From Thioalkalivibrio sp. ALJ24 (GTDB lineage: Bacteria; Pseudomonadota; Gammaproteobacteria; Ectothiorhodospirales; Ectothiorhodospiraceae): DNA of 64,000 bases. A program made the translations under genes and the position numbers. How positions within the stretch are numbered: position 1 is the stretch's first letter; every line of letters starts with the position of its first letter. The notes under the pieces were generated by a model. That model did not search any database, was not told where the DNA came from, and saw nothing but the letters and a program-made list of their open reading frames with translations. Of the stretch, positions 1 to 64,000 are shown piece after piece. The stretch is taken from positions 1 to 64,000 of the forward strand of contig NZ_KB898728.1 of assembly GCF_000377785.1 (NCBI RefSeq). The letters run 5' to 3'.

Positions 1-51
1 CCCTATCAGTCAACGTAGTTGTCGCCTCAACGCAACCGACAGGTGACAACC

Positions 52-551
52 ATGAAGCAGTATTCCAGCGAGCGTAAGGAGGCCGTCCTGCGCAAGCTCG
101 CCCCGCCGGCCAACCGGACGATCCCCGAAGTGGCCGAGGCCGAAGGGATCTCGACGGCGACTCTGTACCGTGGCGCAAACAGGCCCGCGAGCGAGGACAG
201 GTTTTGCCATCACGAGGATCCACTCCGGAAGGCTGGAGCAGCGAGGACAAGTTCCGTGTCGTGCTCGACACCGCGTCGATGACCGAGGCGGAGTTCAGCG
301 CATACTGCCGGCAGAAGGGGCTCTACCCCGAGCAGGTCGAGGGTTGGCGGCAGGCGTGCATGGACGCCAACGCACAGGCCGCCGAGCAGGACAAGCGCTC
401 GCGTCAGGAACGCAAGGCCGAGCACAAGCGCATGAAGAAGCTCGAACGCGAACTCCAGCGCAAGGACAAGGCCCTGGCGGAGACGGCGGCGTTGCTGACG
501 CTGTCAAAAAAAGCCGAGGCGATCTGGGGCCGCAACGACGAGGACGACTGA
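52..551 (+). pseudogene. IS3 orfA (helix-turn-helix transposase subunit), frameshifted
   Basis: OrfA supplies the DNA-binding half of IS3 transposase. It starts with MKQYSSERKEAVL at 52 and reads a typical HTH (TIPEVAEAEGISTATLYR). The frame is then lost between bases 170 and 171, where TACCG-TGGCGC has one base too few. Restoring one base gives the expected WRKQARERG continuation, and the frame resumes through GSTPEGWSSEDKF to a stop at 549-551. The second half holds a heptad-rich stretch (KRMKKLERELQRKDKALAE) typical of the OrfA leucine-zipper region. The lesion falls inside or just after the HTH, so a functional OrfA is unlikely unless the missing base is a sequencing error. Confidence 0.85.
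506..512 (+). other. A7 programmed -1 frameshift site between orfA and orfB
   Basis: The sequence TCAAAAAAAGCC places seven A residues as A AAA AAA in the orfA frame (codons 507-509 and 510-512). This is the canonical slippery heptamer that IS3 elements use to make the OrfAB fusion transposase by a -1 shift. After slippage the ribosome enters exactly the orfB frame (codon 512-514, agc). The geometry is read from the sequence; its use here is inferred from the family. Confidence 0.75.
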
Positions 552-1594
552 CCAGCCTCCCGGATCGCCAGCACACCATCGCTCTGGTCGAACAGGCTCG
601 ACGCGATGGTGCCCGGCTGGACAGGGCCTGCGCCGTGGTGGGCGTGAGTGTCCGTACCTATCAGCGCTGGAGCACGCCCGAAGGCGCGCATCCGGATGGC
701 CGCACGGAGGCTTCGCGGCCGGTGCCTCACAACAAACTCTCCGACCGGGAGCGCGCCGTGATCGTCGATCTGTGCAACGAGCCCCGCTATCGCAGTCGGC
801 CGCCAGCGTACATCGTCGCGGACCAGGCCGACCAGGGTCGCTATCTCGCTTCGGAGGCGACGTTCTACCGCGTACTGCGCGACGCCGATCAGAACCATCA
901 CCGAGGGCGCCACAAGGCCCCGGAAGGCCGGCGCCCACCGACCACTCACGTGGCCGATACGCCGAACCGGCTGTGGTCCTGGGACGTCTCGTGGCTGCCC
1001 GGGCCGGCCTGCGGCACCTGGTGGTATCTGTACCTGATCGTCGATGTGTTCAGTCGCAAGATCGTCGGTCACGAGGTCCACGCCGCCGAGACCGGGGAGC
1101 TGGCCGGTGACCTCCTCCAGAAGGCCTACTGGCGCGAACACCTGGCCGCCATGGACAAGCCGTTGATCCTGCACTCGGATAACGGCAGCCCCATGAAGGC
1201 GGCGACGTTCCTGCAGAAGCTCTACGACCTCGGGATCACGCCCTCGCGCAGCCGCCCTCGGGTGAGCAATGACAACGCCTACTCCGAGTCGCTGTTCCGT
1301 ACGCTCAAATACCGCCCGGGCTTCCCGTCGAAGGGCTTTGCCACTCTCGAACAGGCTCGTGAATGGATGCTCGGCTTCGTGCACTGGTACAACGAGCAGC
1401 ATCGTCACAGCGCGTTGAACTACGTGACCCCCGCCCAGCGCCACAACGGCGAGGCCGATCGGATCCTGGAACGCCGCCGAGCCACATACGAGCGGGCACG
1501 TGACGCCCATCCCGAGCGTTGGTCCGGCCCCATCCGGGACTTCGGTCTGCCAGAGACGGTGACCCTCAACCCGCAGACAGCCGCCCGTTGTTAA
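512..1594 (+). CDS. IS3-family transposase OrfB (DDE integrase core)
   Basis: OrfB is the catalytic half of IS3 transposase and is normally made as an OrfAB fusion through the A7 slippage at 506-512. An N-terminal helical HTH-like segment (ARLDRACAVVGVSVRTYQRW) precedes the rve integrase core. The first acidic residue is in the WSWDVSWL motif, the second in HSDNG and the third in NAYSESLFRTLKY. The spacing between the last two is 35 residues, the classical D-D(35)E pattern. The C-terminus (FVHWYNEQHRHSALNYVTP) is also typical. No good start codon of its own is visible. The catalytic residues look intact, but the orfA lesion upstream should block the fusion product. Confidence 0.88.
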   Translation, partial: SRGDLGPQRRGRLTSLPDRQHTIALVEQARRDGARLDRACAVVGVSVRTYQRWSTPEGAHPDGRTEASRPVPHNKLSDRERAVIVDLCNEPRYRSRPPAYIVADQADQGRYLASEATFYRVLRDADQNHHRGRHKAPEGRRPPTTHVADTPNRLWSWDVSWLPGPACGTWWYLYLIVDVFSRKIVGHEVHAAETGELAGDLLQKAYWREHLAAMDKPLILHSDNGSPMKAATFLQKLYDLGITPSRSRPRVSNDNAYSESLFRTLKYRPGFPSKGFATLEQAREWMLGFVHWYNEQHRHSALNYVTPAQRHNGEADRILERRRATYERARDAHPERWSGPIRDFGLPETVTLNPQTAARC

Positions 1595-1620
1595 AGAACC
1601 CTGAACTCCATCAGGCGACA

Positions 1621-1805
1621 TCTACCTTGACAGATAGCGCGAGACCTGTCACTTCACTTGGCGTCACCCAAGGGATATCCCCTCCCCAGCAACTGGGGTT
1701 ATTTCGACTTGGGGTGCCGCCGCTTATAACCTCTCCAACTTCTTTAATAGGAAGGGTGCTCCAGTCACTCGGCAATTCCGTGAGCAGCTGCTGGTAATCA
1801 GACAT
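1621..1805 (-). pseudogene. hsdS: Type I restriction specificity subunit HsdS, 5' fragment cut by IS3
   Basis: HsdS recognises the target sequence for the HsdM/HsdR complex. ATG at 1805 overlaps the hsdM stop codon by 8 bp, the usual translational coupling of hsdM and hsdS. About 61 residues remain: a lead-in (LLTELPSDWSTLPIKEVGEV) followed by the hallmark start of the first target-recognition domain (SGGTPSRNNPSCWGGDIPWVTP). The frame runs into the right end of the IS at 1620 and stops within a few codons. The rest of hsdS is not on the other side of the IS within the bases shown. Without both recognition domains the methylase should lack specificity. Confidence 0.85.
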
Positions 1806-4218
1806 ACCCCAACCCCTCCAGATACTGCTGCAGCTCCCTGGCGGCGGCATCGCGCTCGGCTTCGATGTCGGCCAGCGTCACCCGGTACTTGTCCCACCAG
1901 GTCTCGAAGGCGGCGATGACCTGCTGGCGCTGCTGGGGGATGTGGCGTTCGAGGATGGCCTTGAGGTCATTGTGGAGGATGTTGCCCACGAGCTCGGCGG
2001 CGGCGGGCTCGTCCAGGGCGTCCACGGCGTTGTTCAGGTGCGTCTCGAAGCTGGCCACCTTGGCCTTGTGCCGCTTCTTCACCTGGGTGCGTTCGCTCTT
2101 CCACGCCTTGATCTCAGCCGGGGTCGGGGCGTCCTCGTCCTCGCTGGTGGCTTCGGCCTCGGCGTCGTCGTCGCCTTCGGGTTTGGCCTCGGCGGCCTTG
2201 ATGCGGGCGTCCAGCTCGGCCTTGCGGGCGGCCAGTTCTTCGAGTTCGGCCACGTAGTCCTGCAGCAGGAAGTGCACCAGGCGGTGGTCCAGCGGGCTGG
2301 TCTTGTTCTGGTCGTCTTCCAGCTGGCTGATGATGGTGGTGCGCCAGGCGTCCACCACGCCGAGGCAGCCGCGGGTTTGCAGGGTGCGGAATTCGTTCTT
2401 GTTGTCGAACCAGAACCCGGCGATGATGCCGCGTACCGCGAAGCGATCGAGCATGCCGGTGGGCTCCAGGGCGGCGGAGAAGCTGCCCAGCAGCTCGTCG
2501 CGCAGCTGGGTCAGGCGGCCGCCGTTGCCGGAGAGCGCGGTGATGCTGGCGCCGTGCTCCGTCCACCAGGCCTCGAAGGCGGCCAGCACGTGGGCCTCGC
2601 GTTCCTGCAGGCCGGTGTCGGCCTCGATGGCGGGCTTGAGATCGCGCTTCTCGTTCAGATGTTCGGCAAAGTCCACGTAGTCGGGATCGTCCGGCCGGGG
2701 CGTGAACAGGTGCATCGGGTCGAGGCCCTGGGCGTCGAACAGGGGGCGCCGGTCCTCGATCTCCTTCACCGGCACGCCGCCCTTGAGGTGGGCGCGCACG
2801 TCCTGGGGCTCGGGCGGCGGGGTGTTGTCGGCGTAGCGGCGGATGTTCAGGTTGTAGTCGTTCTCGCGCAGCTCCTCCAGCGGCACCACGCGGGCAAAGC
2901 CGGGCACGTCTTCGAAGGCATCCCAGGTGCTGACGATCTTCTCGATGTGCTCCGGCAGCAGGTGGTTCTGGGCGCGGCCCTCGTGGTATTCGCGGTCGGC
3001 GTTGATGAACAGCACGCGGCCCCGGCGCTCCTCGGGCTTGGCGCCCCTGGCGCGCAGCACCAGGATGCTGGCCGGGATGCCGGTGCCGTAGAACAGGTTG
3101 GGCGCCAGGCCGATCACCGCCTCCACCAGGTCGTCTTCCAGCAGGCCGGCGCGGATGCGCTTCTCGTCGCCGCCGCGGAACAGCACGCCGTGGGGCATGA
3201 CGGTGGCGATGCGGCCGTTGGCGTTCAGGCTGGCGACCATGTGCTGCAGGAACATCAGGTCGGCCTTCTTGGCGCCCTCGGGCACGCTGCCGTAGTGGAA
3301 GCGCTCCGGGAAGTGCGGGCTGGGCGTGTAGCCGATGGAGAACGGCGGGTTGGTGAGGATGCGGTCGAAGCGCTTGAGCTCGCCGCCCTCGACGTGCTGC
3401 GGGTCGGTGAGGGTGTCCTCGTTGCGCAGGTCGGCGCTGCTGATCCCGTGCAGCAGCATGTTCATCTTGGCGATGGCCCAGACCGAGCCGGAGGCCTCCT
3501 GCCCGAACAGGTTGAGCTTGCGCGAGTCGCCGCCCTGCTCTTCCAGGTTCTCCTTGGACAGGATCAGCATCCCGCCCGAGCCCATGCAGGGGTCGTAGAC
3601 GCTGTGGCCCTCCTGCGGATCCATCAGCCGCACCATCATGCGGACCACCGGGCGCGGGGTGTAGAACTCGCCGCCCTTCTTGCCGGCGGAGTCGGCGAAG
3701 TCGCGGATCAGGTACTCGTAGGCCGCCCCCAGCAGGACGGGGAACTCGAAGTCCTCGTTGCGCAGGCGGTACTCGCTGAAGTGGACAATCAGGTCGCGCA
3801 GTTTCTTGTCCGGCAGCTTGGTGGGGCCCACCTGGCGGGTAAAGTCGATGTGCTCCAGCACCCCGGCCAGGCTGGGGTTGTGCTCTTCCAGCCCGGCCAG
3901 CGCCTTGTTCAGTTCGTTGCCCACGCCTTGGTGGGCCTCGTTCAGCAGGTACTCCCAGCGCGCCCTGGGCGGCACGTAGAAGTCCGCCTTGTACCAGCTG
4001 GGCATCTCGACGAGCTTCGCGATCTCTTCCTCGCTCTTGCCGCTGGCGCGCAGGTTGTCGCGCACCTCTTCCCGCCGCTGCTCGAACACGTCCGAGCAGC
4101 GTTTCAGGAACAGCATGCCGAAGATGTACTCCTTGAACTCCGAGGCGTCCATGCGCCCGCGGAGGATGTCCGCCGCCGCGAACAGGTGCCGTTCGAGCTG
4201 GTTCAGGGTGAGGATCAT
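1798..4218 (-). CDS. hsdM: Type I restriction-modification methyltransferase subunit HsdM
   Basis: N6-adenine DNA methyltransferase of a type I restriction-modification system, working as an HsdM2S complex. The HsdM N-terminal helical domain covers about residues 5-150. The catalytic domain follows, with the SAM-binding motif DPCMGSGG at 209-216 and the NPPF catalytic motif at 290-293. At 806 residues it is much longer than the classical 500-530. The extra C-terminal third is charged and predicted coiled coil (acidic low-complexity stretch near residues 685-715), as in the long HsdM class. The next gene, hsdS, is broken by an IS. No hsdR is visible in the window, so the locus is incomplete or continues beyond the left edge. 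Start ATG at 4218 is the only good in-frame choice. Confidence 0.93.
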
Positions 4219-4530
4219 TCAGGGGCCATCCTTGAATCGCGTGAGGGGTAACGGGTTGGAACTGCGCTGGCCGGTCAGTCTCGCCGCTTTGCGCGACAAC
4301 AGCCGTCGCGCCAATGCCGGCCCATGGTATCGGGCCAGTTTCCAGGCCGCCACGAACGCGCGCCTTCGCCACCCTTGGACCCGGAACTCTTTGCTCGCGC
4401 GTGAATACCCTCTCATCGGAGCCCCCGGAGGCCGGGACCCCAACACGTTGTCCAAGATGACCGCTTCAGTCAGCGGAGTAACGGAGATCCTCGACCGAAA
4501 CCCGATTTCGGGGCCAAGCTACAAGGCATA
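4219..4530. other. Intergenic region between hsdM and the SRAP gene
   Basis: 312 bp with no convincing gene. A 78-codon arginine-rich frame (minus strand, 4455-4219) ends on a TGA immediately before the hsdM ATG, but its composition and lack of family features make it unlikely to be real. A short dyad CCGAAA-N5-TTTCGG at 4495-4511 could be a weak terminator for the leftward SRAP gene; it has no T-run. The hsdM promoter should lie here but I could not pick one with confidence. Confidence 0.5.
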
Positions 4531-5193
4531 TCACGCGATGGCCTCGATCAGTGCCGGATCATCCTCGGCGGGCCGGTTCACCCGGGTGGACACCGGGTGA
4601 TATCGAAGCGCGTCCGGGTGCAGGCGCTGCGTCCGTGCCCGGATCACTTCCCGTTCGGAGAGTGCCGGGTCCAGCCAGTCCCAGCGGCAGGCCGCATCCA
4701 GCACCAGGGGCTTGCGCTCGTGAATGTGCGCCAGACGGTCCGATGCGGGTTCGGTGATGATGGCGCAGCAGGCGCCGCCGTCGGCGGTGGGTTCCCAGAT
4801 CCCCGCCATCATCAGCACGTCCTGCGGCGCATCTTCGGCCAGGGTGATGTAGTACGGCTGCTTGCCCTGCTCCGTCCGCCGCCACTCGTACCAGCCGTCG
4901 GCCAGCACGATGCAGCGGCGATGCGCGAACGCCGAGCGGAAATACGGACTGGTGGCCACCTTCTCGGCCCGCGCGTTGATGGGCCGGGGGCCCTCCTCCA
5001 CCCGTTGCGGACGAAAGCCCCAGAACATCGGCTGGAAGGCGGCCCGTCCATCGTCGCCCGCACGGAACCCTTCCAGCTCCGTCCCCGGCGCGACGTTGTA
5101 CCGCGGTGCGTCGAAACCCGCATCGACCGGCACCTGGAAATAGCGCATGGCCAGCTCGCTGGTCGCGCTGTAACGCGTCATTCGTCCGCACAT
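4531..5193 (-). CDS. SRAP-domain protein (YedK/HMCES family), abasic-site DNA-protein crosslinker
   Basis: SRAP proteins shield abasic sites in single-stranded DNA by forming a thiazolidine crosslink through Cys2 after removal of Met1. The 220-residue length is normal for the family. Visible hallmarks are MCGR at the N-terminus (Cys2), RYNVAP around Asn33, PINARAE near residues 71-77, the GWYEW motif with Glu103, and IHER-KP with His158 in the position of the family histidine. These are the residues known to matter in E. coli YedK. It lies between hsdM and an integrase operon, inside what I take to be a genomic island, so it is probably an accessory copy. Its promoter would be at 5194-5300, next to the terminator of the upstream gene. 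Confidence 0.93.
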   Translation of the reverse strand: MCGRMTRYSATSELAMRYFQVPVDAGFDAPRYNVAPGTELEGFRAGDDGRAAFQPMFWGFRPQRVEEGPRPINARAEKVATSPYFRSAFAHRRCIVLADGWYEWRRTEQGKQPYYITLAEDAPQDVLMMAGIWEPTADGGACCAIITEPASDRLAHIHERKPLVLDAACRWDWLDPALSEREVIRARTQRLHPDALRYHPVSTRVNRPAEDDPALIEAIA

Positions 5194-5302
5194 GAAGCCA
5201 GCATGCCACGAGATCCGCGCGAGCCGTACGGGATGGCGGTCGCTTCCCCCTTGCGCCCGGGATCCTCATGCGAAGCCGCATCTCCGGAGTTTTCGATTAC
5301 CC

Positions 5303-5329
5303 AAAAGAAAAAGCGGGGACCTGCCCCGC
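5303..5329 (-). terminator. Rho-independent terminator after the integrase/HD operon
   Basis: GCGGGG (5313-5318) and CCCCGC (5324-5329) form a 6-bp GC stem with a 5-nt loop. On the minus strand it is followed by TTTTTCTTTT (5312-5303). It sits 15 bp after the stop of the HD-domain gene, closing the three-gene leftward operon. Confidence 0.85.
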
Positions 5330-5344
5330 CTTTTCCGCTCAACG

Positions 5345-6313
5345 TCATGCACGCCCCAGCCGACCGGGTGGCCGCTCGGGATCCCTCGGCGACAACCACA
5401 CAGGACGCCCGCCGCAGAGTCGATGCCAGTATCCGTTGCGGCGCGCCTGAAGTGCCTGCGCCGCAACATCGGCGTGGGCGCTACACTGATCGAGGCCCCG
5501 CACCAGGGCCGCCATGGGCGCGCCGTAGTCGTCACCACTGCGATAGGCATCAATCACCCGCCACAGCGCGTCATGGGCGTCCCGATCCCGGTGCCGCAGC
5601 GTGGCCATCGGCTCCTGCAGATAGTAGTCAATCAGGCGCTCGTGGCGCTTTTCCGGAATACGGTGCGCATCCGGAGTGACGCATTTGCCGACATCATGGA
5701 ACAGCGCGAGAAGGATGCCGGCTTCCCGGGAATAAAGGTCCAGACTCATAGTGTCCGTGGCGGCCATCACCCCCTCGGCCACCTCCAGGCTATGGGCCAG
5801 CAAACCACCCGGCTCCCGGTGATGACAGTCCCCGGAGGCCCGGCCCGTCACAAAACTCAGGGTGAACGCCGGATCACCAAAGACGGTGCACAGGAAGTCT
5901 CGGTAGGCCTCGACCCTCAAGCTTTCCGCGAGCCGTACGAGTCGACCGAGATCTTCCGGGCAAGGCGCTCGATGAACGGGCAGCAGCTCCAGCGCATCCC
6001 GTTCACACGGCCGGTTGCCGTACAGGGGATGCGCCACCAGCACCCGTTCCCCGCGCGGATTGACGGCTGTGTGCAGGGAAACATCCCGATGCTGCCCGTT
6101 CACTAGACCGTGCCCGTCCCAGTCGCGGCGCAGGCCGTACGCCCGCGCGCTCCCCGTCGTGTCATACAGCTGGAAGCGGAAGACCCGTTCGCCCGAAGAT
6201 GCGACCCCCTCGTTCTCCACTTCCACGCGCGCCGACAACTCAACGGGCTCCGGACACGCCATGTCTTCGAAGTCCCGCATCCGCAGAACCTGTTCCACCG
6301 TTTCAGCCTTCAT
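5345..6313 (-). CDS. HD-domain phosphohydrolase/nuclease-like protein with N-terminal OB-like region
   Basis: 322 residues. The C-terminal half is an HD domain: His164/His165 in CHHREPGG, His174 in LLAHSLEVAEG, then the signature HD pair at 206-207 in LFHDVGK, with further acidic and histidine residues to about 280. The layout HHREPGGLLAHSLEV...LFHDVGK resembles TraI_2-type and YhaM-type HD proteins. Residues 20-95 look beta-rich and could be an OB-fold, as in YhaM 3'-5' exonucleases, but this is inference. The start overlaps the integrase stop by 11 bp, so it is translated with the recombinase. A terminator follows. Likely activity is metal-dependent hydrolysis of a nucleotide or of nucleic acid ends; the substrate is unknown. 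Confidence 0.8.
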   Translation of the reverse strand: MKAETVEQVLRMRDFEDMACPEPVELSARVEVENEGVASSGERVFRFQLYDTTGSARAYGLRRDWDGHGLVNGQHRDVSLHTAVNPRGERVLVAHPLYGNRPCERDALELLPVHRAPCPEDLGRLVRLAESLRVEAYRDFLCTVFGDPAFTLSFVTGRASGDCHHREPGGLLAHSLEVAEGVMAATDTMSLDLYSREAGILLALFHDVGKCVTPDAHRIPEKRHERLIDYYLQEPMATLRHRDRDAHDALWRVIDAYRSGDDYGAPMAALVRGLDQCSAHADVAAQALQARRNGYWHRLCGGRPVWLSPRDPERPPGRLGRA

Positions 6314-7544
6314 CCCGGACCTCCTTGCCCTCGTTGTCGGTCTCTCCGTGGAAACGCGCGCGCAACAGACGGTCCATCGCCGAACCGTCCTGGCGCGTCA
6401 GGTTGGGCACGTATCGCGAATAGACCCGAAAGAGCATTTCCGTGTTGGTATGGCCCAGCTGCCGCGCGATCCACTCGGGGTTCTCCCCGGCCGCCAGCCA
6501 CAATGTGGCGGCGGTGTGCCGGCACTGGTAGGGCTGACGTAACGCCAGCCCCAGATGGCGGAGCAGCGGATACCAGACCCGTTCGGCCACGTTCTTGGTA
6601 TCCAGTGGCTGCCCGTTCGCCGTGTGGAAGACGTAGTCGCTGCGACCGGTCGCCTCACGCTGTGCCCGCAGGGCATCGGCGACCACTGAGGACATCATGA
6701 CGTCCCGCTGCGAGCCATCGGTCTTCGTGTACTCCGTCCTCCCCCGGTTATAGGTTTCGCGCACCAGGATGAGGCCGTTGTCGAAATCCACGTGGCGCCA
6801 CTTGAGGCCATGCACTTCCCCGGTACGCAGCCCGGTGAAGAAGCGGACCACGAAGTAGTTCCGGTAATCGGGCCGCACGTGCTCGAGGATCCGCTGGACC
6901 TCATCCCAGCTGAACGGCTGAATCTCCCGCTTGGGCTGCTTCAGCCTTTTCAGGTTCTGCAGCGGGAACGTAAACTGGAAACGGTCAGCGGCCTCGGCGA
7001 GCACCATCGACAGCACCCCAAGGGTGTGGTTGATGGTCTTGGGCGAGAGCGTAGCGTTGCCCTTCCGGCCGGGGACTTTGGCGAGTGTCGACCGGAATGC
7101 AAGAACGTCCGCCTTGCTGATGTCGCTGACCTTCCAGTCACCGAACTGGGGGATCAGGTGTCGTCTGAGAGCGCTTCGATTGCTCTCGAGCGTCTTGAAG
7201 CGCCAGAGCACCTCGTTCTCCTGGAGCCACTGCTCCGCGAAATCGCGGAACAGTGGAACATCCGACTCGGGCTCGCTTGCCTCCGCCTCGGCTTCGGCTT
7301 CAGGGGCCCGTTCCAGGGCCTCGAACTCCTTAAGCCGACGGCTCTGCGGAAAATACTCGCGGTAGGCGAAGGTGCCGAGGGTCATCTCGGCATCCATCTT
7401 CTTCGCCACCTTCTCCATCTTCCGCCGGTTGGCCGGGGTGTTCGGCAACGAGCTGTATTCCCTGCACCGTCGTCCCTTGTAGAAAAAGTCGAAATAGAGC
7501 TTACCCGTCTCTTTACGTTCACGGACCTTAACCATGGCAGGCAC
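6303..7544 (-). CDS. Tyrosine recombinase / integrase
   Basis: Site-specific recombinase of 413 residues. N-terminal arm-binding region (residues 1-80, including DFFYKGRRCREY), core-binding SAM-like domain (about 110-215) and C-terminal catalytic domain. Catalytic landmarks are the first Arg in TGLRTGE, Arg-His in YQCRHTAAT, and the nucleophilic Tyr in LFRVYSRYVPN. The usual His three residues before the second Arg is replaced by Tyr. It is the middle gene of a three-gene operon: its start overlaps the upstream HTH gene by 17 bp and its end overlaps the HD gene by 11 bp. The gene points away from the tRNA-Arg 3' end 800 bp to the right, the standard arrangement for a tRNA-targeting island integrase. 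Confidence 0.93.
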   Translation of the reverse strand: MPAMVKVRERKETGKLYFDFFYKGRRCREYSSLPNTPANRRKMEKVAKKMDAEMTLGTFAYREYFPQSRRLKEFEALERAPEAEAEAEASEPESDVPLFRDFAEQWLQENEVLWRFKTLESNRSALRRHLIPQFGDWKVSDISKADVLAFRSTLAKVPGRKGNATLSPKTINHTLGVLSMVLAEAADRFQFTFPLQNLKRLKQPKREIQPFSWDEVQRILEHVRPDYRNYFVVRFFTGLRTGEVHGLKWRHVDFDNGLILVRETYNRGRTEYTKTDGSQRDVMMSSVVADALRAQREATGRSDYVFHTANGQPLDTKNVAERVWYPLLRHLGLALRQPYQCRHTAATLWLAAGENPEWIARQLGHTNTEMLFRVYSRYVPNLTRQDGSAMDRLLRARFHGETDNEGKEVRDEG

Positions 7545-7767
7545 CCCCTCCCGCCATCGGGATCGTCAGGTCGTCGTCTTCGGCCGCCATGCCGGTCATA
7601 TCCCTTTCGATGGTCTCCCAGATGTACAGGATCTTCCGGCCGCCGAACGGCCGGATGTAGTGGATCCCTTCAATGAGCACGCTGTCTTTCAGACTGTCCC
7701 GGATCGTGCGGGGGGTGTACTGGATCCGTTCGGCCAGTCCTTCAGTGGTCAGGTAGGTGTACCCCAT
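7528..7767 (-). CDS. Small helix-turn-helix protein upstream of integrase (excisionase-like)
   Basis: 79 residues from ATG at 7767, chosen because GGAGGAAG stands 5 bp upstream. A longer in-frame start at 7863 has no such site and would run through the operator region. The protein begins with an HTH of the AlpA/MerR-like class (YLTTEGLAERIQYTPRTIRDSL), followed by a wing-like stretch (IHYIRPFGGRKILYIWETIERDM). Position and size fit a recombination directionality factor or excisionase. The 17-bp overlap with the integrase gene means the two are made together. Which way it biases recombination, or whether it also represses its own promoter, cannot be read from the sequence. Confidence 0.78.
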   Translation of the reverse strand: MGYTYLTTEGLAERIQYTPRTIRDSLKDSVLIEGIHYIRPFGGRKILYIWETIERDMTGMAAEDDDLTIPMAGGGACHG

Positions 7768-7805
7768 GTATCCTTCCTCCGTATCAATGAAACATTCAAG
7801 TTTCG

Positions 7806-7861
7806 TGTGTAGCCTGTGCGCTTCACACAACTCCGACTCTACACAAAAAATGTAGCCTGTC
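7806..7861. promoter_or_regulatory. Divergent operator region between the excisionase-like gene and the Cro/C1-like regulator
   Basis: An AT-richer gap (7768-7887) separates two divergent regulators. It holds a 10-bp direct repeat TGTAGCCTGT at 7808-7817 and 7851-7860. It also holds an inverted repeat CTACA (7839-7843) against TGTAG (7851-7855) across an AT-rich spacer. The pattern fits operators for the XRE-type protein or the HTH protein, controlling both promoters. No -35/-10 pair is assigned. Confidence 0.6.
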
Positions 7862-7887
7862 AACTACGTTTGATGCCTGGGGTGTAC

Positions 7888-8136
7888 ATGGCGATCCGAA
7901 TCCGGCTTAAAGAGCTCGTCGCGGAGAAGGAGTACCGGGAAGGGCGAGTCGTGACGATGAAGGAGATCTCCACGCAAACGGGGATCCATCGCGTCACGCT
8001 TTCAAAGATTGCGCATAACCGTGCGCAGAACGTCGGCACCGAGACGATCGACCGGCTGTGCAAGTTTTTCGGGTGCCGTATCGAGGAACTACTGGAATTC
8101 GTTGACGACGAGAATCGAGAAGGGGATACGGACTGA
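7888..8136 (+). CDS. Cro/C1-type (XRE) helix-turn-helix regulator
   Basis: 82 residues from ATG 7888, preceded by TGGGGTG; an alternative ATG at 7873 is in frame. The whole protein is one HTH domain (VTMKEISTQTGIHRVTLSKIAHNRAQNVGTETIDRL) with the C-terminal cap CKFFGCRIEELLEFVDDE typical of short HTH_26-type regulators. It is transcribed divergently from the excisionase-integrase-HD operon across a repeat-bearing gap, so it is probably the repressor that keeps the island integrated. There is no sensor or peptidase domain, so derepression by RecA-type self-cleavage is not expected. Confidence 0.85.
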   Translation: MAIRIRLKELVAEKEYREGRVVTMKEISTQTGIHRVTLSKIAHNRAQNVGTETIDRLCKFFGCRIEELLEFVDDENREGDTD

Positions 8137-8240
8137 AGGAAGGCTGCGGAGCCGAGGCGGGAAAAGAGAAGTGACGGCGCCATGTGTCCCATGGACAGGC
8201 GGTCATTTTCAGGGGCGCACACCAGGGCGGAGACGGCGAC

Positions 8241-8273
8241 TGTCCCACAGGTGTCCCAGAACTGTCCCACAGC
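8241..8273 (+). repeat. Three 11-bp iterons, candidate integrase arm-type sites
   Basis: TGTCCCA occurs at 8241-8247, 8252-8258 and 8263-8269, exactly 11 bp apart (about one helical turn). The outer two units share the longer ACTGTCCCACAG. A fourth TGTCCC lies at 8185 inside the small palindrome TGTCC-CAT-GGACA (8185-8197). The cluster sits between the island regulator and the tRNA-Arg 3' end, where arm-type binding sites of tyrosine recombinases are expected. Confidence 0.65.
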
Positions 8274-8291
8274 CCTGGAAGGCCCCAAATG

Positions 8292-8328
8292 AAAAAGGGA
8301 CCAGCGACTGCAAGTCACTGATCCCTTT
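8292..8328 (-). terminator. Terminator of tRNA-Arg
   Basis: A 16-bp stem (8294-8309 with 8313-8328) has a 3-nt loop; its two non-Watson-Crick positions become G-U pairs in the minus-strand RNA. On the minus strand the stem is followed by TTTTTC. It begins 10 bp after the tRNA CCA end. If the island integrated within the tRNA 3' end, this terminator came with the island side or was rebuilt by it. Confidence 0.85.
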
Positions 8329-8338
8329 CTCGAAATAA

Positions 8339-8415
8339 TGGCGCGCCCGGGAGGATTCGAACCTCCGACCGCCTGGTTCGTAGCCAGGTACTCTATCCAG
8401 CTGAGCTACGGGCGC
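8339..8415 (-). tRNA. tRNA-Arg (anticodon ACG)
   Basis: 77 nt on the minus strand. The acceptor stem GCGCCCG pairs with CGGGCGC, with discriminator G and an encoded CCA at 8341-8339. The anticodon arm CTGGCTACGAACCAG presents ACG in the loop, so it reads CGU (and CGC/CGA if A34 becomes inosine). The T-arm has the GGTTCGAATC core. The gene is intact even though it is the probable attachment site of the neighbouring island, so the integrated element restores its 3' end. Confidence 0.97.
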
Positions 8416-8572
8416 GTCGATTGAAACGCGGATTATGAGGATCCGGACCGAGTGATGCAAGCCCCCGGAAGAATCCTGTTCCGTGCCGTTCCCGGCCTCC
8501 GCGCGGCCCCAGCCACGGAGGCTGCCTGGCCGGCCCGGGTCCGCTCAAGTCCTGCCATGACTGGCCGTTATC

Positions 8573-8609
8573 GATTCAGGGAGTCCGCATATTCTCTCCC
8601 TGAGGAATC
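8573..8609 (+). promoter_or_regulatory. Hairpin overlapping the ribosome binding site of the 92-residue ORF
   Basis: GATTCAGGGAG (8573-8583) can pair with CTCCCTGA (8596-8603) and then ATC after a GGA bulge. The bulge is the core of the GAGGA Shine-Dalgarno just before ATG 8613. The structure would modulate access to the start site and could be a thermosensor, a protein target or a chance fold. It is read from base pairing only; no known riboswitch class fits. Confidence 0.4.
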
Positions 8610-8612
8610 GAA

Positions 8613-8891
8613 ATGCTGTCCGGAAACCTGTTCGCCGATCCTGCCTTGCTGCAGCGGGTCACCCCGCAATCCAGCACCACGGCATCCGCACTGCCGCCCG
8701 CAGCCTCCAGCTATTCGCTGAACAACGGCAACATCCAGGGCACGGTGGCGGTGATCGACGGCCAGCGGGTGCATCACGAAGAGCGGGTCAAGCTCTTTGG
8801 CGGCAGTCAGCAATTGACCCTGACCGACCGCCAGGGGAACGAGCTATCGCTCAACATTCAGCAACATCACCGGGTCGACGTCCGGGCGTGA
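8613..8891 (+). CDS. Small hypothetical protein (92 aa)
   Basis: I do not recognise the family. ATG 8613 has GAGGA 7 bp upstream. The first 40 residues are low-complexity, rich in Ser, Ala, Pro and Thr (SSTTASALPPAASSYSLNNG). The second half reads like two short beta hairpins (VAVIDGQRVHHEERVKLFGG and LTLTDRQGNELSLNIQQHH). There is no signal peptide or membrane segment. It stands alone: tRNA-Arg is divergent on the left and a stem-loop follows on the right. It could be a regulatory or structural small protein; codon use looks like the host, so I believe it is expressed. Confidence 0.6.
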   Translation: MLSGNLFADPALLQRVTPQSSTTASALPPAASSYSLNNGNIQGTVAVIDGQRVHHEERVKLFGGSQQLTLTDRQGNELSLNIQQHHRVDVRA

Positions 8892-8903
8892 GATCCTGTA
8901 GGC

Positions 8904-8934
8904 GGACTCCGGCGGCGCCCTTTGCCGCGAGTCC
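8904..8934 (+). terminator. Stem-loop after the 92-aa ORF
   Basis: GGACTC (8904-8909) pairs with GAGTCC (8929-8934), and inside it GCGGC (8912-8916) pairs with GCCGC (8924-8928). It begins 12 bp after the stop codon. There is no T-run, so it may be a rho-dependent end or a transcript-stabilising hairpin. A wider dyad GATCCTGT / ACAGGATC (8892-8899, 8952-8959) encloses it. Confidence 0.45.
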
Positions 8935-9133
8935 GAGTCGGACACATTTCAACAGGATCATGATCCCGAGCCATCCGCCCGCGGCTGCTGGTGCACGGCG
9001 CGGCCCCGGCCACATGGCACGATCCCCTGCACACACCCGTGTGCCTTCTCCTGCAGATTGCAACCCCGAACGCCATGACCGACGATGGCACAGGAAACTC
9101 CCGATCTCTTGTCTATCTGGAAGGGGCCTCGCC

Positions 9134-9310
9134 ATGACCGAATCACGAAGGGAAGCCCGCCGGCACGAAGAGGAAGAGGAACTGCGCAGGCGCCGGGAGA
9201 ACATGCAACGGCGCAGTGACAGCCAGGCCGCCGCCGGGTTTGATGTCCTCCAAAGGCCGGAGGACTCGGAGACGCCTGCTGCCGAAAAAGACGACCCCGA
9301 CAACCGCTGA
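9134..9310 (+). CDS. Small highly charged protein (58 aa)
   Basis: Begins MTESRREARRHEEEEELRRR and is almost entirely Arg and Glu over the first 35 residues, predicted to be one long amphipathic helix; the tail is acidic (ETPAAEKDDPDNR). ATG 9134 is preceded by GGAAGGGG at a good distance, the reason for choosing this start. It ends 34 bp before a diguanylate cyclase gene on the same strand and may be co-transcribed with it. No family is recognised. Confidence 0.55.
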   Translation: MTESRREARRHEEEEELRRRRENMQRRSDSQAAAGFDVLQRPEDSETPAAEKDDPDNR

Positions 9311-9344
9311 CCGGACAACCGTCGCCACGCCCGGGAGAAGGCCC

Positions 9345-10343
9345 ATGGACGAGACTTCACCAACGGACCAGGCGGCCCTGATCGCCCGTCTGAAGGCCGA
9401 GCGCGATCAGCTCCTCACCCTGCTCAGGGCGTTGCCCGACATCTCGTTCGTGATCGACCAGGACGGCCTGTACGTCCGGGTCATCGGCGGGGCCAACCAA
9501 GCCATGTATGTCAGTGGCAAACCTCTGGAGGGCACGACCCTCCAGGAGGCCCTCCCCGACGAGATCGGCCGTCGCTTTCTGCATGTGGTCCGGGATGCCC
9601 TGCAGACGGGAGAGATGCAGTTTCTGGAGTACGAACTGGGGGTGGACGAAGTCCAGCCACTGCCTCCCCACGTTCGAGCCAGCGCCAGTGATCCGGGCAA
9701 ACAGTATTTCGAAGGGCGTGTCCTGCCCCTGCCCAGCTACGATCACCCCAAACCCGTCGTGCTGTGGGTCGCGGTCAACATCACCCCGCGCAAGCAACTG
9801 GAGCAGTACTGGCGCACAGCTGCGGAAACCGATCCGCTGACCGGGATTGCGAACCGCCGCGCGCTGCTGGAACAGGCCCACGGCGAAGTCGAGCGCGCCC
9901 ATCGCTACGGACACCCGCTCTCCCTGCTCATCCTGGACATCGACCATTTCAAGAGCATCAATTCCCGCTTCGGGCACGCCCGGGGGGATGAGGCCCTGCG
10001 GCGCTTCACGCAGGTCTGTACGGAGCTGCTGCGGACCAGCGATCGGATCGGCCGTATCGGTGGCGAGGAGTTCGTGATCCTGCTGCCGGAAACCGACCTG
10101 GCGGGCGCGGTCAGCCTGGGGAACCGGATTGTGGAGACGACCGCTTCCATCGAGGTGGCCAACACATCGCCGGTGTTCAACATCACCGTATCGATCGGCG
10201 CAGCGACCCTGCGACGCGGCGAGGGTTTTGAAGAGACCCTGCACCGGGCCGATCAGGCGCTTTCCAGGGCGAAGGCCAACGGCCGCAACCGTCTGGAGAC
10301 CGAGAGCGCGCCCCGGCCGGATGAACCGCCGGCCAACGGCTGA
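9345..10343 (+). CDS. PAS-GGDEF diguanylate cyclase
   Basis: Makes c-di-GMP from two GTP. 332 residues from ATG 9345 (GGGAGAAGG upstream). Residues 8-28 form a helix that leads into a PAS-like sensor (about 28-148: LLRALPDISFVIDQDGLYVRV ... VNITPRKQLEQY). The GGDEF domain covers 160-325, starting at DPLTGIANRRAL. The active-site signature is GGEEF at 239-243. An allosteric I-site, RTSD at 230-233, lies exactly five residues before it, so product inhibition is expected. There are no membrane segments; it is cytosolic. The 3' end overlaps the start of a decayed ubiG-like frame. Confidence 0.94.
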   Translation: MDETSPTDQAALIARLKAERDQLLTLLRALPDISFVIDQDGLYVRVIGGANQAMYVSGKPLEGTTLQEALPDEIGRRFLHVVRDALQTGEMQFLEYELGVDEVQPLPPHVRASASDPGKQYFEGRVLPLPSYDHPKPVVLWVAVNITPRKQLEQYWRTAAETDPLTGIANRRALLEQAHGEVERAHRYGHPLSLLILDIDHFKSINSRFGHARGDEALRRFTQVCTELLRTSDRIGRIGGEEFVILLPETDLAGAVSLGNRIVETTASIEVANTSPVFNITVSIGAATLRRGEGFEETLHRADQALSRAKANGRNRLETESAPRPDEPPANG

Positions 10344-10743
10344 AGAACAGGAGGAGCAACGCTACCGCGTCCTCACCGACAGGTGATGGCAACCGGATGG
10401 CAAACTCTGGCCGCTGCACGTGCTGAACGCCCTGTGCGGCGAATACAGAGGCCCTTGCCGAACGCGGGGAGAAATTCGACGGACCCTCAACATGGAGCTG
10501 GTCAAGCACGTTGCCGCCCTCCCCGGGTTCATCGGCAGCGTCAACCACATGCTCCGGCCCGGTGGCCACACCTCCCTGGCCACCACTAACCGCAATCCGG
10601 TCTTGTTCGCGGGGGCGATCGACGGGACGGAGTACCTGTTCCGCATCCTGCTCCGGGGACACCCCTCTCAGCAAACGCGCTTCATCAAGCCCACCCCCGG
10701 TAAACGCGGGAGCGGCTGGCCCGAAACGGTCTGGAACCCGTGA
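10321..10743 (+). pseudogene. Degenerate ubiG-like methyltransferase remnant
   Basis: One frame retains two blocks of the UbiG O-methyltransferase. The first, RVLTDR-stop-WQPDGKLWPLHVLNAL, matches the N-terminal WWD-x-GEF-x-PLH-x-INPLR signature, but the first Trp codon is a TGA stop (10384-10386). The second, NMELVKHVAALPGF ... MLRPGGHTSLATTNRNP ... EYLFRILLRG ... FIKP, matches the C-terminal half (MEMLEHV, KPGG, STLNRN, EYILR, KFIKP). The intervening SAM-binding motif I region, about 80 residues, is absent. Together with the stop this means it is not a working enzyme. A full copy probably exists elsewhere, since quinone synthesis needs UbiG. The frame begins inside the end of the cyclase gene. 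Confidence 0.8.
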
Positions 10744-10916
10744 CGCAGGCCGGCGTGATGGTCAACCCGCTCAACCGGCGGCCGCGGCTGTCACAACCCA
10801 TGAGCGTCAACTAAATGTGGGTGTTGCGCAAGACCGGCGCCTGAGGCCCCTTACACTTCAAACGAGCCAATCGGAACAAACGGACCCGGGCTGGAGGTCA
10901 CCCGGCAACAGGCAGG

Positions 10917-11642
10917 TCAGTCCCCGCCTGCGTGCCCGCGCGGCACCGGCCGGTACGGCTGGCTGCGGATCCGGTCGTGTTCGTGCATGCGATAGTGCAC
11001 GAAGTCGTCCACCGCCTCGAAGTGCATGAACGGGTTGCCCTCTTCTTCCTCGGCCAGCGTCGATTCGGGCTTTTCCGCGTAGTTGTGGCCGGGATGGATG
11101 CAGGTGTGCTCCGGCAGGCCCTCGCGCAGACCCTTCAGGGTGTGGAACATCTGCTCGGGGTCGCCGCCGTGGAGGTCACAGCGCCCGCAGCCGAAAACGA
11201 ACAGGGTATCCCCGGTGATCAGGTCGTCCCCGGCCGGCATGTAGAAACAGGTCGAGCCCGGGGTATGGCCGGGGGTGTGCAGCAGGCGGATCTCGGTGTC
11301 GCCGAGCATGAAACGGTCGCCACCGTGGTGCAGCTGCGGCTGTTCCAGGTCGCGTCCCCAGAACTCGGCCTCGGGCTTGAGCAGGTGCAGACGCGCCGAG
11401 GGGTTGTACTCGAGGATCGCCTCGACGCCATTGATGTGGTCGTGATGGCTGTGGGTCAGCAGGATGTCGCTGATCTCCACGTCCTGTTCCCGCGCCTGGC
11501 GCAGGATGGCCTCCGGGTCCCAGGCAGGGTCGACCACGGCGGCGCGCCGGCTGCCCACGTCCTCGATCAGGTAGACGAAGTTCTCCATGGGACCGAGTTC
11601 CTGGCGGTGGATCCGGTAGGGAAGCGCACTCGACTGGGGCAT
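10917..11642 (-). CDS. Metallo-beta-lactamase-fold hydrolase (glyoxalase II-like)
   Basis: 241 residues from ATG 11642 (GGAGA upstream). Zinc ligands of the MBL fold are clear: THSHHDH at 63-69 (HxHxDH), a later His in LHTPGHTPGST, Asp in LITGDTLFVFGCGRCD, and His in CIHPGHNY. The TLFVFGCGRCDLHGG segment and the overall length resemble hydroxyacylglutathione hydrolases and their relatives. The C-terminal tail (FMHFEAVDDFVHYRMHEHDR) is shorter than, or different from, the GloB substrate-binding domain. It is probably a thioester or glyoxalase II-type hydrolase. It is transcribed divergently from the methyltransferase gene at 11753. Confidence 0.88.
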   Translation of the reverse strand: MPQSSALPYRIHRQELGPMENFVYLIEDVGSRRAAVVDPAWDPEAILRQAREQDVEISDILLTHSHHDHINGVEAILEYNPSARLHLLKPEAEFWGRDLEQPQLHHGGDRFMLGDTEIRLLHTPGHTPGSTCFYMPAGDDLITGDTLFVFGCGRCDLHGGDPEQMFHTLKGLREGLPEHTCIHPGHNYAEKPESTLAEEEEGNPFMHFEAVDDFVHYRMHEHDRIRSQPYRPVPRGHAGGD

Positions 11643-11752
11643 TGGCTGTCTCCGTGATGATGTCCGTGGTAATGCTGTCGCGATTCCGGCCCGAAATGCC
11701 GGCCGGCTACCATGGGGGTTCAAACCCGTATCCTGTGGAATCCCGAACGTTC

Positions 11753-12364
11753 ATGCAAAGTTCCGCGCCCGAAGCCGAATCCCCCGAACAGCACTGGCAG
11801 GCCCGCTATGATGCGGGTTCGACCCGCTGGGACCGGGGCGAACCCAGCCCTTCTCTGGATCGCTGGCTGGCGCTCACCGATCTCGCGCCCGGGGCCCATG
11901 TGCTGGTGCCGGGCTGCGGTTATGGTCACGAGGTGCCGGCCCTGGCCGAACGCGGCTTCCGTGTGACCGGCCTGGACGTGGCCCCCACCCCGGTGGAGCA
12001 CCTGCAGGCGGTGCTGGAACGCCGGGGCCTGCAGGCATACGCGGCAGCCGTACAGGCCGACATGCTCGACTGGATGCCGGAGGCGCCGGCGGACGCGATC
12101 TACGAACAGACGTCGCTGTGTGCCCTGCCTCCCGCGCAGTGGGAGGCCTACGCCGAGCGCCTGCGGCGCTGGCTGCGCCCGGGTGGCGAGCTGTTCGCCT
12201 GTTTCATGCAGACCGGGCGCGAAGGCGGGCCGCCCTATCATTGCGCCCTGGCCGACATGCAGGCACTGTTTCCCGAGGAGCACTGGATCTGGCGCGACGA
12301 CGCCGGAGCCACGGAGCATTTCAACGGCAAGCATGAAATCCTGCGCCGGTTGATCCGGCGCTGA
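11753..12364 (+). CDS. TPMT-like S-adenosylmethionine-dependent methyltransferase
   Basis: 203 residues from ATG 11753. It begins with the thiopurine-methyltransferase-family entry (EQHWQARYDAGSTRWDRGEPSPSL), then SAM motif I VPGCGYGHE at 52-60 and motif II GLDVAPTPVE. Later come DAIYEQTSLCALPP and LRPGGELFACFM. The family methylates thiol, selenol or tellurite-type groups, or has unknown substrates in bacteria. It lacks extra domains. Spacing to the following HAD gene is 30 bp on the same strand, so they are likely co-transcribed. Upstream in-frame Met codons back to 11642 are ignored because they lack a binding site and overlap the divergent gene's leader. Confidence 0.88.
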   Translation: MQSSAPEAESPEQHWQARYDAGSTRWDRGEPSPSLDRWLALTDLAPGAHVLVPGCGYGHEVPALAERGFRVTGLDVAPTPVEHLQAVLERRGLQAYAAAVQADMLDWMPEAPADAIYEQTSLCALPPAQWEAYAERLRRWLRPGGELFACFMQTGREGGPPYHCALADMQALFPEEHWIWRDDAGATEHFNGKHEILRRLIRR

Positions 12365-12394
12365 CACGGGCCGCCCGGCGGCCGGGAGGTGACC

Positions 12395-13204
12395 ATGTTC
12401 CTGCAGCCCCCCAGTGGTCTCGACCGCACCCGCGCGGTGCTCCTGGACCTCTCCGGCGTCCTGTACGTGGGTCAGCAGACCCTGCCCGGCGTCCCGCAGG
12501 CCCTTGAACGCCTGCAGGCGGCCGGCTTCCCGGTGCGTTACATCACCAACACCACGCGGCACTCACGGGCACGCATCGTGCGGGAGATGGCCGCGCTGGG
12601 CTTCAATATCCCGCCGGAGCATCTGGCCACCGCCCCCACCGCCATCCGTGCCCGCCTGCAGGCCGAGGGCCTGAATCCCCTGCTCCTGCTGACCCCGGAC
12701 CTGGAACCCGAGTTCGAGGACTTTGCCGGCGACGGCTCGGATGTCGTGGTGCTCGGCGACATGGGCGAGGCCTTCGACTACGCGCATCTCAACCGCGCCT
12801 TCCGCCGGATGATGCATGGCGCGCCGCTGTGGACGATGGGCATGAACCGCTATTTCCGCGAAGGCGACGGCCTGTCGCTGGATCTGGGTCCGTTCGCCCG
12901 GGCACTGGAGTACGCGGCCGGTGTCACCGCGGAGAACTTCGGCAAGCCCGACCCGCGGCTGTTCCACGCGGCCGTGGCCGACCTGGGCCTGCGGCCGGAG
13001 GAGGTCCTGATGGTGGGCGACGACGTGACCTCCGACGTCGAAGGCGCCCTGGACGCGGGCATGGCCGCCTGCCTGGTGCAGACAGGCAAGTATCAGGCCG
13101 GGGACGAAAACCTCTGCGGTCAGCCGGGAGCCGGGCTGGCAGGCGATCTGGCGGATGTCATCGACGGCCTGCTGGATCCGGCCTGCAATCCGCACGACGA
13201 CTGA
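12395..13204 (+). CDS. HAD-superfamily (IIA) phosphatase, LHPP-like
   Basis: 269 residues from ATG 12395, with GGGAGG ideally placed; a GTG two codons upstream is possible. HAD motif I is LLDLSGVLY: nucleophile Asp18, but Ser20 where most HAD phosphatases have the acid/base Asp. That DxSGVLY form is typical of the LHPP / HDHD2 branch (phospholysine-phosphohistidine inorganic pyrophosphate phosphatase in animals). Motif II is ITNTT (50-54), motif III Lys184 in NFGKPDP, and motif IV GDD at 208-210 in MVGDDVTSDVEGA. The type IIA cap lies between motifs II and III. The true substrate in bacteria is unknown. Confidence 0.88.
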   Translation: MFLQPPSGLDRTRAVLLDLSGVLYVGQQTLPGVPQALERLQAAGFPVRYITNTTRHSRARIVREMAALGFNIPPEHLATAPTAIRARLQAEGLNPLLLLTPDLEPEFEDFAGDGSDVVVLGDMGEAFDYAHLNRAFRRMMHGAPLWTMGMNRYFREGDGLSLDLGPFARALEYAAGVTAENFGKPDPRLFHAAVADLGLRPEEVLMVGDDVTSDVEGALDAGMAACLVQTGKYQAGDENLCGQPGAGLAGDLADVIDGLLDPACNPHDD

Positions 13205-13238
13205 AACCCCGGCGCGTACGCCCGCGGCGGAAACAGGA

Positions 13239-13280
13239 CCGCCCCGGCGGCCTCACGGGGGAGAGGCACCGCCGGGGCGG
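13239..13280. terminator. Strong GC stem-loop between convergent genes
   Basis: CCGCCCCGGCGG (13239-13250) and CCGCCGGGGCGG (13269-13280) are perfect 12-bp inverted repeats with an 18-nt loop. They lie between the rightward HAD gene and the leftward iscR. There is no T-run on either side. It is probably a shared transcription barrier. Confidence 0.6.
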
Positions 13281-13348
13281 AGACAATGGCTGCCGGACCA
13301 CGTTCCGGCTCCCCGCACCGGCAGGCCGCCGGCGCGGGGATGACGTGA

Positions 13349-13828
13349 TCAGGCCGCGTCGTTACGGAAGATGAAGTGATGGCGTGCGCCGCGACGCTCG
13401 TCCTGCTGACGCGCCACCTTCTGCACCTCCGGCCGGTTGGCGAACTGCGCCAGAGTGATGCCGTCGAGGAAATCGTACAGCTGCTGGCTCAGCTCGTCCC
13501 ACAGCTCGTGGGTCAGGCAGCGGTCGCCTTCCTGGCAATCCTTGTGGCCCTTGCAGCGGGTCACGTCCACCGATTCATCCACCGCCGTGATGATGTTGGC
13601 CACGCTGATCTGATCGGCCCGCTTGGCCAGACGGTAGCCACCGCCCGGGCCGCGCACACCTTCCACCAGCCCGGCCTTGCGCAGCTTCGCGAACAGCTGC
13701 TCCAGGTAGGACAGGGAGATCCCCTGGCACTGGGAAATGTCGGCGAGGGTCACCGGACCGATACGGTCGTGAATCGCCAGATCCATCATCGCCGTCACCG
13801 CGTAACGGCCCTTGGTCGAGAGTTTCAT
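13349..13828 (-). CDS. iscR: Fe-S cluster-sensing Rrf2-family regulator IscR
   Basis: 159 residues. The N-terminal winged HTH ([18 protein letters not shown] ... [19 protein letters not shown], then GPGGGYRL) is the Rrf2 domain. The cluster ligands are all present in E. coli numbering: Cys92, Cys98, Cys104 and His107 in the segment 91-108. This distinguishes IscR from other Rrf2 proteins. Holo-IscR normally represses its own isc operon, and the apo form regulates other genes. Here the gene stands alone: the downstream neighbour is a convergent HAD gene, and no iscS, iscU or iscA is present in the window. GGAGG lies 8 bp before ATG 13828. Confidence 0.95.
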
Positions 13829-13910
13829 GTTTTTCGCCTCCGAAAACGTGGTCGGTTATGTCGCCCAGATTCCCTTCTCCAGTCCTTATGGCAACGGAAT
13901 CCGTTCCTAG

Positions 13911-13934
13911 TTCCTGACCGCATGGGTCGGTTTT
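13911..13934 (-). promoter_or_regulatory. Candidate type-1 IscR binding site upstream of iscR
   Basis: Minus strand reads AAAACCGACC-CATGC-GGTCAGGAA, a dyad CCGACC/GGTCAGG matching the core of the IscR type-1 pattern (YYGACtR-www-YAGTCRR). It is about 80 bp before the iscR start, where E. coli has its autoregulatory sites. A second half-site (ATAACCGACC) lies nearer the start, around 13846-13855. The match is by eye only. Confidence 0.5.
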
Positions 13935-14086
13935 AATTCCGCTATCCTAACAAGCGTTTTGGCAGATTTCACGCTTTTCTAACGGTGCTGTCCATTAGGA
14001 TATTCGGAATTGGTCAAAGTTCCAGTGTTTTGAGGGATTTTTTTCCTTGGCCCGTTCGGGGTTTATGCGGGGAAACGCCCGGCGCC

Positions 14087-14102
14087 GGGGCGGCGCCGCC
14101 CC
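14087..14102 (-). terminator. Palindrome after the L,D-transpeptidase gene
   Basis: GGGGCGGC-GCCGCCCC is a 16-bp perfect palindrome about 30 bp after the transpeptidase stop, the likely end of the long leftward purF operon. The rest of 13829-14130 holds the iscR promoter region and no gene. Confidence 0.4.
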
Positions 14103-14130
14103 GCAGACAGAAACAAGCAGTCCGGGCGTG

Positions 14131-14724
14131 TCAGTCCCGCGGCCGCGGGACGTAGGCGAAGTCGATGTCGGCGAGGATCAGGACCGGGGTGCCCACCGGC
14201 AGACGCGGGAACAGCTCGATGACCTCGTCGTTGCGCATGCGAACGCACCCGTGCGAGGCCGGCTGACCGATGCGGCCCTCTTCGTCGGTTCCATGGATAT
14301 AGATGTAGCGCTGCAGCGAATCGATCCCCTCGCCCCGGTTCACGCCGTCCTCCAGACCCTCCAGCCACAGGATCCGCGAGGTGATGTTGTCGCGCGCGCT
14401 GCGTTCGTCCGGGCCGGTGAGGATCTCGGCCGTCTGACCGGTGTCGCCGCGCGCGCGGAAGATCGTCCCCTTCGGCGCGTCCTCGCCAAAGCGTTCGGCG
14501 ATGCGGTGCAACCCCGGCGGGGTCCTGAGGCTGCCTTCCTCGCTGCCCACCCCGTTCTCGGCGGTGGACACGTCGAAGATGTCGGTCACCCGTCCATGCT
14601 CCCACACATACAGGCGCTGCTGGTCCACGCGGACCACCACCACGGGCAGGTCGGCGGCGGCCCGGGCCCGTTCGCGGGCCTCCTCTGCCACCGGTTCGAT
14701 CCATTCGAGCGCGGGCAAGGTCAC
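14131..14724 (-). CDS. L,D-transpeptidase (YkuD domain) lacking a visible signal peptide
   Basis: 197 residues from GTG 14724, which starts only 5 bp after the purF stop codon. Longer in-frame starts lie inside purF and give an arginine-rich, non-protein-like leader. The YkuD domain spans about 27-190: VVVVRVDQQRLYVWEHGRV at the start, IHGT at 143-146, and the catalytic signature SHGCVRM at 157-163 with nucleophile Cys160. Such enzymes crosslink peptidoglycan or attach lipoproteins in the periplasm. No hydrophobic leader is seen, so export is unexplained. It could be a scaffold or murein-tripeptide-related variant, or use an internal signal I cannot recognise. It is the last gene of the operon. 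Confidence 0.85.
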   Translation of the reverse strand: MTLPALEWIEPVAEEARERARAAADLPVVVVRVDQQRLYVWEHGRVTDIFDVSTAENGVGSEEGSLRTPPGLHRIAERFGEDAPKGTIFRARGDTGQTAEILTGPDERSARDNITSRILWLEGLEDGVNRGEGIDSLQRYIYIHGTDEEGRIGQPASHGCVRMRNDEVIELFPRLPVGTPVLILADIDFAYVPRPRD

Positions 14725-14729
14725 GGTTC

Positions 14730-16241
14730 CTACTTCTTGTTGGCCAGGTCGAGGACTTCGCCCGCGACCGGGGTGTTTTTCACGCCGTCGGCGCGGGCCG
14801 CGGCCAGCTGGTCGAGGTAACCCTCCGGCAGCTCGGTCACGTATTCGCCGGTGAACACCGAGCAGTCGAATTCGTCGATCGCGCGGTTGCCGCGCCAGAC
14901 CGCGGCCTTGAGGTCGTCGAGATCCTGATAGATCAGCCGATCCGCCGCGATCGCCTCGCACACCTCGTCCTCGTCGCGCCCGTGGGCGATCAGCTCGTGC
15001 GCGGCGGGCATGTCGATCCCGTAGACGTTGGGATAGCGCACCGGCGGCGCGGCCGAGGCGAAGTAGACCTTCCTGGCCCCCGCCTCACGCGCCATCAGCA
15101 CGATCTCGCGCGAGGTGGTCCCGCGCACGATGGAGTCATCCACCAGCATCACGTTCTTGCCCCGGAATTCCAGCGATATCGCATTGAGCTTCTGCCGTAC
15201 CGACTTCTGCCGCTTGGTCTGCCCCGGCATGATGAAGGTTCGGCCGATGTAGCGGTTCTTGATGAAGCCTTCGCGATACTTGATGTCCAGCTCGTGGGCC
15301 ATCTCCAGGGCCACGGTGCGTCCGGTGTCCGGGATCGGCACGATCACGTCAATGTCGTGGTCGGGCCAGTCGCGACGGATCTTCTCGCCCAGCGCGGTCC
15401 CCATGCGCATGCGCGCGCGATGGACGAACACGTTGTCGATCACCGAATCCGGCCGCGCGAAATACACGTGCTCGAACATGCACGGCGTCAGACGGGTTTT
15501 TTCGGCACAGATCCGCGCGTGGACCTCGCCCTCCGGTGTAATGAACAGTGCCTCGCCCGGGGCCAGGTCACGCTCCAGTTCGAAACCCTGCGATTCCAGC
15601 GCGGCGCTCTCGGAGGCCACCATCCATTCACGGCCCGGCCCCTCGTCGGCCTCGCGCGAGCCGTAGACCAGCGGCCGGATCCCCTGCGGATCGCGGAACG
15701 CGAGCAGTCCCCGGCCGGCGATCATCGCGACCACGCCGTAAGCGCCCCGCGCCCGCTGGTGCACCCGCTCCACCGCGTCGAACACCGCATCGGGGTTCAG
15801 GCCGTTATCGATGAAGCGCAGCAGCTCCTGAGCGAAGACGTTGAGCAGGATCTCGGAATCGGAATCGGTGTTGATATGCCGGCGGTCGGTGGCGAACAGC
15901 TCATGCTTCAGCTCGCGCGCGTTAGTCAGGTTGCCGTTGTGGCCCAGCGTGATCCCGAACGGCGAGTTCACGTAGAACGGCTGGGCCTCGGCCGACGAGG
16001 ACGAACCGGCCGTCGGATAGCGCACGTGCCCGATGCCCATGTTCCCGGTCAGCGTCTGCATGTGCTGGCTGTGGAAGACATCGCGCACCAGCCCATTGTC
16101 CTTGCGCAGATGCAGCCTTCCGCCATCGTCGCAGGTCACGATGCCGGCCGCGTCCTGGCCGCGGTGCTGCAGCACCAGCAGGGCATCATAAATGGGCTGA
16201 TTGACCGGGGAACGGCCAACGATTCCGACAACTCCGCACAT
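14730..16241 (-). CDS. purF: Amidophosphoribosyltransferase PurF
   Basis: First committed step of purine synthesis: PRPP + glutamine to 5-phosphoribosylamine. 503 residues. ATG 16241 (GGAG 7 bp upstream) places the catalytic Cys at position 2 (MCGVVGIVG), as required for the N-terminal Ntn glutaminase domain. The domain continues through [19 protein letters not shown] and GHNGNLTN. The C-terminal PRPP-binding domain has [11 protein letters not shown] and the PRPP loop [14 protein letters not shown]. The Ser-rich insertion [10 protein letters not shown] is normal. The conserved cvpA-purF order is kept, with a 67-bp gap. An upstream in-frame extension to 16421 is excluded by the Cys2 requirement. 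Confidence 0.97.
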
Positions 16242-16308
16242 ACTGACTCCAGGGGGTTCGAGGTGGCCCTTGCCGATCGGGCCCGTAACTGCGTGAAGAG
16301 GCGCGCGA

Positions 16309-16917
16309 CTACTGCCCGGGTTCCGCCTCCGGCTCCGCTTCCGACCCGGGCCCGAAGGGCAGACCGTCTTCCTCGCCCGTGTCGGGCAGCGACTGCGGTG
16401 CGTCATTGGCCGCCTCACCACCGGAAAGCAGGTCGTCGAGGTGGGCCTGCCAGTCCTCGGGCAGCAGCCCCAGCATCCAGTCGAGAATGCGTTCGAAATG
16501 CGGGATCAGCATGCTGCGATCCCACCAGGACTCGTCCGGCATCAGGGTCAGCGAGGCCAGAAACACCAGCATGGCGACCAGGACCACACCGCGCAGCCCG
16601 CCGAAGATCACCCCCAGCGCGCGATCGGTGCCTGTGAGCCCGGTCCCCTTCACCAGCTTGCCCGCGAGCACGCCCAGCAGTCCGCCCACGATCAGGACCG
16701 CGATGAACAGCACCGCAAAGCCGATCCCCAGCCGCACGGTTTCGTCGGGGATCGCATCCGGCAGGATCACGGCCACATCGGCGGCAAAGCGGATACCGAC
16801 CCACACGCCCACGATCCAGGTCGCCAGCGAGAAGACCTCGCGCGCGAATCCGCGGAACAGACTGATGACCGCGGAGATCGCAATCAGAATGATGATGACA
16901 AGATCGATCCAGTTCAC
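16309..16917 (-). CDS. cvpA: CvpA family inner-membrane protein
   Basis: 202 residues. The first half is an integral membrane domain with four segments: about 4-20 ([15 protein letters not shown]), 28-46, 63-86 ([20 protein letters not shown]) and 104-124. A conserved [13 protein letters not shown] motif follows helix 1. The second half is cytoplasmic or periplasmic and ends in a Pro/Glu-rich low-complexity tail. CvpA was first linked to colicin V production and sits upstream of purF in many proteobacteria; its molecular activity is not settled. The neighbours are the SPOR protein (44-bp gap) and purF. Confidence 0.93.
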
Positions 16918-16961
16918 GGCAACAGTCTATCCCAGGGTTCGGTTGAACACGTAGCCAGGTT

Positions 16962-17537
16962 TCACGGGAAGGTCACCACGATGCCGGACAGGTCGTGTTC
17001 TTCCTCGAGCCGGTCGCGCAGGCTCAGCGCCTCGTCCCGGTCGGCACGCGGTCCGACCTTGACCCGGTAGATGGTCTCGCCATCGACATCGCGATCCTCG
17101 ACGAACGCATCGATCCCTTCATCCCGCAGGGCCCGCTCCTGGTCCCGCGCATTGTCGCCATCACGATAGCTGCCCACCTGGACCGCCCAGCCGCTGGTCA
17201 CATCGGCAGTCGGCCCGGACTCGGCCGGCAGCGGCTGAGGCGCCTCTTCCGGCACTGCCGGTTGCGCATCCTCGGTATCGACATCGATTCCCGCATCATC
17301 CGTCTCGGCCGTCTCGACCTCATCCTGCGGGATCTCGTCGCGCAGGCGCGCGCGGCGTTCGGAGGGCAGCGGCAGATCCGGCTCGGCGAACTCCGGCGCG
17401 TCCGGCACCGGGTCCTCGGCGCCGCTCATGTAAGGATGTCCGGCCCCGTCGAACAGCCAGGGCAAAAAGATCACCGCCAGCACGATCAGCACCACCGCGC
17501 CGATCAGGCGGTACCGCACCACCGGTTGGTCACTCAC
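16962..17537 (-). CDS. dedD: SPOR-domain cell-division protein (DedD-like)
   Basis: 191 residues from GTG 17537, which overlaps the folC stop in a GTGA junction. One N-terminal membrane anchor (YRLIGAVVLIVLAVIFLPWL, about 9-28). A disordered Pro/Glu/Asp-rich periplasmic linker follows (30-112). A C-terminal SPOR domain (about 115-191: GWAVQVGSYRDGDNARDQER ... IYRVKVGPRADRDEAL) should bind denuded septal peptidoglycan. The position folC-dedD-cvpA-purF is the classical gammaproteobacterial order. The linker is notably acidic. GTG starts on consecutive genes of this operon suggest coupled translation. Confidence 0.92.
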   Translation of the reverse strand: MSDQPVVRYRLIGAVVLIVLAVIFLPWLFDGAGHPYMSGAEDPVPDAPEFAEPDLPLPSERRARLRDEIPQDEVETAETDDAGIDVDTEDAQPAVPEEAPQPLPAESGPTADVTSGWAVQVGSYRDGDNARDQERALRDEGIDAFVEDRDVDGETIYRVKVGPRADRDEALSLRDRLEEEHDLSGIVVTFP

Positions 17538-18892
17538 GCAACCACCCCCTCGACCGCAACCGCATCCACCGGACGGGTCGCGCTGGCCGCCGCCTGCGCC
17601 AGGAAGGCCGGTCCCGCGGTCAGCGCGGCCGCCACGGTATGGAACGAACCGAACACCACCACGCGACCGTCGGTTCCGGCCTCGCGGCGCGCCTGTTCCA
17701 GCGCCGCGGCCGGGTCGGCGGCCGCCGGCAACACGGTGCCCCCGGCGGATGCCTCCAGCTCGCGCGCCAGATCCGCGGCAGGAAGCGCGCGTGGCAGCTC
17801 CAGTGGCATGGGCACCCAGACATCGACCGCACCCCGCAGGGCCTCCCACATCGGCGCGCGTTCCTTGTCCGCCATGACCGCCACCGCGGCCACCACTGGC
17901 CCCGCCACCGGGCGGGCCCGCAGCCAGCGCGCCAGCTCGACGACCGCGTGCGGATTATGAGCCACGTCCAGCAGCCATTCGGGCTCGCCGCCGCCGGGAC
18001 GCAGCTGCTGCAGCCGTCCGGGCGCCTGACTCCGAAGGGCCGCCTCCAGCACCGCGCCATCCAGCCGGTCGTCCAGGCCCAGGCCGGCGACCGCAGCCAG
18101 CGCGGTGGCCAGGTTCATGCGCCCGGCCCCGTCCAGCGCGGCAAAAGCCTCCGGCGTCAGTTGCAAGGTCCGTTGCTTGCCGTCGAAATGCCAGACCAGG
18201 GTGTCGTCCCGGTCGCTCGCCGGCGCGAGATCGTAGTCCTCGCCCACGCGACGCACCGGCGCCTCCAGCTCGCGCGCGCGTGCCGACACGCTGGCCGGCG
18301 GATCGGGATCTCCCAGCATCAACGGACGCCCGGGGCGCAGGATTCCGGCCTTTTCGATCCCGATCGCGTCGCGGGTATCCCCGAGCCAGGTCTGATGATC
18401 CAGATCCACCGCCGTGATCACGGCGACGTCGGCATCCCAGATATTGACCGCGTCCAGCCGCCCGCCCAGCCCGACCTCCAGCACCTGCACGTCCACCGCG
18501 GCCTCGCGAAACAGCCAGCCGGCGGCCAGCGCGGCGAATTCGAAATAGGTCAGGGAGTCTTCGCCGCGCGCGCGGTCCACCGCGTCAAAGGCGCGGCACA
18601 GCAAGCCATCGTCGGCCTCGGCCCCGTTGATACGGATACGTTCGTTGTAGCGCACCAGGTGCGGCGAGGTGAACAGACCGACACGCAGCCCCATCGCCTG
18701 CAGCAGCGCCGCCGTCCGGGTCGCCACGCTGCCCTTGCCGTTGGTACCCGCGACGATCACGGTACGCGGGACATCGCTGCGCAGGCCCAGGCGGTCGGCC
18801 ACCACGGCCGCGCGCTCCAGGGTCAGGTCCATGGCGACCGGGTGCAGGGTCTCCTGCCAGGCCAGCCAGTCTTCGAGTCGATCGAAACGCAC
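17534..18892 (-). CDS. folC: Bifunctional folylpolyglutamate / dihydrofolate synthase FolC
   Basis: Adds glutamate to dihydropteroate (dihydrofolate synthesis) and to folates. 452 residues from GTG 18892, which starts 4 bp after the accD stop; upstream in-frame residues overlap accD and look non-coding. The ATP-binding loop GTNGKGS is at 49-55. Then come the Mur-ligase-family motifs FTSPHLVRYNERIRING, YFEFAALAAGW, EVGLGGRLDAVN and the later DVAHNPHA. The C-terminal domain runs from about residue 300. Part of the accD-folC-dedD-cvpA-purF run. Confidence 0.96.
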   Translation of the reverse strand: MRFDRLEDWLAWQETLHPVAMDLTLERAAVVADRLGLRSDVPRTVIVAGTNGKGSVATRTAALLQAMGLRVGLFTSPHLVRYNERIRINGAEADDGLLCRAFDAVDRARGEDSLTYFEFAALAAGWLFREAAVDVQVLEVGLGGRLDAVNIWDADVAVITAVDLDHQTWLGDTRDAIGIEKAGILRPGRPLMLGDPDPPASVSARARELEAPVRRVGEDYDLAPASDRDDTLVWHFDGKQRTLQLTPEAFAALDGAGRMNLATALAAVAGLGLDDRLDGAVLEAALRSQAPGRLQQLRPGGGEPEWLLDVAHNPHAVVELARWLRARPVAGPVVAAVAVMADKERAPMWEALRGAVDVWVPMPLELPRALPAADLARELEASAGGTVLPAAADPAAALEQARREAGTDGRVVVFGSFHTVAAALTAGPAFLAQAAASATRPVDAVAVEGVVA

Positions 18893-18896
18893 GGCC

Positions 18897-19850
18897 TCAG
18901 TCGGCGGATCGCCCGCGGGCCTCGTCGGTGGCCCCGGCGGTCTCTTCCGCGGGCGTTCCGGCCTCGCCACCGGCGGGCTCCGGGTCTTCGCCCGGTGCCG
19001 GCGCATGCATCATCATGCCCAGCACCGACGCCATGCGGGTACGCATCTCGCGGCGATCCACGATCATGTCGATCGCCCCGTGTTCCAGCAGGAATTCGGA
19101 GCGCTGGAAGCCCTCGGGCAGGGTCTCGCGCACCGTCTGTTCGATCACCCGCGGCCCGGCGAAGCCGATCAGCGCCTGCGGCTCGGCCGCGTTGATGTCG
19201 CCCAGCATCGCCAGACTGGCCGAGACACCGCCCATGGTCGGGTCGGTCATCACCGAGACGAAGGGGATGCGTTCCTCATGCATTCGGGCCAGTACCGCAC
19301 TGGTCTTGGCCATCTGCAGCAGCGAGAACAACGCCTCCTGCATGCGCGCGCCGCCGGAGGCGCTGAAGCAGACCAGCGGGATCCGTTTCTCCAGGGCACG
19401 ATCCGCGCCCCGCACGAAGCGCTCGCCGACCGCCGACCCCATGGAGCCGCCCATGAAGCGGAAATCGAATGCCGAGGCCACCAGCGGGCGGCCCAGAAGC
19501 CGCCCTTCCATGACCACCAGAGCATCGCGTTCGCCGGTGGATTTCTGCGCGGCGGCGAGGCGATCCTTGTATTTCTTGGAATCGCGGAACTTGAGGACGT
19601 CGGAGGATTCGATGTTCTCGGCGATCTCCTCGCGCCCGTCCTCGTCGAGGAAGGTCTCCAGACGCCGCCGCGCATGCATGCGCCGGTGGTGGCCGCATTT
19701 CGGGCACACGTCCAGGTTGCGCTCCACCTCGGGGCGGTAAAGCGTGGCATCACAGCCTTCGCAGCGCACCCACAGCCCTTCCGGGACCCCGCGCTTGTTC
19801 GCGTTGTCGGTGCGGATGCGCGAGGGCATCAACTTTTCGAACCAGCTCAT
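18897..19850 (-). CDS. accD: Acetyl-CoA carboxylase carboxyltransferase subunit beta AccD
   Basis: Beta subunit of the carboxyltransferase that makes malonyl-CoA with AccA. 317 residues. The N-terminal zinc ribbon has Cys30, Cys33, Cys49 and Cys52 (CEGC and CPKC pairs). The crotonase-fold body follows, with [54 protein letters not shown] and [11 protein letters not shown]. The last 30 residues are a Gly/Ala/Glu-rich tail and are dispensable in family terms. It sits between trpA (32-bp gap) and folC (4-bp gap). Confidence 0.97.
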
Positions 19851-19882
19851 CCCGACTCCGTCACGGACGCAAAGCGCTTATT

Positions 19883-20712
19883 CTACACCGACCCGGCGGC
19901 ACTCGGGGAGCGCGCCTCGTCCATGGCGCGACGCATGCCACTCAGTTTGTCCGCCGCCGCACGGATGAATCCGGCGCTGTCGCCGGGATGCGCCTCGACC
20001 AGACTCACCAGGGCGCTGCCCACCACCACGGCGTCGGCCACCCGCGCCACCGCTGCGGCGGACTCCGCATCACGGATGCCGAAACCCACGCCCAGCGGCA
20101 GATCGGTGAACTCCCGAATCGCGTCCAGGCGCTCGTTGAGGGCCGACGGGTCCAGGCTCTGCGAGCCGGTCACGCCCTTGAGCGAGACGTAATACACAAA
20201 GCCCCGCGCGGCACGGGCCAGGTGCCCGATCCGCTCGCGCGAGGTCGTCGGGGCTACCAGGAAGATCGGATCGATTCCGGCCTGGTCGAGCAATGCGGTT
20301 ACCTCGTCGCATTCCTCCGGCGGCAGATCCACCGTCAGCAGACCGTCCAGCCCGGCAGCCGCGGCCTCGGTGGCGAAGGTCTCGAACCCCATGCGCTCGA
20401 CCGGATTCAGGTATCCCATCAGCACTACCGGAGTCTCCGCGTCACGCTCGCGGAAACGACGGACCATTTCCAGCACGTCACGCAGGCCGGTGCCGTGCTG
20501 CAGGGCCCGTTCATGCGCACGCTGGATCACCGGCCCGTCGGCCATCGGGTCGGAAAACGGGACCCCCAGCTCGACCAGGTCCGCGCCGGCCTCCACCAGT
20601 GCGTGCATCAGGTCGACCGTCGCGCCCGGCTCCGGGTCGCCCGCGGTGATGTAGGGCACCAGGGCCGCTCGACCGGACCCACGGCATTCTTCGAAACGTT
20701 GCTGGATGCGGT

Positions 20713-20716
<4 letters not shown>
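19883..20716 (-). CDS. trpA: Tryptophan synthase alpha subunit TrpA
   Basis: Cleaves indole-3-glycerol phosphate to indole and G3P, passing indole through the tunnel to TrpB. 277 residues from GTG 20716, overlapping the trpB stop by 4 bp (GTGA). Catalytic residues are in the textbook positions: Glu49 ([11 protein letters not shown]) and Asp60 (MADGP). Phosphate-binding loops GFGIRD and VVGSALV are near the C-terminal third, and [10 protein letters not shown] is the mobile loop region. The last 15 residues are a variable tail. It forms the trpF-trpB-trpA block set into the truA-accD region. Confidence 0.97.
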
Positions 20717-21916
<1,200 letters not shown>

Positions 21917-21924
<8 letters not shown>

Positions 21925-22552
21925 TCAGTGTCACCTCGTTGCGTCGCACGGCGCGCACGAAGGCGCGCATGCGTTCCGGTTCCTTGATCCCGGGTGCCGA
22001 TTCCACCCCGGAACTCACGTCGACCCCCCAGGGCCGGGTCATCTTCAGCGCCGCATCCACCGTTTCGGGGTCCAGCCCCCCGGCCAGCAACCAGGGCCGC
22101 GGCAGGTCATCGGGAATCGCCGACCAGTCAAACCGATGTCCGCTGCCCCCGGAACGGCCGCCACCATGGCTGTCCAGCAGAAATCCACGCGCCGCGGGAT
22201 GGGCATCCATCTCGCGGCGCGGATCGGCACCGTCGGCCATGCCGACCGCCTTCAGATAGGGCCGCCCGTAACGGGTACAGTCGGCGGCAGCCTCCCCGCC
22301 ATGAAACTGCAGCCATTCCAGCGGCACTGTGTTCAGGACCTCTTCCACCCGCTGCGGTTCCGGATCGACGAACAGGCCGACGGTCCCTACCAGCGGGGGC
22401 AGCGCAGCGGCGATCGCCGCCGCCTGCTCCGGACTCACACAGCGCCGGCTGCCCGGGTGGAACACCAGTCCTACCGCATCCGCCCCGGCGGCCGCAGCCG
22501 CCGCGGCCTGTTGCGGCGTGGTGACCCCGCAGATCTTGATCCGGTAACGCAT
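21917..22552 (-). CDS. trpF: Phosphoribosylanthranilate isomerase TrpF
   Basis: Isomerises phosphoribosylanthranilate to CdRP in tryptophan synthesis. 211 residues, a single (beta/alpha)8 barrel. The N-terminus [25 protein letters not shown] carries the general-base Cys8. The active-site Asp lies in the [19 protein letters not shown] block. The C-terminus [14 protein letters not shown] ... [24 protein letters not shown] is diagnostic. It is monofunctional, not fused to TrpC. The next gene, trpB, overlaps by 8 bp; truA is 50 bp upstream. Confidence 0.97.
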
Positions 22553-22602
22553 TCGGGCAGCCTACCAGAACGCCCCGACCCGGACCCGATCCCCTGCCCG
22601 CA

Positions 22603-23436
22603 TCAGGCCTCCACGCTTGCCGGCACCGGCCCCAGCACCGGGCCCTCCTGGTCCGGCAGCCCGAACTCCGGCGGATATTCGACCTGCACGAAATACAGCC
22701 CGCCCGCCGGAGCGGTGATCCCCGACTGACGACGATCCCGCGCCGCCAGCACCTCGCGTGGCCATTCCGGCTCGGCGCGACCGTCCCCCACCGCCAGCAG
22801 CACCCCCGCGATGTTGCGCACCATATGGTGCAGGAAGGCGTTGGCATGTACGTCCAGCAGCACGTATTCGCCGCGACGCTGCACGCTGACCTCGTGTACC
22901 TGCCGCACCGGCGACTTCGCCTGGCAGGCCGACGCACGCAGGCTGGTGAAGTCCTGCTCGCCCACGAAATGCCGCGCGGCGGCCTGCATCCGCTCCGCAT
23001 CCAGCGGCCGCCGCCACCAGGCCACCCGCCCCGCCCCCAGACCGGGCCGCACCGGGCGGTTCGCGATCACGTACCGGTAGCGTCGCGAATAGGCCGCGAA
23101 CCGCGCATGGAACGCCCGTGGCACCGGACGGGCCCAGCGGATCGCGATCGAGTCCGGGAGATTGCTGTTGCCCCCGAGGATCCAGGCATGGGCCTCACGC
23201 CGGCTGAAGGTATCGAAATGCACGACCTGCGCCGTGGCATGGACGCCCGCGTCGGTGCGTCCGGCACAGGTGAGTTCCAGCGGATGATTCGCGACAAATC
23301 CCAGGGCGCGCTCGAGCTTCTCCTGCACGCCGGGGCCGTCCTTCTGCCGCTGCCAGCCCAGCCACGGCGTACCGTCATACTCGACCCCCAGCGCCCACCG
23401 CTGGCCGCCCCCGTCTCTCTCTCGCGTGTCGTCCAT
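22603..23436 (-). CDS. truA: tRNA pseudouridine(38-40) synthase TruA
   Basis: Converts uridines 38-40 of the anticodon arm to pseudouridine. 277 residues. The catalytic Asp62 is in TCAGRTDAGVHATAQV, the TruA signature. Other family blocks are VEYDGTPWLGWQRQ, NSNLPDSIAIRWA, AFHARFAAYSRRYRYVI and LLDVHANAFLHHMVRNIAG. The first 12 residues (DDTRERDGGGQ) are variable. It leads the long leftward trp/acc/pur run and follows a membrane-protein gene with a 37-bp gap. Confidence 0.97.
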   Translation of the reverse strand: MDDTRERDGGGQRWALGVEYDGTPWLGWQRQKDGPGVQEKLERALGFVANHPLELTCAGRTDAGVHATAQVVHFDTFSRREAHAWILGGNSNLPDSIAIRWARPVPRAFHARFAAYSRRYRYVIANRPVRPGLGAGRVAWWRRPLDAERMQAAARHFVGEQDFTSLRASACQAKSPVRQVHEVSVQRRGEYVLLDVHANAFLHHMVRNIAGVLLAVGDGRAEPEWPREVLAARDRRQSGITAPAGGLYFVQVEYPPEFGLPDQEGPVLGPVPASVEA

Positions 23437-23473
23437 TCCGTACCCGTATCGCCCCGTTCAATGGTCCACCCGC

Positions 23474-24178
23474 TCAGATGCCCTGCAGACCCGCCGCCCA
23501 CTGCAGCCCCAGAGCGACCAGCGCGACCAGCATCAACCAGCCCGTCTCCAGTCCGCGCCCGGCAGCCCCGGGCCACTCTCGGCCCTTTTCCTCCACTTTG
23601 CCTTCGCCCGTTTCCGGTGGATCCGACGCCGGCCCATCGCCGGCGTCCAGCGCCGCCGCCAGGCGTCCGACCAGCCATTCGCGCACCGCAGCCATTCGGA
23701 CCCGCCGACTGCCGCCCAGACCCGCACGACGTCCCTCGAGCCCGGGGCGATCCCGTTCAAAATGTTCCAGGGCCAGGAACAGCCGGCGCGCGAACCGCTG
23801 TCCGGCCCCCACACGAGATCCCGGACGCCCCCCCAGCGCGCGACCCAGCGCGGCGACCAGCTCTTCCCGCGGATGCCGGTCGGTCAGCCACACCACGGCG
23901 AGCACCACCAGCATCAGTGCCGCGATGCGGGTCGCGGCCTCCACCAGCCCCGACGCAGTGCCGCCGTCCACCGGCCACAGCCCGAAAAACAGGGCCAGCG
24001 ACAGATAGAACCACTTCATGCGCCACCACATGCGCAGGGCTCGCGCCCAGGGAAACCGCCGCAAGCCCGGCACCAGCAACAGCGCCAGGCCCGTGACCAC
24101 CACCGCGACCGGCGCCGCCGTCATCACCGCCGCCGAAATCAACACCACGGCCGCCAGGCCTCCGGTCGCCGAACGCAT
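23474..24178 (-). CDS. Hypothetical inner-membrane protein between fimV and truA
   Basis: 234 residues from ATG 24178 (GAGGTGAGG just upstream). A longer frame to 24244 would read through the fimV terminator and is rejected. About three N-terminal membrane segments are visible: residues 9-37 (AAVVLISAAVMTAAPVAVVV and on), 53-69 (FYLSLALFFGLWP), and 80-96 (RIAALMLVVLAVVWL). A long cytoplasmic, Arg/Glu-rich region follows, with a last hydrophobic helix near the C-terminus (LMLVALVALGLQWAAG). The layout faintly recalls CbiQ-type ECF transporter T subunits, but I cannot confirm it. It lies 5' of truA on the same strand and is likely its operon leader. Confidence 0.7.
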   Translation of the reverse strand: MRSATGGLAAVVLISAAVMTAAPVAVVVTGLALLLVPGLRRFPWARALRMWWRMKWFYLSLALFFGLWPVDGGTASGLVEAATRIAALMLVVLAVVWLTDRHPREELVAALGRALGGRPGSRVGAGQRFARRLFLALEHFERDRPGLEGRRAGLGGSRRVRMAAVREWLVGRLAAALDAGDGPASDPPETGEGKVEEKGREWPGAAGRGLETGWLMLVALVALGLQWAAGLQGI

Positions 24179-24197
24179 CCTCACCTCGCCCAAACGC

Positions 24198-24219
24198 GAA
24201 AAGGGGCCCGCAGGCCCCT
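24198..24219 (-). terminator. Rho-independent terminator after fimV
   Basis: AGGGGCC (24202-24208), loop CGCA, GGCCCCT (24213-24219); the minus-strand transcript ends TTTTCG. It lies about 50 bp after the fimV stop and separates fimV from the membrane-protein/truA operon. Confidence 0.8.
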
Positions 24220-24270
24220 CTCGCCGGTCCGTTCCCGGGCTCACGGATGGAACCGCGAGCCGAACGCCCG

Positions 24271-26757
24271 TCAGGAGTCTTTCAGCTGGTCCCGGATCGC
24301 CCGGGCCCGCTCCTGCTCCTCCTCCGACCCGGAGGCCATGATCTCGTCGATCAGGTCCTGCGCACCTTCCTGGTCGCCCATGTCCGCATAGGCCTGGGCC
24401 AGGTTCAGCCGGGTCTCGTTGTCGTCCTCACCCCCGGCGGCCGGGGCGGGGGCCTCATCGCCCCCGGACTCCCCGATCTCCGGCAGTTCCGGCGCGCCCT
24501 GGTCGCTCGCCGCCGCGGAGTCGCCTTCGTCACCCAGCAGCTCGTCCAGATCCATGGACGGGATATCGCTGCCGGCGTCTCCGCCGGCCGGTGCGCTGTC
24601 ATCCGCGGAAGGCAGATCGGATTCTTCGATATCAAAGGAGAGATCGCCAAGATCATCCAGATCCCCGGCGCCACCGCCGGAATCCTGATCGCGGGCGGCC
24701 GCCGCGGCGAGCTCGTCATCCAGGCCCTCGTCGGCCTCGAAGTCCATGCCGCCGGAGAGGTCCTCGGTCCCGGCATCCGCTTCTGCGCCTTCACCGGAGA
24801 GCGACTCGTCCGGACCCTCGGCAAAGCCGGAGAGGTCGAACTCGCCGACGTCTTCACCGCCATCCGCGCCCGTATCCGCCGGGGCATCACCACCCGCCAA
24901 TGCGGCGGTATCGCCGGAACCAGCCTCCAGCTCGGCCAGCTTGTCACGGATTTCTCCGTCTTCCGGACCCAGCCGTTCGCGCAGGCTGCCCGCAGCCTGC
25001 CGCATCTCCGACTCGCTGCCCTGCGCGGAAAAGGCCTCCACCAGCTTCAGGCGGTACTGCAGGTTGTCGGGATCGCCATCGATCGCCGATTGGAGCGTAT
25101 CCACCGCCTGATCGTTCATGCCGTAGGCCAGGCAGACATCCACCTCGGCAAGCACATCATCGGCGCTCATGCCGGTGTCGCCGGCGCCGGCGCCGGCCGA
25201 GCCGACGCTCTCGTCCGCGACCCTCGGTTCGCCCACCGACTCCTCCGCCTCGACAGCCGCCGGCTCATCACCGCTGCCCGGACGCGCCGGCTCCGCCGGG
25301 GTTTCCTCTGCGGCCCCGGCGGTGCCGGCCGCGGTCGCGGCCACGGCACCTGCCGCCCCGGCGGCACCAGCACCGGCCATCGAGGATGCAGAGGTCGCCG
25401 GGCTCTCGGCCATCCCTTCCCGCGCTTCGTAGCCGGTACGCGGGTCCGGAGACAGCTTCACCCCGGAGTTATCCACCCGGCCCGAGCCATCGCCACCCGG
25501 ACCGCCACCGCCACGCCCGCCGCGGGCAAAGGCCAGCAACAGCAGCACCACGAGCACCAGCAGCGCAATCGCCATCATCAACAGCAGCGGATCGTTCATG
25601 ATCCGCTGATGCAGCGGGGCGTCCCGCTCCGCCTCCGCCTCTTCCATGCGCTCACGCAGCTCGGCGCGCTCGTCACGGATGTCGGCCAGCTGCTGTTCCA
25701 GCGCAGCGAGTTCCTCGCTGGCCACCTCGGCCACCTGCTGGCTGGCATCCAGCGTCTCGCGCATGCGCGAGATCTCTTCCTGCATCTCCTCCATCTCGGC
25801 CCGCTGCGACAGCAGGGCCTCCTGCACCACCTCGGGAGAATCGGCCACAACAGCGGCATCCTCGCCTTCCGGCAGCACGTCGGCGACGATTTCGAGTCGG
25901 TCGTCCACCACCGGCTCGTCGTCTTCGACGGCGACGGCTTCATCCTCGTCCCGCTCTTCCTCGTCTTCCGGTTCGTCGCGCACCTCGTCGTCTTCCACCA
26001 CCTCTTCTTCAGGCGCCGGCTCTTCTTCGACGGGTTCCTCCTCTTCGGGCTCCGGCTCGGGGCGCGTACGGGCCTGCCACTCCCCGGTCTGACGCTGGAT
26101 CTCTTCACGGGCTTCGGCCGCACTGACCGCTTCCAGAGCATCACGGTCCGGGGTGCGCAGCTCCGTATCGGCGCGCAGCGCGTTCACGTTGCCGTCCACG
26201 AACGCATCGGGATTTTCGCGCAGGAACGCAAGCATCGCCTGTTCCGAACTCACGCCCTGCAGACCGGCCCGCTGGACGATCGTGTAGAGCGTGTCGCCGG
26301 AACGCACGCGGTAGGAATCCTCGGGAGCCGGGGCGGGATCCGCCGGCTCGGCGGTGGCGCGCGGGGCCGCGGCGTCCGGCAGGGTCCCCGGCGGATCAAA
26401 CAGCAGGCTGATCTCGCGATAGCTGCGACCGCCGTCCCAACGAACCTCCAGCAGAAGGCCGATGTAGGGTTCGCGGATCGGCTGACGGGTGCGCAGCTGC
26501 ACTTCGGCGTCCTCGACCTCGATCTGGAGATCGCCGGGCACCCGGCCGCGATCCAGGCCCTCGCGGCGATAGCGCTCTTCGGAGGCCTGGCGCACCGTTA
26601 CCGAGTCATCCCTGGCTCTTTCCCCACGCAACGGGATGCGGACGTCCAGCGCCTGGTTGAGCGTCGAGCGGATTTCGGGCTCCGAGAGCCCCACCGAGCT
26701 GGACGCGGCCGGCGCCACAAGCAAAAGAATAATGAGCCCGAAGAGTAACTTGCGCAC
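24271..26757 (-). CDS. fimV: FimV-like polar hub protein (LysM, coiled coil, TM, TPR)
   Basis: Large inner-membrane protein that organises the cell pole (type IV pili, flagella, c-di-GMP signalling in Pseudomonas and Vibrio homologues). 828 residues. Signal peptide 1-20 (LLFGLIILLLVAPAA), FimV N-terminal beta domain 21-125 (SEPEIRSTLNQALDVRIPL), LysM-like domain about 149-203 (YRVRSGDTLYTIVQRA). Then an extremely acidic linker (about 220-300), a coiled coil (about 315-380) and one membrane helix (about 388-411). A cytoplasmic acidic region with TPR-like repeats follows, including the FimV C-terminal motif near the end (ETRLNLAQAYADMGDQEGA). The acidic bias is normal for the family. A terminator follows. 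Confidence 0.95.
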   Translation of the reverse strand: MRKLLFGLIILLLVAPAASSSVGLSEPEIRSTLNQALDVRIPLRGERARDDSVTVRQASEERYRREGLDRGRVPGDLQIEVEDAEVQLRTRQPIREPYIGLLLEVRWDGGRSYREISLLFDPPGTLPDAAAPRATAEPADPAPAPEDSYRVRSGDTLYTIVQRAGLQGVSSEQAMLAFLRENPDAFVDGNVNALRADTELRTPDRDALEAVSAAEAREEIQRQTGEWQARTRPEPEPEEEEPVEEEPAPEEEVVEDDEVRDEPEDEEERDEDEAVAVEDDEPVVDDRLEIVADVLPEGEDAAVVADSPEVVQEALLSQRAEMEEMQEEISRMRETLDASQQVAEVASEELAALEQQLADIRDERAELRERMEEAEAERDAPLHQRIMNDPLLLMMAIALLVLVVLLLLAFARGGRGGGGPGGDGSGRVDNSGVKLSPDPRTGYEAREGMAESPATSASSMAGAGAAGAAGAVAATAAGTAGAAEETPAEPARPGSGDEPAAVEAEESVGEPRVADESVGSAGAGAGDTGMSADDVLAEVDVCLAYGMNDQAVDTLQSAIDGDPDNLQYRLKLVEAFSAQGSESEMRQAAGSLRERLGPEDGEIRDKLAELEAGSGDTAALAGGDAPADTGADGGEDVGEFDLSGFAEGPDESLSGEGAEADAGTEDLSGGMDFEADEGLDDELAAAAARDQDSGGGAGDLDDLGDLSFDIEESDLPSADDSAPAGGDAGSDIPSMDLDELLGDEGDSAAASDQGAPELPEIGESGGDEAPAPAAGGEDDNETRLNLAQAYADMGDQEGAQDLIDEIMASGSEEEQERARAIRDQLKDS

Positions 26758-26880
26758 GGACGTCCCCCTGTGTGTGCGTGTTTTCTGTCCGGGCGATCCG
26801 CACGTCCCGCGGATTACAGACAGTTGCCCGGCCCTGTTTGCAGCGAGGTTATCAGATCCCCGGCTTATTGTGGGATTTAA

Positions 26881-27906
26881 TCACAGGTAGTCGCGGATCA
26901 AAACCTCGGCGATCTGAATCGTGTTCAGAGCTGCGCCCTTGCGCACATTGTCGGCCACCACCCACATGTCGAGACCGCGAGGATGAGAGATGTCTTCGCG
27001 GATCCGGCCGACGTAAACCGCGTCGGTGCCACTGCTTTCGGTGACTGCCGTGGGGTAGCCGCCATCCTCGTGCCGATCCAGTACCTCAATCCCGGGGGCG
27101 GCGGCCAGCAGTTCGCGGGCGCGCTCGACGGTGAGCTTCTCCCGCGTCTCGATATGCAGGGCCTCCGAGTGGCCATAGAACACCGGGATACGCACGGCCG
27201 TGGGGTTCATCTGGATGGAGTCGTCGCCCATGATCTTGCGCGTCTCCCAGACCATCTTCATCTCTTCCTTCGTGTAGCCGTTGTCCTGGAAGACATCGAT
27301 GTGCGGCAACGCGTTGAAGGCGATCTGCTTGGGATACACCTTGCATTCCACCGGACGGCCGTTGAGCAGGCTGGCCGTCTGGTGGGCCAGTTCCTCAATG
27401 GCGTCCTTGCCGGTACCGGAAACGGCCTGATAGGTCGCCACGTTCACGCGTTCCACGCCCACCGCGTCGTGCAGCGGCTTGAGCGCGACCAGCATCTGGA
27501 TGGTGGAGCAGTTGGGGTTGGCGATGATCCCGTGGCGTTCGTAGTCGCCCACCGCATCCGGATTTACCTCCGGAACCACCAGCGGGATCTCCGGGTGATA
27601 ACGGAACTGCGAGGTGTTGTCGATCACGACGCAACCGGCAGCGGCCGCCTTCGGAGCGTATTCCTTCGACACCGAGGCTCCCGGCGAAAACAGGCCGATG
27701 TCCACCTGCGAGAAATCGAACTGCGCGAGGTCCTCGACGATCAACTCGCGATTGCCAAACGAAACGGTGCTGCCGGCCGAGCGTTCGCTGGCCAGGGCAT
27801 GCACCTGGCCCAGCGGCAGATCACGCTCGGCCAGGATGGAGAGCAGGGTCTCGCCGACGGCGCCGGTGGCACCGACCACGGCCACGTTGAACTTGCGGTC
27901 ACTCAT
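26881..27906 (-). CDS. asd: Aspartate-semialdehyde dehydrogenase Asd
   Basis: NADPH-dependent reduction of aspartyl phosphate to the semialdehyde, the branch to Lys, Met, Thr and diaminopimelate. 341 residues. NADP loop [11 protein letters not shown] (10-20); catalytic Cys133 in [10 protein letters not shown]; substrate-binding block [18 protein letters not shown]; active-site His region [14 protein letters not shown]. It belongs to the shorter Asd subgroup. It follows leuB with a 27-bp gap, as in the Pseudomonas leuCDB-asd-fimV order. A 123-bp gap separates it from fimV. Confidence 0.98.
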
Positions 27907-27933
27907 TATCGGGATCCTGTGGTTGAAAGGGGT

Positions 27934-29010
27934 TCAGGCGTCGTCCAGGGCCGCGACCAGCGCGTCACCCATGCCCTGGGTGGAGACCAGCTGCATGCCT
28001 TCGCCGTGGATGTCCGGGGTGCGCAGGCCCTGATCCAGGACCCGACCCACCGCCGCTTCGAGGCGTTCGGCGAGATCGTTGCGATGCAGGCTGTGGCGCA
28101 GCAGCATGGCGACGGACAGCACGGTCGCCATCGGATTGGCCTTGCCCTGGCCGGCGATGTCCGGCGCCGAGCCGTGGATCGGTTCGTACAGACCCACGCC
28201 CTCGCTGTTCAGCGAGGCCGAGGGCAGCATGCCGATGGAGCCGGTCAGCATCGCGGCGGCATCCGACAGGATGTCCCCGAACATGTTGCTGGTCACCATC
28301 ACGTCGAACTGCTTCGGATCGCGCACCAGCTGCATGGCCGCGTTGTCCACGTACATGTGCGACAGCTCGACCTCGGGGAACTCCTGACCGACGCGTTCGA
28401 CCACCTCGCGCCACAGCTCGGAGACCTCCAGCACGTTGGCCTTGTCCACCGAGCACAGGCGCTTGTTGCGCTTCATCGCGGCCTCGAAGCCGACCCGCGC
28501 GATGCGCTCGATCTCGGATTCACGATAACCGGCGGTATTGAAGCCGTAGCGTTCGCCGTCTCGCTGCTCGATTCCGCGCGGCTGGCTGAAATAGATCCCG
28601 CCGGTCAGTTCGCGCACGATCAGCAGATCCAGCCCGCTCACCACCTCGGGCTTGAGGGTGGAGGCCGCGGCCAGCTGCGGATAGAGGATCGCCGGGCGCA
28701 GGTTGGCGAACAGCTCGAGATCGGAGCGGATCCCCAGCAGTCCGCGCTCGGGGCGCAGATCGCGTTCCAGGGACTCGTACTGCGGGCCGCCCACCGCGCC
28801 CAGCAGGATCGCATCGGCGCGCCGCGCCTGTTCCCGCGTTGCCTCGGGATACGGATGGCCTGCCGCGTCGTGCGCGGCCCCGCCGATCAGGCCCTGCTCG
28901 ACCTCCAGGTCCAGTCCGCCGATCGCAGCCACCCGGTCCAGAACCTTAAGCGCCTCGGCCACGATCTCGGGCCCGATCCCGTCACCGGGCAATACCAGAA
29001 TTCGGTTCAC
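27934..29010 (-). CDS. leuB: 3-isopropylmalate dehydrogenase LeuB
   Basis: NAD-dependent oxidative decarboxylation in leucine synthesis. 358 residues. The N-terminal [21 protein letters not shown] is the family entry. The substrate Arg cluster spans [21 protein letters not shown], and [14 protein letters not shown] is the metal/substrate region. The signature [20 protein letters not shown] and the adenosine-binding [15 protein letters not shown] are present. leuD lies 151 bp upstream and asd 27 bp downstream; the larger leuD-leuB gap holds no gene that I can see. Confidence 0.98.
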
Positions 29011-29161
29011 AAACCTCTCCTAACACTCGGTTCAAACGATCAATGATTCCTTGCACCCCGTGGGAGCCGAGCCCTCGAGGCGATCCCCCGCCAACGCGCT
29101 CGGCCAGAGGGCTGGCCGCCTGCCGGGGGCAATCCCGTCCCGGCGCCCGGTCGGCCGGACC

Positions 29162-29800
29162 TTATTCCACCATCCACGGCCGGTCCTGCCGCAGACGTTC
29201 TTCGTAGGCGCGGATGTCGTCGGCATGCTGCAGGGTCAGGGCGATGTCGTCCAGCCCGTGCAGCAGGCGATGGCGGCGGTCCTCGTCCAGCGTGAAGCGG
29301 AACACCGTCGCGTCCGGCGCGGTCACGGTCATCTCTTCCAGGTTCACCTCGACCTGCGCGCCCGGATTCGCCTCCACCTGCTCGAACAGGTTCTGCACCT
29401 CGTCCTCGGCCAGCACCACCGGCAGCAGCCCGTTCTTGCAGCTGTTGGAGAAGAAGATGTCGGCGAACGACGGCGCGATCACCGCGCGAAAGCCGAAGTC
29501 GGTCAGCGCCCACACCGCGTGCTCGCGCGAGGAGCCGCAGCCGAAGTTCTTGCGCGCCAGCAGGATGGTCGCCTGGTCATACGGCGGCCGGTTGAGCACG
29601 AAGTCGGGGTTCGGCCGGCGCTGCGAGTGGTCCATGCCCGGCTCGCCCGGGTCCAGGTAGCGCCAGTCGTCGAACGCATTGGGGCCGAAGCCGGTGCGCT
29701 TCACCGACTTCAGGTACTGCTTGGGGATAATCGCGTCGGTATCGACGTTGGAGCGGTCCAGCGGCGCGACGATCCCCTTGTGAACGGTAAAGGCCTGCAT
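29162..29800 (-). CDS. leuD: 3-isopropylmalate dehydratase small subunit LeuD
   Basis: Swivelling domain of isopropylmalate isomerase. 212 residues. Conserved blocks are [42 protein letters not shown] (signature) and [18 protein letters not shown]. The length is that of the proteobacterial LeuD1 form. It is 3 bp from the leuC stop codon, so the two subunits are translationally coupled. Confidence 0.98.
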
Positions 29801-29803
29801 CGC

Positions 29804-31213
29804 TCAGCCCCCCAGCTTCGACGGTTCGATGAAATGCCCGGCGACGGCCGCCGCGGCCGCCAGCGCGGGGCTGACCAGATGGGTACGCCCGCCCTGCCCC
29901 TGGCGGCCCTCGAAGTTGCGGTTCGAGGTGGAGGCGCAGCGCTCGCCCGGCTCCAGCCGGTCGGCGTTCATCGCCAGGCACATGGAGCAGCCCGGCTCGC
30001 GCCACTCGAAGCCGGCGTCCAGGAAGATCCGGTCCAGCCCTTCCTGTTCCGCCTGCTGCTTCACCAGCCCGGAGCCCGGCACCACCATCGCCAGCTTGAT
30101 GTTGTCGGCCTTCCTGCGACCCTTCACCACCTCGGCGGCGGCGCGCAGGTCCTCGATGCGCGAGTTGGTGCAGGAGCCGATGAACACCTTGTCCGGGCGG
30201 ATCTCGGTGATCGGCGTGCCCGGCTGCAGGTCCATGTATTCCAGGGCGCGCTGCATGCCCTCGGCGCGCACCGCATCGGACTCGGCCGCCGGATCCGGCA
30301 CGCGGCCGTCGACCGGCGCGACCATCTCCGGCGAGGTGCCCCAGCTCACCTGCGGCGCGATCTCGGCCGCGTCGAGCTCCACCACCGCGTCGAACTCGGC
30401 ATCCGGATCGGAAACCAGCGTACGCCAGTACTCGGCGGCCCGCTCGAACATCTCGCCGGTCGGCGCCTGTGGCTTGTTGCGCACGTACTCGATGGTCTTC
30501 TCGTCCACCGCCACCATGCCCGCGCGGGCCCCGGCCTCGATGGACATGTTGCAGATGCTCATGCGGCCCTCGATCGACAGGCTGCGGATCGCCGATCCGG
30601 CAAACTCGATCGCATAGCCGGTGCCGCCCGCGGTGCCGATCCGGCCGATGATCGCCAGCACGATATCCTTGGCGGTCACGCCCGGGCGCAGCTCGCCCTC
30701 CACGCGGATCTGCATGGCCTTCGTCTTTTTCTGCCACAGGCACTGGGTGGCCAGCACGTGTTCCACCTCGGAGGTGCCGATGCCGAAGGCCAGCGCGCCC
30801 AGCGCACCGTGGGTGGAGGTGTGCGAGTCGCCACAGACCACGGTCATGCCCGGCAGGGTCGCGCCCTGCTCCGGCCCGATCACGTGCACGATGCCCTGGC
30901 GCACGTCGGCCATCGGAAAGAACTTCAGCCCGAAGCCGGACACGTTGCTCTCCAGCGTCTCCACCTGGGTGCGCGAGACCGGATCCTCGATCCCGGCGTC
31001 ACGATTGGTGGTGGGCACGTTGTGGTCCGGCACCGCCAGCACGGAATCCCCGCGCCAGGGTTCGCGCCCGGCCAGACGCAGACCCTCGAAGGCCTGCGGA
31101 CTGGTCACCTCGTGCACCAGATGGCGATCGATGTAGAGCAGCGTGGAGCCATCCGGCTCCTCGCGCACCACATGCGTCTCCCACAGCTTGTCGTACAGTG
31201 TCTTGCCTGCCAT
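29804..31213 (-). CDS. leuC: 3-isopropylmalate dehydratase large subunit LeuC
   Basis: Aconitase-family [4Fe-4S] dehydratase subunit. 469 residues. Cluster ligands are Cys in [11 protein letters not shown] (about residue 345) and the pair in [11 protein letters not shown] (about 406-409). Early blocks include [24 protein letters not shown] and [37 protein letters not shown] stands 6-10 bp before ATG 31213. First gene of a leuC-leuD-leuB-asd run, divergent from a LysR-family gene. Confidence 0.98.
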
Positions 31214-31342
31214 TGCCTGCTCCTGCGGCCGTTAAAGCCCCGCAGGAAGCCAGCCCGCTGGCCTCCTGCAAAAGAGAATGCCGATCACGTTGCCAGTCTG
31301 CGGCACCGCTTCCATTCTTTCAAATCCGCTTTATTATCTTTT

Positions 31343-31359
31343 ATATTCCACTTGGTTAT
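31343..31359. promoter_or_regulatory. Candidate LysR-type operator between leuC and the lysR gene
   Basis: ATA (31343-31345), 11 bases, TAT (31357-31359): the T-N11-A form of a LysR-type box, within TATATTCCACTTGGTTATA. It is the AT-richest spot of the 202-bp divergent gap. This is where a LysR protein regulating its own gene and leuC would bind. Pattern only; no footprint evidence. Confidence 0.45.
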
Positions 31360-31415
31360 ACCTTGATGATCCGGCGTGACATTCGTCCGCCGCCGTCGTC
31401 CCACGGAGACCGCGA

Positions 31416-32303
31416 ATGCGTCCGGAACAACTGAGCATCGAAGCCCTGCAGGCCTTCGTCGCGGTGGTGGACACCGGCGCGTTCTCGGTAGCGGCCGAGC
31501 ACCTGCATCTGACCCAGCCGGCGATCAGCAAAAGGATCCAGAGCCTGGAGAACACCCTGGAACGCCCGCTGTTCGAACGCCAGGGGCGGCGCGTGCGTCC
31601 GACCGAGGTCGCCGAACGCCTGCTGCCCGAGGCCCGCGAGATCCTCGCCCGGCTGCGAGCCATCGAGCAGCAGATCGCCGATCTCGATCGCGCGGTCCAC
31701 GGCCGTCTGCGGCTGGCCACGTCGCACCACATCGCGCTGCACCGTCTCCCCGGCCCGCTGGCGACACTGCGCGGGCGCTATCCGGGCGTCGAAATGGAAC
31801 TGGCGTTCATGGATTCCGAAGCGGGTATCCAGGCGGTGCTGCACGGTGACGCCGATCTCGCCCTGGCCACCCTGCCCGACGACCTGCCTGCGGAGGCCGA
31901 GGCACGCGCGGTGTGGACCGACGAGCTGCTGCCCATGGTCGCGCGCGGACGCGCCGATTCCACGCCCGCGGACACGCTGGAACGGCTGCACCGCTGGCCC
32001 GCGATCCTACCGCCCGCGGACTCCACCACGCGCCGCGCGATCGACCGCGCACTGACCCTGCGTGGCCTGCATCCGGCGGCGGCGCAGGAAAGCCCGTATC
32101 TGGAGGTGATCCGCATGATGATCGCCACGGGACTGGGCATCGGCTTCCTCCCGCGCGACATGGCAACCGACGAACTCACGATTCTCCCGTGGCCCGGCCC
32201 GCCGGTGCGGCGCTCGCTCGGCTGGGTGCGCCACGCCACGCGCTACCGACCGCGAGCCCAGCAGGCGGTCATCGCCGAGCTGGAGGGCTCCGGTCCGCCC
32301 TGA
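31416..32303 (+). CDS. LysR-family transcriptional regulator
   Basis: 295 residues. The N-terminal winged HTH (IEALQAFVAVVDTGAFSVAA ... LTQPAISKRIQSLENTLERPLFER) occupies about 8-67, followed by a linker helix. The effector-binding domain runs from about 90 (GRLRLATSHHIALHRLPGPL) to the end. Divergent from leuC across 202 bp with a T-N11-A box, so regulation of the leuCDB-asd run is likely, perhaps with an isopropylmalate-type effector. That is inference from position. It is not similar enough, by eye, to LeuO or MetR to give it a name. Confidence 0.93.
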   Translation: MRPEQLSIEALQAFVAVVDTGAFSVAAEHLHLTQPAISKRIQSLENTLERPLFERQGRRVRPTEVAERLLPEAREILARLRAIEQQIADLDRAVHGRLRLATSHHIALHRLPGPLATLRGRYPGVEMELAFMDSEAGIQAVLHGDADLALATLPDDLPAEAEARAVWTDELLPMVARGRADSTPADTLERLHRWPAILPPADSTTRRAIDRALTLRGLHPAAAQESPYLEVIRMMIATGLGIGFLPRDMATDELTILPWPGPPVRRSLGWVRHATRYRPRAQQAVIAELEGSGPP

Positions 32304-32324
32304 GTGCGACTGCGCGACGCCGGC

Positions 32325-33491
32325 TCAGGCCGTGCGCGCCACTTCCCGACGGACGCAGTTGCGGCCATCGGCCTTGGCCTCGTACATCGCTAGGTCCGCG
32401 CGGGCCAGCGCGGCATCAATGGACTCCTCGGGCATCCAGCAAGCCACACCAACGCTGGCAGTCATGCGCACCACCCGGTCGCCACTGCGAATGCACAGCG
32501 CCTCGACCTCGGCCCGCAAGGCATGGGCACGCCTTTCTGCCCGTTCCAGCGGCAACCCCGGTAGCAGCACCGCAAATTCTTCCCCTCCCAGCCGGGCCAG
32601 GGTTTCGCCGGGCTTGAGGGCGTCTCCGAGCACCCGAGCGACACGCCGCAGTACCTCGTCGCCCACGGCATGGCCGTACTGATCGTTCACGCGCTTGAAG
32701 AAATCCAGGTCCAGCAGCACCACCGACAGGGGTTCGTCCGCCAACCGGCTCCGATGCCTTGCCGCCTCGGCCGCGTCGAAGAAGCCACGGCGGTTGCTGA
32801 CGCCGGTCAGGGGATCGGCGGTGGACATGCGCATCAGGCGATCGATCGCCGTGAACTGCCAGCGCCGCAGGACATCCTCGCGATGGGCAATCGCCAGCAG
32901 GGCCAGCAGCACACCGGAGACGAACAGCCCCGCCAGTTCGGCTTCGGCCCCGGTGCCCGCATCGGTCTTGCCGTATGCCACCACCCAGACAGCGAGCAGC
33001 AGGATCCCGGTCAACGCCCACCGCCATCGACCCGTATTGGGCAGCAACAGCACGAACACCAGGCCGATGAAAGCAAACTGGCTGATGTCCAGCACCGGGT
33101 TGGCGTGTTCCAGCCCGTAGACGAAGGTCAGCGCCACCGTGAGGATCGTGACCCCGACCCCGGTACCGGGCGCCACGTTCATCAGCCGCTCCGGCCGCCG
33201 CCAGACCATCACCGCTGCGGTCACCAGCAGCCCGGCAAACACCGCCCGCAACGCCAGTGCAGCCCCCAGCCCTTCGTCCTCGAGGCGGGTCAGGTCCAGG
33301 GGCACCAGCGCCGCCAGCATGACGAGGATCAACGCCAGAACCACCAGGAAGGTCCGACGCATCGCACGCGAGCGTTCACTGCGAAAGCGCGCTTCCAGTT
33401 CCTCATCCGCAAAGCCGCCCGTCCAGCGCGACGGCCGCGGCAACGACACGGGAAGACTGCCATGCAGCGTGTGGCGCGGGTGGTCCGTCAC
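32325..33491 (-). CDS. Membrane-bound GGDEF diguanylate cyclase
   Basis: 388 residues from GTG 33491, chosen for the GGGGGAG site just upstream; an internal ATG near residue 44 is possible. A 44-residue cytoplasmic lead is followed by six membrane segments (about 47-66, 79-97, 112-127, 137-151, 158-173, 186-203) and then the GGDEF domain (about 222-385, starting STADPLTGVSNRRGF). The active-site GGEEF is at 302-306, so it should be catalytically competent. The RxxD I-site is absent: the matching position reads PGET. Product inhibition through that site is therefore not expected, in contrast to the PAS-GGDEF enzyme at 9345. The membrane sensor belongs to no MASE class I can name. Confidence 0.93.
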   Translation of the reverse strand: MTDHPRHTLHGSLPVSLPRPSRWTGGFADEELEARFRSERSRAMRRTFLVVLALILVMLAALVPLDLTRLEDEGLGAALALRAVFAGLLVTAAVMVWRRPERLMNVAPGTGVGVTILTVALTFVYGLEHANPVLDISQFAFIGLVFVLLLPNTGRWRWALTGILLLAVWVVAYGKTDAGTGAEAELAGLFVSGVLLALLAIAHREDVLRRWQFTAIDRLMRMSTADPLTGVSNRRGFFDAAEAARHRSRLADEPLSVVLLDLDFFKRVNDQYGHAVGDEVLRRVARVLGDALKPGETLARLGGEEFAVLLPGLPLERAERRAHALRAEVEALCIRSGDRVVRMTASVGVACWMPEESIDAALARADLAMYEAKADGRNCVRREVARTA

Positions 33492-33586
33492 CGGCTCCCC
33501 CTGTAAACGGATATCGAACGGGCGAGGATCCCACGCCTGCGGCTTGCGCGCCAGAGGGACACGACGGTGTGTGACGCACGGATACC

Positions 33587-34822
33587 TCAGGCGCGTGCGG
33601 CCTCGCGGGGGAGCAGGGCAGAAATCATCCAGGCGGCCAGAATGAACAGAGTGGAAGCAATGAGCGCGCCTTCGAGGCCCCAGATCATGAAGATGGCCCC
33701 GGAGGCGACGGTGCCGACCAGACGCCCACCGGCATTGGCCATGTAGTAGAAGCCGACCTTCATCGCGACCCGATCGGCCTCGGCGTAGTCGAGGATCAGG
33801 AACGAGTGCACGGCGGAGTTGATGGCGAACACCACACCGAACACGCCCAGCCCGACCATCAGCACCCACGCCGGGTCCGGGCCGGCCTCCAGGCCGATCA
33901 CGATGGCGAGCGGCAGCAGCATCAGAACGAACGCCCACAGGCGCGCGGTCAGCCCGGTTGGATGCAGCCCGCCGCGCCCCAGCAGGTACGGCACCGAGGC
34001 CTGCACGATGCCATAGCCGATCACCCACAGCGCCAGAAACGCCCCTACCTGCATGTGGTTCCAGTCCAGAGTCGCGCTCAGGAACACCGGCAACGCGACC
34101 ACGAACCAGACATCACGCGCCCCAAACAGAAAAAAGCGCGCGGCCGAGAGGACGTTGATCGCGCTGGAGTTGGAGAACATCCGGGTGAACTTCGGCTTGC
34201 CGCCGACCTTGCCAAGGCCACGCGGCAGCCCGACCACCGAGAACAGCATCACCACGGCGAGCATCCCGGCGAGGATCACCAGCGCCAGCTGGAACCCGAC
34301 CGAGTACAGCAGCGCACCACCGACGAAGAATCCGACCCCCTTCAGCGCGTTCTTGGAGCCGGTGAGCAGCGCGACCCAGCGAAACAAACGCCCTTCGCCG
34401 TCGCCGGCGACCAGCTTCACGCCGGATTTCGCACTCATCTTGTTCAGGTCCTTGGCGATCCCCGACAGGGCCTGCGCGAACATCACGTAGGCCACGCCCA
34501 GCCACGCCTCCGGCACCGTGAGCATCAGCAGCGCGGCGACCTGCAACAGCGTCCCGCCGATCATCGTGGTGTTCACCCCCAGCCGCGCGGCCAGCCAGCC
34601 ACCGGTGAGGTTGGTAATCACTCCGAACAGTTCGTAGAACAGGAACAGGAAGGCGATCTCCAGCGGGCTGTAACCCAGCTGGTGGAAGAACAGCACGACC
34701 AGCATGCGGATCGCGCCGTCGGTGATGGTGAACGCCCAGTAGTTCGCGGTGATGCGCGCGTAGGCGCCCACGCCGAGTACCGGCGAAGCGTCAGGATCGG
34801 GACCCGGGAAACACTGATTCAT
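33587..34822 (-). CDS. arsJ: ArsJ-like MFS transporter (organoarsenical efflux family)
   Basis: 411 residues, about 12 membrane segments. Strong ArsJ family blocks are ANYWAFTITDGAIRMLVVLF, YELFGVITNLTGGWLAARLG, ALSGIAKDLNKMSAKSGVKL and VALLTGSKNALKGVGFFVGG. ArsJ exports 1-arseno-3-phosphoglycerate made by a GAPDH partner, giving arsenate resistance. That partner gene, normally adjacent, and any arsR are missing here. Start ATG 34822 gives a normal family length; a longer start at 34861 lies inside the palindrome. The first 24 residues (MNQCFPG...) are not typical of the family and are part of a repeated sequence. Downstream is the GGDEF gene. Confidence 0.85.
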   Translation of the reverse strand: MNQCFPGPDPDASPVLGVGAYARITANYWAFTITDGAIRMLVVLFFHQLGYSPLEIAFLFLFYELFGVITNLTGGWLAARLGVNTTMIGGTLLQVAALLMLTVPEAWLGVAYVMFAQALSGIAKDLNKMSAKSGVKLVAGDGEGRLFRWVALLTGSKNALKGVGFFVGGALLYSVGFQLALVILAGMLAVVMLFSVVGLPRGLGKVGGKPKFTRMFSNSSAINVLSAARFFLFGARDVWFVVALPVFLSATLDWNHMQVGAFLALWVIGYGIVQASVPYLLGRGGLHPTGLTARLWAFVLMLLPLAIVIGLEAGPDPAWVLMVGLGVFGVVFAINSAVHSFLILDYAEADRVAMKVGFYYMANAGGRLVGTVASGAIFMIWGLEGALIASTLFILAAWMISALLPREAARA

Positions 34823-35076
34823 GCACACGCTCGCGCTCGAGTCGCTTTTGCGTGCGAACAAGGCGCGGGGACCGCCGTGCAGTCATTCTGCACAAGGGAG
34901 CCGCAACGCCGTGCGCGCACAAAACCGGCCGAGCCCCTTCGGCGTTGGCACCCCGGGTTCCCCGATCCTGCGTTGCGGCCCTTGCCGGTAGAACCACTAC
35001 CCGCTGCGCAGCGCGCCTTGTCTGCGAAAACCCGGGGTGCCAACGCGAGCGTGTACATGAATCAGTATTTCCCTGG
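34803..35076. repeat. Long imperfect palindrome at the arsJ 5' end
   Basis: The outer arms 34803-34835 and 35044-35076 are inverted copies (33 bp, about 4 mismatches). They cover the arsJ start region, so the right arm reads ATGAATCAGTATTTCCC on the plus strand. Inner matching pieces (AAGGGAGCCGCAACGC near 34896 against GCGTTGCGGCCCTTG near 34971) and a central hairpin GCCGA/TCGGC share the same centre, about 34939. A second, offset inverted repeat of 18 perfect bp (34942-34959 and 35029-35046, GCGTTGGCACCCCGGGTT) lies in the right half. The interval 34823-35180 otherwise holds no gene that I can support. Confidence 0.75.
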
Positions 35077-35135
35077 GGGCCGCCTTGCTCATCGCGGCGG
35101 GGAGTGTAGGGAAAAAGCATGAACGCCGCATTACG

Positions 35136-35166
35136 CCACGGCGGGGCAACACGCACCCCGCCGTGG
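35136..35166 (-). terminator. Strong stem-loop after the DUF302 gene
   Basis: CCACGGCGGGG (35136-35146) and CCCCGCCGTGG (35156-35166) form a perfect 11-bp stem with a 9-nt loop, 14 bp after the DUF302 stop. There is no T-run. Confidence 0.6.
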
Positions 35167-35180
35167 CCGTCGACTCATGC

Positions 35181-35705
35181 TCAGAAATCGCCGGTTTTTC
35201 CGGCCTCGACGATGCTGTAGATCGTGTCCCTCACCTCGCGGGCGGTTTCTTCCAGATCCTCGGGCAGGTCCGTGGCATGCAGCATCATGTCCATGTTGGT
35301 GGTCACGATCCAGCCCTGGCCCTCGTCATCCTCCACCACTGCGATACGACACGGCAGGAAGCTGGCGAAGATGATGTCGTGCTGCACCATTTCGTTGGCG
35401 ATCAGGGCATCACAGAACGCGAGGATGCGCATGTAGTTGCCCTCGCCGCCCATGGCCGTCACCTGTTCGGACAGTGGCAGATCCGCCACTTCCTGGAAGT
35501 TGCGCATGTTGGCCCGCAACTGCATCATCTCGACGGCTTCCTCGACGCTCACACCGTCCTCGATCCGAAAAACCTCGGCACTGTCCTGAACCAGCTGCTG
35601 AAGCGTTTCACGATCGAGTTCCGGTTCCTGCGCGTCGTCCGGCGCCGAGGCCATCAGGACCGGAGCCCAGCCCAGCAGCAGCACAAACAGAATCCAGCGT
35701 TGCAT
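35181..35705 (-). CDS. Exported DUF302-domain protein
   Basis: 174 residues. A cleavable signal peptide (WILFVLLLGWAPVLMASA, cut near residue 20) puts it in the periplasm. The mature part carries the DUF302 fold: MRNFQEVADLPLSEQV, YMRILAFCDALIANEMVQHD, FLPCRIAVVEDDEGQGWIVTTNMDMML. The motif around PCRIAVVED matches DUF302, a family often found with sulfur-oxidation or cytochrome proteins but of unknown activity. There are two Cys residues (FCDAL and LPCRI). It stands alone between the palindrome near arsJ and the leuA terminator. Confidence 0.85.
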   Translation of the reverse strand: MQRWILFVLLLGWAPVLMASAPDDAQEPELDRETLQQLVQDSAEVFRIEDGVSVEEAVEMMQLRANMRNFQEVADLPLSEQVTAMGGEGNYMRILAFCDALIANEMVQHDIIFASFLPCRIAVVEDDEGQGWIVTTNMDMMLHATDLPEDLEETAREVRDTIYSIVEAGKTGDF

Positions 35706-35787
35706 ATTTCACCTCCCTCCGTTGCGCGACCTCCGGCCGCTTCTCCGAGAGGTTAGACCACTCAACGGAACAAAGGCGCCAAACAAC

Positions 35788-35823
35788 AAAAAAACCCCGC
35801 ATCGCTCGCGCGACACGGGGTTT
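35788..35823 (-). terminator. Rho-independent terminator after leuA
   Basis: AAACCCCG (35792-35799) and CGGGGTTT (35816-35823) make the stem. On the minus strand it runs into a T7 tract (35794-35788). It lies about 40 bp after the leuA stop. Confidence 0.88.
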
Positions 35824-35860
35824 GCGGTGAACACCCCCGGGACCGTCACATGACGGACAT

Positions 35861-37561
35861 TCAGGCGCTGGCCGCGGCCATCACCGCATCCGGGATGCGC
35901 GGGGCCTCGTTGCCCAGACGCCGGCCGGCGGCGTTCAGCACAGCCTGCAGGGTCGCGGCCGTGGTGTCCTCGCCCAGGGCCACGCCCACCGAGCGCTCGC
36001 CGTCCACCGAGACATCCACCGCGGCCATCGCGCGCGCCTCGGTCCCGGCCTCCACCGCGTGTTCGTCGAAGTGGCTGACGCGCACCTCCACGCCGCGGCT
36101 GGCGTGCAGTGCCTCGGCCAGCGCCTCCACCGCGCCGTGGCCGGCCCCGTTCAGGCGGGTCTCCTGTCCGGGCGGGCCCACGGTGGCATCCAGGCGCACC
36201 ACCGGGCCCTCCTTTTCGATCTCGTAGCGGACCAGATCCCAGCCCGGGACCGGTGCCAGGTAGTGCTTCTCGAACAGCTCGTGGATGCGCTGCGAAGTGA
36301 CCTCCTCGCCGGAGGCCTCGGCGTCCTGCTGCACGATACGGGCAAACTCGACCGCCAGCCAGCGCGGCAGCTCGATGCCGTAGTCGCGCTCCAGCACGTG
36401 GGTTACCCCGCCCTTGCCGGACTGCGAGTTGATGCGCACCACCTCTTCGTAACGCCGTCCCAGGTCGCCCGGGTCGATCGGCAGGTAGGGCACGTTCCAG
36501 TGGCCGCCGTTCTCGCGGTAGTGCGCCAGGCCCTTGCGGATCGCGTCCTGATGGCTGCCGGAGAACGCGGTGTAGACCAGCTCGCCCGCCCACGGATGGC
36601 GCGGATGGATCGGCATGTCGGTGCACTCCTTGTACACCTCCATCAACCGCTCCATGTCGGACAGGTCGATGGTCGGGTCGATGCCCTGCGAATACAGGTT
36701 CATGCCGACGGTGACCAGGTCCATGTTGCCGGTGCGCTCGCCATTGCCGAACAGCGTGCCCTCCAGGCGGTCGGCCCCGGCCAGCAGGCCCAGTTCGGCC
36801 GCCGCCACGCCGGTACCGCGGTCGTTGTGCGTATGCAGCGACACGCAGATGTGTTCGCGGTGCTGCACGTGGTCGCAGAACCACTCGACCTGGTCGGCGA
36901 ACACGTTGGGCGTCGCCGATTCCACCGTGGCCGGCAGATTGATGACCACCTTCTGGCCCTGATCCGGGCGCCAGATCGTATTGACCGCGTCAACCACCTC
37001 GACGGCGTAGTCCAGCTCGGTGGTGGAGAAACTCTCCGGCGAATACTGGAAGATCCACTCGGTCTGCGGGTACTGCGCCGCGTAGTCGCGCACCCAGCGC
37101 GCGCCGTTCTCGGCGATGCCGCGGATGCCGTCGCGGTCCATGCGGAACACCTGCTCGCGCTGCGCCGGGTTGGTAGAGTTGTACACATGCACCACCGCGC
37201 GCGGCACGCCCTCCAGGGCCTCGAAGGTGCGGGCGATCAGATCCTCGCGCGCCTGCGTCAGCACCTGCACGTACACGCCCTCGGGGATGCGCTGTTCGTC
37301 CACCAGCCGGCGGGTAAAGTCGAAGTCGATCTGCGAGGCGGCCGGAAAGCCGATCTCGATCTCCTTGAGCCCGATGTCCACCAGCACCTCGAAGAAGCGC
37401 ATCTTCTGCTCCACGCTCATCGGGTGCACCAGCGCCTGGTTGCCGTCACGCAGATCCACCGCGCAGAACCGCGGGGCCTCCGTCGTGCGGCTTGCCGGCC
37501 AGCGCCGGTCCGCCTTGTCGATCGGCGGGAAGGGGGCGTACTTGGTGTGATCGAAACTCAT
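35861..37561 (-). CDS. leuA: 2-isopropylmalate synthase LeuA (long form)
   Basis: First step of leucine synthesis: condenses 2-ketoisovalerate and acetyl-CoA. 566 residues from ATG 37561 (AGGAG about 10 bp upstream); an in-frame extension to 37675 lies in the promoter region. DRE-TIM barrel with FCAVDLRDGNQALVHPM at the start of the catalytic domain, GFPAASQIDFDF, and the metal-binding HTHNDRGTGVAAAELG. The C-terminal regulatory (leucine-feedback) domain begins near 440. Sequence and length match the yeast/mycobacterial-type LeuA branch (LeuA2) rather than the 515-residue enteric form. Separate from leuCDB; divergent from an Lrp/AsnC regulator. Confidence 0.97.
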   Translation of the reverse strand: MSFDHTKYAPFPPIDKADRRWPASRTTEAPRFCAVDLRDGNQALVHPMSVEQKMRFFEVLVDIGLKEIEIGFPAASQIDFDFTRRLVDEQRIPEGVYVQVLTQAREDLIARTFEALEGVPRAVVHVYNSTNPAQREQVFRMDRDGIRGIAENGARWVRDYAAQYPQTEWIFQYSPESFSTTELDYAVEVVDAVNTIWRPDQGQKVVINLPATVESATPNVFADQVEWFCDHVQHREHICVSLHTHNDRGTGVAAAELGLLAGADRLEGTLFGNGERTGNMDLVTVGMNLYSQGIDPTIDLSDMERLMEVYKECTDMPIHPRHPWAGELVYTAFSGSHQDAIRKGLAHYRENGGHWNVPYLPIDPGDLGRRYEEVVRINSQSGKGGVTHVLERDYGIELPRWLAVEFARIVQQDAEASGEEVTSQRIHELFEKHYLAPVPGWDLVRYEIEKEGPVVRLDATVGPPGQETRLNGAGHGAVEALAEALHASRGVEVRVSHFDEHAVEAGTEARAMAAVDVSVDGERSVGVALGEDTTAATLQAVLNAAGRRLGNEAPRIPDAVMAAASA

Positions 37562-37595
37562 GACGATCGCTCTCCTGAATGCGAATGCTGCGGCT

Positions 37596-37617
37596 TTCCT
37601 GTTGAGACAACAGAATA
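37596..37617. promoter_or_regulatory. Operator-like dyad upstream of leuA
   Basis: TTCCTGTTG-AGA-CAACAGAAT is a near-perfect dyad with arms CTGTTG/CAACAG, 35 bp before the leuA start. It is flanked by a wider inverted repeat CTGCGGC (37588-37594) / GCCGCAG (37630-37636). It could be a repressor site or an RNA hairpin in the leuA leader. No run of Leu codons is present, so classical attenuation is not indicated. Confidence 0.4.
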
Positions 37618-37678
37618 ACGCAGAGTTCGCCGCAGGGAATTGCGAATTAGCGGTCCGACGACCCTTTTGCGACACAAC

Positions 37679-37706
37679 ATTGCGCAGCTTGATTCATAAG
37701 CGCAAT
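37679..37706. promoter_or_regulatory. Dyad upstream of the Lrp/AsnC-family gene
   Basis: ATTGCGC (37679-37685) and GCGCAAT (37700-37706) form a perfect 7-bp inverted repeat with a 14-bp AT-rich spacer. It ends 9 bp before the regulator's ATG. Autoregulatory Lrp-type binding is plausible. Confidence 0.45.
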
Positions 37707-37715
37707 ATCTATCCC

Positions 37716-38207
37716 ATGGATATCGAACCGTACCGTCTCGATCGCTACGACCGCCGGATCCTCGAGATCCTGCAGGAAGACGCGGGCCTCTCCAATCAGG
37801 CCCTGGCCGAGCGCGTCGGGCTGAGCCCCTCGCCCTGCCTGCGCCGGGTGCGTGCACTGGAGAACGCGGGGATCATCGTGCAGCGGGTCGCGCTGCTGGA
37901 CCGGCGTCGCCTGGGCCTGGAGCTGACCGCGCTGATCCATATCGGCATGGACCGGCACACCCCGGAACGCTTCGCCCATTTCGAGGAGACGGTGGCCACC
38001 TACCCCGAGGTCCAGCGCTGCTACCTGATCACCGGCCAGGCGGCCGATTACATGCTGCAGGTGGTGGTCCCCGACATGGATGCCTATCAGGAATTCCTGC
38101 TGCGCCGGATCACCCGGCTGGAGGGGGTGGACAGCGTGCATTCCAGCTTCGTGCTGCGCCGGGTGCTCGACCGCACGGCACTGCCGCTGGATTACTCGCC
38201 GGGCTGA
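37716..38207 (+). CDS. Lrp/AsnC-family transcriptional regulator
   Basis: 163 residues from ATG 37716; the longer frame to 37560 overlaps the leuA promoter and is rejected. N-terminal HTH (LDRYDRRILEILQEDAGLSNQALAERVGLSPSPCLRRVRALENAGII) at about 8-55. The RAM ligand-binding domain lies at about 70-150 (LTALIHIGMD ... YLITGQAADYMLQVVVPDMDAYQEFL). Divergent from leuA, so leucine-responsive control of leuA is a reasonable guess. The 3' end overlaps the convergent DUF1249 gene by 16 bp. Confidence 0.94.
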   Translation: MDIEPYRLDRYDRRILEILQEDAGLSNQALAERVGLSPSPCLRRVRALENAGIIVQRVALLDRRRLGLELTALIHIGMDRHTPERFAHFEETVATYPEVQRCYLITGQAADYMLQVVVPDMDAYQEFLLRRITRLEGVDSVHSSFVLRRVLDRTALPLDYSPG

Positions 38208-38722
38208 GCCGGAAGCTCCGGATGCGCGTCGCCGGCGTCCTCGGCACGCGCAGACAAAGCCCCTCCGGCATCCGCGAACCGGTGCCCCTGACGCAGGCAG
38301 TAACGCAGCCACTTGTTGAGGAAACGGTTGTGGCGCCAGCGACAACCCAGCCCGGGCTGGCCGGCAAGGGTATCGATCATGCGGTCCTCGCCGGTGCGCC
38401 GGCAGTAACGCCCCAGCACCTCGGCCTGACGCGCGTCATGGAACATCCGCAGCCGCAGATCGGGCTGCTCGCGCACGTGGCCGTCGCCTTCGCCGAAGCG
38501 ATAGGTCAGGCGCAGGGTCAGGGTGTAGCGCGTACGTTCCAGCACCTCCAGGTGCAGATCCAGCGCCCCGTTCACCCTCGAGACCCGCGCCGCACCCGCC
38601 GCTGGCGGTTCGGGGCAAAGCCGGCGCAGCTGCAGGTAGTTGTCCTCGTAGAGCTCCATCAGCGCGGCGAAGGTGACCGGGCGCGGCTGCAGGTACGCGG
38701 GCGTGCGGGTGTCGAGCAACAT
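38192..38722 (-). CDS. DUF1249 family protein (YqiB-like)
   Basis: 176 residues from ATG 38722; the open frame continues far upstream only as antisense of the mutase gene. Family pattern: YLQPRPVTFAALMELYEDNYLQLRRLCPE at the N-terminus, a beta-rich middle (LDLHLEVLERTRYTLTLRLTYRF), and the basic C-terminal block GCRWRHNRFLNKWLRYCLRQGHRF. DUF1249 proteins are common in gammaproteobacteria; function unknown, cytosolic. It is convergent with the Lrp gene (16-bp overlap) and divergent from phosphoglucomutase. Confidence 0.88.
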   Translation of the reverse strand: MLLDTRTPAYLQPRPVTFAALMELYEDNYLQLRRLCPEPPAAGAARVSRVNGALDLHLEVLERTRYTLTLRLTYRFGEGDGHVREQPDLRLRMFHDARQAEVLGRYCRRTGEDRMIDTLAGQPGLGCRWRHNRFLNKWLRYCLRQGHRFADAGGALSARAEDAGDAHPELPAQPGE

Positions 38723-38824
38723 GGGGCCGGAGTCTATCAGGCCGGGACACCCCCTTCCGACCACCGCATTCGGCGTGGGACGATCCGCAACGCGGCAGCA
38801 GACACCCGCCGGGCTTTCTGATAA

Positions 38825-40488
<1,664 letters not shown>

Positions 40489-40489
<1 letters not shown>

Positions 40490-40510
40490 TCCATGGCTTG
40501 ATCCATGGAT
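40489..40510. terminator. Small stem-loop after pgm
   Basis: ATCCATGG (40489-40496) and CCATGGAT (40503-40510) pair across CTTGAT, starting on the last base of the pgm stop. The repeat TGATCCATGG is also direct. There is no T-run; weak terminator or chance. Confidence 0.35.
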
Positions 40511-40531
40511 TAACCCGACCCGCCAGACCCG

Positions 40532-41230
40532 TCAGGGGGCGAGCTGCAGGGTCATCGCCCCCTCGTCCACCTCCACCGACTCGATCCCCGCCTGCAGGCC
40601 CCGGAACGGCTCGAGGGCCAGCAGATCCTCGTCCTTCAGACCGCCCAGCCAGGCATCCGGCAGCGGGATCCCGGCCACGCTGACCCCGACCAGACGCGCG
40701 CGCACGCCCTCGTCCTCGCTGGTCTCGAAATACACCCCGGAATTGACGTTCAGGGTGCGTCCGCCCAGCAGCGGCACGTCGGCGGGGACATCCACCCGCA
40801 CCCGGGTGCTGACCTGCCCCGGGGTCAGTCGCACCGAAACGCGGTCAGCCAGGTCCGGATCTCGCGCGATCAGCGCGTTGAGTTCGCGTTCGGAGAACGC
40901 GATCCGGCGCGCGGCGGCGTCTTCCTCGTAGAGTTCGGGGATCAGCGGCTCGGCGTCCGGGTCGTCCAGCTCCACGATCGCCCCGCCGTGCTCGGCATCC
41001 GGACGCGGCACGGCCGGCTCACGCGTGCGCTCCAGGGCCTGCAGCTTGTCGTCCAGCGCCTGCTGCTCCTCGACATCCAGCTCCACGGACTTCGGCTCGC
41101 CCGACTGCAGCTGCACCCAGCCCCAGAATCCGGCCCAGATGATCGCCAGGCCGAGCAGGATCAGCAGGTAGCGCGGCGGGCGCCCGGTGGAGCCGGCCAC
41201 ACCCTTGCCGGTGGAATCGCGTTGGGCCAT
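40532..41230 (-). CDS. Hypothetical membrane-anchored protein at the end of the flg operon
   Basis: 232 residues. A cytoplasmic lead of about 20 residues, one membrane helix (about 21-40, YLLILLGLAIIWAGFWGWVQL), a short coiled coil (48-68, DVEEQQALDDKLQALERT), and a periplasmic domain from about 105. That domain opens with FSERELNALIARDPDLADRV and repeats beta strands (VSTRVRVDVPADVPLLGGRTLNVNSGVYFE, LVGVSVAGIPLPDAWLGGLKDEDLL). The strand pattern resembles lipid-binding or LmeA/DUF2993-like folds, but I cannot assign a family. It lies 54 bp after flgL on the same strand, so it may ride on the flagellar transcript. Confidence 0.75.
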   Translation of the reverse strand: MAQRDSTGKGVAGSTGRPPRYLLILLGLAIIWAGFWGWVQLQSGEPKSVELDVEEQQALDDKLQALERTREPAVPRPDAEHGGAIVELDDPDAEPLIPELYEEDAAARRIAFSERELNALIARDPDLADRVSVRLTPGQVSTRVRVDVPADVPLLGGRTLNVNSGVYFETSEDEGVRARLVGVSVAGIPLPDAWLGGLKDEDLLALEPFRGLQAGIESVEVDEGAMTLQLAP

Positions 41231-41284
41231 GTCAGGGGTCTCGGTGTAGGTCCGCCGGCATCGTCGCCGCCGGGTCGCGGCGCG

Positions 41285-42526
41285 TCAAATGAAATCGAAC
41301 AGCGACAGCCGGCTGGTCTCGGTGTAGGTCTGCTGTGCCGCCTGCAACGCGACCTGCTGCTGGTTGAAGCGGCTGATGGCCTCGGCATAGTCGAGATCGC
41401 GGATCTCCGAGACCGCGGTCTCCAGATCCAGCAGACGATCGTCGTTGAGCTCGGTCTGGTCGTCCATGGTCTTCAGCCGCGAGCCCACGTCGGCCCGGAC
41501 CTCGTTGAAGTTTTCCAGCGCCGCATCCATGTCGGCCAGGGCCGTATTGGTGGCGGTGGCCAGGTTGGCCCGGTTCTCCCGCGTACCGGTGCCGTCCTCC
41601 AGCGCGGCGATGATGTCATCCAGGGTGGAGAAGATGTCCTTGTTTTCGGCCGGACGCGACACCACCTCGTCACCATCGACCGGATCCCCACTGATCGTCA
41701 CCGAGCGGCCGGCGAATTCGATGGATTCGCCCGGGACAAAGGTCTCATTTGCCGGAAGGTCAGGTGGATCATCCGGACCTTCCTCGAATTCCACCGTGTA
41801 CGTCACACCCTCATCGTTCTCGGCGAAGCTGATGATGTAGTCGTTGCGGTCCAGCTCGCGAACGTCGTACACCTCGGCCTTGTCGATCACCAGCGAGCTG
41901 CCGTCTCCGAGTCCATTTTCGCCACCAATTTCGGCGGTGACCCGGCCGTCATTCTCCGGGATGTTCATGAACACGTCCGCGCCGGTGTCGCCGATCGGCA
42001 CCGAGCGGGTCGGCGAGATCTCGACCTCACGCACGCTGCCGGTGCCCTCGGCACCCTCGTAACGCACCTCCCCCGCACCGTCCTGCTTGAACGGCTGCTC
42101 CAGCGAATTGGTCCCGGCGAAGATGTACTCGCCGTTGGGATCGCGGGTATTGGCGATCTCGAACAGCTCGTCGCGCAGCTGGCGCAGCTCGTTCGCCTGG
42201 TAGCGCCGTGTCTCGTCGGTCTGGCTGTCGTTGTTGCCGGCCACCACCAGTTCGCGCGCCCGCTGCAGGGCATCGGTGCCCGACTGCAGCAGCGACTCCT
42301 GCTGTTTCAGGCGCGGCTGCGCGTTGTCGATGTTGCGCTGGTACTGCTCGGTAGCCTTGATGATGCGCTCGAACTGGTTGGTCTGGGTCGCGCCGCTGGG
42401 GTCATCGGAGGGCCTGAGGATCCGCTCGCCGGAGCCCAGCTGCAGCGACGTGCGGTTGAGCTCCGACTGGTTGCGCTGGATCTGGTCGATCCCGGTCTGG
42501 AAGATCTGTGTGGTCGATATGCGCAT
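41285..42526 (-). CDS. flgL: Flagellar hook-associated protein 3 FlgL
   Basis: Junction protein between hook (via FlgK) and filament. 413 residues. Flagellin-like N-terminus (MRISTTQIFQTGIDQIQRNQSELNRTSLQLGSG class) and C-terminus (DYAEAISRFNQQQVALQAAQQTYTE), both coiled-coil regions for D0/D1. The middle (about 190-290) is variable and strongly acidic. It follows flgK with a 66-bp gap and is the last recognised flg gene of the operon. Confidence 0.96.
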   Translation of the reverse strand: MRISTTQIFQTGIDQIQRNQSELNRTSLQLGSGERILRPSDDPSGATQTNQFERIIKATEQYQRNIDNAQPRLKQQESLLQSGTDALQRARELVVAGNNDSQTDETRRYQANELRQLRDELFEIANTRDPNGEYIFAGTNSLEQPFKQDGAGEVRYEGAEGTGSVREVEISPTRSVPIGDTGADVFMNIPENDGRVTAEIGGENGLGDGSSLVIDKAEVYDVRELDRNDYIISFAENDEGVTYTVEFEEGPDDPPDLPANETFVPGESIEFAGRSVTISGDPVDGDEVVSRPAENKDIFSTLDDIIAALEDGTGTRENRANLATATNTALADMDAALENFNEVRADVGSRLKTMDDQTELNDDRLLDLETAVSEIRDLDYAEAISRFNQQQVALQAAQQTYTETSRLSLFDFI

Positions 42527-42592
42527 GGTGTCATCCCCGGATGCCGCGGCATCCCGTCAACTGCTGTAAACCGCCGGTCGGACGCGGGCCCA

Positions 42593-44596
42593 TCAGCCGC
42601 GCACCGCGCCCAGCAGACTGTCGAACAGGCTGTTGCCGATCTGGATCACCTGTGCCGAGGCCTGATAGGCCTGCTGATAGCGCAGCAGATCCGCCGCTTC
42701 CTCGTCCAGGTTCACGCCGGAGACCGCCTCGCGCTGCTCGCGCGCCTGATCCAGCTGGGCGCTGGCCGATTCCTCGGCCACCTGCGCCTGACGGGTCTGC
42801 GTGCCGACGCTCGCGATCAGGCTGTTGTAGGCATCGCCGAAGTTGCGCCGCCCCTCAACCTGATCGGCCTCGGCAAGCGCGTTCATCGCCTTCATGTTGC
42901 GGTTGTCGCCTTCGCGATTCTCGTTGGTGAAGACCTGGAAGCTATCGCCGTCATCGGGCATGCCGCGGATCTCCACAACCCACTCGACGCCTTCTTCAGC
43001 CCATTCGTTATCCTCATCCTTCGGGACGAGAATGTAGCTGTCCCCGTCACGTTTAACGCCCAGTTCGACGGTATCGTCATCGCCCAGAGGAACACCGTCC
43101 TCGTCGTCGTCATCCGGGTCCAGCTTGAACACACCATCCTCACCCTCCTCATCATTGACGAAGGTGATTTCCAGACCGTCTACATCCGCATCAAACGCCG
43201 AGCCGCCGGGGTCGATGGCCTCGATGCGGCTGACATCGGACGAGCCTGAGTTGTCTTCCCCCGTTTGGGCCCGCAGGGCTGCCGCCGCGGCAAGCTCGTC
43301 ACCGTCCTGCATCTGCACTTCGATCTGGCTGGCGCCGGTGCGCGTGGGCTGGATCAGCCACTCCCCCGTGATGCCATCCCCGCCTTCGAGCTCGCCGACG
43401 TCGATGACCACGCCGTCCACACGAATCTCGTCGTTATCGTCGTCGATCTCGTAATCATCTTGATCAACCACCCGATTGTCCGGCAGCCGACGCACCTCGT
43501 ATTCTCCGTTGTCGTCGCGCCGCAAGCGGTAGTCATTGGTGGTCAGAGCCCCGGCGTCCTCGATGCTCACCTCGGGATTGCTCTCCGGCTTCGGATCCCC
43601 GACGCCCCACACCCGCGGCTCGCCCAGCGAGAAGATCGCCTCGCCCTGCTCGCCGTTGAGATCCAGCCCCAGCTGGTTCTGCCGGTTGAAGCTGTCACCC
43701 AGCGAATGCGCGATCTGGCCGAGCGTGTTCTGCGCCTCGTCGATCAGGCCGCCACGCGTCTCCAGCAGTGCACCCAGCTCGCCACCCTGGATGAACCGCG
43801 AGATGCTGGCGGTGCCTTCGCCGCTGGGCACGCCAATATCCAGCTGGTCGGGGTCCCCCGACAGCGGCTCGGCGCGCAGCTCGCGCGCATCCCCGCCGAG
43901 CACCAGCGACTGGCCATTGCCAACAAACACGTTCAGCGCGCCGTCGTCCTGCTCCACGGTGCGCACGTCCACCTTTTCCGCCAGCTGGTTGATCAGGCGG
44001 TCGCGCTGGTCGAGCAGATCGTTGGGTGATCCCTGGGTGGAACCGGAGACGATGGCACGGTTCACGTCGGCCACCGACTCGGCAAGGTCGTTGACCTCCT
44101 GCACCCCGGTCTTGATCTGGTTATTGACGATGTCGCGCTGCTCCTGCAGGCGGCTGTCGATGGAACCCAGGCGTTCCACCAGCGATTCCGCCTCGGTGCG
44201 GAACACCTCGCGTGCGGAACTGGAGGTCGGATCGCTGCTGACGTCCTGGGCCGCGGCGAAATAGCTCTCCAGCACTGGCTGCAGCCCCGAGGATTCGTCC
44301 GCGAGCAGATCGTCGATGCGGTTGGCGATCTGCACCCGGGTCTCGGCAGCGGAGGCGGCGGTGGTCGCGTCGGTGAGCTGCCGGTTCACGAATTCATCGG
44401 AGATGCGCCGAATGTTGTCGACCTGCACCCCCTGGCCCTGGAAGTTGCCCCCCAGGAACTGCGGCGGGCGGTTGGCCAGCGAGGTCTCCTGGCGCGAATA
44501 CCCCTCGGTGGAGGCATTGGCGATGTTGTTGCTGGTGGTGCCGATGGCCCGCTGGTAGGCCAGCAGACCCGACGTCCCGATATTGAGGGAGCTCAT
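42593..44596 (-). CDS. flgK: Flagellar hook-associated protein 1 FlgK
   Basis: 667 residues, longer than the 550 of enterics. The N-terminus (LNIGTSGLLAYQRAIGTTSNNIANASTEGYSRQE) and C-terminus (VNLDEEAADLLRYQQAYQASAQVIQIGNSLFDSLLG) are the axial-protein signatures. The middle third (about 340-590) has very acidic insertions, for example DEEGEDG followed by DPDDDDEDGVPLGDDD, as expected for a surface protein facing high salt or high pH. Position flgJ-flgK-flgL is canonical. Confidence 0.96.
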   Translation of the reverse strand: MSSLNIGTSGLLAYQRAIGTTSNNIANASTEGYSRQETSLANRPPQFLGGNFQGQGVQVDNIRRISDEFVNRQLTDATTAASAAETRVQIANRIDDLLADESSGLQPVLESYFAAAQDVSSDPTSSSAREVFRTEAESLVERLGSIDSRLQEQRDIVNNQIKTGVQEVNDLAESVADVNRAIVSGSTQGSPNDLLDQRDRLINQLAEKVDVRTVEQDDGALNVFVGNGQSLVLGGDARELRAEPLSGDPDQLDIGVPSGEGTASISRFIQGGELGALLETRGGLIDEAQNTLGQIAHSLGDSFNRQNQLGLDLNGEQGEAIFSLGEPRVWGVGDPKPESNPEVSIEDAGALTTNDYRLRRDDNGEYEVRRLPDNRVVDQDDYEIDDDNDEIRVDGVVIDVGELEGGDGITGEWLIQPTRTGASQIEVQMQDGDELAAAAALRAQTGEDNSGSSDVSRIEAIDPGGSAFDADVDGLEITFVNDEEGEDGVFKLDPDDDDEDGVPLGDDDTVELGVKRDGDSYILVPKDEDNEWAEEGVEWVVEIRGMPDDGDSFQVFTNENREGDNRNMKAMNALAEADQVEGRRNFGDAYNSLIASVGTQTRQAQVAEESASAQLDQAREQREAVSGVNLDEEAADLLRYQQAYQASAQVIQIGNSLFDSLLGAVRG

Positions 44597-44655
44597 GACG
44601 CCATCCTCCGTGACCCGCGGGGTTCACTGATCAATCTGTCACCGTTACGCATGTT

Positions 44656-45726
44656 CTACCCCTCGGCCGGGTTATCGGCGGGGCCCGCCGAAACTTGAGC
44701 ATGGGCGGGTTCGCGCACCTGCGTGACCCGCTCGCGCAGGTCCAGGATCTTGTCCGCGTATTCCGGGTCGGTCGCATACCCCGCCGCCTGCAGCTCACGC
44801 ACGTAGGTGGCGTCATCGCCGGCCTGCAGCGCCTTTTCGTAACGCGGGTTACTGCGGATGAAATCAACGTAATCGGCGAACGACCGTTCCGGACCGTCGT
44901 AGGCACGGAAGCGGGCCTGCTCGCGCCGGGCCACGCCGTCACGGAATTCCAGCGTCCCAACCGACACCGCATCCCCGTCCCAGGAGCGGTCGGCCTTGAT
45001 GCCGAACAGGTTGAAGCTGGGGTCACCGTCCCCCCGACTCGGCATGTGCTGGCCCCAGCCGGTCTCCAGCGCACTCTGCGCCAGCAATACCGATGGGTCG
45101 ACGCCCAGCTCCTCCGCGGCCTCCTCCGCCAGCGGCCCCAGGCGGTCCACGAATTCCTCCGGGCTGCGCGGTGGCCAGTCGCCGGCGGGGATCGGCCGCG
45201 CCGCGGGCTCCGGACGGTCGGCCCCGGAAGCCGGCGGGGCAGCGGCCGGCGCCTCGATCGGCGTTTCGGCGGGGGCCTCGGCGGGATCGACCTGCGTGCT
45301 GGCGTCGTCATCGACGCCGCGGCGCGGCGGGAGCGAATCGTTACGCCGCGGTGCCTCCAGGCTGTCCAGCCGTTCGGGGTCGTGCAGCACCTCGGGATCG
45401 GTGGGCGCGTTCTGTTCGAGCTCGCGCATGATCACCTCGCGCAGGCCCAGACCGTCGCCCTGGCTGGCCGAACGCGCGACCTCCTGGTCGAACATCTCCT
45501 GATACATCTCGGTCTGTTCGTTCTCGAAGATCCCGTCGCCGAGCGAAGCCTCGCGCATCTGCTTGAGCATCTGACCGACCAGCATGGCCTCGAACTCGCG
45601 GGCAACCGACTCCATGCCCTCGCGGCTGCCATCCTGCGCGGCCCGCGTGAGATCGTGCAGGCCCGAGGGATCGGACGCCATCGCCTGGCTGGCCTGCATC
45701 CGGCCCTGGTCGCTGGGTCCGATCAT
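44656..45726 (-). CDS. flgJ: Peptidoglycan hydrolase / rod-assembly protein FlgJ
   Basis: 356 residues with two domains. The rod-binding domain is at about 35-105 (ESVAREFEAMLVGQMLKQMREASLGDGIFENEQTEMYQEMFDQEVA). A disordered Pro/Asp/Glu linker spans 110-180. A C-terminal glucosaminidase-type muramidase domain lies at about 185-340 (PEEFVDRLGPLAEEAAEELGVDP ... LAQSALETGWGQ, with the catalytic Glu in ALETGWG). It opens the murein for the rod. The start overlaps the flgI stop by one base. The dual-domain form is the beta/gamma-proteobacterial type. Confidence 0.96.
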   Translation of the reverse strand: MIGPSDQGRMQASQAMASDPSGLHDLTRAAQDGSREGMESVAREFEAMLVGQMLKQMREASLGDGIFENEQTEMYQEMFDQEVARSASQGDGLGLREVIMRELEQNAPTDPEVLHDPERLDSLEAPRRNDSLPPRRGVDDDASTQVDPAEAPAETPIEAPAAAPPASGADRPEPAARPIPAGDWPPRSPEEFVDRLGPLAEEAAEELGVDPSVLLAQSALETGWGQHMPSRGDGDPSFNLFGIKADRSWDGDAVSVGTLEFRDGVARREQARFRAYDGPERSFADYVDFIRSNPRYEKALQAGDDATYVRELQAAGYATDPEYADKILDLRERVTQVREPAHAQVSAGPADNPAEG

Positions 45727-46940
45727 CAGATCACCACCAGCTCCGCCCGCAGCGAGCCCGCCTCGCGCAGGGCCTGCAGTATGGCCACCAGGTCGCTGGG
45801 GGCCGCGCCCACGTTGTTCACCGCGCGCACGATCTCGTCCAGCGAGGTCCCCGCGTCGAACAGGAACATCGGGTTGTTCTCCTCCTCGATCACGATGTCG
45901 GTCTCCGGCTGGATCACGGTCTCGCCCGGCGCCAGCGGTAGCGGCTGCACCACCTCCGGGGCCTCGGTGATCGTCACGGTCAGACTGCCGTGCGAGACCG
46001 CTGCCGGCGACACCTGGACGTTGGATCCGATCACCACGGTGCCGGTACGCGAGTTGACGATCACCCTCGCCGGGGCCTCGCCGCGCTCCACCGGCAGGTT
46101 TTCCAGTTCGGCGACGAAGCTGACCCGCTGGCTGGGATCAGTGGGAGCCCGCACGGTGACCGACGTACCGTCCTCGGCACGCGCGGTCCCGGCACCGAAG
46201 GTCTCGTTGACCGCCTCGGTCAGGCGCGTGGCCGTGGTGAAGTCCGGACGATTGAGGTTGAGGGTCACGGTGTCCCCTTCGGCGAACGCGGTGGGGACCT
46301 CGCGCTCCACCGTGGCTCCGTTGGGGATCCGCCCGACGCTGGGCACGTTAACGGTAATGCTGGAGCCGTCGGCACCCTCGGCGTCGAAGCCGCCGACGAT
46401 CAGGTTGCCCTGGGCGATGCCGTAGGTCTCGCCATCGGCCCCCTTCAGCGGGGTCATCAGCAGGGTACCGCCGCGCAGGGAGTCGGCATTACCCATCGAC
46501 GACACGGTGACGTCGATATCCTGCCCGGGCCGGGCGAACGGCGGCAGGTCGGCGGTGACCATCACCGCCGCGGTGTTCTGCAGCTGGGGATTGGCCGCTT
46601 CATCCGGGCTCAGACCGAGCTGGGTGAGCATGTTGTTGAGACTCTGCACGGTAAACGGCGTCTGCGTGGTCTGGTCGCCGGTGCCGTCCAGCCCCACCAC
46701 CAGACCGTACCCGATCAGCTGGTTCTCGCGCACCCCGGACACGCTGGCCAGATCCTTGACCCTTTCCACGATGCCGGAGCCGCCCTGCTGGGCTCCGGCC
46801 TGTTGCTGGGCCTGCTGCTGAATCGCGGACTGTGCGGAGACCCCCTGGCCACCGAGGGTGACCAGCAGCCCGGCGGAGAGGGCCGCCACCGCGACCCGCC
46901 GCAGCCTCCCGCGCATCGCCTGTCGGATTCCTGCCTGCAT
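45726..46940 (-). CDS. flgI: Flagellar P-ring protein FlgI
   Basis: Periplasmic P-ring subunit. 404 residues with a cleavable signal peptide ([23 protein letters not shown], cut near 36). A low-complexity Gln/Ala stretch follows ([17 protein letters not shown]), then the FlgI body: [74 protein letters not shown], ending [31 protein letters not shown]. The Gln-rich insert is unusual. GAGGTGACGC precedes ATG 46940. Confidence 0.97.
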
Positions 46941-46959
46941 GCGTCACCTCGTCCTTATG

Positions 46960-47664
46960 CTAAAAAGGCCAGATCGGGCTGTTGAAGAACCGGGTGATCC
47001 ACCCGGGGGTGTTGCTGTCAGCAATGAAGCCGGTCCCGCCATAGGAGATGCGGGCGTCCGCGAGCTGGCCGGAGAGCACCGTGTTGTCGGCGCTCACGTC
47101 CTGCGGACGCACGATCCCGCGCACCCGGACGTATTCCTCTCCCTGATTGATGCCCAGCCATTTCTCGCCCTGCACCACCAGGTTGCCGTTGGACAGCACC
47201 TCGGCCACGGTGACGGTGATCTCGCCCTCGAGCTGATTGCTCTGGCTGGAATCGCCTCCGCCGTCGAATTCCCGCGAGCTGTTGTTGCTGGCGCCGAACA
47301 GGGGACGCCCGGAGCGCGTGGCCTCGCCGCCGAACGCCTCCAGATTGCCGAGATCGAGCTCCGAGTCCTTGGAGGTGCTGGTCGAGGAGGATTTCTGCGC
47401 ATCCGTACTCTCGGCCAGGATCACGGTGAGCACGTCGCCCACCCGACTCGCGGTGGTGTCGGTGAACAGTCCCTGCGACTGCGAGGCCTGGAAGATGCTG
47501 CCGTTGTTCTCCGCCTGCGGGACCGGCTCGGGCGGCGCCACGGCCTGATATTCGGGCGCATCGCCGGGGCGTTCGTCGTGCGGCATGCTGGTGCAGCCGC
47601 CCAGCAGCAGAAAGGCCACGGGGACCGCCAGGCGACGAAAGGCGACGGGAATCGCGGCATTCAT
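46960..47664 (-). CDS. flgH: Flagellar L-ring lipoprotein FlgH
   Basis: Outer-membrane L-ring subunit. 234 residues from ATG 47664, 4 bp after the flgG stop. Lipoprotein signal with lipobox LLGGC, Cys24 the acylated residue. The FlgH body includes NGSIFQASQSQGLFTDTTASRVGDVLTVIL, GEITVTVAEVLSNGNLVVQGEKWLGINQGEEYVRVRGIVRPQDVS and a C-terminus rich in aromatic residues (GWITRFFNSPIWPF). A longer in-frame start at 47712 overlaps flgG and lacks a signal. Confidence 0.96.
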   Translation of the reverse strand: MNAAIPVAFRRLAVPVAFLLLGGCTSMPHDERPGDAPEYQAVAPPEPVPQAENNGSIFQASQSQGLFTDTTASRVGDVLTVILAESTDAQKSSSTSTSKDSELDLGNLEAFGGEATRSGRPLFGASNNSSREFDGGGDSSQSNQLEGEITVTVAEVLSNGNLVVQGEKWLGINQGEEYVRVRGIVRPQDVSADNTVLSGQLADARISYGGTGFIADSNTPGWITRFFNSPIWPF

Positions 47665-47668
47665 GGCG

Positions 47669-48457
47669 TCACCCGATGGTCTGGTTGATGAACTGCAGGG
47701 CCTGGTCGGCACTGGAGATGGCCTTGGAGTTGACCTCGTAGGCCCGCTGGGTCTCGATCATGTTCACCAGCTCCTCGGCAATGTTCACGTTAGAGGTCTC
47801 CAGCGAACCCTGGATCACCGTGCCCACGCCGTTGAGCCCGGGATTGGCCTGCTGCGCCACTCCGGAGGCCGCGGTCTCCTTGAAGATGTTCTCGCCCACC
47901 GCCTCGAGGCCGGCGGGGTTCACGAAGTCCGCCAGCTGGATCTGGCCCAGATCCACCGGTTCGGCCTGACCGGTGATGCGCGCACTGACCGTTCCGTCCT
48001 TGCCGATCTCGATCGACTCGGCGTCATCCGGGACGAACAGACCCGGCTGCAGCGGATAGCCGTTCGACATCACCACCTGGCCATCGGAATTGACCTGGAA
48101 GCTGCCGTCGCGGGTATAGCCGATGTCGCCATTGGGCATCAGCACCTGGAAGAAGCCGTCGCCCTCGATGGCGACGTCCAGCGAGTTCTCGGTCTGCTGC
48201 AGGTTGCCCTGCTCGAACAGCTTCTCGGTGCTGACCGTGCGCACCCCGGTCCCGATCTGCAGCCCCGAGGGAAGCTGCTGGTCCTGAGTGGCCTGGGCGC
48301 CGGGCTGGCGCACGGTCTGGTAGATCAGGTCCTCGAACACCGCCCGGTCCTTCTTGAAGCCGGTGGTGCTCGAATTGGCCAGGTTGTTGGCCACGGTCGA
48401 CATGCGCGTGTCCTGCGCGTCGAGTCCCGTCTTGGCGATCCACAGTGCCTGGTTCAT
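47669..48457 (-). CDS. flgG: Flagellar distal-rod protein FlgG
   Basis: 262 residues, typical length. N-terminal axial motif ([46 protein letters not shown]) and C-terminal motif ([41 protein letters not shown]). The N-terminus includes the FlgG-specific stretch [21 protein letters not shown]. Separated from flgF by 44 bp and from flgH by 4 bp. Confidence 0.97.
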
Positions 48458-48501
48458 GGCGTTTCTCCTGTCAGTCGCGGCGACTCCGGGGGGACCCCGG
48501 G

Positions 48502-49242
48502 TCAGCCGATGCCGAGCAGCCGGTTGCTGCTCTGTTCCAGCGTGTTGGCGGTGTCCATCATCTTGACCTGCGTCTCGTAGGTCCGGGACAGCTCGATCAT
48601 CCGGGTCAGCGCCTCCACGGTGTTCACGTTGCTGCTCTCCAGCGAGCCGGAGACCAGCGTCACGTCGGCGTCCGCCGGCGCCTCGCCGCCGTCCGCCATG
48701 CGGAAGAGGCCGTCATCCCCGCGCTCGAGGTCCTCCACGTCCGGGTTGACCAGGCGGATGCGTTCGACTGCCGCCAGCGCATCGGCCGGCGCCCCCTGCG
48801 GGCGCACGCTAATGGTACCGTCGGTGCCGATCTCGACCTTCTCCGATGGCGGGATCGCGATCGGGCCGCCGTCCCCCATCACCTGCATGCCGTCGGCGGT
48901 GCGCAACAGTCCGAAGCCGTCCACCTGCAGATTGCCGGCGCGGGTATAGCCTTCCTGACCGTCCGGGCCCTGCACCGCGATGAAGCCATCGCCGTTGATC
49001 GCCACGTCGAGATCGCGCCCGGTGCTGCGCAGCGTGCCCTTGGAGAAGTCCGCCGCCTCGGTCCCCACCTGCACGTAGTCGCGGGTGTCGTACACCGGTC
49101 CGCGCACCGGCACGGTGTCTGCCGTTGCCAGCGCCTGACGGAAGCCATCGGTATTGGCGTTCGCCAGGTTGTGGTTGTTGACGGACTGGGCGTGCTCGGT
49201 TTCCCGGGCCCCGGACATCGCGATGTAGAGAAAACGGTCCAT
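48502..49242 (-). CDS. flgF: Flagellar proximal-rod protein FlgF
   Basis: 246 residues. It starts [34 protein letters not shown], the FlgF form of the rod-protein N-terminus, and ends with the common axial motif [31 protein letters not shown]. Between flgE (35-bp gap) and flgG. Confidence 0.96.
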
Positions 49243-49277
49243 GGTTCGGCCTCCCGCAGGATCCTCCGGTTACCGCC

Positions 49278-50501
49278 CTAGCGGATATTGATGATGGTCT
49301 GGGTCACGGTGTCGGCCGTGGAGATGGTCTGGGAATTGGCCTGGAAGTTGCGCTGGGCCGTGATCAGGTTCACCAGCTCCTGCGCAATATCCACATTGGA
49401 GGCCTCCAGGGCCCCGGCCTGGATCTGCCCGGTCCCGCCCGCACCCGGCGCGTTCACCGTGGGTCCGCCGGAGGCGAAGGTCTCCGCCCAGTTGTTGTTG
49501 CCCAGCTGCTCAAGGCCCTGCGGGTTGTCGAAGTTGGCCAGCACCACCTGTCCCAGCACGTCCGACTGCCCGTTGCTGAACCGCGCGAACACCACGCCCT
49601 CGCTGTCGATATCGATATCGGTCAGCGTGCCCGGCGCAAACCCGTCCTGATTGAGGTCGGTCACCCCGAAATCCGAGCCGTACTGGGTCGAACCGGCGAA
49701 ATCGATGGTGATCTCATGGCCTTCTTCGAAGATCTCGTGGTCCGCGTCGAACTCGATGGTCAGCCCGGTATCATCGATATCCAGTTCGCCGTTGGCATCA
49801 AACACCAGCTCCTTGGGTTCCTCATTGACAACCTCACCATTGATCGCGACGTTGGCGTCCCACTCGTTGTTGTCGGTCTTGGTGAAAAAGATCTCCGCGT
49901 CCTGCGCCTCGCCCTGTCCGTTAAACACGGTCAGTGAAGTCGAAAAGTTGTAGCTTTCCGGATCGTCGATCTCGAATGCGTCATCGATCACCGGCGCATC
50001 GGACTGCAGATTCAGCCGGGCCTCGATATCGGACGTCACCTGAGGCGCCCCCTCACCGGTCTGTAGCTGCAGATTGCCGGGAGTACCGCCCAGATCCGCG
50101 GGATCGGTATCACCGTCCTCGGCGATATACCCCTGCAGGTTCTGGCCCTGGCTGTTCACCAGGAAGCCCTCGCGATCCACCTGAAACTCGCCGGCGCGCG
50201 AGTAGAGCGTGTTGCCGCCGTCATTGAGCTGGAAGAACCCCTCCCCGTCGATCGCCAGATCCAGACCGTTCTCGGTGAACTCGGTCTGCCCCTGGGTGAA
50301 CTGCTGGGTCACCGCCAGCAGGCGCGACCCGGCACCGGTGGCGGTCTGCGCGGTCCCGCCGAAGGACTGTGCATAGACGTCCCCGAATTCGGCACGCGAT
50401 TGCTTGAACCCGGTGGTCCCCGAGTTGGAGATGTTGTTGCCGGTCACGTCCAGGTCGGCCTGGGCCGAGTTCAGTCCGCTCAATCCGATGTTGAAGGGCA
50501 T
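49278..50501 (-). CDS. flgE: Flagellar hook protein FlgE
   Basis: 407 residues. N-terminus FNIGLSGLNSAQADLDVTGNNISNSGTTGFKQSRAEFGDVYAQ and C-terminus SNVDIAQELVNLITAQRNFQANSQTISTADTVTQTIINIR are diagnostic for the hook protein. The central D2/D1 region (about 150-310) is unusually acidic (EFDADHEIFEEGHEI, DNNEWDANVAINGEVVNEEPKEL), like FlgK and FlgL here. It follows flgD with a 33-bp gap. Confidence 0.97.
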   Translation of the reverse strand: MPFNIGLSGLNSAQADLDVTGNNISNSGTTGFKQSRAEFGDVYAQSFGGTAQTATGAGSRLLAVTQQFTQGQTEFTENGLDLAIDGEGFFQLNDGGNTLYSRAGEFQVDREGFLVNSQGQNLQGYIAEDGDTDPADLGGTPGNLQLQTGEGAPQVTSDIEARLNLQSDAPVIDDAFEIDDPESYNFSTSLTVFNGQGEAQDAEIFFTKTDNNEWDANVAINGEVVNEEPKELVFDANGELDIDDTGLTIEFDADHEIFEEGHEITIDFAGSTQYGSDFGVTDLNQDGFAPGTLTDIDIDSEGVVFARFSNGQSDVLGQVVLANFDNPQGLEQLGNNNWAETFASGGPTVNAPGAGGTGQIQAGALEASNVDIAQELVNLITAQRNFQANSQTISTADTVTQTIINIR

Positions 50502-50534
50502 GTTCCGTTCCTCCGTCAGGTTTTTCGTCGAACG

Positions 50535-51230
50535 TCAGCCGGAGATCCGGCGTACGTCGGAAAAGTCGATCTCGCCCACACCCTGCACATTCAGTGCCAG
50601 GCCATTCTTGCCGCCGCCCATGGAGACGCTGTCCACGCGCTGGTTGAGAAAGGTCTCCAGCGACTCGGTGGACTCGCCACTGCGCGCGGTGGCCCGCACC
50701 TCGTAGACCCCGGGCGGTGCGTGCTGGCCGTTGTCGGTCAGGCCGTCCCACTGGAAGTCCTGCAGCCCGGCGCCCATCGCGCCGAGATTCATGCTGCGCA
50801 CGCGTTCGCCGGCCCCGTTCAGGATCTCGAGTTCCACCGACTCGGCCGAGGCCCCCAGCTCGAACGCGCCGCTCATGCCGCCCTCGGGCCCCAGCTGGCC
50901 GAACTCCACCGGCACCAGCACGTCCTTGCCAACGAGGTTGGCGCCCTGCACCGCCTGGTTCTGGCCCATCGACTGGGCAAAGCCCTCGAAGGACTCGTTC
51001 AGCTGCTGGATGCCGGTCACGCTGGAGAACTGCGCCATCTGCGCGATGAAGTCCCCGTTTTCCATCGGCTCGAACGGGTCCTGGTTCTGCAGCTGGGTGG
51101 TCATCAGCTTGAGGAAGTCCTCCTGCCCCAGCTCATCATTCGGCCCCTCGGTGGCCTGGCGATCGCGCTGGGCCTGGCGGTCGGTACGAATCCCTGCCCC
51201 TTCCAGCATGTCGGGAGTCAGTCCGTTCAT
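50535..51230 (-). CDS. flgD: Flagellar hook-cap scaffold FlgD
   Basis: Hook-cap protein needed for FlgE assembly. 231 residues. N-terminal segment with the conserved LGQEDFLKLMTTQLQNQDPFEPMENGDFIAQMAQFSSVTGIQQLN. C-terminal FlgD Ig/tudor-like domains (about 90-225: VGKDVLVPVEFGQLGPEGG, VRSMNLGAMGAGLQDFQWDGLTDNGQHAPPGVYEVRATA). Between flgC (10-bp gap) and flgE. Confidence 0.96.
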   Translation of the reverse strand: MNGLTPDMLEGAGIRTDRQAQRDRQATEGPNDELGQEDFLKLMTTQLQNQDPFEPMENGDFIAQMAQFSSVTGIQQLNESFEGFAQSMGQNQAVQGANLVGKDVLVPVEFGQLGPEGGMSGAFELGASAESVELEILNGAGERVRSMNLGAMGAGLQDFQWDGLTDNGQHAPPGVYEVRATARSGESTESLETFLNQRVDSVSMGGGKNGLALNVQGVGEIDFSDVRRISG

Positions 51231-51240
51231 CTGCGTTCTC

Positions 51241-51663
51241 CTAGCCCTGTCCGCCCATCTGTAGCGTGCGTTGCATCAGCTGGCGGGTGGTGTCCATGAC
51301 TTCGACGTTGGCTTCGTAATTGCGCGACGCCGACATCATGTTGGCCATCTCCTCCACCACGCTGACCGCGGGCCGAAAGATGTAGCCTTCTTCGTTCGCC
51401 TTCGGATGGTTCGGCTCGTAGTGCATGTGCGGCTCGGCATCCGACTCCTCGATGCCCGCCACCTGCACCGGCGTCGCCGTCCCGTCGCGGTTGGCCTGGT
51501 CCATCACCGCCTGAAACAGCACGTGTTTTCCGCGATAGGCCTCCTCGGCACTGCCGGCCGCCGTGTTGGCGTTGGCCAGATTCGAGGACACCGTATTCAG
51601 CCGCGCCGACTGCGCCGTCAGCGCCGAGGCCGAGGTATTGAAAAGGTTGAACAGATCACTCAC
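51241..51663 (-). CDS. flgC: Flagellar basal-body rod protein FlgC
   Basis: 140 residues, the normal length. N-terminus LFNLFNTSASALTAQSARLNTVSSNLANANTAAGS and C-terminus VEEMANMMSASRNYEANVEVMDTTRQLMQRTLQMG; FlgC-specific middle YRGKHVLFQAVMDQ and HYEPNHPKANEEGYIFRPAVS. 21 bp after flgB. Confidence 0.97.
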   Translation of the reverse strand: MSDLFNLFNTSASALTAQSARLNTVSSNLANANTAAGSAEEAYRGKHVLFQAVMDQANRDGTATPVQVAGIEESDAEPHMHYEPNHPKANEEGYIFRPAVSVVEEMANMMSASRNYEANVEVMDTTRQLMQRTLQMGGQG

Positions 51664-51684
51664 GGCAATGGCCTCCCGTCAGGT

Positions 51685-52098
51685 TCAGCGATCGCCCCGG
51701 AAGGCATCGCGAATGCCGGAAACCCGGCGGTTAAGGAATTCGAGACTGCTCTGGTACTTGACCGAGTTCTCCGCGAAGGCCGCGCGTTCCATCTGCGGGT
51801 CGACGGTGTTGCCATCCAGCGCCGGCTGCGACGGCACGCGGTATTTCATCTCCGCCCCGCCGGCGCCGCCCGCGCCACCGCTGCCATCCTGATGGCCGGC
51901 CGACGTCTGGCTCATGGCCAGCTGCCCGCCACCGCCACCGGCGGCCGCCTCCAGCTGACTGCGAAAATCCAGATCCCGTGCCTTGTAGCCGGGGGTATCC
52001 GCATTGGCGATGTTCGAGCTCAGCACCTCCATGCGCTGCGCGCGCAGATCGACCGACTGCGGCAGGATCCCGAGGGCGTTCTCCAGCGATATGCTCAT
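51685..52098 (-). CDS. flgB: Flagellar basal-body rod protein FlgB
   Basis: 137 residues from ATG 52098, first gene of the flgBCDEFGHIJKL operon. N-terminus LENALGILPQSVDLRAQRMEVLSSNIANADTPGYKARDLDFRSQL is the FlgB rod motif; C-terminus QMERAAFAENSVKYQSSLEFLNRRVSGIRDAFRGDR. A Gly/Ala-rich insert (about 53-82) replaces the usual short linker. A longer frame to 52167 would cover the sigma-54 promoter and is rejected. Confidence 0.95.
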   Translation of the reverse strand: MSISLENALGILPQSVDLRAQRMEVLSSNIANADTPGYKARDLDFRSQLEAAAGGGGGQLAMSQTSAGHQDGSGGAGGAGGAEMKYRVPSQPALDGNTVDPQMERAAFAENSVKYQSSLEFLNRRVSGIRDAFRGDR

Positions 52099-52150
52099 CC
52101 GGTGTCGTCCGGCCCGCGCATGGCGGGCATTGGTTGCCTGAACGCAGAGA

Positions 52151-52166
52151 TGCAATCGCCGTGCCA
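52151..52166 (-). promoter_or_regulatory. Sigma-54 promoter of the flgB operon
   Basis: The minus strand reads TGGCACGGCGATTGCA: a -24 TGGCAC and a -12 TTGCA with 5 bases between, essentially the RpoN consensus. The flgB ATG is 53 bp downstream. It implies control by RpoN and a FleQ/FlrC-type activator, which are not in this window. Confidence 0.88.
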
Positions 52167-52207
52167 CGCATGGGCGGCAGGACCGGGGGAGAGAGAAGAA
52201 AGAAATC

Positions 52208-52230
52208 GCCGGCCCCGTTACAGGCCCGGC
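52208..52230 (-). terminator. Terminator after cheR
   Basis: GCCGGCC (52208-52214) pairs with GGCCCGGC (52223-52230, one bulged C). On the minus strand it is followed by a T-rich run GATTTCTTTCTTC. It lies 12 bp after the cheR stop and isolates cheR from the flgB promoter. Confidence 0.7.
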
Positions 52231-52241
52231 GCGGGCGGGCT

Positions 52242-53057
52242 TCAGCCCTTCAGACGCAGTACCGAACCGTACTCGGTCCGCACGGTTTCGTAGGCCTTGC
52301 TGTAGGGCCCGACCGTCTCGGAAGCGCCAAGAAACAGATACCCGCCGGGGTTCAGCTGCTTCGCGATACCGTCAAGGACCTGACGCTTGGTCTCGGCCGA
52401 GAAATAGATCAGGACGTTGCGGCAGAACACGATGTCGAACTTGCCCAGCGCCGCGTAGCTGTCGACCAGGTTGAGCTTCTGGAAACGGCAGCGACGCTGC
52501 ACCTCGGGGATGATCTTGTGCCCCTCGGGCACGGTCTGGAAGAAGCGCGCGCGGCGCGACTCACTGAGCCCGCGCACGATGCTCAAGCCGTCGTAGACGC
52601 CCTTGCGCGCGTCTTCCAGCACGCCCTCGGAGAGATCCGTGCCGAGGATGCTGACGGGAACCACCCGCCGCGGGCGCGAGGCCTCCCATTCCGAGACCAC
52701 CATGGAGATGCTGTAGGGCTCCTGGCCGCTGGAACAGCCGGCCGACCAGACCTTGATCGACGAACGGCTGGCGGCGAGCTCCGGGAGGATCACGTGGCGC
52801 AGAATCTCGAACGGAAAACCATCGCGAAACCAGGAGGTTTCGTTGGTGGTCATCGCGTCGATCACGCGCGTGCGCAGCTTCGGGCTGGGAGCCTTGCGCA
52901 ACGCATGCAGCAGCTCCGGCACGTCCTTGAAGCCGAATTCGTCCAGCAGTCTCGAGAGCCGGCTGGACACCAGATACTGCCGGCTGTCGCCCAGCACCAG
53001 GCCGCAGCACTCCGACAGGAATCGGGCGAATTCTTCGTAGTCGCGGGAATCGATCAC
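52242..53057 (-). CDS. cheR: Chemotaxis protein methyltransferase CheR
   Basis: Methylates glutamates of chemoreceptors. 271 residues from GTG 53057 (GGAG 8 bp upstream). The N-terminal helical CheR domain covers about 5-60. The SAM-binding domain follows: MTTNETSWFRDGFPFEILRHVILPEL, then KVWSAGCSSGQEPYSISMVVSEW (motif I GCSSGQEPYS), ILGTDLSEGVLEDARKGVYD, and FDIVFCRNVLIYFS. The frame extends upstream to 53192 without any start signal. It lies downstream of cheV with a 180-bp GC-rich gap, a common flg-adjacent pairing. Confidence 0.96.
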   Translation of the reverse strand: MIDSRDYEEFARFLSECCGLVLGDSRQYLVSSRLSRLLDEFGFKDVPELLHALRKAPSPKLRTRVIDAMTTNETSWFRDGFPFEILRHVILPELAASRSSIKVWSAGCSSGQEPYSISMVVSEWEASRPRRVVPVSILGTDLSEGVLEDARKGVYDGLSIVRGLSESRRARFFQTVPEGHKIIPEVQRRCRFQKLNLVDSYAALGKFDIVFCRNVLIYFSAETKRQVLDGIAKQLNPGGYLFLGASETVGPYSKAYETVRTEYGSVLRLKG

Positions 53058-53237
53058 GCGCGGGACTCCACTGCGGGTCGCGTGCCGGAGACCCGCCACC
53101 CGGTGGTCGAACGTTTCATGGGTTCCATGCCGCCACAGTATAGGGGCTCGGACCCGCTTTGCGGGAGCCCGCCCGAACGGCCCGGCCGGCAAGACCCGGC
53201 CGCTGCCGGCCGCCGGCGCGGCAGCCGGGCGCCGCCG

Positions 53238-54167
53238 TCAGCGGGCCTGATTGATCTGCTCCAGGACCGCACCGGCGAGTTCATCCGGGTTGAACTTGGA
53301 AAGAAACGCGTCGGCGCCCGCTCGACGCACCATGTCGGTATTGAACTCACCACTGAGCGAGGAATGCAGCAGCACGCGCAGGGGGCGCAGCCGTTCGTTT
53401 TCGCGAATCCGCGCAGTCAGCGTGTAGCCATCCATGCGCGGCATCTCGATATCGGATATCACCAGCTCCACGCTGTCCTGGATCGGGCCCTCCTCCGCGC
53501 GTTTTTCCAGATATTCCAGGGCCTCGCGCCCGTCCTTGCACAGGACATACGGCCATTCCAGCCCCTGGATGGCGCTTTCGATCTGTCGGCGCGCCACCAC
53601 CGAATCATCGGCGATGACGATTTCCCGACGCTCCGGCGCCTGCTTCTCCACCGCCGAGCGGACATCTTCCGAGACCTCCGTCGGCAACGGGTTGACCAGC
53701 GACAGCACCCGCTCCACATCGATGATCTCGACCAGCTTGTTGTCGATCTCGGTGACCGCGACCAGAAAGGACTCCCGCCCGGTACCGCGCGGCGGGGACT
53801 TCACCTGATCCCAGTTGACGTTCACGATGCGGTCCACCGCCGACACCATGAAGCCCTGGACCGAGCGGTTGAACTCCGTCACCACCACCTTCTGCTGGCC
53901 ATCCGCACCCGCGCGCGTCGCCGACATGCCCATCGCGCGCGCCAGATCGATGATCGGGACGGTCTTGTCGCGCAGCGTGGTGACCCCGCGCACCACGCCG
54001 GCGGCGCCGGGAATCTGGCGCAGCTGCGGCAGCGGGATCACCTCGCGCACCTTGAACACGTTGATCCCGAAGGTCTGGGTACCGCCCAGATAGAACAACA
54101 GCAGCTCCATCCGGTTCTGCCCGACCATCTGCGTGCGCTGGTTTACATCGTCAATGAACTGGCTCAC
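53238..54167 (-). CDS. cheV: Chemotaxis coupling protein CheV (CheW + receiver)
   Basis: 309 residues. The CheW-like domain at about 15-165 (MELLLFYLGGTQTFGINVFKVREVIPLPQLRQIPGA) links receptors to CheA. A receiver domain at about 178-300 starts EIVIADDSVVARRQIESAI. The phospho-acceptor Asp is near residue 238 in LVISDIEMPRMDGYTL, and a Lys near the end lies in FLSKFNPDELA. Phosphorylation is thought to aid adaptation. Possible sigma-28 promoter upstream. Confidence 0.96.
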   Translation of the reverse strand: MSQFIDDVNQRTQMVGQNRMELLLFYLGGTQTFGINVFKVREVIPLPQLRQIPGAAGVVRGVTTLRDKTVPIIDLARAMGMSATRAGADGQQKVVVTEFNRSVQGFMVSAVDRIVNVNWDQVKSPPRGTGRESFLVAVTEIDNKLVEIIDVERVLSLVNPLPTEVSEDVRSAVEKQAPERREIVIADDSVVARRQIESAIQGLEWPYVLCKDGREALEYLEKRAEEGPIQDSVELVISDIEMPRMDGYTLTARIRENERLRPLRVLLHSSLSGEFNTDMVRRAGADAFLSKFNPDELAGAVLEQINQAR

Positions 54168-54196
54168 GGTCCCGGCCCCTTGCGTTACTGCCCCGT

Positions 54197-54223
54197 CTAA
54201 CGGCGGCCCCGGCGAGAGCTTGA
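54197..54223 (-). promoter_or_regulatory. Candidate sigma-28 (FliA) promoter of cheV
   Basis: The minus strand reads TCAAGCTC, 11 bases, GCCGTTAG, close to the FliA consensus TAAAGTTT-N11-GCCGATAA (5 and 6 of 8 matches). It is 30 bp before the cheV start. Assigned by eye. Confidence 0.5.
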
Positions 54224-54253
54224 GCCGGACCCGCCCCGTGCCGCCACAGTCAG

Positions 54254-54269
54254 TGGCATGAATGCTGCA
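54254..54269 (+). promoter_or_regulatory. Candidate sigma-54 promoter of flgA
   Basis: TGGCATGAATGCTGCA fits the RpoN pattern (TGGCAc-N5-tTGCA) with GG and GC at the invariant spacing. ATG of flgA is 43 bp downstream. Confidence 0.7.
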
Positions 54270-54311
54270 TAAATTCCGGCGGACATCTCTGAACGGTCAA
54301 CGTCGACGGAC

Positions 54312-55040
54312 ATGCACACTTTCAAATTACTACAGCCCGGCCCTCGCCGTCGCAGCATGATGCCCGTGATGCTGCTGCTCCTGCTGCTGTCCCCGGTCGC
54401 GCAGGCCGACATCGAACCCGTCGACCACATACGCGACGCCGCCGAGGAATTCCTTGCCGGGCAGCTGGGGGCCGACGGAGACGACGTGGAGGTCAAAATC
54501 GGCCGGGTGGACGAACGCCTGCGCCTGCACCGCTGTGAAGAACCCCTGGAGGCCTCCCTGCCGCCAGGCGGGCGGCCCGACGGCAACACCGCGGTCAACA
54601 TCCGCTGCGCCGGACCGGTGACCTGGTCCCTCTATGTCCCGGCGACGGTCGAACGTCACGCCAGGGTTGTCGTCGCGCGGCGCAACCTTTCGCGCCAGCA
54701 GACTCTCGGCAAGGGCGACCTGCGCATGGAACGCATCGAAACGTCGCGCCAGGCCAGCCATTACTTCGAGGACATGTCGGAGGTGGTCGGGCTGCAGACC
54801 CGGCGCGCGTTACGCCAGGGGCAGATCATCGGACAGCAGCATGTCAATGAACGTCAGGTGATTCGCCGAGGCCAGCGAGTTACCATCATGGCAGAGAACG
54901 GGAGTGTCGCCATCCGCATGCAGGGCGAGGCCCTGGAAGATGCAGTCGCCGGCGATCACATCCGGGTGCGTAACACCTCTTCCGGCCGTGAGGTCGAAGG
55001 CGAGGTTCTGGAATCGGGCACGATCCGCGTACCCTTGTGA
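54312..55040 (+). CDS. flgA: Flagellar P-ring chaperone FlgA
   Basis: Periplasmic chaperone for FlgI. 242 residues. Signal peptide (MMPVMLLLLLLSPVAQA, cut near residue 33). The N-terminal domain has IRDAAEEFLAGQLGADGDDV. The SAF-like C-terminal domain has RHARVVVARRNLSRQQTLGKGDLRMERIE, RQGQIIGQQHVNERQVIRRGQRVTIMAENGSVAIRMQGEALEDA and NTSSGREVEGEVLESG. Divergent from cheV; flgM follows after 90 bp. Confidence 0.95.
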   Translation: MHTFKLLQPGPRRRSMMPVMLLLLLLSPVAQADIEPVDHIRDAAEEFLAGQLGADGDDVEVKIGRVDERLRLHRCEEPLEASLPPGGRPDGNTAVNIRCAGPVTWSLYVPATVERHARVVVARRNLSRQQTLGKGDLRMERIETSRQASHYFEDMSEVVGLQTRRALRQGQIIGQQHVNERQVIRRGQRVTIMAENGSVAIRMQGEALEDAVAGDHIRVRNTSSGREVEGEVLESGTIRVPL

Positions 55041-55130
55041 AAAACGTGACGCGAATTCACTTCCTGGCCTACAGTTCCGGTCATTCCGGCCGTTACACGC
55101 GATAGACGAGCAAAACGACAGGACATAGCC

Positions 55131-55445
55131 ATGGACATCAAGGGCCCCAACATCAACGGGCTGCGCCCCGAGAGCCAGAACGGCGGGGTTCGCGGACGCG
55201 AAGACGATCCGCGTACCGGCAACGGTGCGGCCCGCCCCGGCAGCGGGGAAGCCGCCAGCGGTGACTCCGTCACCTTGACCGGTGCCGCCCAGGCCATGAA
55301 CAGTGGCGGCGAAGCCAGCGAGGCCGCGCCGTTCAACGAGGCGAAGGTCGCCGAGATCCGCGAAGCCATCGCTCAGGGGAACTACCCTATCGACAACGAG
55401 GAGCTGGCCGATCGCATGATGGAGCTCGAGGGCCTGCTGCGGTGA
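55131..55445 (+). CDS. flgM: Anti-sigma-28 factor FlgM
   Basis: Holds FliA inactive until it is secreted through the finished hook. 104 residues. The N-terminal half is disordered and secretion-competent (IKGPNINGLRPESQNGGVRG); the C-terminal sigma-binding helices are NEAKVAEIREAIAQGNYPIDNEELADRMMELEGLL, the FlgM signature. The gap upstream may hold a FliA-type promoter (CGATAGAC near 55099) but the match is weak. flgN starts 8 bp after its stop. Confidence 0.93.
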   Translation: MDIKGPNINGLRPESQNGGVRGREDDPRTGNGAARPGSGEAASGDSVTLTGAAQAMNSGGEASEAAPFNEAKVAEIREAIAQGNYPIDNEELADRMMELEGLLR

Positions 55446-55452
55446 TCCGGCC

Positions 55453-55932
55453 GTGACGGACGAAGCGCAGTTTCGTCGGTCCCTGGAGGAATCCATCCGC
55501 CTCGGACAACGGCTGGAGGACATCCTGCTGGAGGAGACCCGGGCGATTGAATCGCGTGAGCCGGAGCGACTGCAGGCCGCGGTCCAGCGCAAGCAGGATC
55601 TGCTCCGGGCCCTGGAAGCCGAAACCCGCCGACAGCAGGAATGGATCGAGGGGCACGATGCCGCGTTCACTCCGGAAGGGGTGGCGCGTCTGTTCGCGCG
55701 CCTGGAAGGTGGCGAGCACCTGAACGATCGCTGGCAGGCACTGCGCGCGACCATCGAACGCTGCAACCAGCTCAACCAGGGCAATGCCCGCCTGATCGAG
55801 CGCAACCAGCGCCGCGTGCAGGTCTCGATGCAGATCCTGCGGGGCGAAGACACCGGCCCCGCCACCACCTACGACCCCTACGGCCGCACCCGCCAGCGTC
55901 TTGTCTCCGGCCAGACCATCACCCGGGCCTGA
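55453..55932 (+). CDS. flgN: FlgN-type export chaperone for FlgK/FlgL
   Basis: 159 residues from GTG 55453, 8 bp after the flgM stop. All-helical protein with long amphipathic helices (RRSLEESIRLGQRLEDILLEETRAIESREPERLQAAVQRKQDLLRALEAETRRQQEW) and C-terminal NQGNARLIERNQRRVQVSMQIL followed by YDPYGRTRQ, a pattern of FlgN proteins in Pseudomonas and relatives. It would bind the C-terminal helices of FlgK and FlgL. Operon flgA/flgM/flgN. Confidence 0.9.
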   Translation: MTDEAQFRRSLEESIRLGQRLEDILLEETRAIESREPERLQAAVQRKQDLLRALEAETRRQQEWIEGHDAAFTPEGVARLFARLEGGEHLNDRWQALRATIERCNQLNQGNARLIERNQRRVQVSMQILRGEDTGPATTYDPYGRTRQRLVSGQTITRA

Positions 55933-56001
55933 ACCGAACGCGCGTGACCTGCACTTCCGTGTGTATCATTCGCGCACTCTCACCCGGATGCGGCGCGCTC
56001 C

Positions 56002-56718
56002 ATGGATGATCCCGATTACACGGTCGACACGCCCCTGCAGATCGCGCAGATCCTGCGCGATCTCGATCATGGGCTGACGCTGGTCAGTGTCCGTCTGGAA
56101 GAACACGGTCCGCTCTACACCTCCGCCCTGATCCGCCTCGATCCCGACGCCCGACGGCTGTATCTCGATCAGCTGCAGCCCCCTTCCCTCCACCGGCGGA
56201 TCCGCCCGGGTCAGAGCCTGCGCGTGTTCGCGACCCTGCGGGGAGTGGCCGTCCGCTTCACCACGCAGGTGCTTCAGATTGTCAGCGAATCCCCGGGCGA
56301 TCTCTACGAGTGTCCCTATCCGGCCGAACTGCAGTACCTGCAGCGCCGCGAGACCTTCCGGGTTCACATTCCACTGAGTGTCCGCCCCACCCTGCAGATC
56401 CAGGGCGAGATGCACGAAGAACCGCTGGAGGTCCCGGTCGTGGACCTGTCTGCCGAAGGCATGTGTCTGGAACTGCCCGAAGAGGCCCTGCACGAGGTTC
56501 CCTTCGGCGCGCGGCTGGACTTCAGCAATCTGCTGCTTCCGGATGTCCCGGAACGTGTATCGGGCGCCCTCAAGCTGGCCAATACGCGCCCCTCCCCCCG
56601 GGACGGCCATGTGTACGCCGGCTGCAGCATCATCGAGATGTCGGCCCGCCTGGAACGGGCCCTGAACGTGGCCCTGCTGCATTATCAGCGCGAAGAACGC
56701 CGACGCAAAATGGACTGA
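56002..56718 (+). CDS. YcgR-like flagellar brake protein (PilZ domain)
   Basis: 238 residues. The N-terminal YcgR/PilZN domain spans about 8-105 (LQIAQILRDLDHGLTLVSVRL, then VFATLRGVAVRFTTQVLQI). The C-terminal PilZ domain begins with the c-di-GMP-binding RRETFR (115-120, RxxxR form) and continues with DLSAEGMCLEL (148-158, D/NxSxxG). Both binding elements are intact. Such proteins slow the motor when c-di-GMP is high. It follows flgN by 69 bp on the same strand and is capped by a strong terminator. The window's two cyclases are candidate suppliers of its ligand. Confidence 0.93.
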   Translation: MDDPDYTVDTPLQIAQILRDLDHGLTLVSVRLEEHGPLYTSALIRLDPDARRLYLDQLQPPSLHRRIRPGQSLRVFATLRGVAVRFTTQVLQIVSESPGDLYECPYPAELQYLQRRETFRVHIPLSVRPTLQIQGEMHEEPLEVPVVDLSAEGMCLELPEEALHEVPFGARLDFSNLLLPDVPERVSGALKLANTRPSPRDGHVYAGCSIIEMSARLERALNVALLHYQREERRRKMD

Positions 56719-56748
56719 GGCCGGCAACCGCCGAACAGCCAGAACCAG

Positions 56749-56781
56749 AAAGGCCCGTACGAGGACATCGTACGGGCCTTT
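56749..56781 (+). terminator. Terminator after the YcgR-like gene
   Basis: AAAGGCCCGTACGA (56749-56762) and TCGTACGGGCCTTT (56768-56781) form a perfect 14-bp stem with a 5-nt loop, 30 bp after the stop. The stem ends in TTT; it probably works from both sides. Confidence 0.85.
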
Positions 56782-56810
56782 CGCGTTCGATCCCCGATAC
56801 GGCGGGAACC

Positions 56811-56842
56811 AAAAGAAAAAAGGGGCCATGCGGCCCCCTTTT
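56811..56842 (-). terminator. Terminator of tRNA-Ser
   Basis: GGGGCC (56822-56827), loop ATGC, GGCCCC (56832-56837), extended by A/T pairs. The minus-strand tail is TTTTTTCTTTT. It starts 8 bp after the tRNA CCA end. Confidence 0.85.
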
Positions 56843-56849
56843 CCGGATC

Positions 56850-56940
56850 TGGCGGAGAGTGAGGGATTCGAACCCTCGATGGGCTTTTGACCCATACTCC
56901 CTTAGCAGGGGAGCGCCTTCAGCCACTCGGCCAACTCTCC
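56850..56940 (-). tRNA. tRNA-Ser (anticodon GCT)
   Basis: 91 nt on the minus strand with a long variable arm (GTATGGGTCAAAAGCCCAT), as in class II tRNA. The acceptor GGAGAGT pairs with ACTCTCC, followed by G and encoded CCA. The anticodon arm CTCCCCTGCTAAGGGAG shows GCT, reading AGC/AGU. It lies downstream of csrA, the conserved alaS-lysC-csrA-tRNA-Ser order. Confidence 0.97.
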
Positions 56941-57063
56941 GTAACTGCGGTGCAGAGGATACGGATTCAGGGCGCGGAATGAAAGCCCGAACGCGTCCCG
57001 ATAGCGTTTTCCTTCGGCTCCGGTTCCTTCGGAATCCTCACTTCGCGTCCGCGCCCGTTCGCG

Positions 57064-57267
57064 TCACTCGTTCCCGCGGCTGTTGTTCGGGGCATCCTCA
57101 TGATCTTCGTGCTGAATCCGCTGGAAGATCTCCTCGCGATGAACCGCCACGTCAGGCGGGGCATTGATCCCGATCCGGACCTGATTGCCCTTCACACCCA
57201 GGACGGTGACGGAGACATCATCGCCGATCATCAGGGTTTCCCCCACCCGACGCGTCAGTATGAGCAT
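57064..57267 (-). CDS. csrA: Carbon storage regulator CsrA (RsmA)
   Basis: Global post-transcriptional regulator that binds GGA in RNA leaders. 67 residues from ATG 57267 (GGAG upstream); the 22-residue upstream extension is not family-like. The sequence is canonical: [49 protein letters not shown], with RNA-contact Leu4 and Arg44-type residues in place. The C-terminal tail ([15 protein letters not shown]) is acidic and variable. It links carbon flow to motility, fitting the flagellar neighbourhood. Confidence 0.97.
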
Positions 57268-57329
57268 GCTATTCTCCACAGTACCTGTGTCGGACGAGGT
57301 CGGTCGCCCGGAATCCGTTGATTGAGTCA

Positions 57330-58580
57330 TCACCCTTGTGACTCGTGTAGACCAGCAGCTTCCTGTTCGAGTTCAAAGGCGTCGTGCAGAGCCCGCACCG
57401 CGAGCTCGAGGTATTTCTCGTCCACCACCACCGAGACCTTGATCTCCGAGGTCGAGATCATCCGGATGTTGATGTTCTCCCGGGACAGGGCACCGAACAT
57501 GCGGCTGGCAATGCCGGCATGCGAACGCATGCCTACGCCCACGACCGAGATCTTCACGATGTGAACATCGCCCGAGACCTCGCGCGCGCCAAGCTCCCGG
57601 GCGGCCGCCTGCAGCAGTTCCAGGGCCTTGTCGTAGTCATTGCGATGCACGGTGAAGGTGAAATCGGTCGTGCGTCCGTCCTCACCGACGTTCTGCACGA
57701 TCATGTCCACCTCGATGTTGGCGTCCGCCACCGGCCCGAGTATGCGATGCGCGACCCCGGGCTGGTCCGGCACGCCACTCACCGTGAGCTGTGCCTCGTC
57801 CTTGTTGAACGCGATTCCCGCGACCAGCGCCTGTTCCACCGCTGCATCCTCCTCCGTGGTGATCAGTGTCCCGGTCCCTTCCTCGAATGAAGAGAGGACC
57901 CTTAAGGGGACGTTGTACTTGCCCGCAAATTCCACCGCGCGGATCTGCAGCACCTTGGAACCCAGGCTCGCCATCTCCAGCATCTCCTCGAAGGTGATGC
58001 GTTCCAGACGCCGCGCCTGCGGAACCAGCCGCGGATCGGTGGTGTAGACCCCGTCCACATCGGTGTAGATCCGGCATTCGTCGGCCTTCAGCGCGGCGGC
58101 CAGTGCCACCGCCGTGGTGTCGGAACCGCCCCGCCCTAGGGTAGTGATGGCGCCCTCGTCGTCGACTCCCTGGAAGCCGGCCACCACGACCACGCGCCCG
58201 GCCTCCAGGTCACCGCGCACGCGGGCATCATCGATACTGCGGATCCGTGCCTTGTTGTGGGCGCTGTCCGTACGGATCATCACCTGCGCGCCGGTGTAGG
58301 AACGCGCCGGACAACCCTGAGCCTCCAGCGCCATGGCCAGCAGCGCGATGGTCACCTGCTCGCCGGTGGACAGCAGCACGTCCAGCTCACGGCCGTCGGC
58401 ACGCGGATGCAGTTCGCCGGCGAGGCCCAGCAGTCGATCGGTCTCGCCGCTCATCGCGGACACCACGATGACCAGCTGATGGCCCTCGTCGCGCAGCCGC
58501 ATGGCACGTTCGGCCACGGCCCGAATGCGCTCGGTCGTCCCGACCGAGGTGCCGCCAAATTTCAGTACCAGCAACGCCAT
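57330..58580 (-). CDS. lysC: Aspartate kinase LysC
   Basis: Phosphorylates aspartate, entry to the Lys/Thr/Met/DAP pathway shared with asd. 416 residues. Kinase domain 1-250: [68 protein letters not shown]. Two C-terminal ACT domains follow ([20 protein letters not shown] and [24 protein letters not shown]). The alpha/beta single-gene type may have an internal start for the beta subunit near residue 250. The gene lies between alaS and csrA. Confidence 0.97.
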
Positions 58581-58671
58581 TGCAGAATCCCTGTCCGGCC
58601 CGAAGGCGGCGCATTAAACACGAAATCGGGATGCATCCACAGCAAACCCGTCCAGTAGCTCGGGAAATTCG

Positions 58672-61287
58672 TCAGCCGAGCAAGTCGCGAACCGTGTCCT
58701 CCACCGAGGCCAGCGCGGCCTCAAGTTTTTCCGGACTCTGGCCGCCGGCCATCGCCATGTCCGGGCGGCCACCACCCTTGCCGTCGACCTGCGCGGCCAC
58801 GCGCCCCACCACATCGCCGGCACGGATCCGGCCGGTTTCCTCCTTGGTAACCCCGGCCACCAGCGAGACCTTGCCCTCGTCGGTAGCGGTGCCCAGCACC
58901 ACCACGGCGCGGCCGAGCTTCTGCTTGAGCTGATCGACCATGTCGCGCAGGGCCTTGGGCTCCACGCCCTCCACCGGGGCCGCCAGAACCTTGAGCCCGT
59001 CGACCTCCACTGCATGGCTGGAGAGATCGTCGCCGGCCTGGCTGGCGAGCTTGCCCTTCAGGCGCTCGACCTCCTTCTCCAGCTCGCGATTGCGTTCCTG
59101 CAGCTGGCGCACCTTGTCCGGTACGTCGGCGCGGCCGGCCCGCAGACGGTCCGCCACCGCATCCAGATGCCCCAGCTGCTGGTCCATCCAGCGCAGGGCC
59201 ACCTCGCCGGCCACCGCCTCGATCCGGCGGATCCCGGCGGCGACCCCGCCTTCGACCGTAATCCGGAACGGCCCGATGTCACCGGTGCGCTCCACGTGGG
59301 TGCCACCGCACAGCTCGACCGAGGTTCCGATCTTCAGCACCCGCACCTCGTCGCCGTATTTTTCGCCGAACAGGGCCACCGCGCCGGACTCCATGGCCGA
59401 GTCGATATCCATGATGCGGGTGTCGGTGGCCTCGTTCGCCAGAATCTCGCCGTTGACCTGATCCTCGATGGATTTCAGCTGCTCGGCGGTCAGCGGCTCC
59501 ATGTGGGTGAAGTCGAACCGCAGGCGCTCGGAGTCCACCAGGGAGCCCTTCTGCTGGACGTGATCGCCCAGCTGGTCACGCAGGGCCTTGTGCAGCAGAT
59601 GCGTGGCGGAGTGGTGACGCTTGATCGCCTCGCGCCGCGGGCCTTCCACCGAGCCGGACAGGCTCTGACCGACCTCCAGGGTACCGGCGCGGACCTGACC
59701 GACGTGCAGATGCGCCGCGGCCTGCTTGCGGGTGTCCTGCACCTGAAAACGCACGCCGGAACCCGACAGGGTGCCGATGTCGCCCACCTGGCCACCGGAC
59801 TCGGCATAGAACGGCGTGCGGTCGAGCACCACGACGCCCTCTTCGCCGACCTCCAGGCGATCCACGGCCTCGCCCTCGCGGAACAGCGCCACCACGTGGC
59901 CGTCGCCCTCCAGGTACTCATACCCGCAGAATTCGGTCGCGTGGTCTTCCAGACCCGGCAGGTTGCCGGTGTCCATGCTGAAGCGGGAGGCGGCGCGTGC
60001 CCGCTCGCGCTGCTTTTCCATCGCCTTCTCGAAACCGGCCATATCCAGTTCCAGGTCGCGTTCGCGCGCGATGTCGCCGGTCAGGTCCACCGGGAAGCCG
60101 TAGGTGTCGTAGAGCAGGAAGATGGTCTCGCCCGGGATCACCCGGCCCTGCAGATCCTTGAGGTCCTCCTCGAGGATCTTCATGCCGTGGTCCAGGGTTT
60201 CGAGGAACTTGCGCTCCTCCTTCTCGAGGACCTTCTCCACCTGCTCGCCGGCCTTGACCAGCTCGGGATAGGCCTCGCCCATGGTGTCGATCAGCGGGCG
60301 CACCAGGCGGTAGAGGAACGCATCCTCGGAGCCGAGCTGGAAGCCGTGACGCGCCGCGCGCCGGATGATGCGCCGCAGCACGTAACCGCGCCCCTCGTTC
60401 GAGGGCAGCACACCGTCCGTAATCAGGAACGCGATCGACCGGATATGGTCGGCGATCACGCGCAGCGAGGCGGAATCGGCCTCCTGCGCACCGGTCACCC
60501 GCCGCGCCGCGGCGATCAGATCCTGGAACAGGTCGATCTCGTAGTTGGAATGCACACCCTGCAGCACGGCCGACAGGCGCTCCAGGCCCATGCCGGTATC
60601 CACCGACGGGCTGGGCAGCGGGTTCAGTGTGCCGTCGGCGTCACGGTCGTACTGCATGAACACCAGGTTCCAGACCTCGATGTAGCGGTCGCCGTCCTCA
60701 TCCGCCGACCCCGGCGGGCCACCCGCAACCTCGGGACCGTGGTCATAGAAGATCTCGGTGCAGGGACCGCAGGGCCCGGTGTCGCCCATCTGCCAGAAGT
60801 TGTCCGAGCCGCCGTCCGGATCGTCGCCGATGCGGATGATGCGTTCGGCCGGGACCCGGATCTCGTTGGCCCAGACGTTGTAGGCGTCCTCGTCGGTCTC
60901 GTAGACCGTGACCCAAAGGCGCTCGGGCGGCAGGCCCAGCACGTCGGTGAGGAAATCCCAGGCGTAGTGGATCGCGTCGCGCTTGAAATAATCGCCGAAC
61001 GAGAAGTTGCCCAGCATCTCGAAGAACGTGTGATGCCGGGCGGTATAGCCCACGTTCTCCAGATCGTTGTGCTTGCCACCGGCGCGCACGCAGCGCTGGC
61101 TGCTGACCGCACGGGTATACGGGCGCTTCTCGCGCCCCAGGAACACATCCTTGAACTGGACCATCCCTGCGTTGGTGAACAGCAGGGTGGGGTCATTGGC
61201 AGGTACCAGCGGGCTGGACGGCACCACGGCGTGATCGTGCTGCGCAAAGAAGTCGAGAAATTTCCGGCGTATATCGGCGCTCTTCAT
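58672..61287 (-). CDS. alaS: Alanyl-tRNA synthetase AlaS
   Basis: Charges tRNA-Ala and edits Ser/Gly. 871 residues. The class II catalytic core starts [42 protein letters not shown]. The editing domain zinc/His motif HHSATHLLH is near 554-562, and the second element [13 protein letters not shown] near 658. The C-terminal C-Ala/DHHA1 domain ends [17 protein letters not shown] with the expected Gly-rich motif. All editing ligands look intact. recX lies 138 bp upstream and lysC 91 bp downstream. Confidence 0.98.
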
Positions 61288-61425
61288 GCGTGTCCGGTCG
61301 GCTATGGGGTCAAAAGCGGAATCGTATCACGCTGACTCCGGACCCGCGTATTGCCGCCCGCAGCCTCGGGCCATGCCGTGATGCCCGATTTAGCTTGCAA
61401 TCAAGCCCCCTCAGGCCGGAGCACA

Positions 61426-61906
61426 TCAGTCCGGGGACTCGGCCTCCTTCCAGACGGCCAGCGCCCGGTGGGCGACATCGCCGGGGAAACCGCGACCGGC
61501 CAGGTGACGCAGCATGCGCGCTTCGTCCTCGCGGGCCGCGGGGGGCTGGCGGAAATGCCGTTCGAGCTGGCCGCGGGCCTGCTCGACCCAGTCGACCTCC
61601 AGCGCCTCGATGGCGAGGCTCACGGTCTCGCCATCGATCCCGTTGTGCGCGAGTTCGGCACGGATGCGCTGCTCGCCGTAGCCCTGGCCGACGCGGTGGC
61701 GGGCCATGGATTCGGCGTAGCGGCTCTCGTTGAGGTAGTCCAGTTCGCGCGCGCGCTCCAGCGCGGCATCCACCGCGTCCCGTTCGAAGCCGCGCTCCGC
61801 CAGCTTGCGCGCCAGCTCCAGCGCGGCGTGTTCGCGCCGTACCAGGAGCTTGAGTCCGGCCTCCAGGGCCGCCTCGGGATCGGCCGGGTCGACCGGCGCC
61901 CCGCCC

Positions 61907-61926
<20 letters not shown>
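61426..61926 (-). CDS. recX: RecA regulatory protein RecX
   Basis: Modulates RecA filaments. 166 residues from ATG 61926, whose codon is inside the recA 3' end (20-bp overlap); a start at 61956 is possible but further inside. Helical repeats: [73 protein letters not shown] is the RecX core. The N-terminal 20 residues are basic and disordered. The recA-recX overlap implies RecX is made at a lower, coupled level. Confidence 0.94.
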
Positions 61927-62956
<1,030 letters not shown>

Positions 62957-63056
62957 GATCTGCCTCCGGAATGGATAGTGCTCGGGCGTTTGGTGCGGCA
63001 GTATCCCACAGCCACGGATGCGACCCAAGATCGGGAACGGCCGCGTCGGGCGAACC

Positions 63057-63566
63057 TCAACCCAGTTCGTGTTCCAGCAGCGAGGCCAGGGCGTGCAGCA
63101 TGGCCTGGCGGCGCACTTCGTGGCGCTCGCCGTCGAAATGCCGAGTCTCGGTGCGCACCGCCCCGTCGCGGATCTGCCAGCCGAAGCACACCGTGCCCAC
63201 CGGTTTGTCCGGCGTCCCGCCGCCCGGCCCGGCGATGCCGGTGACCGAAAGCGCGAGATCGGCCGTGCTGCGGGCCAGTCCCCCGGTCACCATGGCCGCC
63301 GCCACCGCCTCGCTGACTGCACCGCGGGACTCCAGCAGCGCCGGATCCACATCCACCTGACGGGTCTTGGCCGCGTTGCTGTAGGTCACCCAGCCGCATT
63401 CGAACCAGGCCGAACTCCCGGGCACATCGGTCAGGGCCTGGGCGATCCCGCCGCCGGTGCAGGATTCCACCGTCGCCAGCACCCGACCCTGCACGGTCAT
63501 GCGCTCGCCCAGGTCATACACCAGGGCCGAAAGCCCGGTCAGGTCCGCCCTGCGCAACTCGGTCAT
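63057..63566 (-). CDS. pncC: Nicotinamide-nucleotide amidase PncC (CinA C-terminal type)
   Basis: 169 residues from ATG 63566, overlapping the upstream PilZ gene stop by 4 bp (ATGA). CinA_C domain landmarks are [80 protein letters not shown]. It would deamidate NMN to nicotinate mononucleotide in NAD salvage. It sits directly upstream of recA, the classical cinA-recA pairing. There is no N-terminal COG1058 domain, so it is the stand-alone enteric-type form. Confidence 0.95.
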
Positions 63567-63889
63567 GAGCCGGAACCTCCGTCGTCCGTGTCTTCGAACG
63601 CCACTGCCAGGCGCCACTGACGCTGTCCGTCGGCACCGGTCCCGATCGCCTCGCAGCGCACCACCCGGCCCCACCGGCGCAGATTCTCGATGCGCGGATC
63701 CGGGCTGGGTACGGTCAACGTGAGCGCGACGCCGGCATCCACCTCGAACCCCGTAGTCAGCGCACACCCCCCGGCCGCCAGATCGCGGACCTCGACCCGG
63801 GTGAACTGCCCGGAACCGGTCCAGATCGCCTCGCCGGTCACCCCCAGCGGAATGCGGCGATCCCGCCGCCGATCTTCCTCGCCAAACAT
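63563..63889 (-). CDS. Small PilZ-domain protein
   Basis: 108 residues from ATG 63889. PilZ elements: the N-terminal arginine cluster EEDRRRDRRIPLGV (RxxxR form), DLAAGGCALTT (D/NxSxxG position has Ala for Ser), and a beta barrel (LTLTVPSPDPRIENLRRWGRVVRCEAIG). It may bind c-di-GMP. It overlaps pncC by 4 bp and is the first gene visible of the pncC-recA-recX unit. An in-frame extension to 63967 carries Cys-rich, non-family sequence and is rejected. Confidence 0.82.
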   Translation of the reverse strand: MFGEEDRRRDRRIPLGVTGEAIWTGSGQFTRVEVRDLAAGGCALTTGFEVDAGVALTLTVPSPDPRIENLRRWGRVVRCEAIGTGADGQRQWRLAVAFEDTDDGGSGS

Positions 63890-64000
63890 CGTTACCCTGC
63901 CCTGCGGATTTCGGGAGCCTGAAGTCTGACACATTCCGTCGCTTTTGCTGCAGGGGCTGCCCGTCATGCCCCCGGATCGAATACGATGAGGCGACAGCCC
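63890..64000. other. Right edge, no gene seen
   Basis: 111 bp upstream of the small PilZ gene. It should contain that gene's promoter; I see no clear promoter, RNA gene or reading frame. Confidence 0.5.

Follow-up and report, generated by a model that had tools for sequence, protein, structure and literature searches.

The window, that is, the whole 64,000-nucleotide stretch of Thioalkalivibrio sp. ALJ24 DNA under analysis, carries the mobility module of a defence island integrated at a tRNA-Arg gene. The module consists of an Xre regulator, a small HTH protein, an arm-domain integrase and a protein with an OB and an HD domain (Table 1). The three minus-strand genes of the original prediction (HTH, recombinase and HD) are genuine, but the three-gene module described there is larger than supposed: it also includes the Xre regulator, which is encoded divergently, and in many cases a small gene is inserted between the integrase gene (int) and the OB-HD gene (hd).

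Table 1 Features of the mobility module and its surroundings in the window
Feature	Position	Strand	Basis
OB-HD protein gene hd (P0001), 322 aa, distant YhaM homologue; OB at about residues 20–100, HD at about 112–290	5345..6313	-	ORF, profile, predicted model
Tyrosine recombinase gene int (P0002), Arm-DNA-bind_2 and Phage_integrase; likely start ATG at 7535	6303..7544	-	Pfam
Gene of 79-aa HTH-like protein, candidate excisionase/directionality factor	7528..7767	-	Homologue in the same place in 8 of 8 other genus loci
Divergent regulator of Xre/Cro-C1 type, read from an internal ATG (ORF 7816–8136)	7890..8136	+	Homologues in 7 of 8 other genus loci
Divergent promoter region, direct repeats and promoter-like sites on both strands	7801..7863		Site scan
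Intrinsic terminator-like hairpin 3' of hd	5290..5344	-	Folding; not among the entries of a consensus terminator scan of the region
tRNA-Arg(acg), target gene; anticodon loop to 3' end forms the att repeat	8339..8415	-	tRNA and repeat search
Gene of presumed SRAP-type protein, adjoining hd	4531..5193	-	ORF
Type I restriction-modification methyltransferase, island cargo	1798..4218	-	PADLOC MTase_I, 1202.6 bits

The int and hd genes overlap by 11 bp in the window, as had been claimed, and an ATG stands at the equivalent -11 position of hd in five relatives (L011, L013, L014, L015 and L074); int and hd of the A. caviae locus L116 overlap by 4 bp. In contrast, the 17-bp overlap claimed for the HTH gene and int is obtained only from an upstream GTG at 7544; the conserved ATG at 7535 gives 8 bp, which matches the 8-bp overlap of L011, L013 and L015. 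A Shine-Dalgarno-like AAGGAGGT, read from the sequence, is located within int five bases 5' of the hd start, so that strict translational coupling to int need not hold and hd may be translated independently. Co-translation in a fixed ratio, as originally proposed, is thus not obligatory. The shared terminator at the end of the module was borne out, as the hd stop codon is followed by a hairpin with a U-run (folded stretch 5290–5348, -21.8 kcal/mol, z -2.3, 4 of 200 shuffles equal or better). The Xre-type regulator, a Pfam-based assignment, is encoded on the plus strand and diverges from the HTH gene, int and hd, and two direct repeats, TGTAGCCTGT, at 7808–7817 and 7851–7860 separate it from the HTH gene. 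The integrase scores above the gathering thresholds of PF12167 (Arm-DNA-bind_2, formerly DUF3596; 77.4 bits) and PF00589 (69.5 bits). The HTH protein shows only a weak excisionase match against PHROG (E 0.13), and its predicted model is unreliable (pLDDT 51).

Because the window begins at a contig end, only part of the island is in view. The exact 21-bp att core is present on two contigs of the window's genome (G000:C5:8343-8363 and C10:50522-50542), and two att copies are 58.8 kb apart on one contig of the relative G001. In L122, L123 and L128, the flank outside the distal att copy contains, within about 100 bp, a further stretch resembling a tRNA 3' end in inverted orientation (ggattcgaacctccg), which possibly arose from tandem insertions. 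Ten cargo proteins were selected for a PADLOC scan, two of them encoded in the window and eight in five further islands. Nine gave a match; the best models were those of type I and type IIG restriction-modification, DrmD, ZacB/ZacC and BREX (PglZ, BrxL). The protein encoded next to hd, which we take to be of the SRAP type (YedK/HMCES-like), matched no PADLOC model. At 19–1850, transposase-like ORFs (IS3-type by reading) stand beside a short hsdS-like ORF (1611–1850), so that the type I specificity gene may be interrupted.

Searches with the single P0001 sequence give weak matches, to the Pfam HD domain at E 0.00068 and to TraI_2 at E 0.002; no match to the PDB was found, and none to the YhaM equivalog model NF010007 is listed at E 1. 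The cut-off of this model is 460 bits, and L112, the best integrase-linked relative tested, scores 29.3 bits. A profile of nine relatives matches the solved YhaM structure 9h3f at E 3.6e-7 over positions 23–218, covering both OB and HD, and a second YhaM/CBF1 structure at E 1.5e-5. Profile–profile comparison with four YhaM-like proteins gives E 9e-35 over 275 columns. In the predicted model of P0001 (mean pLDDT 74), five strands at residues 24–96 are followed by helices; together with the YhaM profile match across both domains, they bear out the OB-like N-terminus and HD domain of the original prediction. YhaM is the best structural match to the model (Z 17.3, with 196 residues matched in the HD part), and the next match has Z 9.9. 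Because the input alignment of the model contained YhaM-like rows, the structural match and the sequence relation are not independent of each other. The N-terminal part of the model matches the OB folds of SSB, RPA and PriB with Z of at most 7.8, a range where chance is possible. The metal-ligand residues of the HD domain (H, HD, D) are invariant in a 12-row alignment including YhaM-like proteins, and the HD residues did not turn out to vary among relatives, H174, H206, D207 and D275 being conserved in at least 90% of 24. Judged by these comparisons, P0001 is a distant homologue of YhaM that falls below the YhaM equivalog cut-off.

YhaM is a Mn2+-dependent 3'-5' exonuclease that forms a hexamer. 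Of the two activities first considered for the HD protein, phosphohydrolase and nuclease, the kinship with YhaM points to a nuclease rather than to a hydrolase of nucleotide signals. The HD superfamily includes nucleotide-signal and dNTP hydrolases, and SAMHD1 and phosphodiesterases are among the lower structural matches of the P0001 model. However, their Z does not exceed 9.2 compared with 17.3 for YhaM, and the OB domain points to a nucleic acid substrate, so that a nucleotide-signal or dNTP hydrolase seems most improbable.

The HD protein could also be a nickase related to MobH, which would cut the origin of the island for mobilisation by a conjugative helper and serve as the small relaxase of an integrative mobilisable element. 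MobH relaxases are described, in the part of the source available, as HD hydrolases with 3H and HD motifs (PMC12857230). The HD motif region of P0001 matches the MobH model NF041494 at E 1.4e-6 and that of the L112 protein at E 3e-11, and L012, L018 and the A. caviae protein L116 have HHH. However, P0001 scores 27.5 bits against a cut-off of 200, has CHH instead of the HHH that is invariant in ten aligned MobH-type proteins (alignment A4), and lacks the long C-terminal part of MobH. Furthermore, profile–profile alignment with ten MobH proteins (E 7.6e-15 over 153 columns) is confined to the HD domain, whereas that with YhaM spans nearly the whole protein. We regard such a nickase as rather unlikely.

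Relatives of the HD protein were collected within Pseudomonadota by three genome searches, which gave 28 short HD loci: nine in 58 related genomes, nine more in 369 genomes of the class and a further ten in 398 genomes of the phylum. Excluded before counting were 13 long frames from the 369-genome search that were taken as MobH-type (ten aligned, one scored by NCBIfam, and L031 and L037 assigned by frame length alone) and L004, a 26-aa fragment with a stop; the Aeromonas media plasmid protein L117 and A. caviae L116 stand outside the count. A same-clade integrase is located directly upstream of the HD gene in 20 of the 28 loci, in some of them with a small gene between. Two others (L100 and L102) abut an unrelated XerD-like tyrosine recombinase (Phage_integrase E 1.9e-17 for L100); the recombinases of these cases, in genomes G436 and G408, are 96% identical and represent one lineage, and no further HD loci turned up when 78 genomes from that class were searched. 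Four loci are at contig ends (L021, L026, L086 and L089), and the remaining two have no integrase: L041 has kept its Xre neighbour, and the HD motif of L042 is degenerate. The plasmid protein L117, likewise away from an integrase, adjoins a helicase gene and ssb/umuDC. Thus, homologues are not found mostly away from recombinases, 22 of the 24 assessable loci (28 in total) adjoining one. In the examined flanks of the controls, an integrase-profile match was found at none of 13 MobH-type, four standalone YhaM-like and 20 viral HD loci. The HD gene as a chance neighbour was rejected in view of this linkage survey and its controls.

In L100 (6304-13264) and L102 (2211-9183), the HD gene abuts the gene of a 288-aa XerD-like recombinase, which stands next to the genes of two larger proteins, one of 763 aa that has a recombinase domain at its C terminus and one of 777 aa without a name. 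The arrangement is reminiscent of GInt/SE elements. The HD relative at L098:7770-8714 has a degenerate HD motif (RD for HD), and no integrase was found nearby.

Within the genus, hd follows the integrase gene at all nine loci, a tRNA-Arg, -Val or -Met gene is close by, and the integrases of the other eight loci are 51–75% identical to P0002. The reverse survey started from 15 clade integrase loci (E 1e-90, 369 genomes), nine of which are followed by an HD gene, including three from the window's genome. The other six have none, indicating that integration as such does not need the HD protein. An insensitive pattern scan of the genome collection found no relative with P0001 and at least six loci with alignment A1; among the matches listed, one (L045, treated as the same locus as in G001:C1) has an integrase. 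In tblastn searches, P0001 hit one plasmid record and no phage record, and the L112 protein hit 23 plasmid records, most of them annotated as MobH, and three phage records. The integrase P0002 matched three plasmid records at strict limits and no phage record at E 1e-50. As far as gene order and homology tell, the recurrent pairing of int and hd suggests that the HD protein is an overlooked partner of island integrases.

A fixed position in an island could also be held by a defence or counter-defence gene that protects the host or the island and lies beside int only through the conserved island end. The islands bear restriction-modification and BREX-type genes, and the available part of a report on deoxydinucleases in genomic islands of Gram-positive bacteria indicates that other island nucleases are suspected of a role in immunity (PMC11706625). 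Nevertheless, P0001 had no meaningful match among the PADLOC defence families, the one hit being Cas3 HD at E 0.012, and the overlap with int recurs in divergent elements, unlike interchangeable cargo. A defence function is thus very unlikely.

Of the six integrase loci that lack HD, four encode a small protein of about 95 aa directly after int. It is located at L103:5968-6255, L104:5527-5892, L105:390-668 and L106:7408-7707, where L103–L106 are longer versions of L075–L078. A profile of the four proteins also finds L095 (855-1199), L094, L110 (6921-7202), L115 and L086, in which the small protein precedes HD, and a protein of the Acinetobacter lwoffii plasmid pALWED3.4 (L118:7175-7423). An ORF occupies the equivalent position in L016 and L017, its homology being mainly positional (profile E 0.03–0.05). 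A Pfam search of the small protein returned no named family.

The hd gene is under purifying selection, with dN/dS of 0.12–0.23 over seven pairs; int gives 0.08–0.43 for the same pairs. The divergence of the integrase correlates with that of the HD protein over 17 loci (r 0.82, p 1e-4), but it drops to r 0.23 once only integrase pairs with a distance above 0.4 are considered. The HTH protein and the integrase of the window are 78% and 76% identical to those of L013, another tRNA-Arg locus, and 42% and 53% identical to those of L011, a tRNA-Val locus of the window's own genome. The HD protein shows the reverse order, being 50% identical to that of L013 and 68% to that of L011. These mosaic identities indicate that hd can move from one island to another even where the integrases differ, which argues for a general function. 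Because the HD gene is shared by islands whose integrases use different tRNA targets, and adjoins an unrelated recombinase in one lineage, this function should concern DNA mobilised by recombinases in general, irrespective of the particular att sequence. A block of hd and the SRAP gene is common to the window (4531–6313) and L011 (8293-10073), the second island of the same genome, although their integrases differ; the SRAP protein of the window is 94.5% identical to the copy beside hd of L011.

Taken together, the OB-HD protein is, on balance, probably a YhaM-type nuclease that works alongside the integrase in the mobility cycle of the element, with either DNA or the int transcript as its substrate. 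It would be made together with the integrase, degrade single-stranded nucleic acid as a Mn2+-dependent 3'-5' exonuclease, and act on single-stranded or nicked DNA, or on a transcript, that arises during excision, replication or integration of the island. More tentatively, and with less than an even chance of being right, a dedicated OB-HD nuclease, often accompanied by the small protein, may be a regular part of the recombination module that acts on single-stranded DNA during excision, element replication or integration.

The best-known role of YhaM is RNA turnover, and a role on RNA is therefore equally compatible with the fold. The HD protein might then be a regulator that acts on the 3' end of the int-hd transcript or of other element RNA, by trimming or degradation, and thereby limits the integrase dose. 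The YhaM proteins that have been characterised work on the 3' ends of mRNA, according to the accessible part of PMC11347170, and hd is the last gene of the operon, ahead of a strong terminator hairpin. However, there is no visible reason why a private RNA exonuclease should be present in island integrase operons only, and this regulator is unlikely to be the explanation.

For many genomic islands, the integrase is the sole identifying feature, and their mode of movement is often unclear. A partner gene that is conserved, under selection and overlapping, and whose enzyme fold can be tested, provides a direct handle on island mobility. If the HD partner is needed, tyrosine-recombinase islands use a nuclease step that is missing from current models, and if the module does include a dedicated nuclease, site-specific recombination would here take a nuclease-assisted form. 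If instead the HD protein controls the int transcript, it would represent a new form of integrase dose control.

Each protein family of the module is already known; the open-licence literature searched, in the parts available, contains no description of a conserved operon of an island integrase and an OB-HD protein. The window protein resembles the YhaM/CBF1 3'-5' exoribonuclease (NF010007; PDB 9h3f, 9o7t) in its N-terminal OB and C-terminal HD domains, in the HH...H...HD...D motif, in its similar length (about 310–320 aa) and in its best structural match. The B. subtilis YhaM breaks down ssRNA, ssDNA and nanoRNA in the presence of Mn2+, as stated in the portion of the paper at hand (PMC11347170). 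However, the window protein is far below the equivalog cut-off and belongs to an integrase operon, whereas none of the four standalone YhaM-like genes is near an integrase. With the MobH relaxase (TraI_2, NF041494) it shares the HD motif GGLLxHSLE...HDxGK. In contrast, the MobH-type loci are mostly frames of 590–773 aa, none of the 13 has an integrase within 1.5 kb, and the OB part of the window protein does not align with MobH, its score lying below the cut-off. The recombinase resembles the DUF3596 recombinases of the IntBPP-1 subgroup, which carries the PF12167 arm domain (PMC8138268, in part), in having this arm, the catalytic domain and a small HTH gene upstream, as with an excisionase. 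Those are phage integrases, with no nuclease-like partner mentioned in the part of PMC8138268 available, whereas the window integrase has no phage record at the limit given above. Operons of SE elements with accessory proteins represent a related idea, as far as the available portions of PMC10214605 and PMC9345347 go. Although their accessory genes are tfp and srap, with no HD domain named in that portion of PMC10214605, and the window element has one integrase, it shares with SE elements an overlapping operon of recombinase and accessory genes, for which translational coupling has been proposed in the SE case (PMC10214605).

Follow-up and report, generated by a model that had tools for sequence, protein, structure and literature searches.

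A long palindrome at the arsJ start of Thioalkalivibrio is very probably one copy of an IS5-type MITE family

In Thioalkalivibrio sp. ALJ24, a window of 64,000 nucleotides (the whole stretch of DNA that was analysed) contains a long imperfect palindrome at the start of arsJ, where ATGAATCAG is read outward from both palindrome ends and gives MNQCFPG in the direction of arsJ and MNQYFPGG the other way. What is this palindrome, and how did the start of a resistance gene come to lie in it? The sequence-only reading of this DNA had described an inverted copy of the arsJ start and had offered an inverted-duplication scar, a family of mobile repeats or a regulatory cruciform as explanations. The features of the locus, with the palindrome interpreted as a MITE for the reasons given below, are as follows.

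33587..34822, minus strand: arsJ (MFS organoarsenical efflux permease), taken from the ATG inside the element; NCBIfam NF033734, E = 1.5e-170, and comparison with relatives
34803..34806, no strand: left target-site 4-mer CCCG (the G001 ortholog has CCAG), interpreted as a degenerate target copy of the CTAG type
34806-35073: extent of the MITE including the outer G/C (268 bp)
34807..35072, no strand: MITE body (GGAAAC...ATTTCC), 4-bp target copies excluded; based on five copies in its own genome with unrelated flanks, about 120 copies in the genus and an empty site at another own-genome copy
34807..34835, plus strand: left terminal inverted repeat, whose minus strand gives ATGAATCAGTGTTTCC, the likely arsJ start
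~34931..34945, no strand: internal module B, a small central hairpin between modules A and C, in its short form in the arsJ copy
34942..34959, plus strand: 5' side of the inner 18-bp repeat, stem of the right-hand hairpin arm, a feature of the family
35029..35046, plus strand: 3' side of the inner 18-bp repeat
35044..35072, minus strand: right terminal inverted repeat
35073..35076, no strand: right target-site 4-mer CTGG, degenerate and different from the left one
35181..35705, minus strand: DUF302 gene beyond the element, not beside arsJ in relatives; Pfam DUF302, E = 8.7e-13, and synteny

Direct comparison of the 33-nt arms (34803-34835 and 35044-35076) revealed 91% complementarity with 3 mismatches, so that the arms are as first described and only the mismatch count, given as about 4, needs correction. 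The perfect 18-bp inner inverted repeat, with a centre that differs from that of the 33-nt arms, was found just as the sequence-only reading had it. When compared to dinucleotide shuffles, the palindrome stretch folds far more stably than expected, both as RNA (z = -7.6) and as DNA (z = -8.5), and in the predicted shape the arms form a long basal stem with side hairpins, the 18-bp repeat being the stem of the right-hand hairpin. A second species, G001, has the same element at the corresponding arsJ position, with 94% identity over 301 bp including flanks, which excludes an assembly artefact.

Five full copies of the element were found in the source genome, four of which lie in unrelated flanks elsewhere and share 85-92% identity with the arsJ copy. 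Of 30 Thioalkalivibrio genomes, 16 carry the element. In 15 of these, about 30-50 matches per genome were counted, a figure in which whole, partial and opposite-strand matches are pooled, whereas all 17 genomes searched from the family's other genera lack it. When named genomes were scanned with the end pattern, at least 117 stretches were returned and, among the matches listed, 80 of 80 belonged to Thioalkalivibrio. A plasmid collection contained no match to the element, and no viral contig matched the end pattern exactly. Among the genomes searched, the family is confined to one group of Thioalkalivibrio, which are sulfur bacteria of soda lakes. With hundreds of matches in the genus, besides the full copies at home and the ortholog in G001, the search for further copies that had been proposed turned up a multicopy family, and the repeat is neither unique nor an artefact.

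Transposition is documented most directly at another copy in the source genome, the C4 copy, which reads GGTTCCTAG-[element]-CTAGGCTCC where G001 shows the uninterrupted sequence GGTTCCTAGGCTCC with a single CTAG. Therefore, the element inserted at C4 and duplicated the 4 bp CTAG. Across 114 distinct insertions, the left and right flanking 4-mers were identical in 37 cases, compared to 19 expected when partners are shuffled, and CTAG was the commonest flanking 4-mer on the left (46/114) as well as on the right (45/114). In copies with A in place of G as the outermost base, TTAA can be the 4-mer at either flank (L055, for example). This suggests that the outer base is part of the target copy and that GGAAAC is where the element itself starts. 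At the arsJ copy itself identical target 4-mers are absent, the flanks being CCCG/CTGG here and CCAG/CTGG in G001.

At C4 the duplicated CTAG (L003 1498-1501 and 1767-1770) supplies the TAG stops of both convergent neighbours and, because of this, both neighbouring reading frames are intact. A preference for TAG stops as targets was considered and found to be weak, since open frames of at least 100 codons stop at 37 of the 93 CTAG ends and already at 29% of ordinary CTAG sites.

The element is short (about 268 bp), has no transposase of its own and shows no selection on any frame; it possesses terminal inverted repeats, which are the 33-nt arms in the arsJ copy and occur family-wide; it is dispersed in multiple copies; and its target-site duplication is evident from the empty site and from the 4-mer statistics, though degenerate at the arsJ copy. 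Also, its ends match those of an IS5-family insertion sequence. The option of a family of mobile repeats has thus turned out to be the right one, given the multiple copies in genome and genus and the empty site with target duplication. Taken together, we consider it very probable (about 0.9) that the palindrome is a non-autonomous MITE copy with a candidate IS5-family mobiliser and that it likely lent arsJ its start.

The other explanations fare poorly against the same data. If a local replication error had copied the arsJ start in inverted orientation, ATGAATCAG would stand at both ends in opposite orientation, as it does; however, the same 33-bp ends together with the whole interior recur at dozens of unrelated loci per genome, and other copies (e.g., L036, L041) carry the ATGAATCAG variant in unrelated flanks, so that a multicopy family disposes of the inverted-duplication scar, to which we assign next to no probability. 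Control of arsJ by a regulatory RNA or cruciform is very unlikely as well. Points in its favour are a very stable predicted fold on both strands and stem positions that covary across copies, but other copies in the source genome have unrelated flanks and the sense fold is the more stable one in 52 of 124 copies (p = 0.3); with no difference in fold energy between the sense and antisense strands, neither is preferred as RNA. Rfam returned nothing at gathering score and two chance-level matches nearby, and a search of the region for sigma-70-like promoters returned none, with one chance-level terminator-like site. Thus, the element has neither an Rfam match nor the strand-specific fold stability of a structured RNA, and beyond its foldability nothing speaks for the cruciform. 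A hidden small peptide would be encoded by an 84-aa frame starting from the ATG in the right terminal repeat, with size steps of 14-15 bp, and an antisense open frame of at least 75 codons is present in 97 of 116 copies. In contrast, the nonsynonymous/synonymous ratio amounts to about 1.0-1.1 in all six frames (1.05 for the 84-aa frame), 1-bp indels are common across copies, and open frames would be frequent in such G+C-rich DNA anyway; with the substitution analysis indicating no coding constraint, the peptide was rejected as extremely improbable.

Which enzyme might move the MITE? An insertion sequence of 1202 bp from Thioalkalivibrio (L063/L064) encodes a 321-aa transposase with the Pfam domains DDE_Tnp_1 and DUF772, which is assigned to the IS5 family by NCBIfam NF033581 (E = 2e-95, above cut-off). 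Its ends are GGAAACGCTGATCAATG and GGAAACACTGATTTATT, flanked by CTAG on both sides. The outer 17 bp or so are common to MITE and IS ends, and beyond position 17 the ends differ. Of 30 Thioalkalivibrio genomes, 6 yielded the IS, among them the source genome, where the 321-aa frame is open, and 16 the MITE. Because of the shared outer sequence and the same CTAG/TTAA target, the IS is the best candidate and the likely mobiliser in trans, as judged from sequence. Mobilisation by a different transposase, either lost or present in unrecognised form, seems unlikely to us: at least 10 genomes with the MITE have no detected IS and the similarity of the ends is limited to about 17 bp, as such a case would predict, but the MITE and the IS have the same outer sequence and the same 4-bp target type, and IS5-type MITEs with a CTAG/TTAA-type target have been documented (PMC3189936).

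The source genome contains a second IS5-family copy (L030 347-1517, G000:C10) in which an internal stretch of the transposase is missing and which is flanked by CTAG and TTAA; due to the internal gap and the unlike flanking 4-mers, this copy may be decayed or recombined. Also, a second group of short elements (L063 1-327, L065 and L159, from Thioalkalivibrio relatives) was noticed, where the outer end GGAAACGCTGATTNAA seems to be shared and the inner end TCGAGCGCGGACGCGCGAYTCAATCAGCGTTTCC differs. This group probably represents a further MITE family that is moved by the same transposase.

About 120 distinct full copies of the MITE fall into size classes near 268, 283, 298 and 313 bp. The size steps correspond to three internal modules with short and long forms of 17/32, 6/20 and 9/24 bp, respectively, and all eight combinations of short and long forms occur, which points to recombination between copies or to repeated switching. 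Both ends of one copy tend toward the same substitutions, and on a tree built from the interiors identical changes in both arms were placed on the same branch 66 times, compared to about 6.5 expected by chance placement. Such matching can be read in two ways, as template-switch correction between the arms or as exchange of interiors between lineages with different ends. Template switching is a known process at quasi-palindromes (PMC7202029, PMC8604942). The matching of the arms is probably maintained by template-switch correction between the inverted repeats, by subfamily bursts or by both. A requirement for matched ends would be less likely, given that the two ends of the IS do not match each other. 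We remain doubtful of a more far-reaching proposal, namely that the ends co-evolve actively while modules are swapped and that the folded palindrome is kept, either through repeated template-switch correction or through a fit to transposases that change, so that structure would be maintained and not only sequence.

Returning to arsJ, codons one to seven (MNQCFPG) fall within the MITE end plus the 4-bp target copy, and native sequence resumes with PDPDASPVLG. Where relatives begin with, for example, MSSVSGQPDPGSPPTLGL or similar, the N-terminus here reads MNQCFPG followed by PDPDASPVLGV, and this comparison of 5' ends supports the earlier suggestion that the palindrome changed the arsJ N-terminus. 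A fresh CTAG duplication would place an in-frame TAG after MNQCFP, and both carrier species differ from it at this place (CCCG or CCAG). Because the target copy is degenerate, the outward frame is open and arsJ most likely starts at the ATG of the element. A downstream GTG start is possible as well, since similarity to the ArsJ model sets in only with the GAYAR stretch. From the sequence comparison, the element end likely supplies ATG AAT CAG as the new arsJ start, short of proof. The supposed inverted copy of the arsJ start therefore has its direction reversed: ATGAATCAG is the terminal inverted repeat of the element itself and arsJ appears to be the borrower.

The gene order in several close relatives is leuC-LysR-arsJ-gapdh, whereas it is leuC-LysR-GGDEF-arsJ-MITE-DUF302-leuA here and in G001, and therefore the element sits at a synteny breakpoint. 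The gene for the GGDEF-domain protein (window 32325-34028, minus strand) stands between LysR and arsJ in these two species, and LysR adjoins arsJ in several relatives. In arsenate efflux, GAPDH is known to work jointly with ArsJ (PMC5930303). Neither the source genome nor G001 has the ars-type gapdh, and the sole GAPDH left in them is 44-45% identical. The ars-type gene is missing from G008 and G028 too, which have no MITE beside arsJ, so that the loss does not have to be tied to the element. In the most likely course of events, the element inserted beside arsJ, or arrived by recombination between two copies, in the ancestor of the source strain and G001, and the locus also lost the ars-type gapdh and became joined to the DUF302-leuA segment. 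The long-stemmed shape of the element is a family trait and not a regulator of arsJ.

A literature search found no paper naming this Thioalkalivibrio MITE family. The nearest described case is MITEPsy1, a 100-bp element of Pseudomonas syringae that is possibly IS5-derived, has a CTAG or YTAA target with a 4-nt duplication and is mobile in vivo (PMC3189936); use of the transposase of ISPsy2, an IS5-family element, in trans was proposed for it (PMC3189936). The likeness is one of kind, drawn from the published description: both are non-autonomous, with one end beginning GGAA, a duplicated 4-nt CTAG/YTAA target and a proposed IS5-family partner. In contrast to MITEPsy1, the Thioalkalivibrio element has about 266-314 bp, 33-bp ends, a branched palindromic interior and switchable modules. 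The IS5-family IS (L063/L064), which has the outer ~17 bp and the CTAG target in common with the MITE, differs by its 321-aa transposase. Like the Thioalkalivibrio MITE, elements of the ERIC and Correia types are short imperfect palindromes that occur in many copies and vary in internal length, but they differ in sequence and host. GTAG-tagged REP repeats of 20-40 bp have been reported for Thioalkalivibrio K90mix (PMC3733652). They are palindromic and from the same genus but constitute a different repeat class; identity with GTAG-type REPs or REPINs was rejected for our element, with its unit of about 268 bp, GGAAAC ends and CTAG duplications. Separately, near-perfect inverted repeats of 28-35 nt with TGTAGGAGGCCAGCCCTCTGGCCGAT (L247 1028-1099 and 3244-3312; L249 3156-3238) look like the GTAG-type REPs of Thioalkalivibrio (PMC3733652).

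The Thioalkalivibrio element is an IS5-type MITE and as such of a familiar kind; its concerted ends and switchable modules are less ordinary. With it, an abundant MITE family of Thioalkalivibrio has been identified, together with a probable IS5-family partner. The arsJ locus provides a concrete example of a transposon end that likely gave a metal-resistance gene its start codon and that marks a break in synteny, and the hundreds of copies, empty sites included, make a good natural data set on how the arms of mobile palindromes stay matched.
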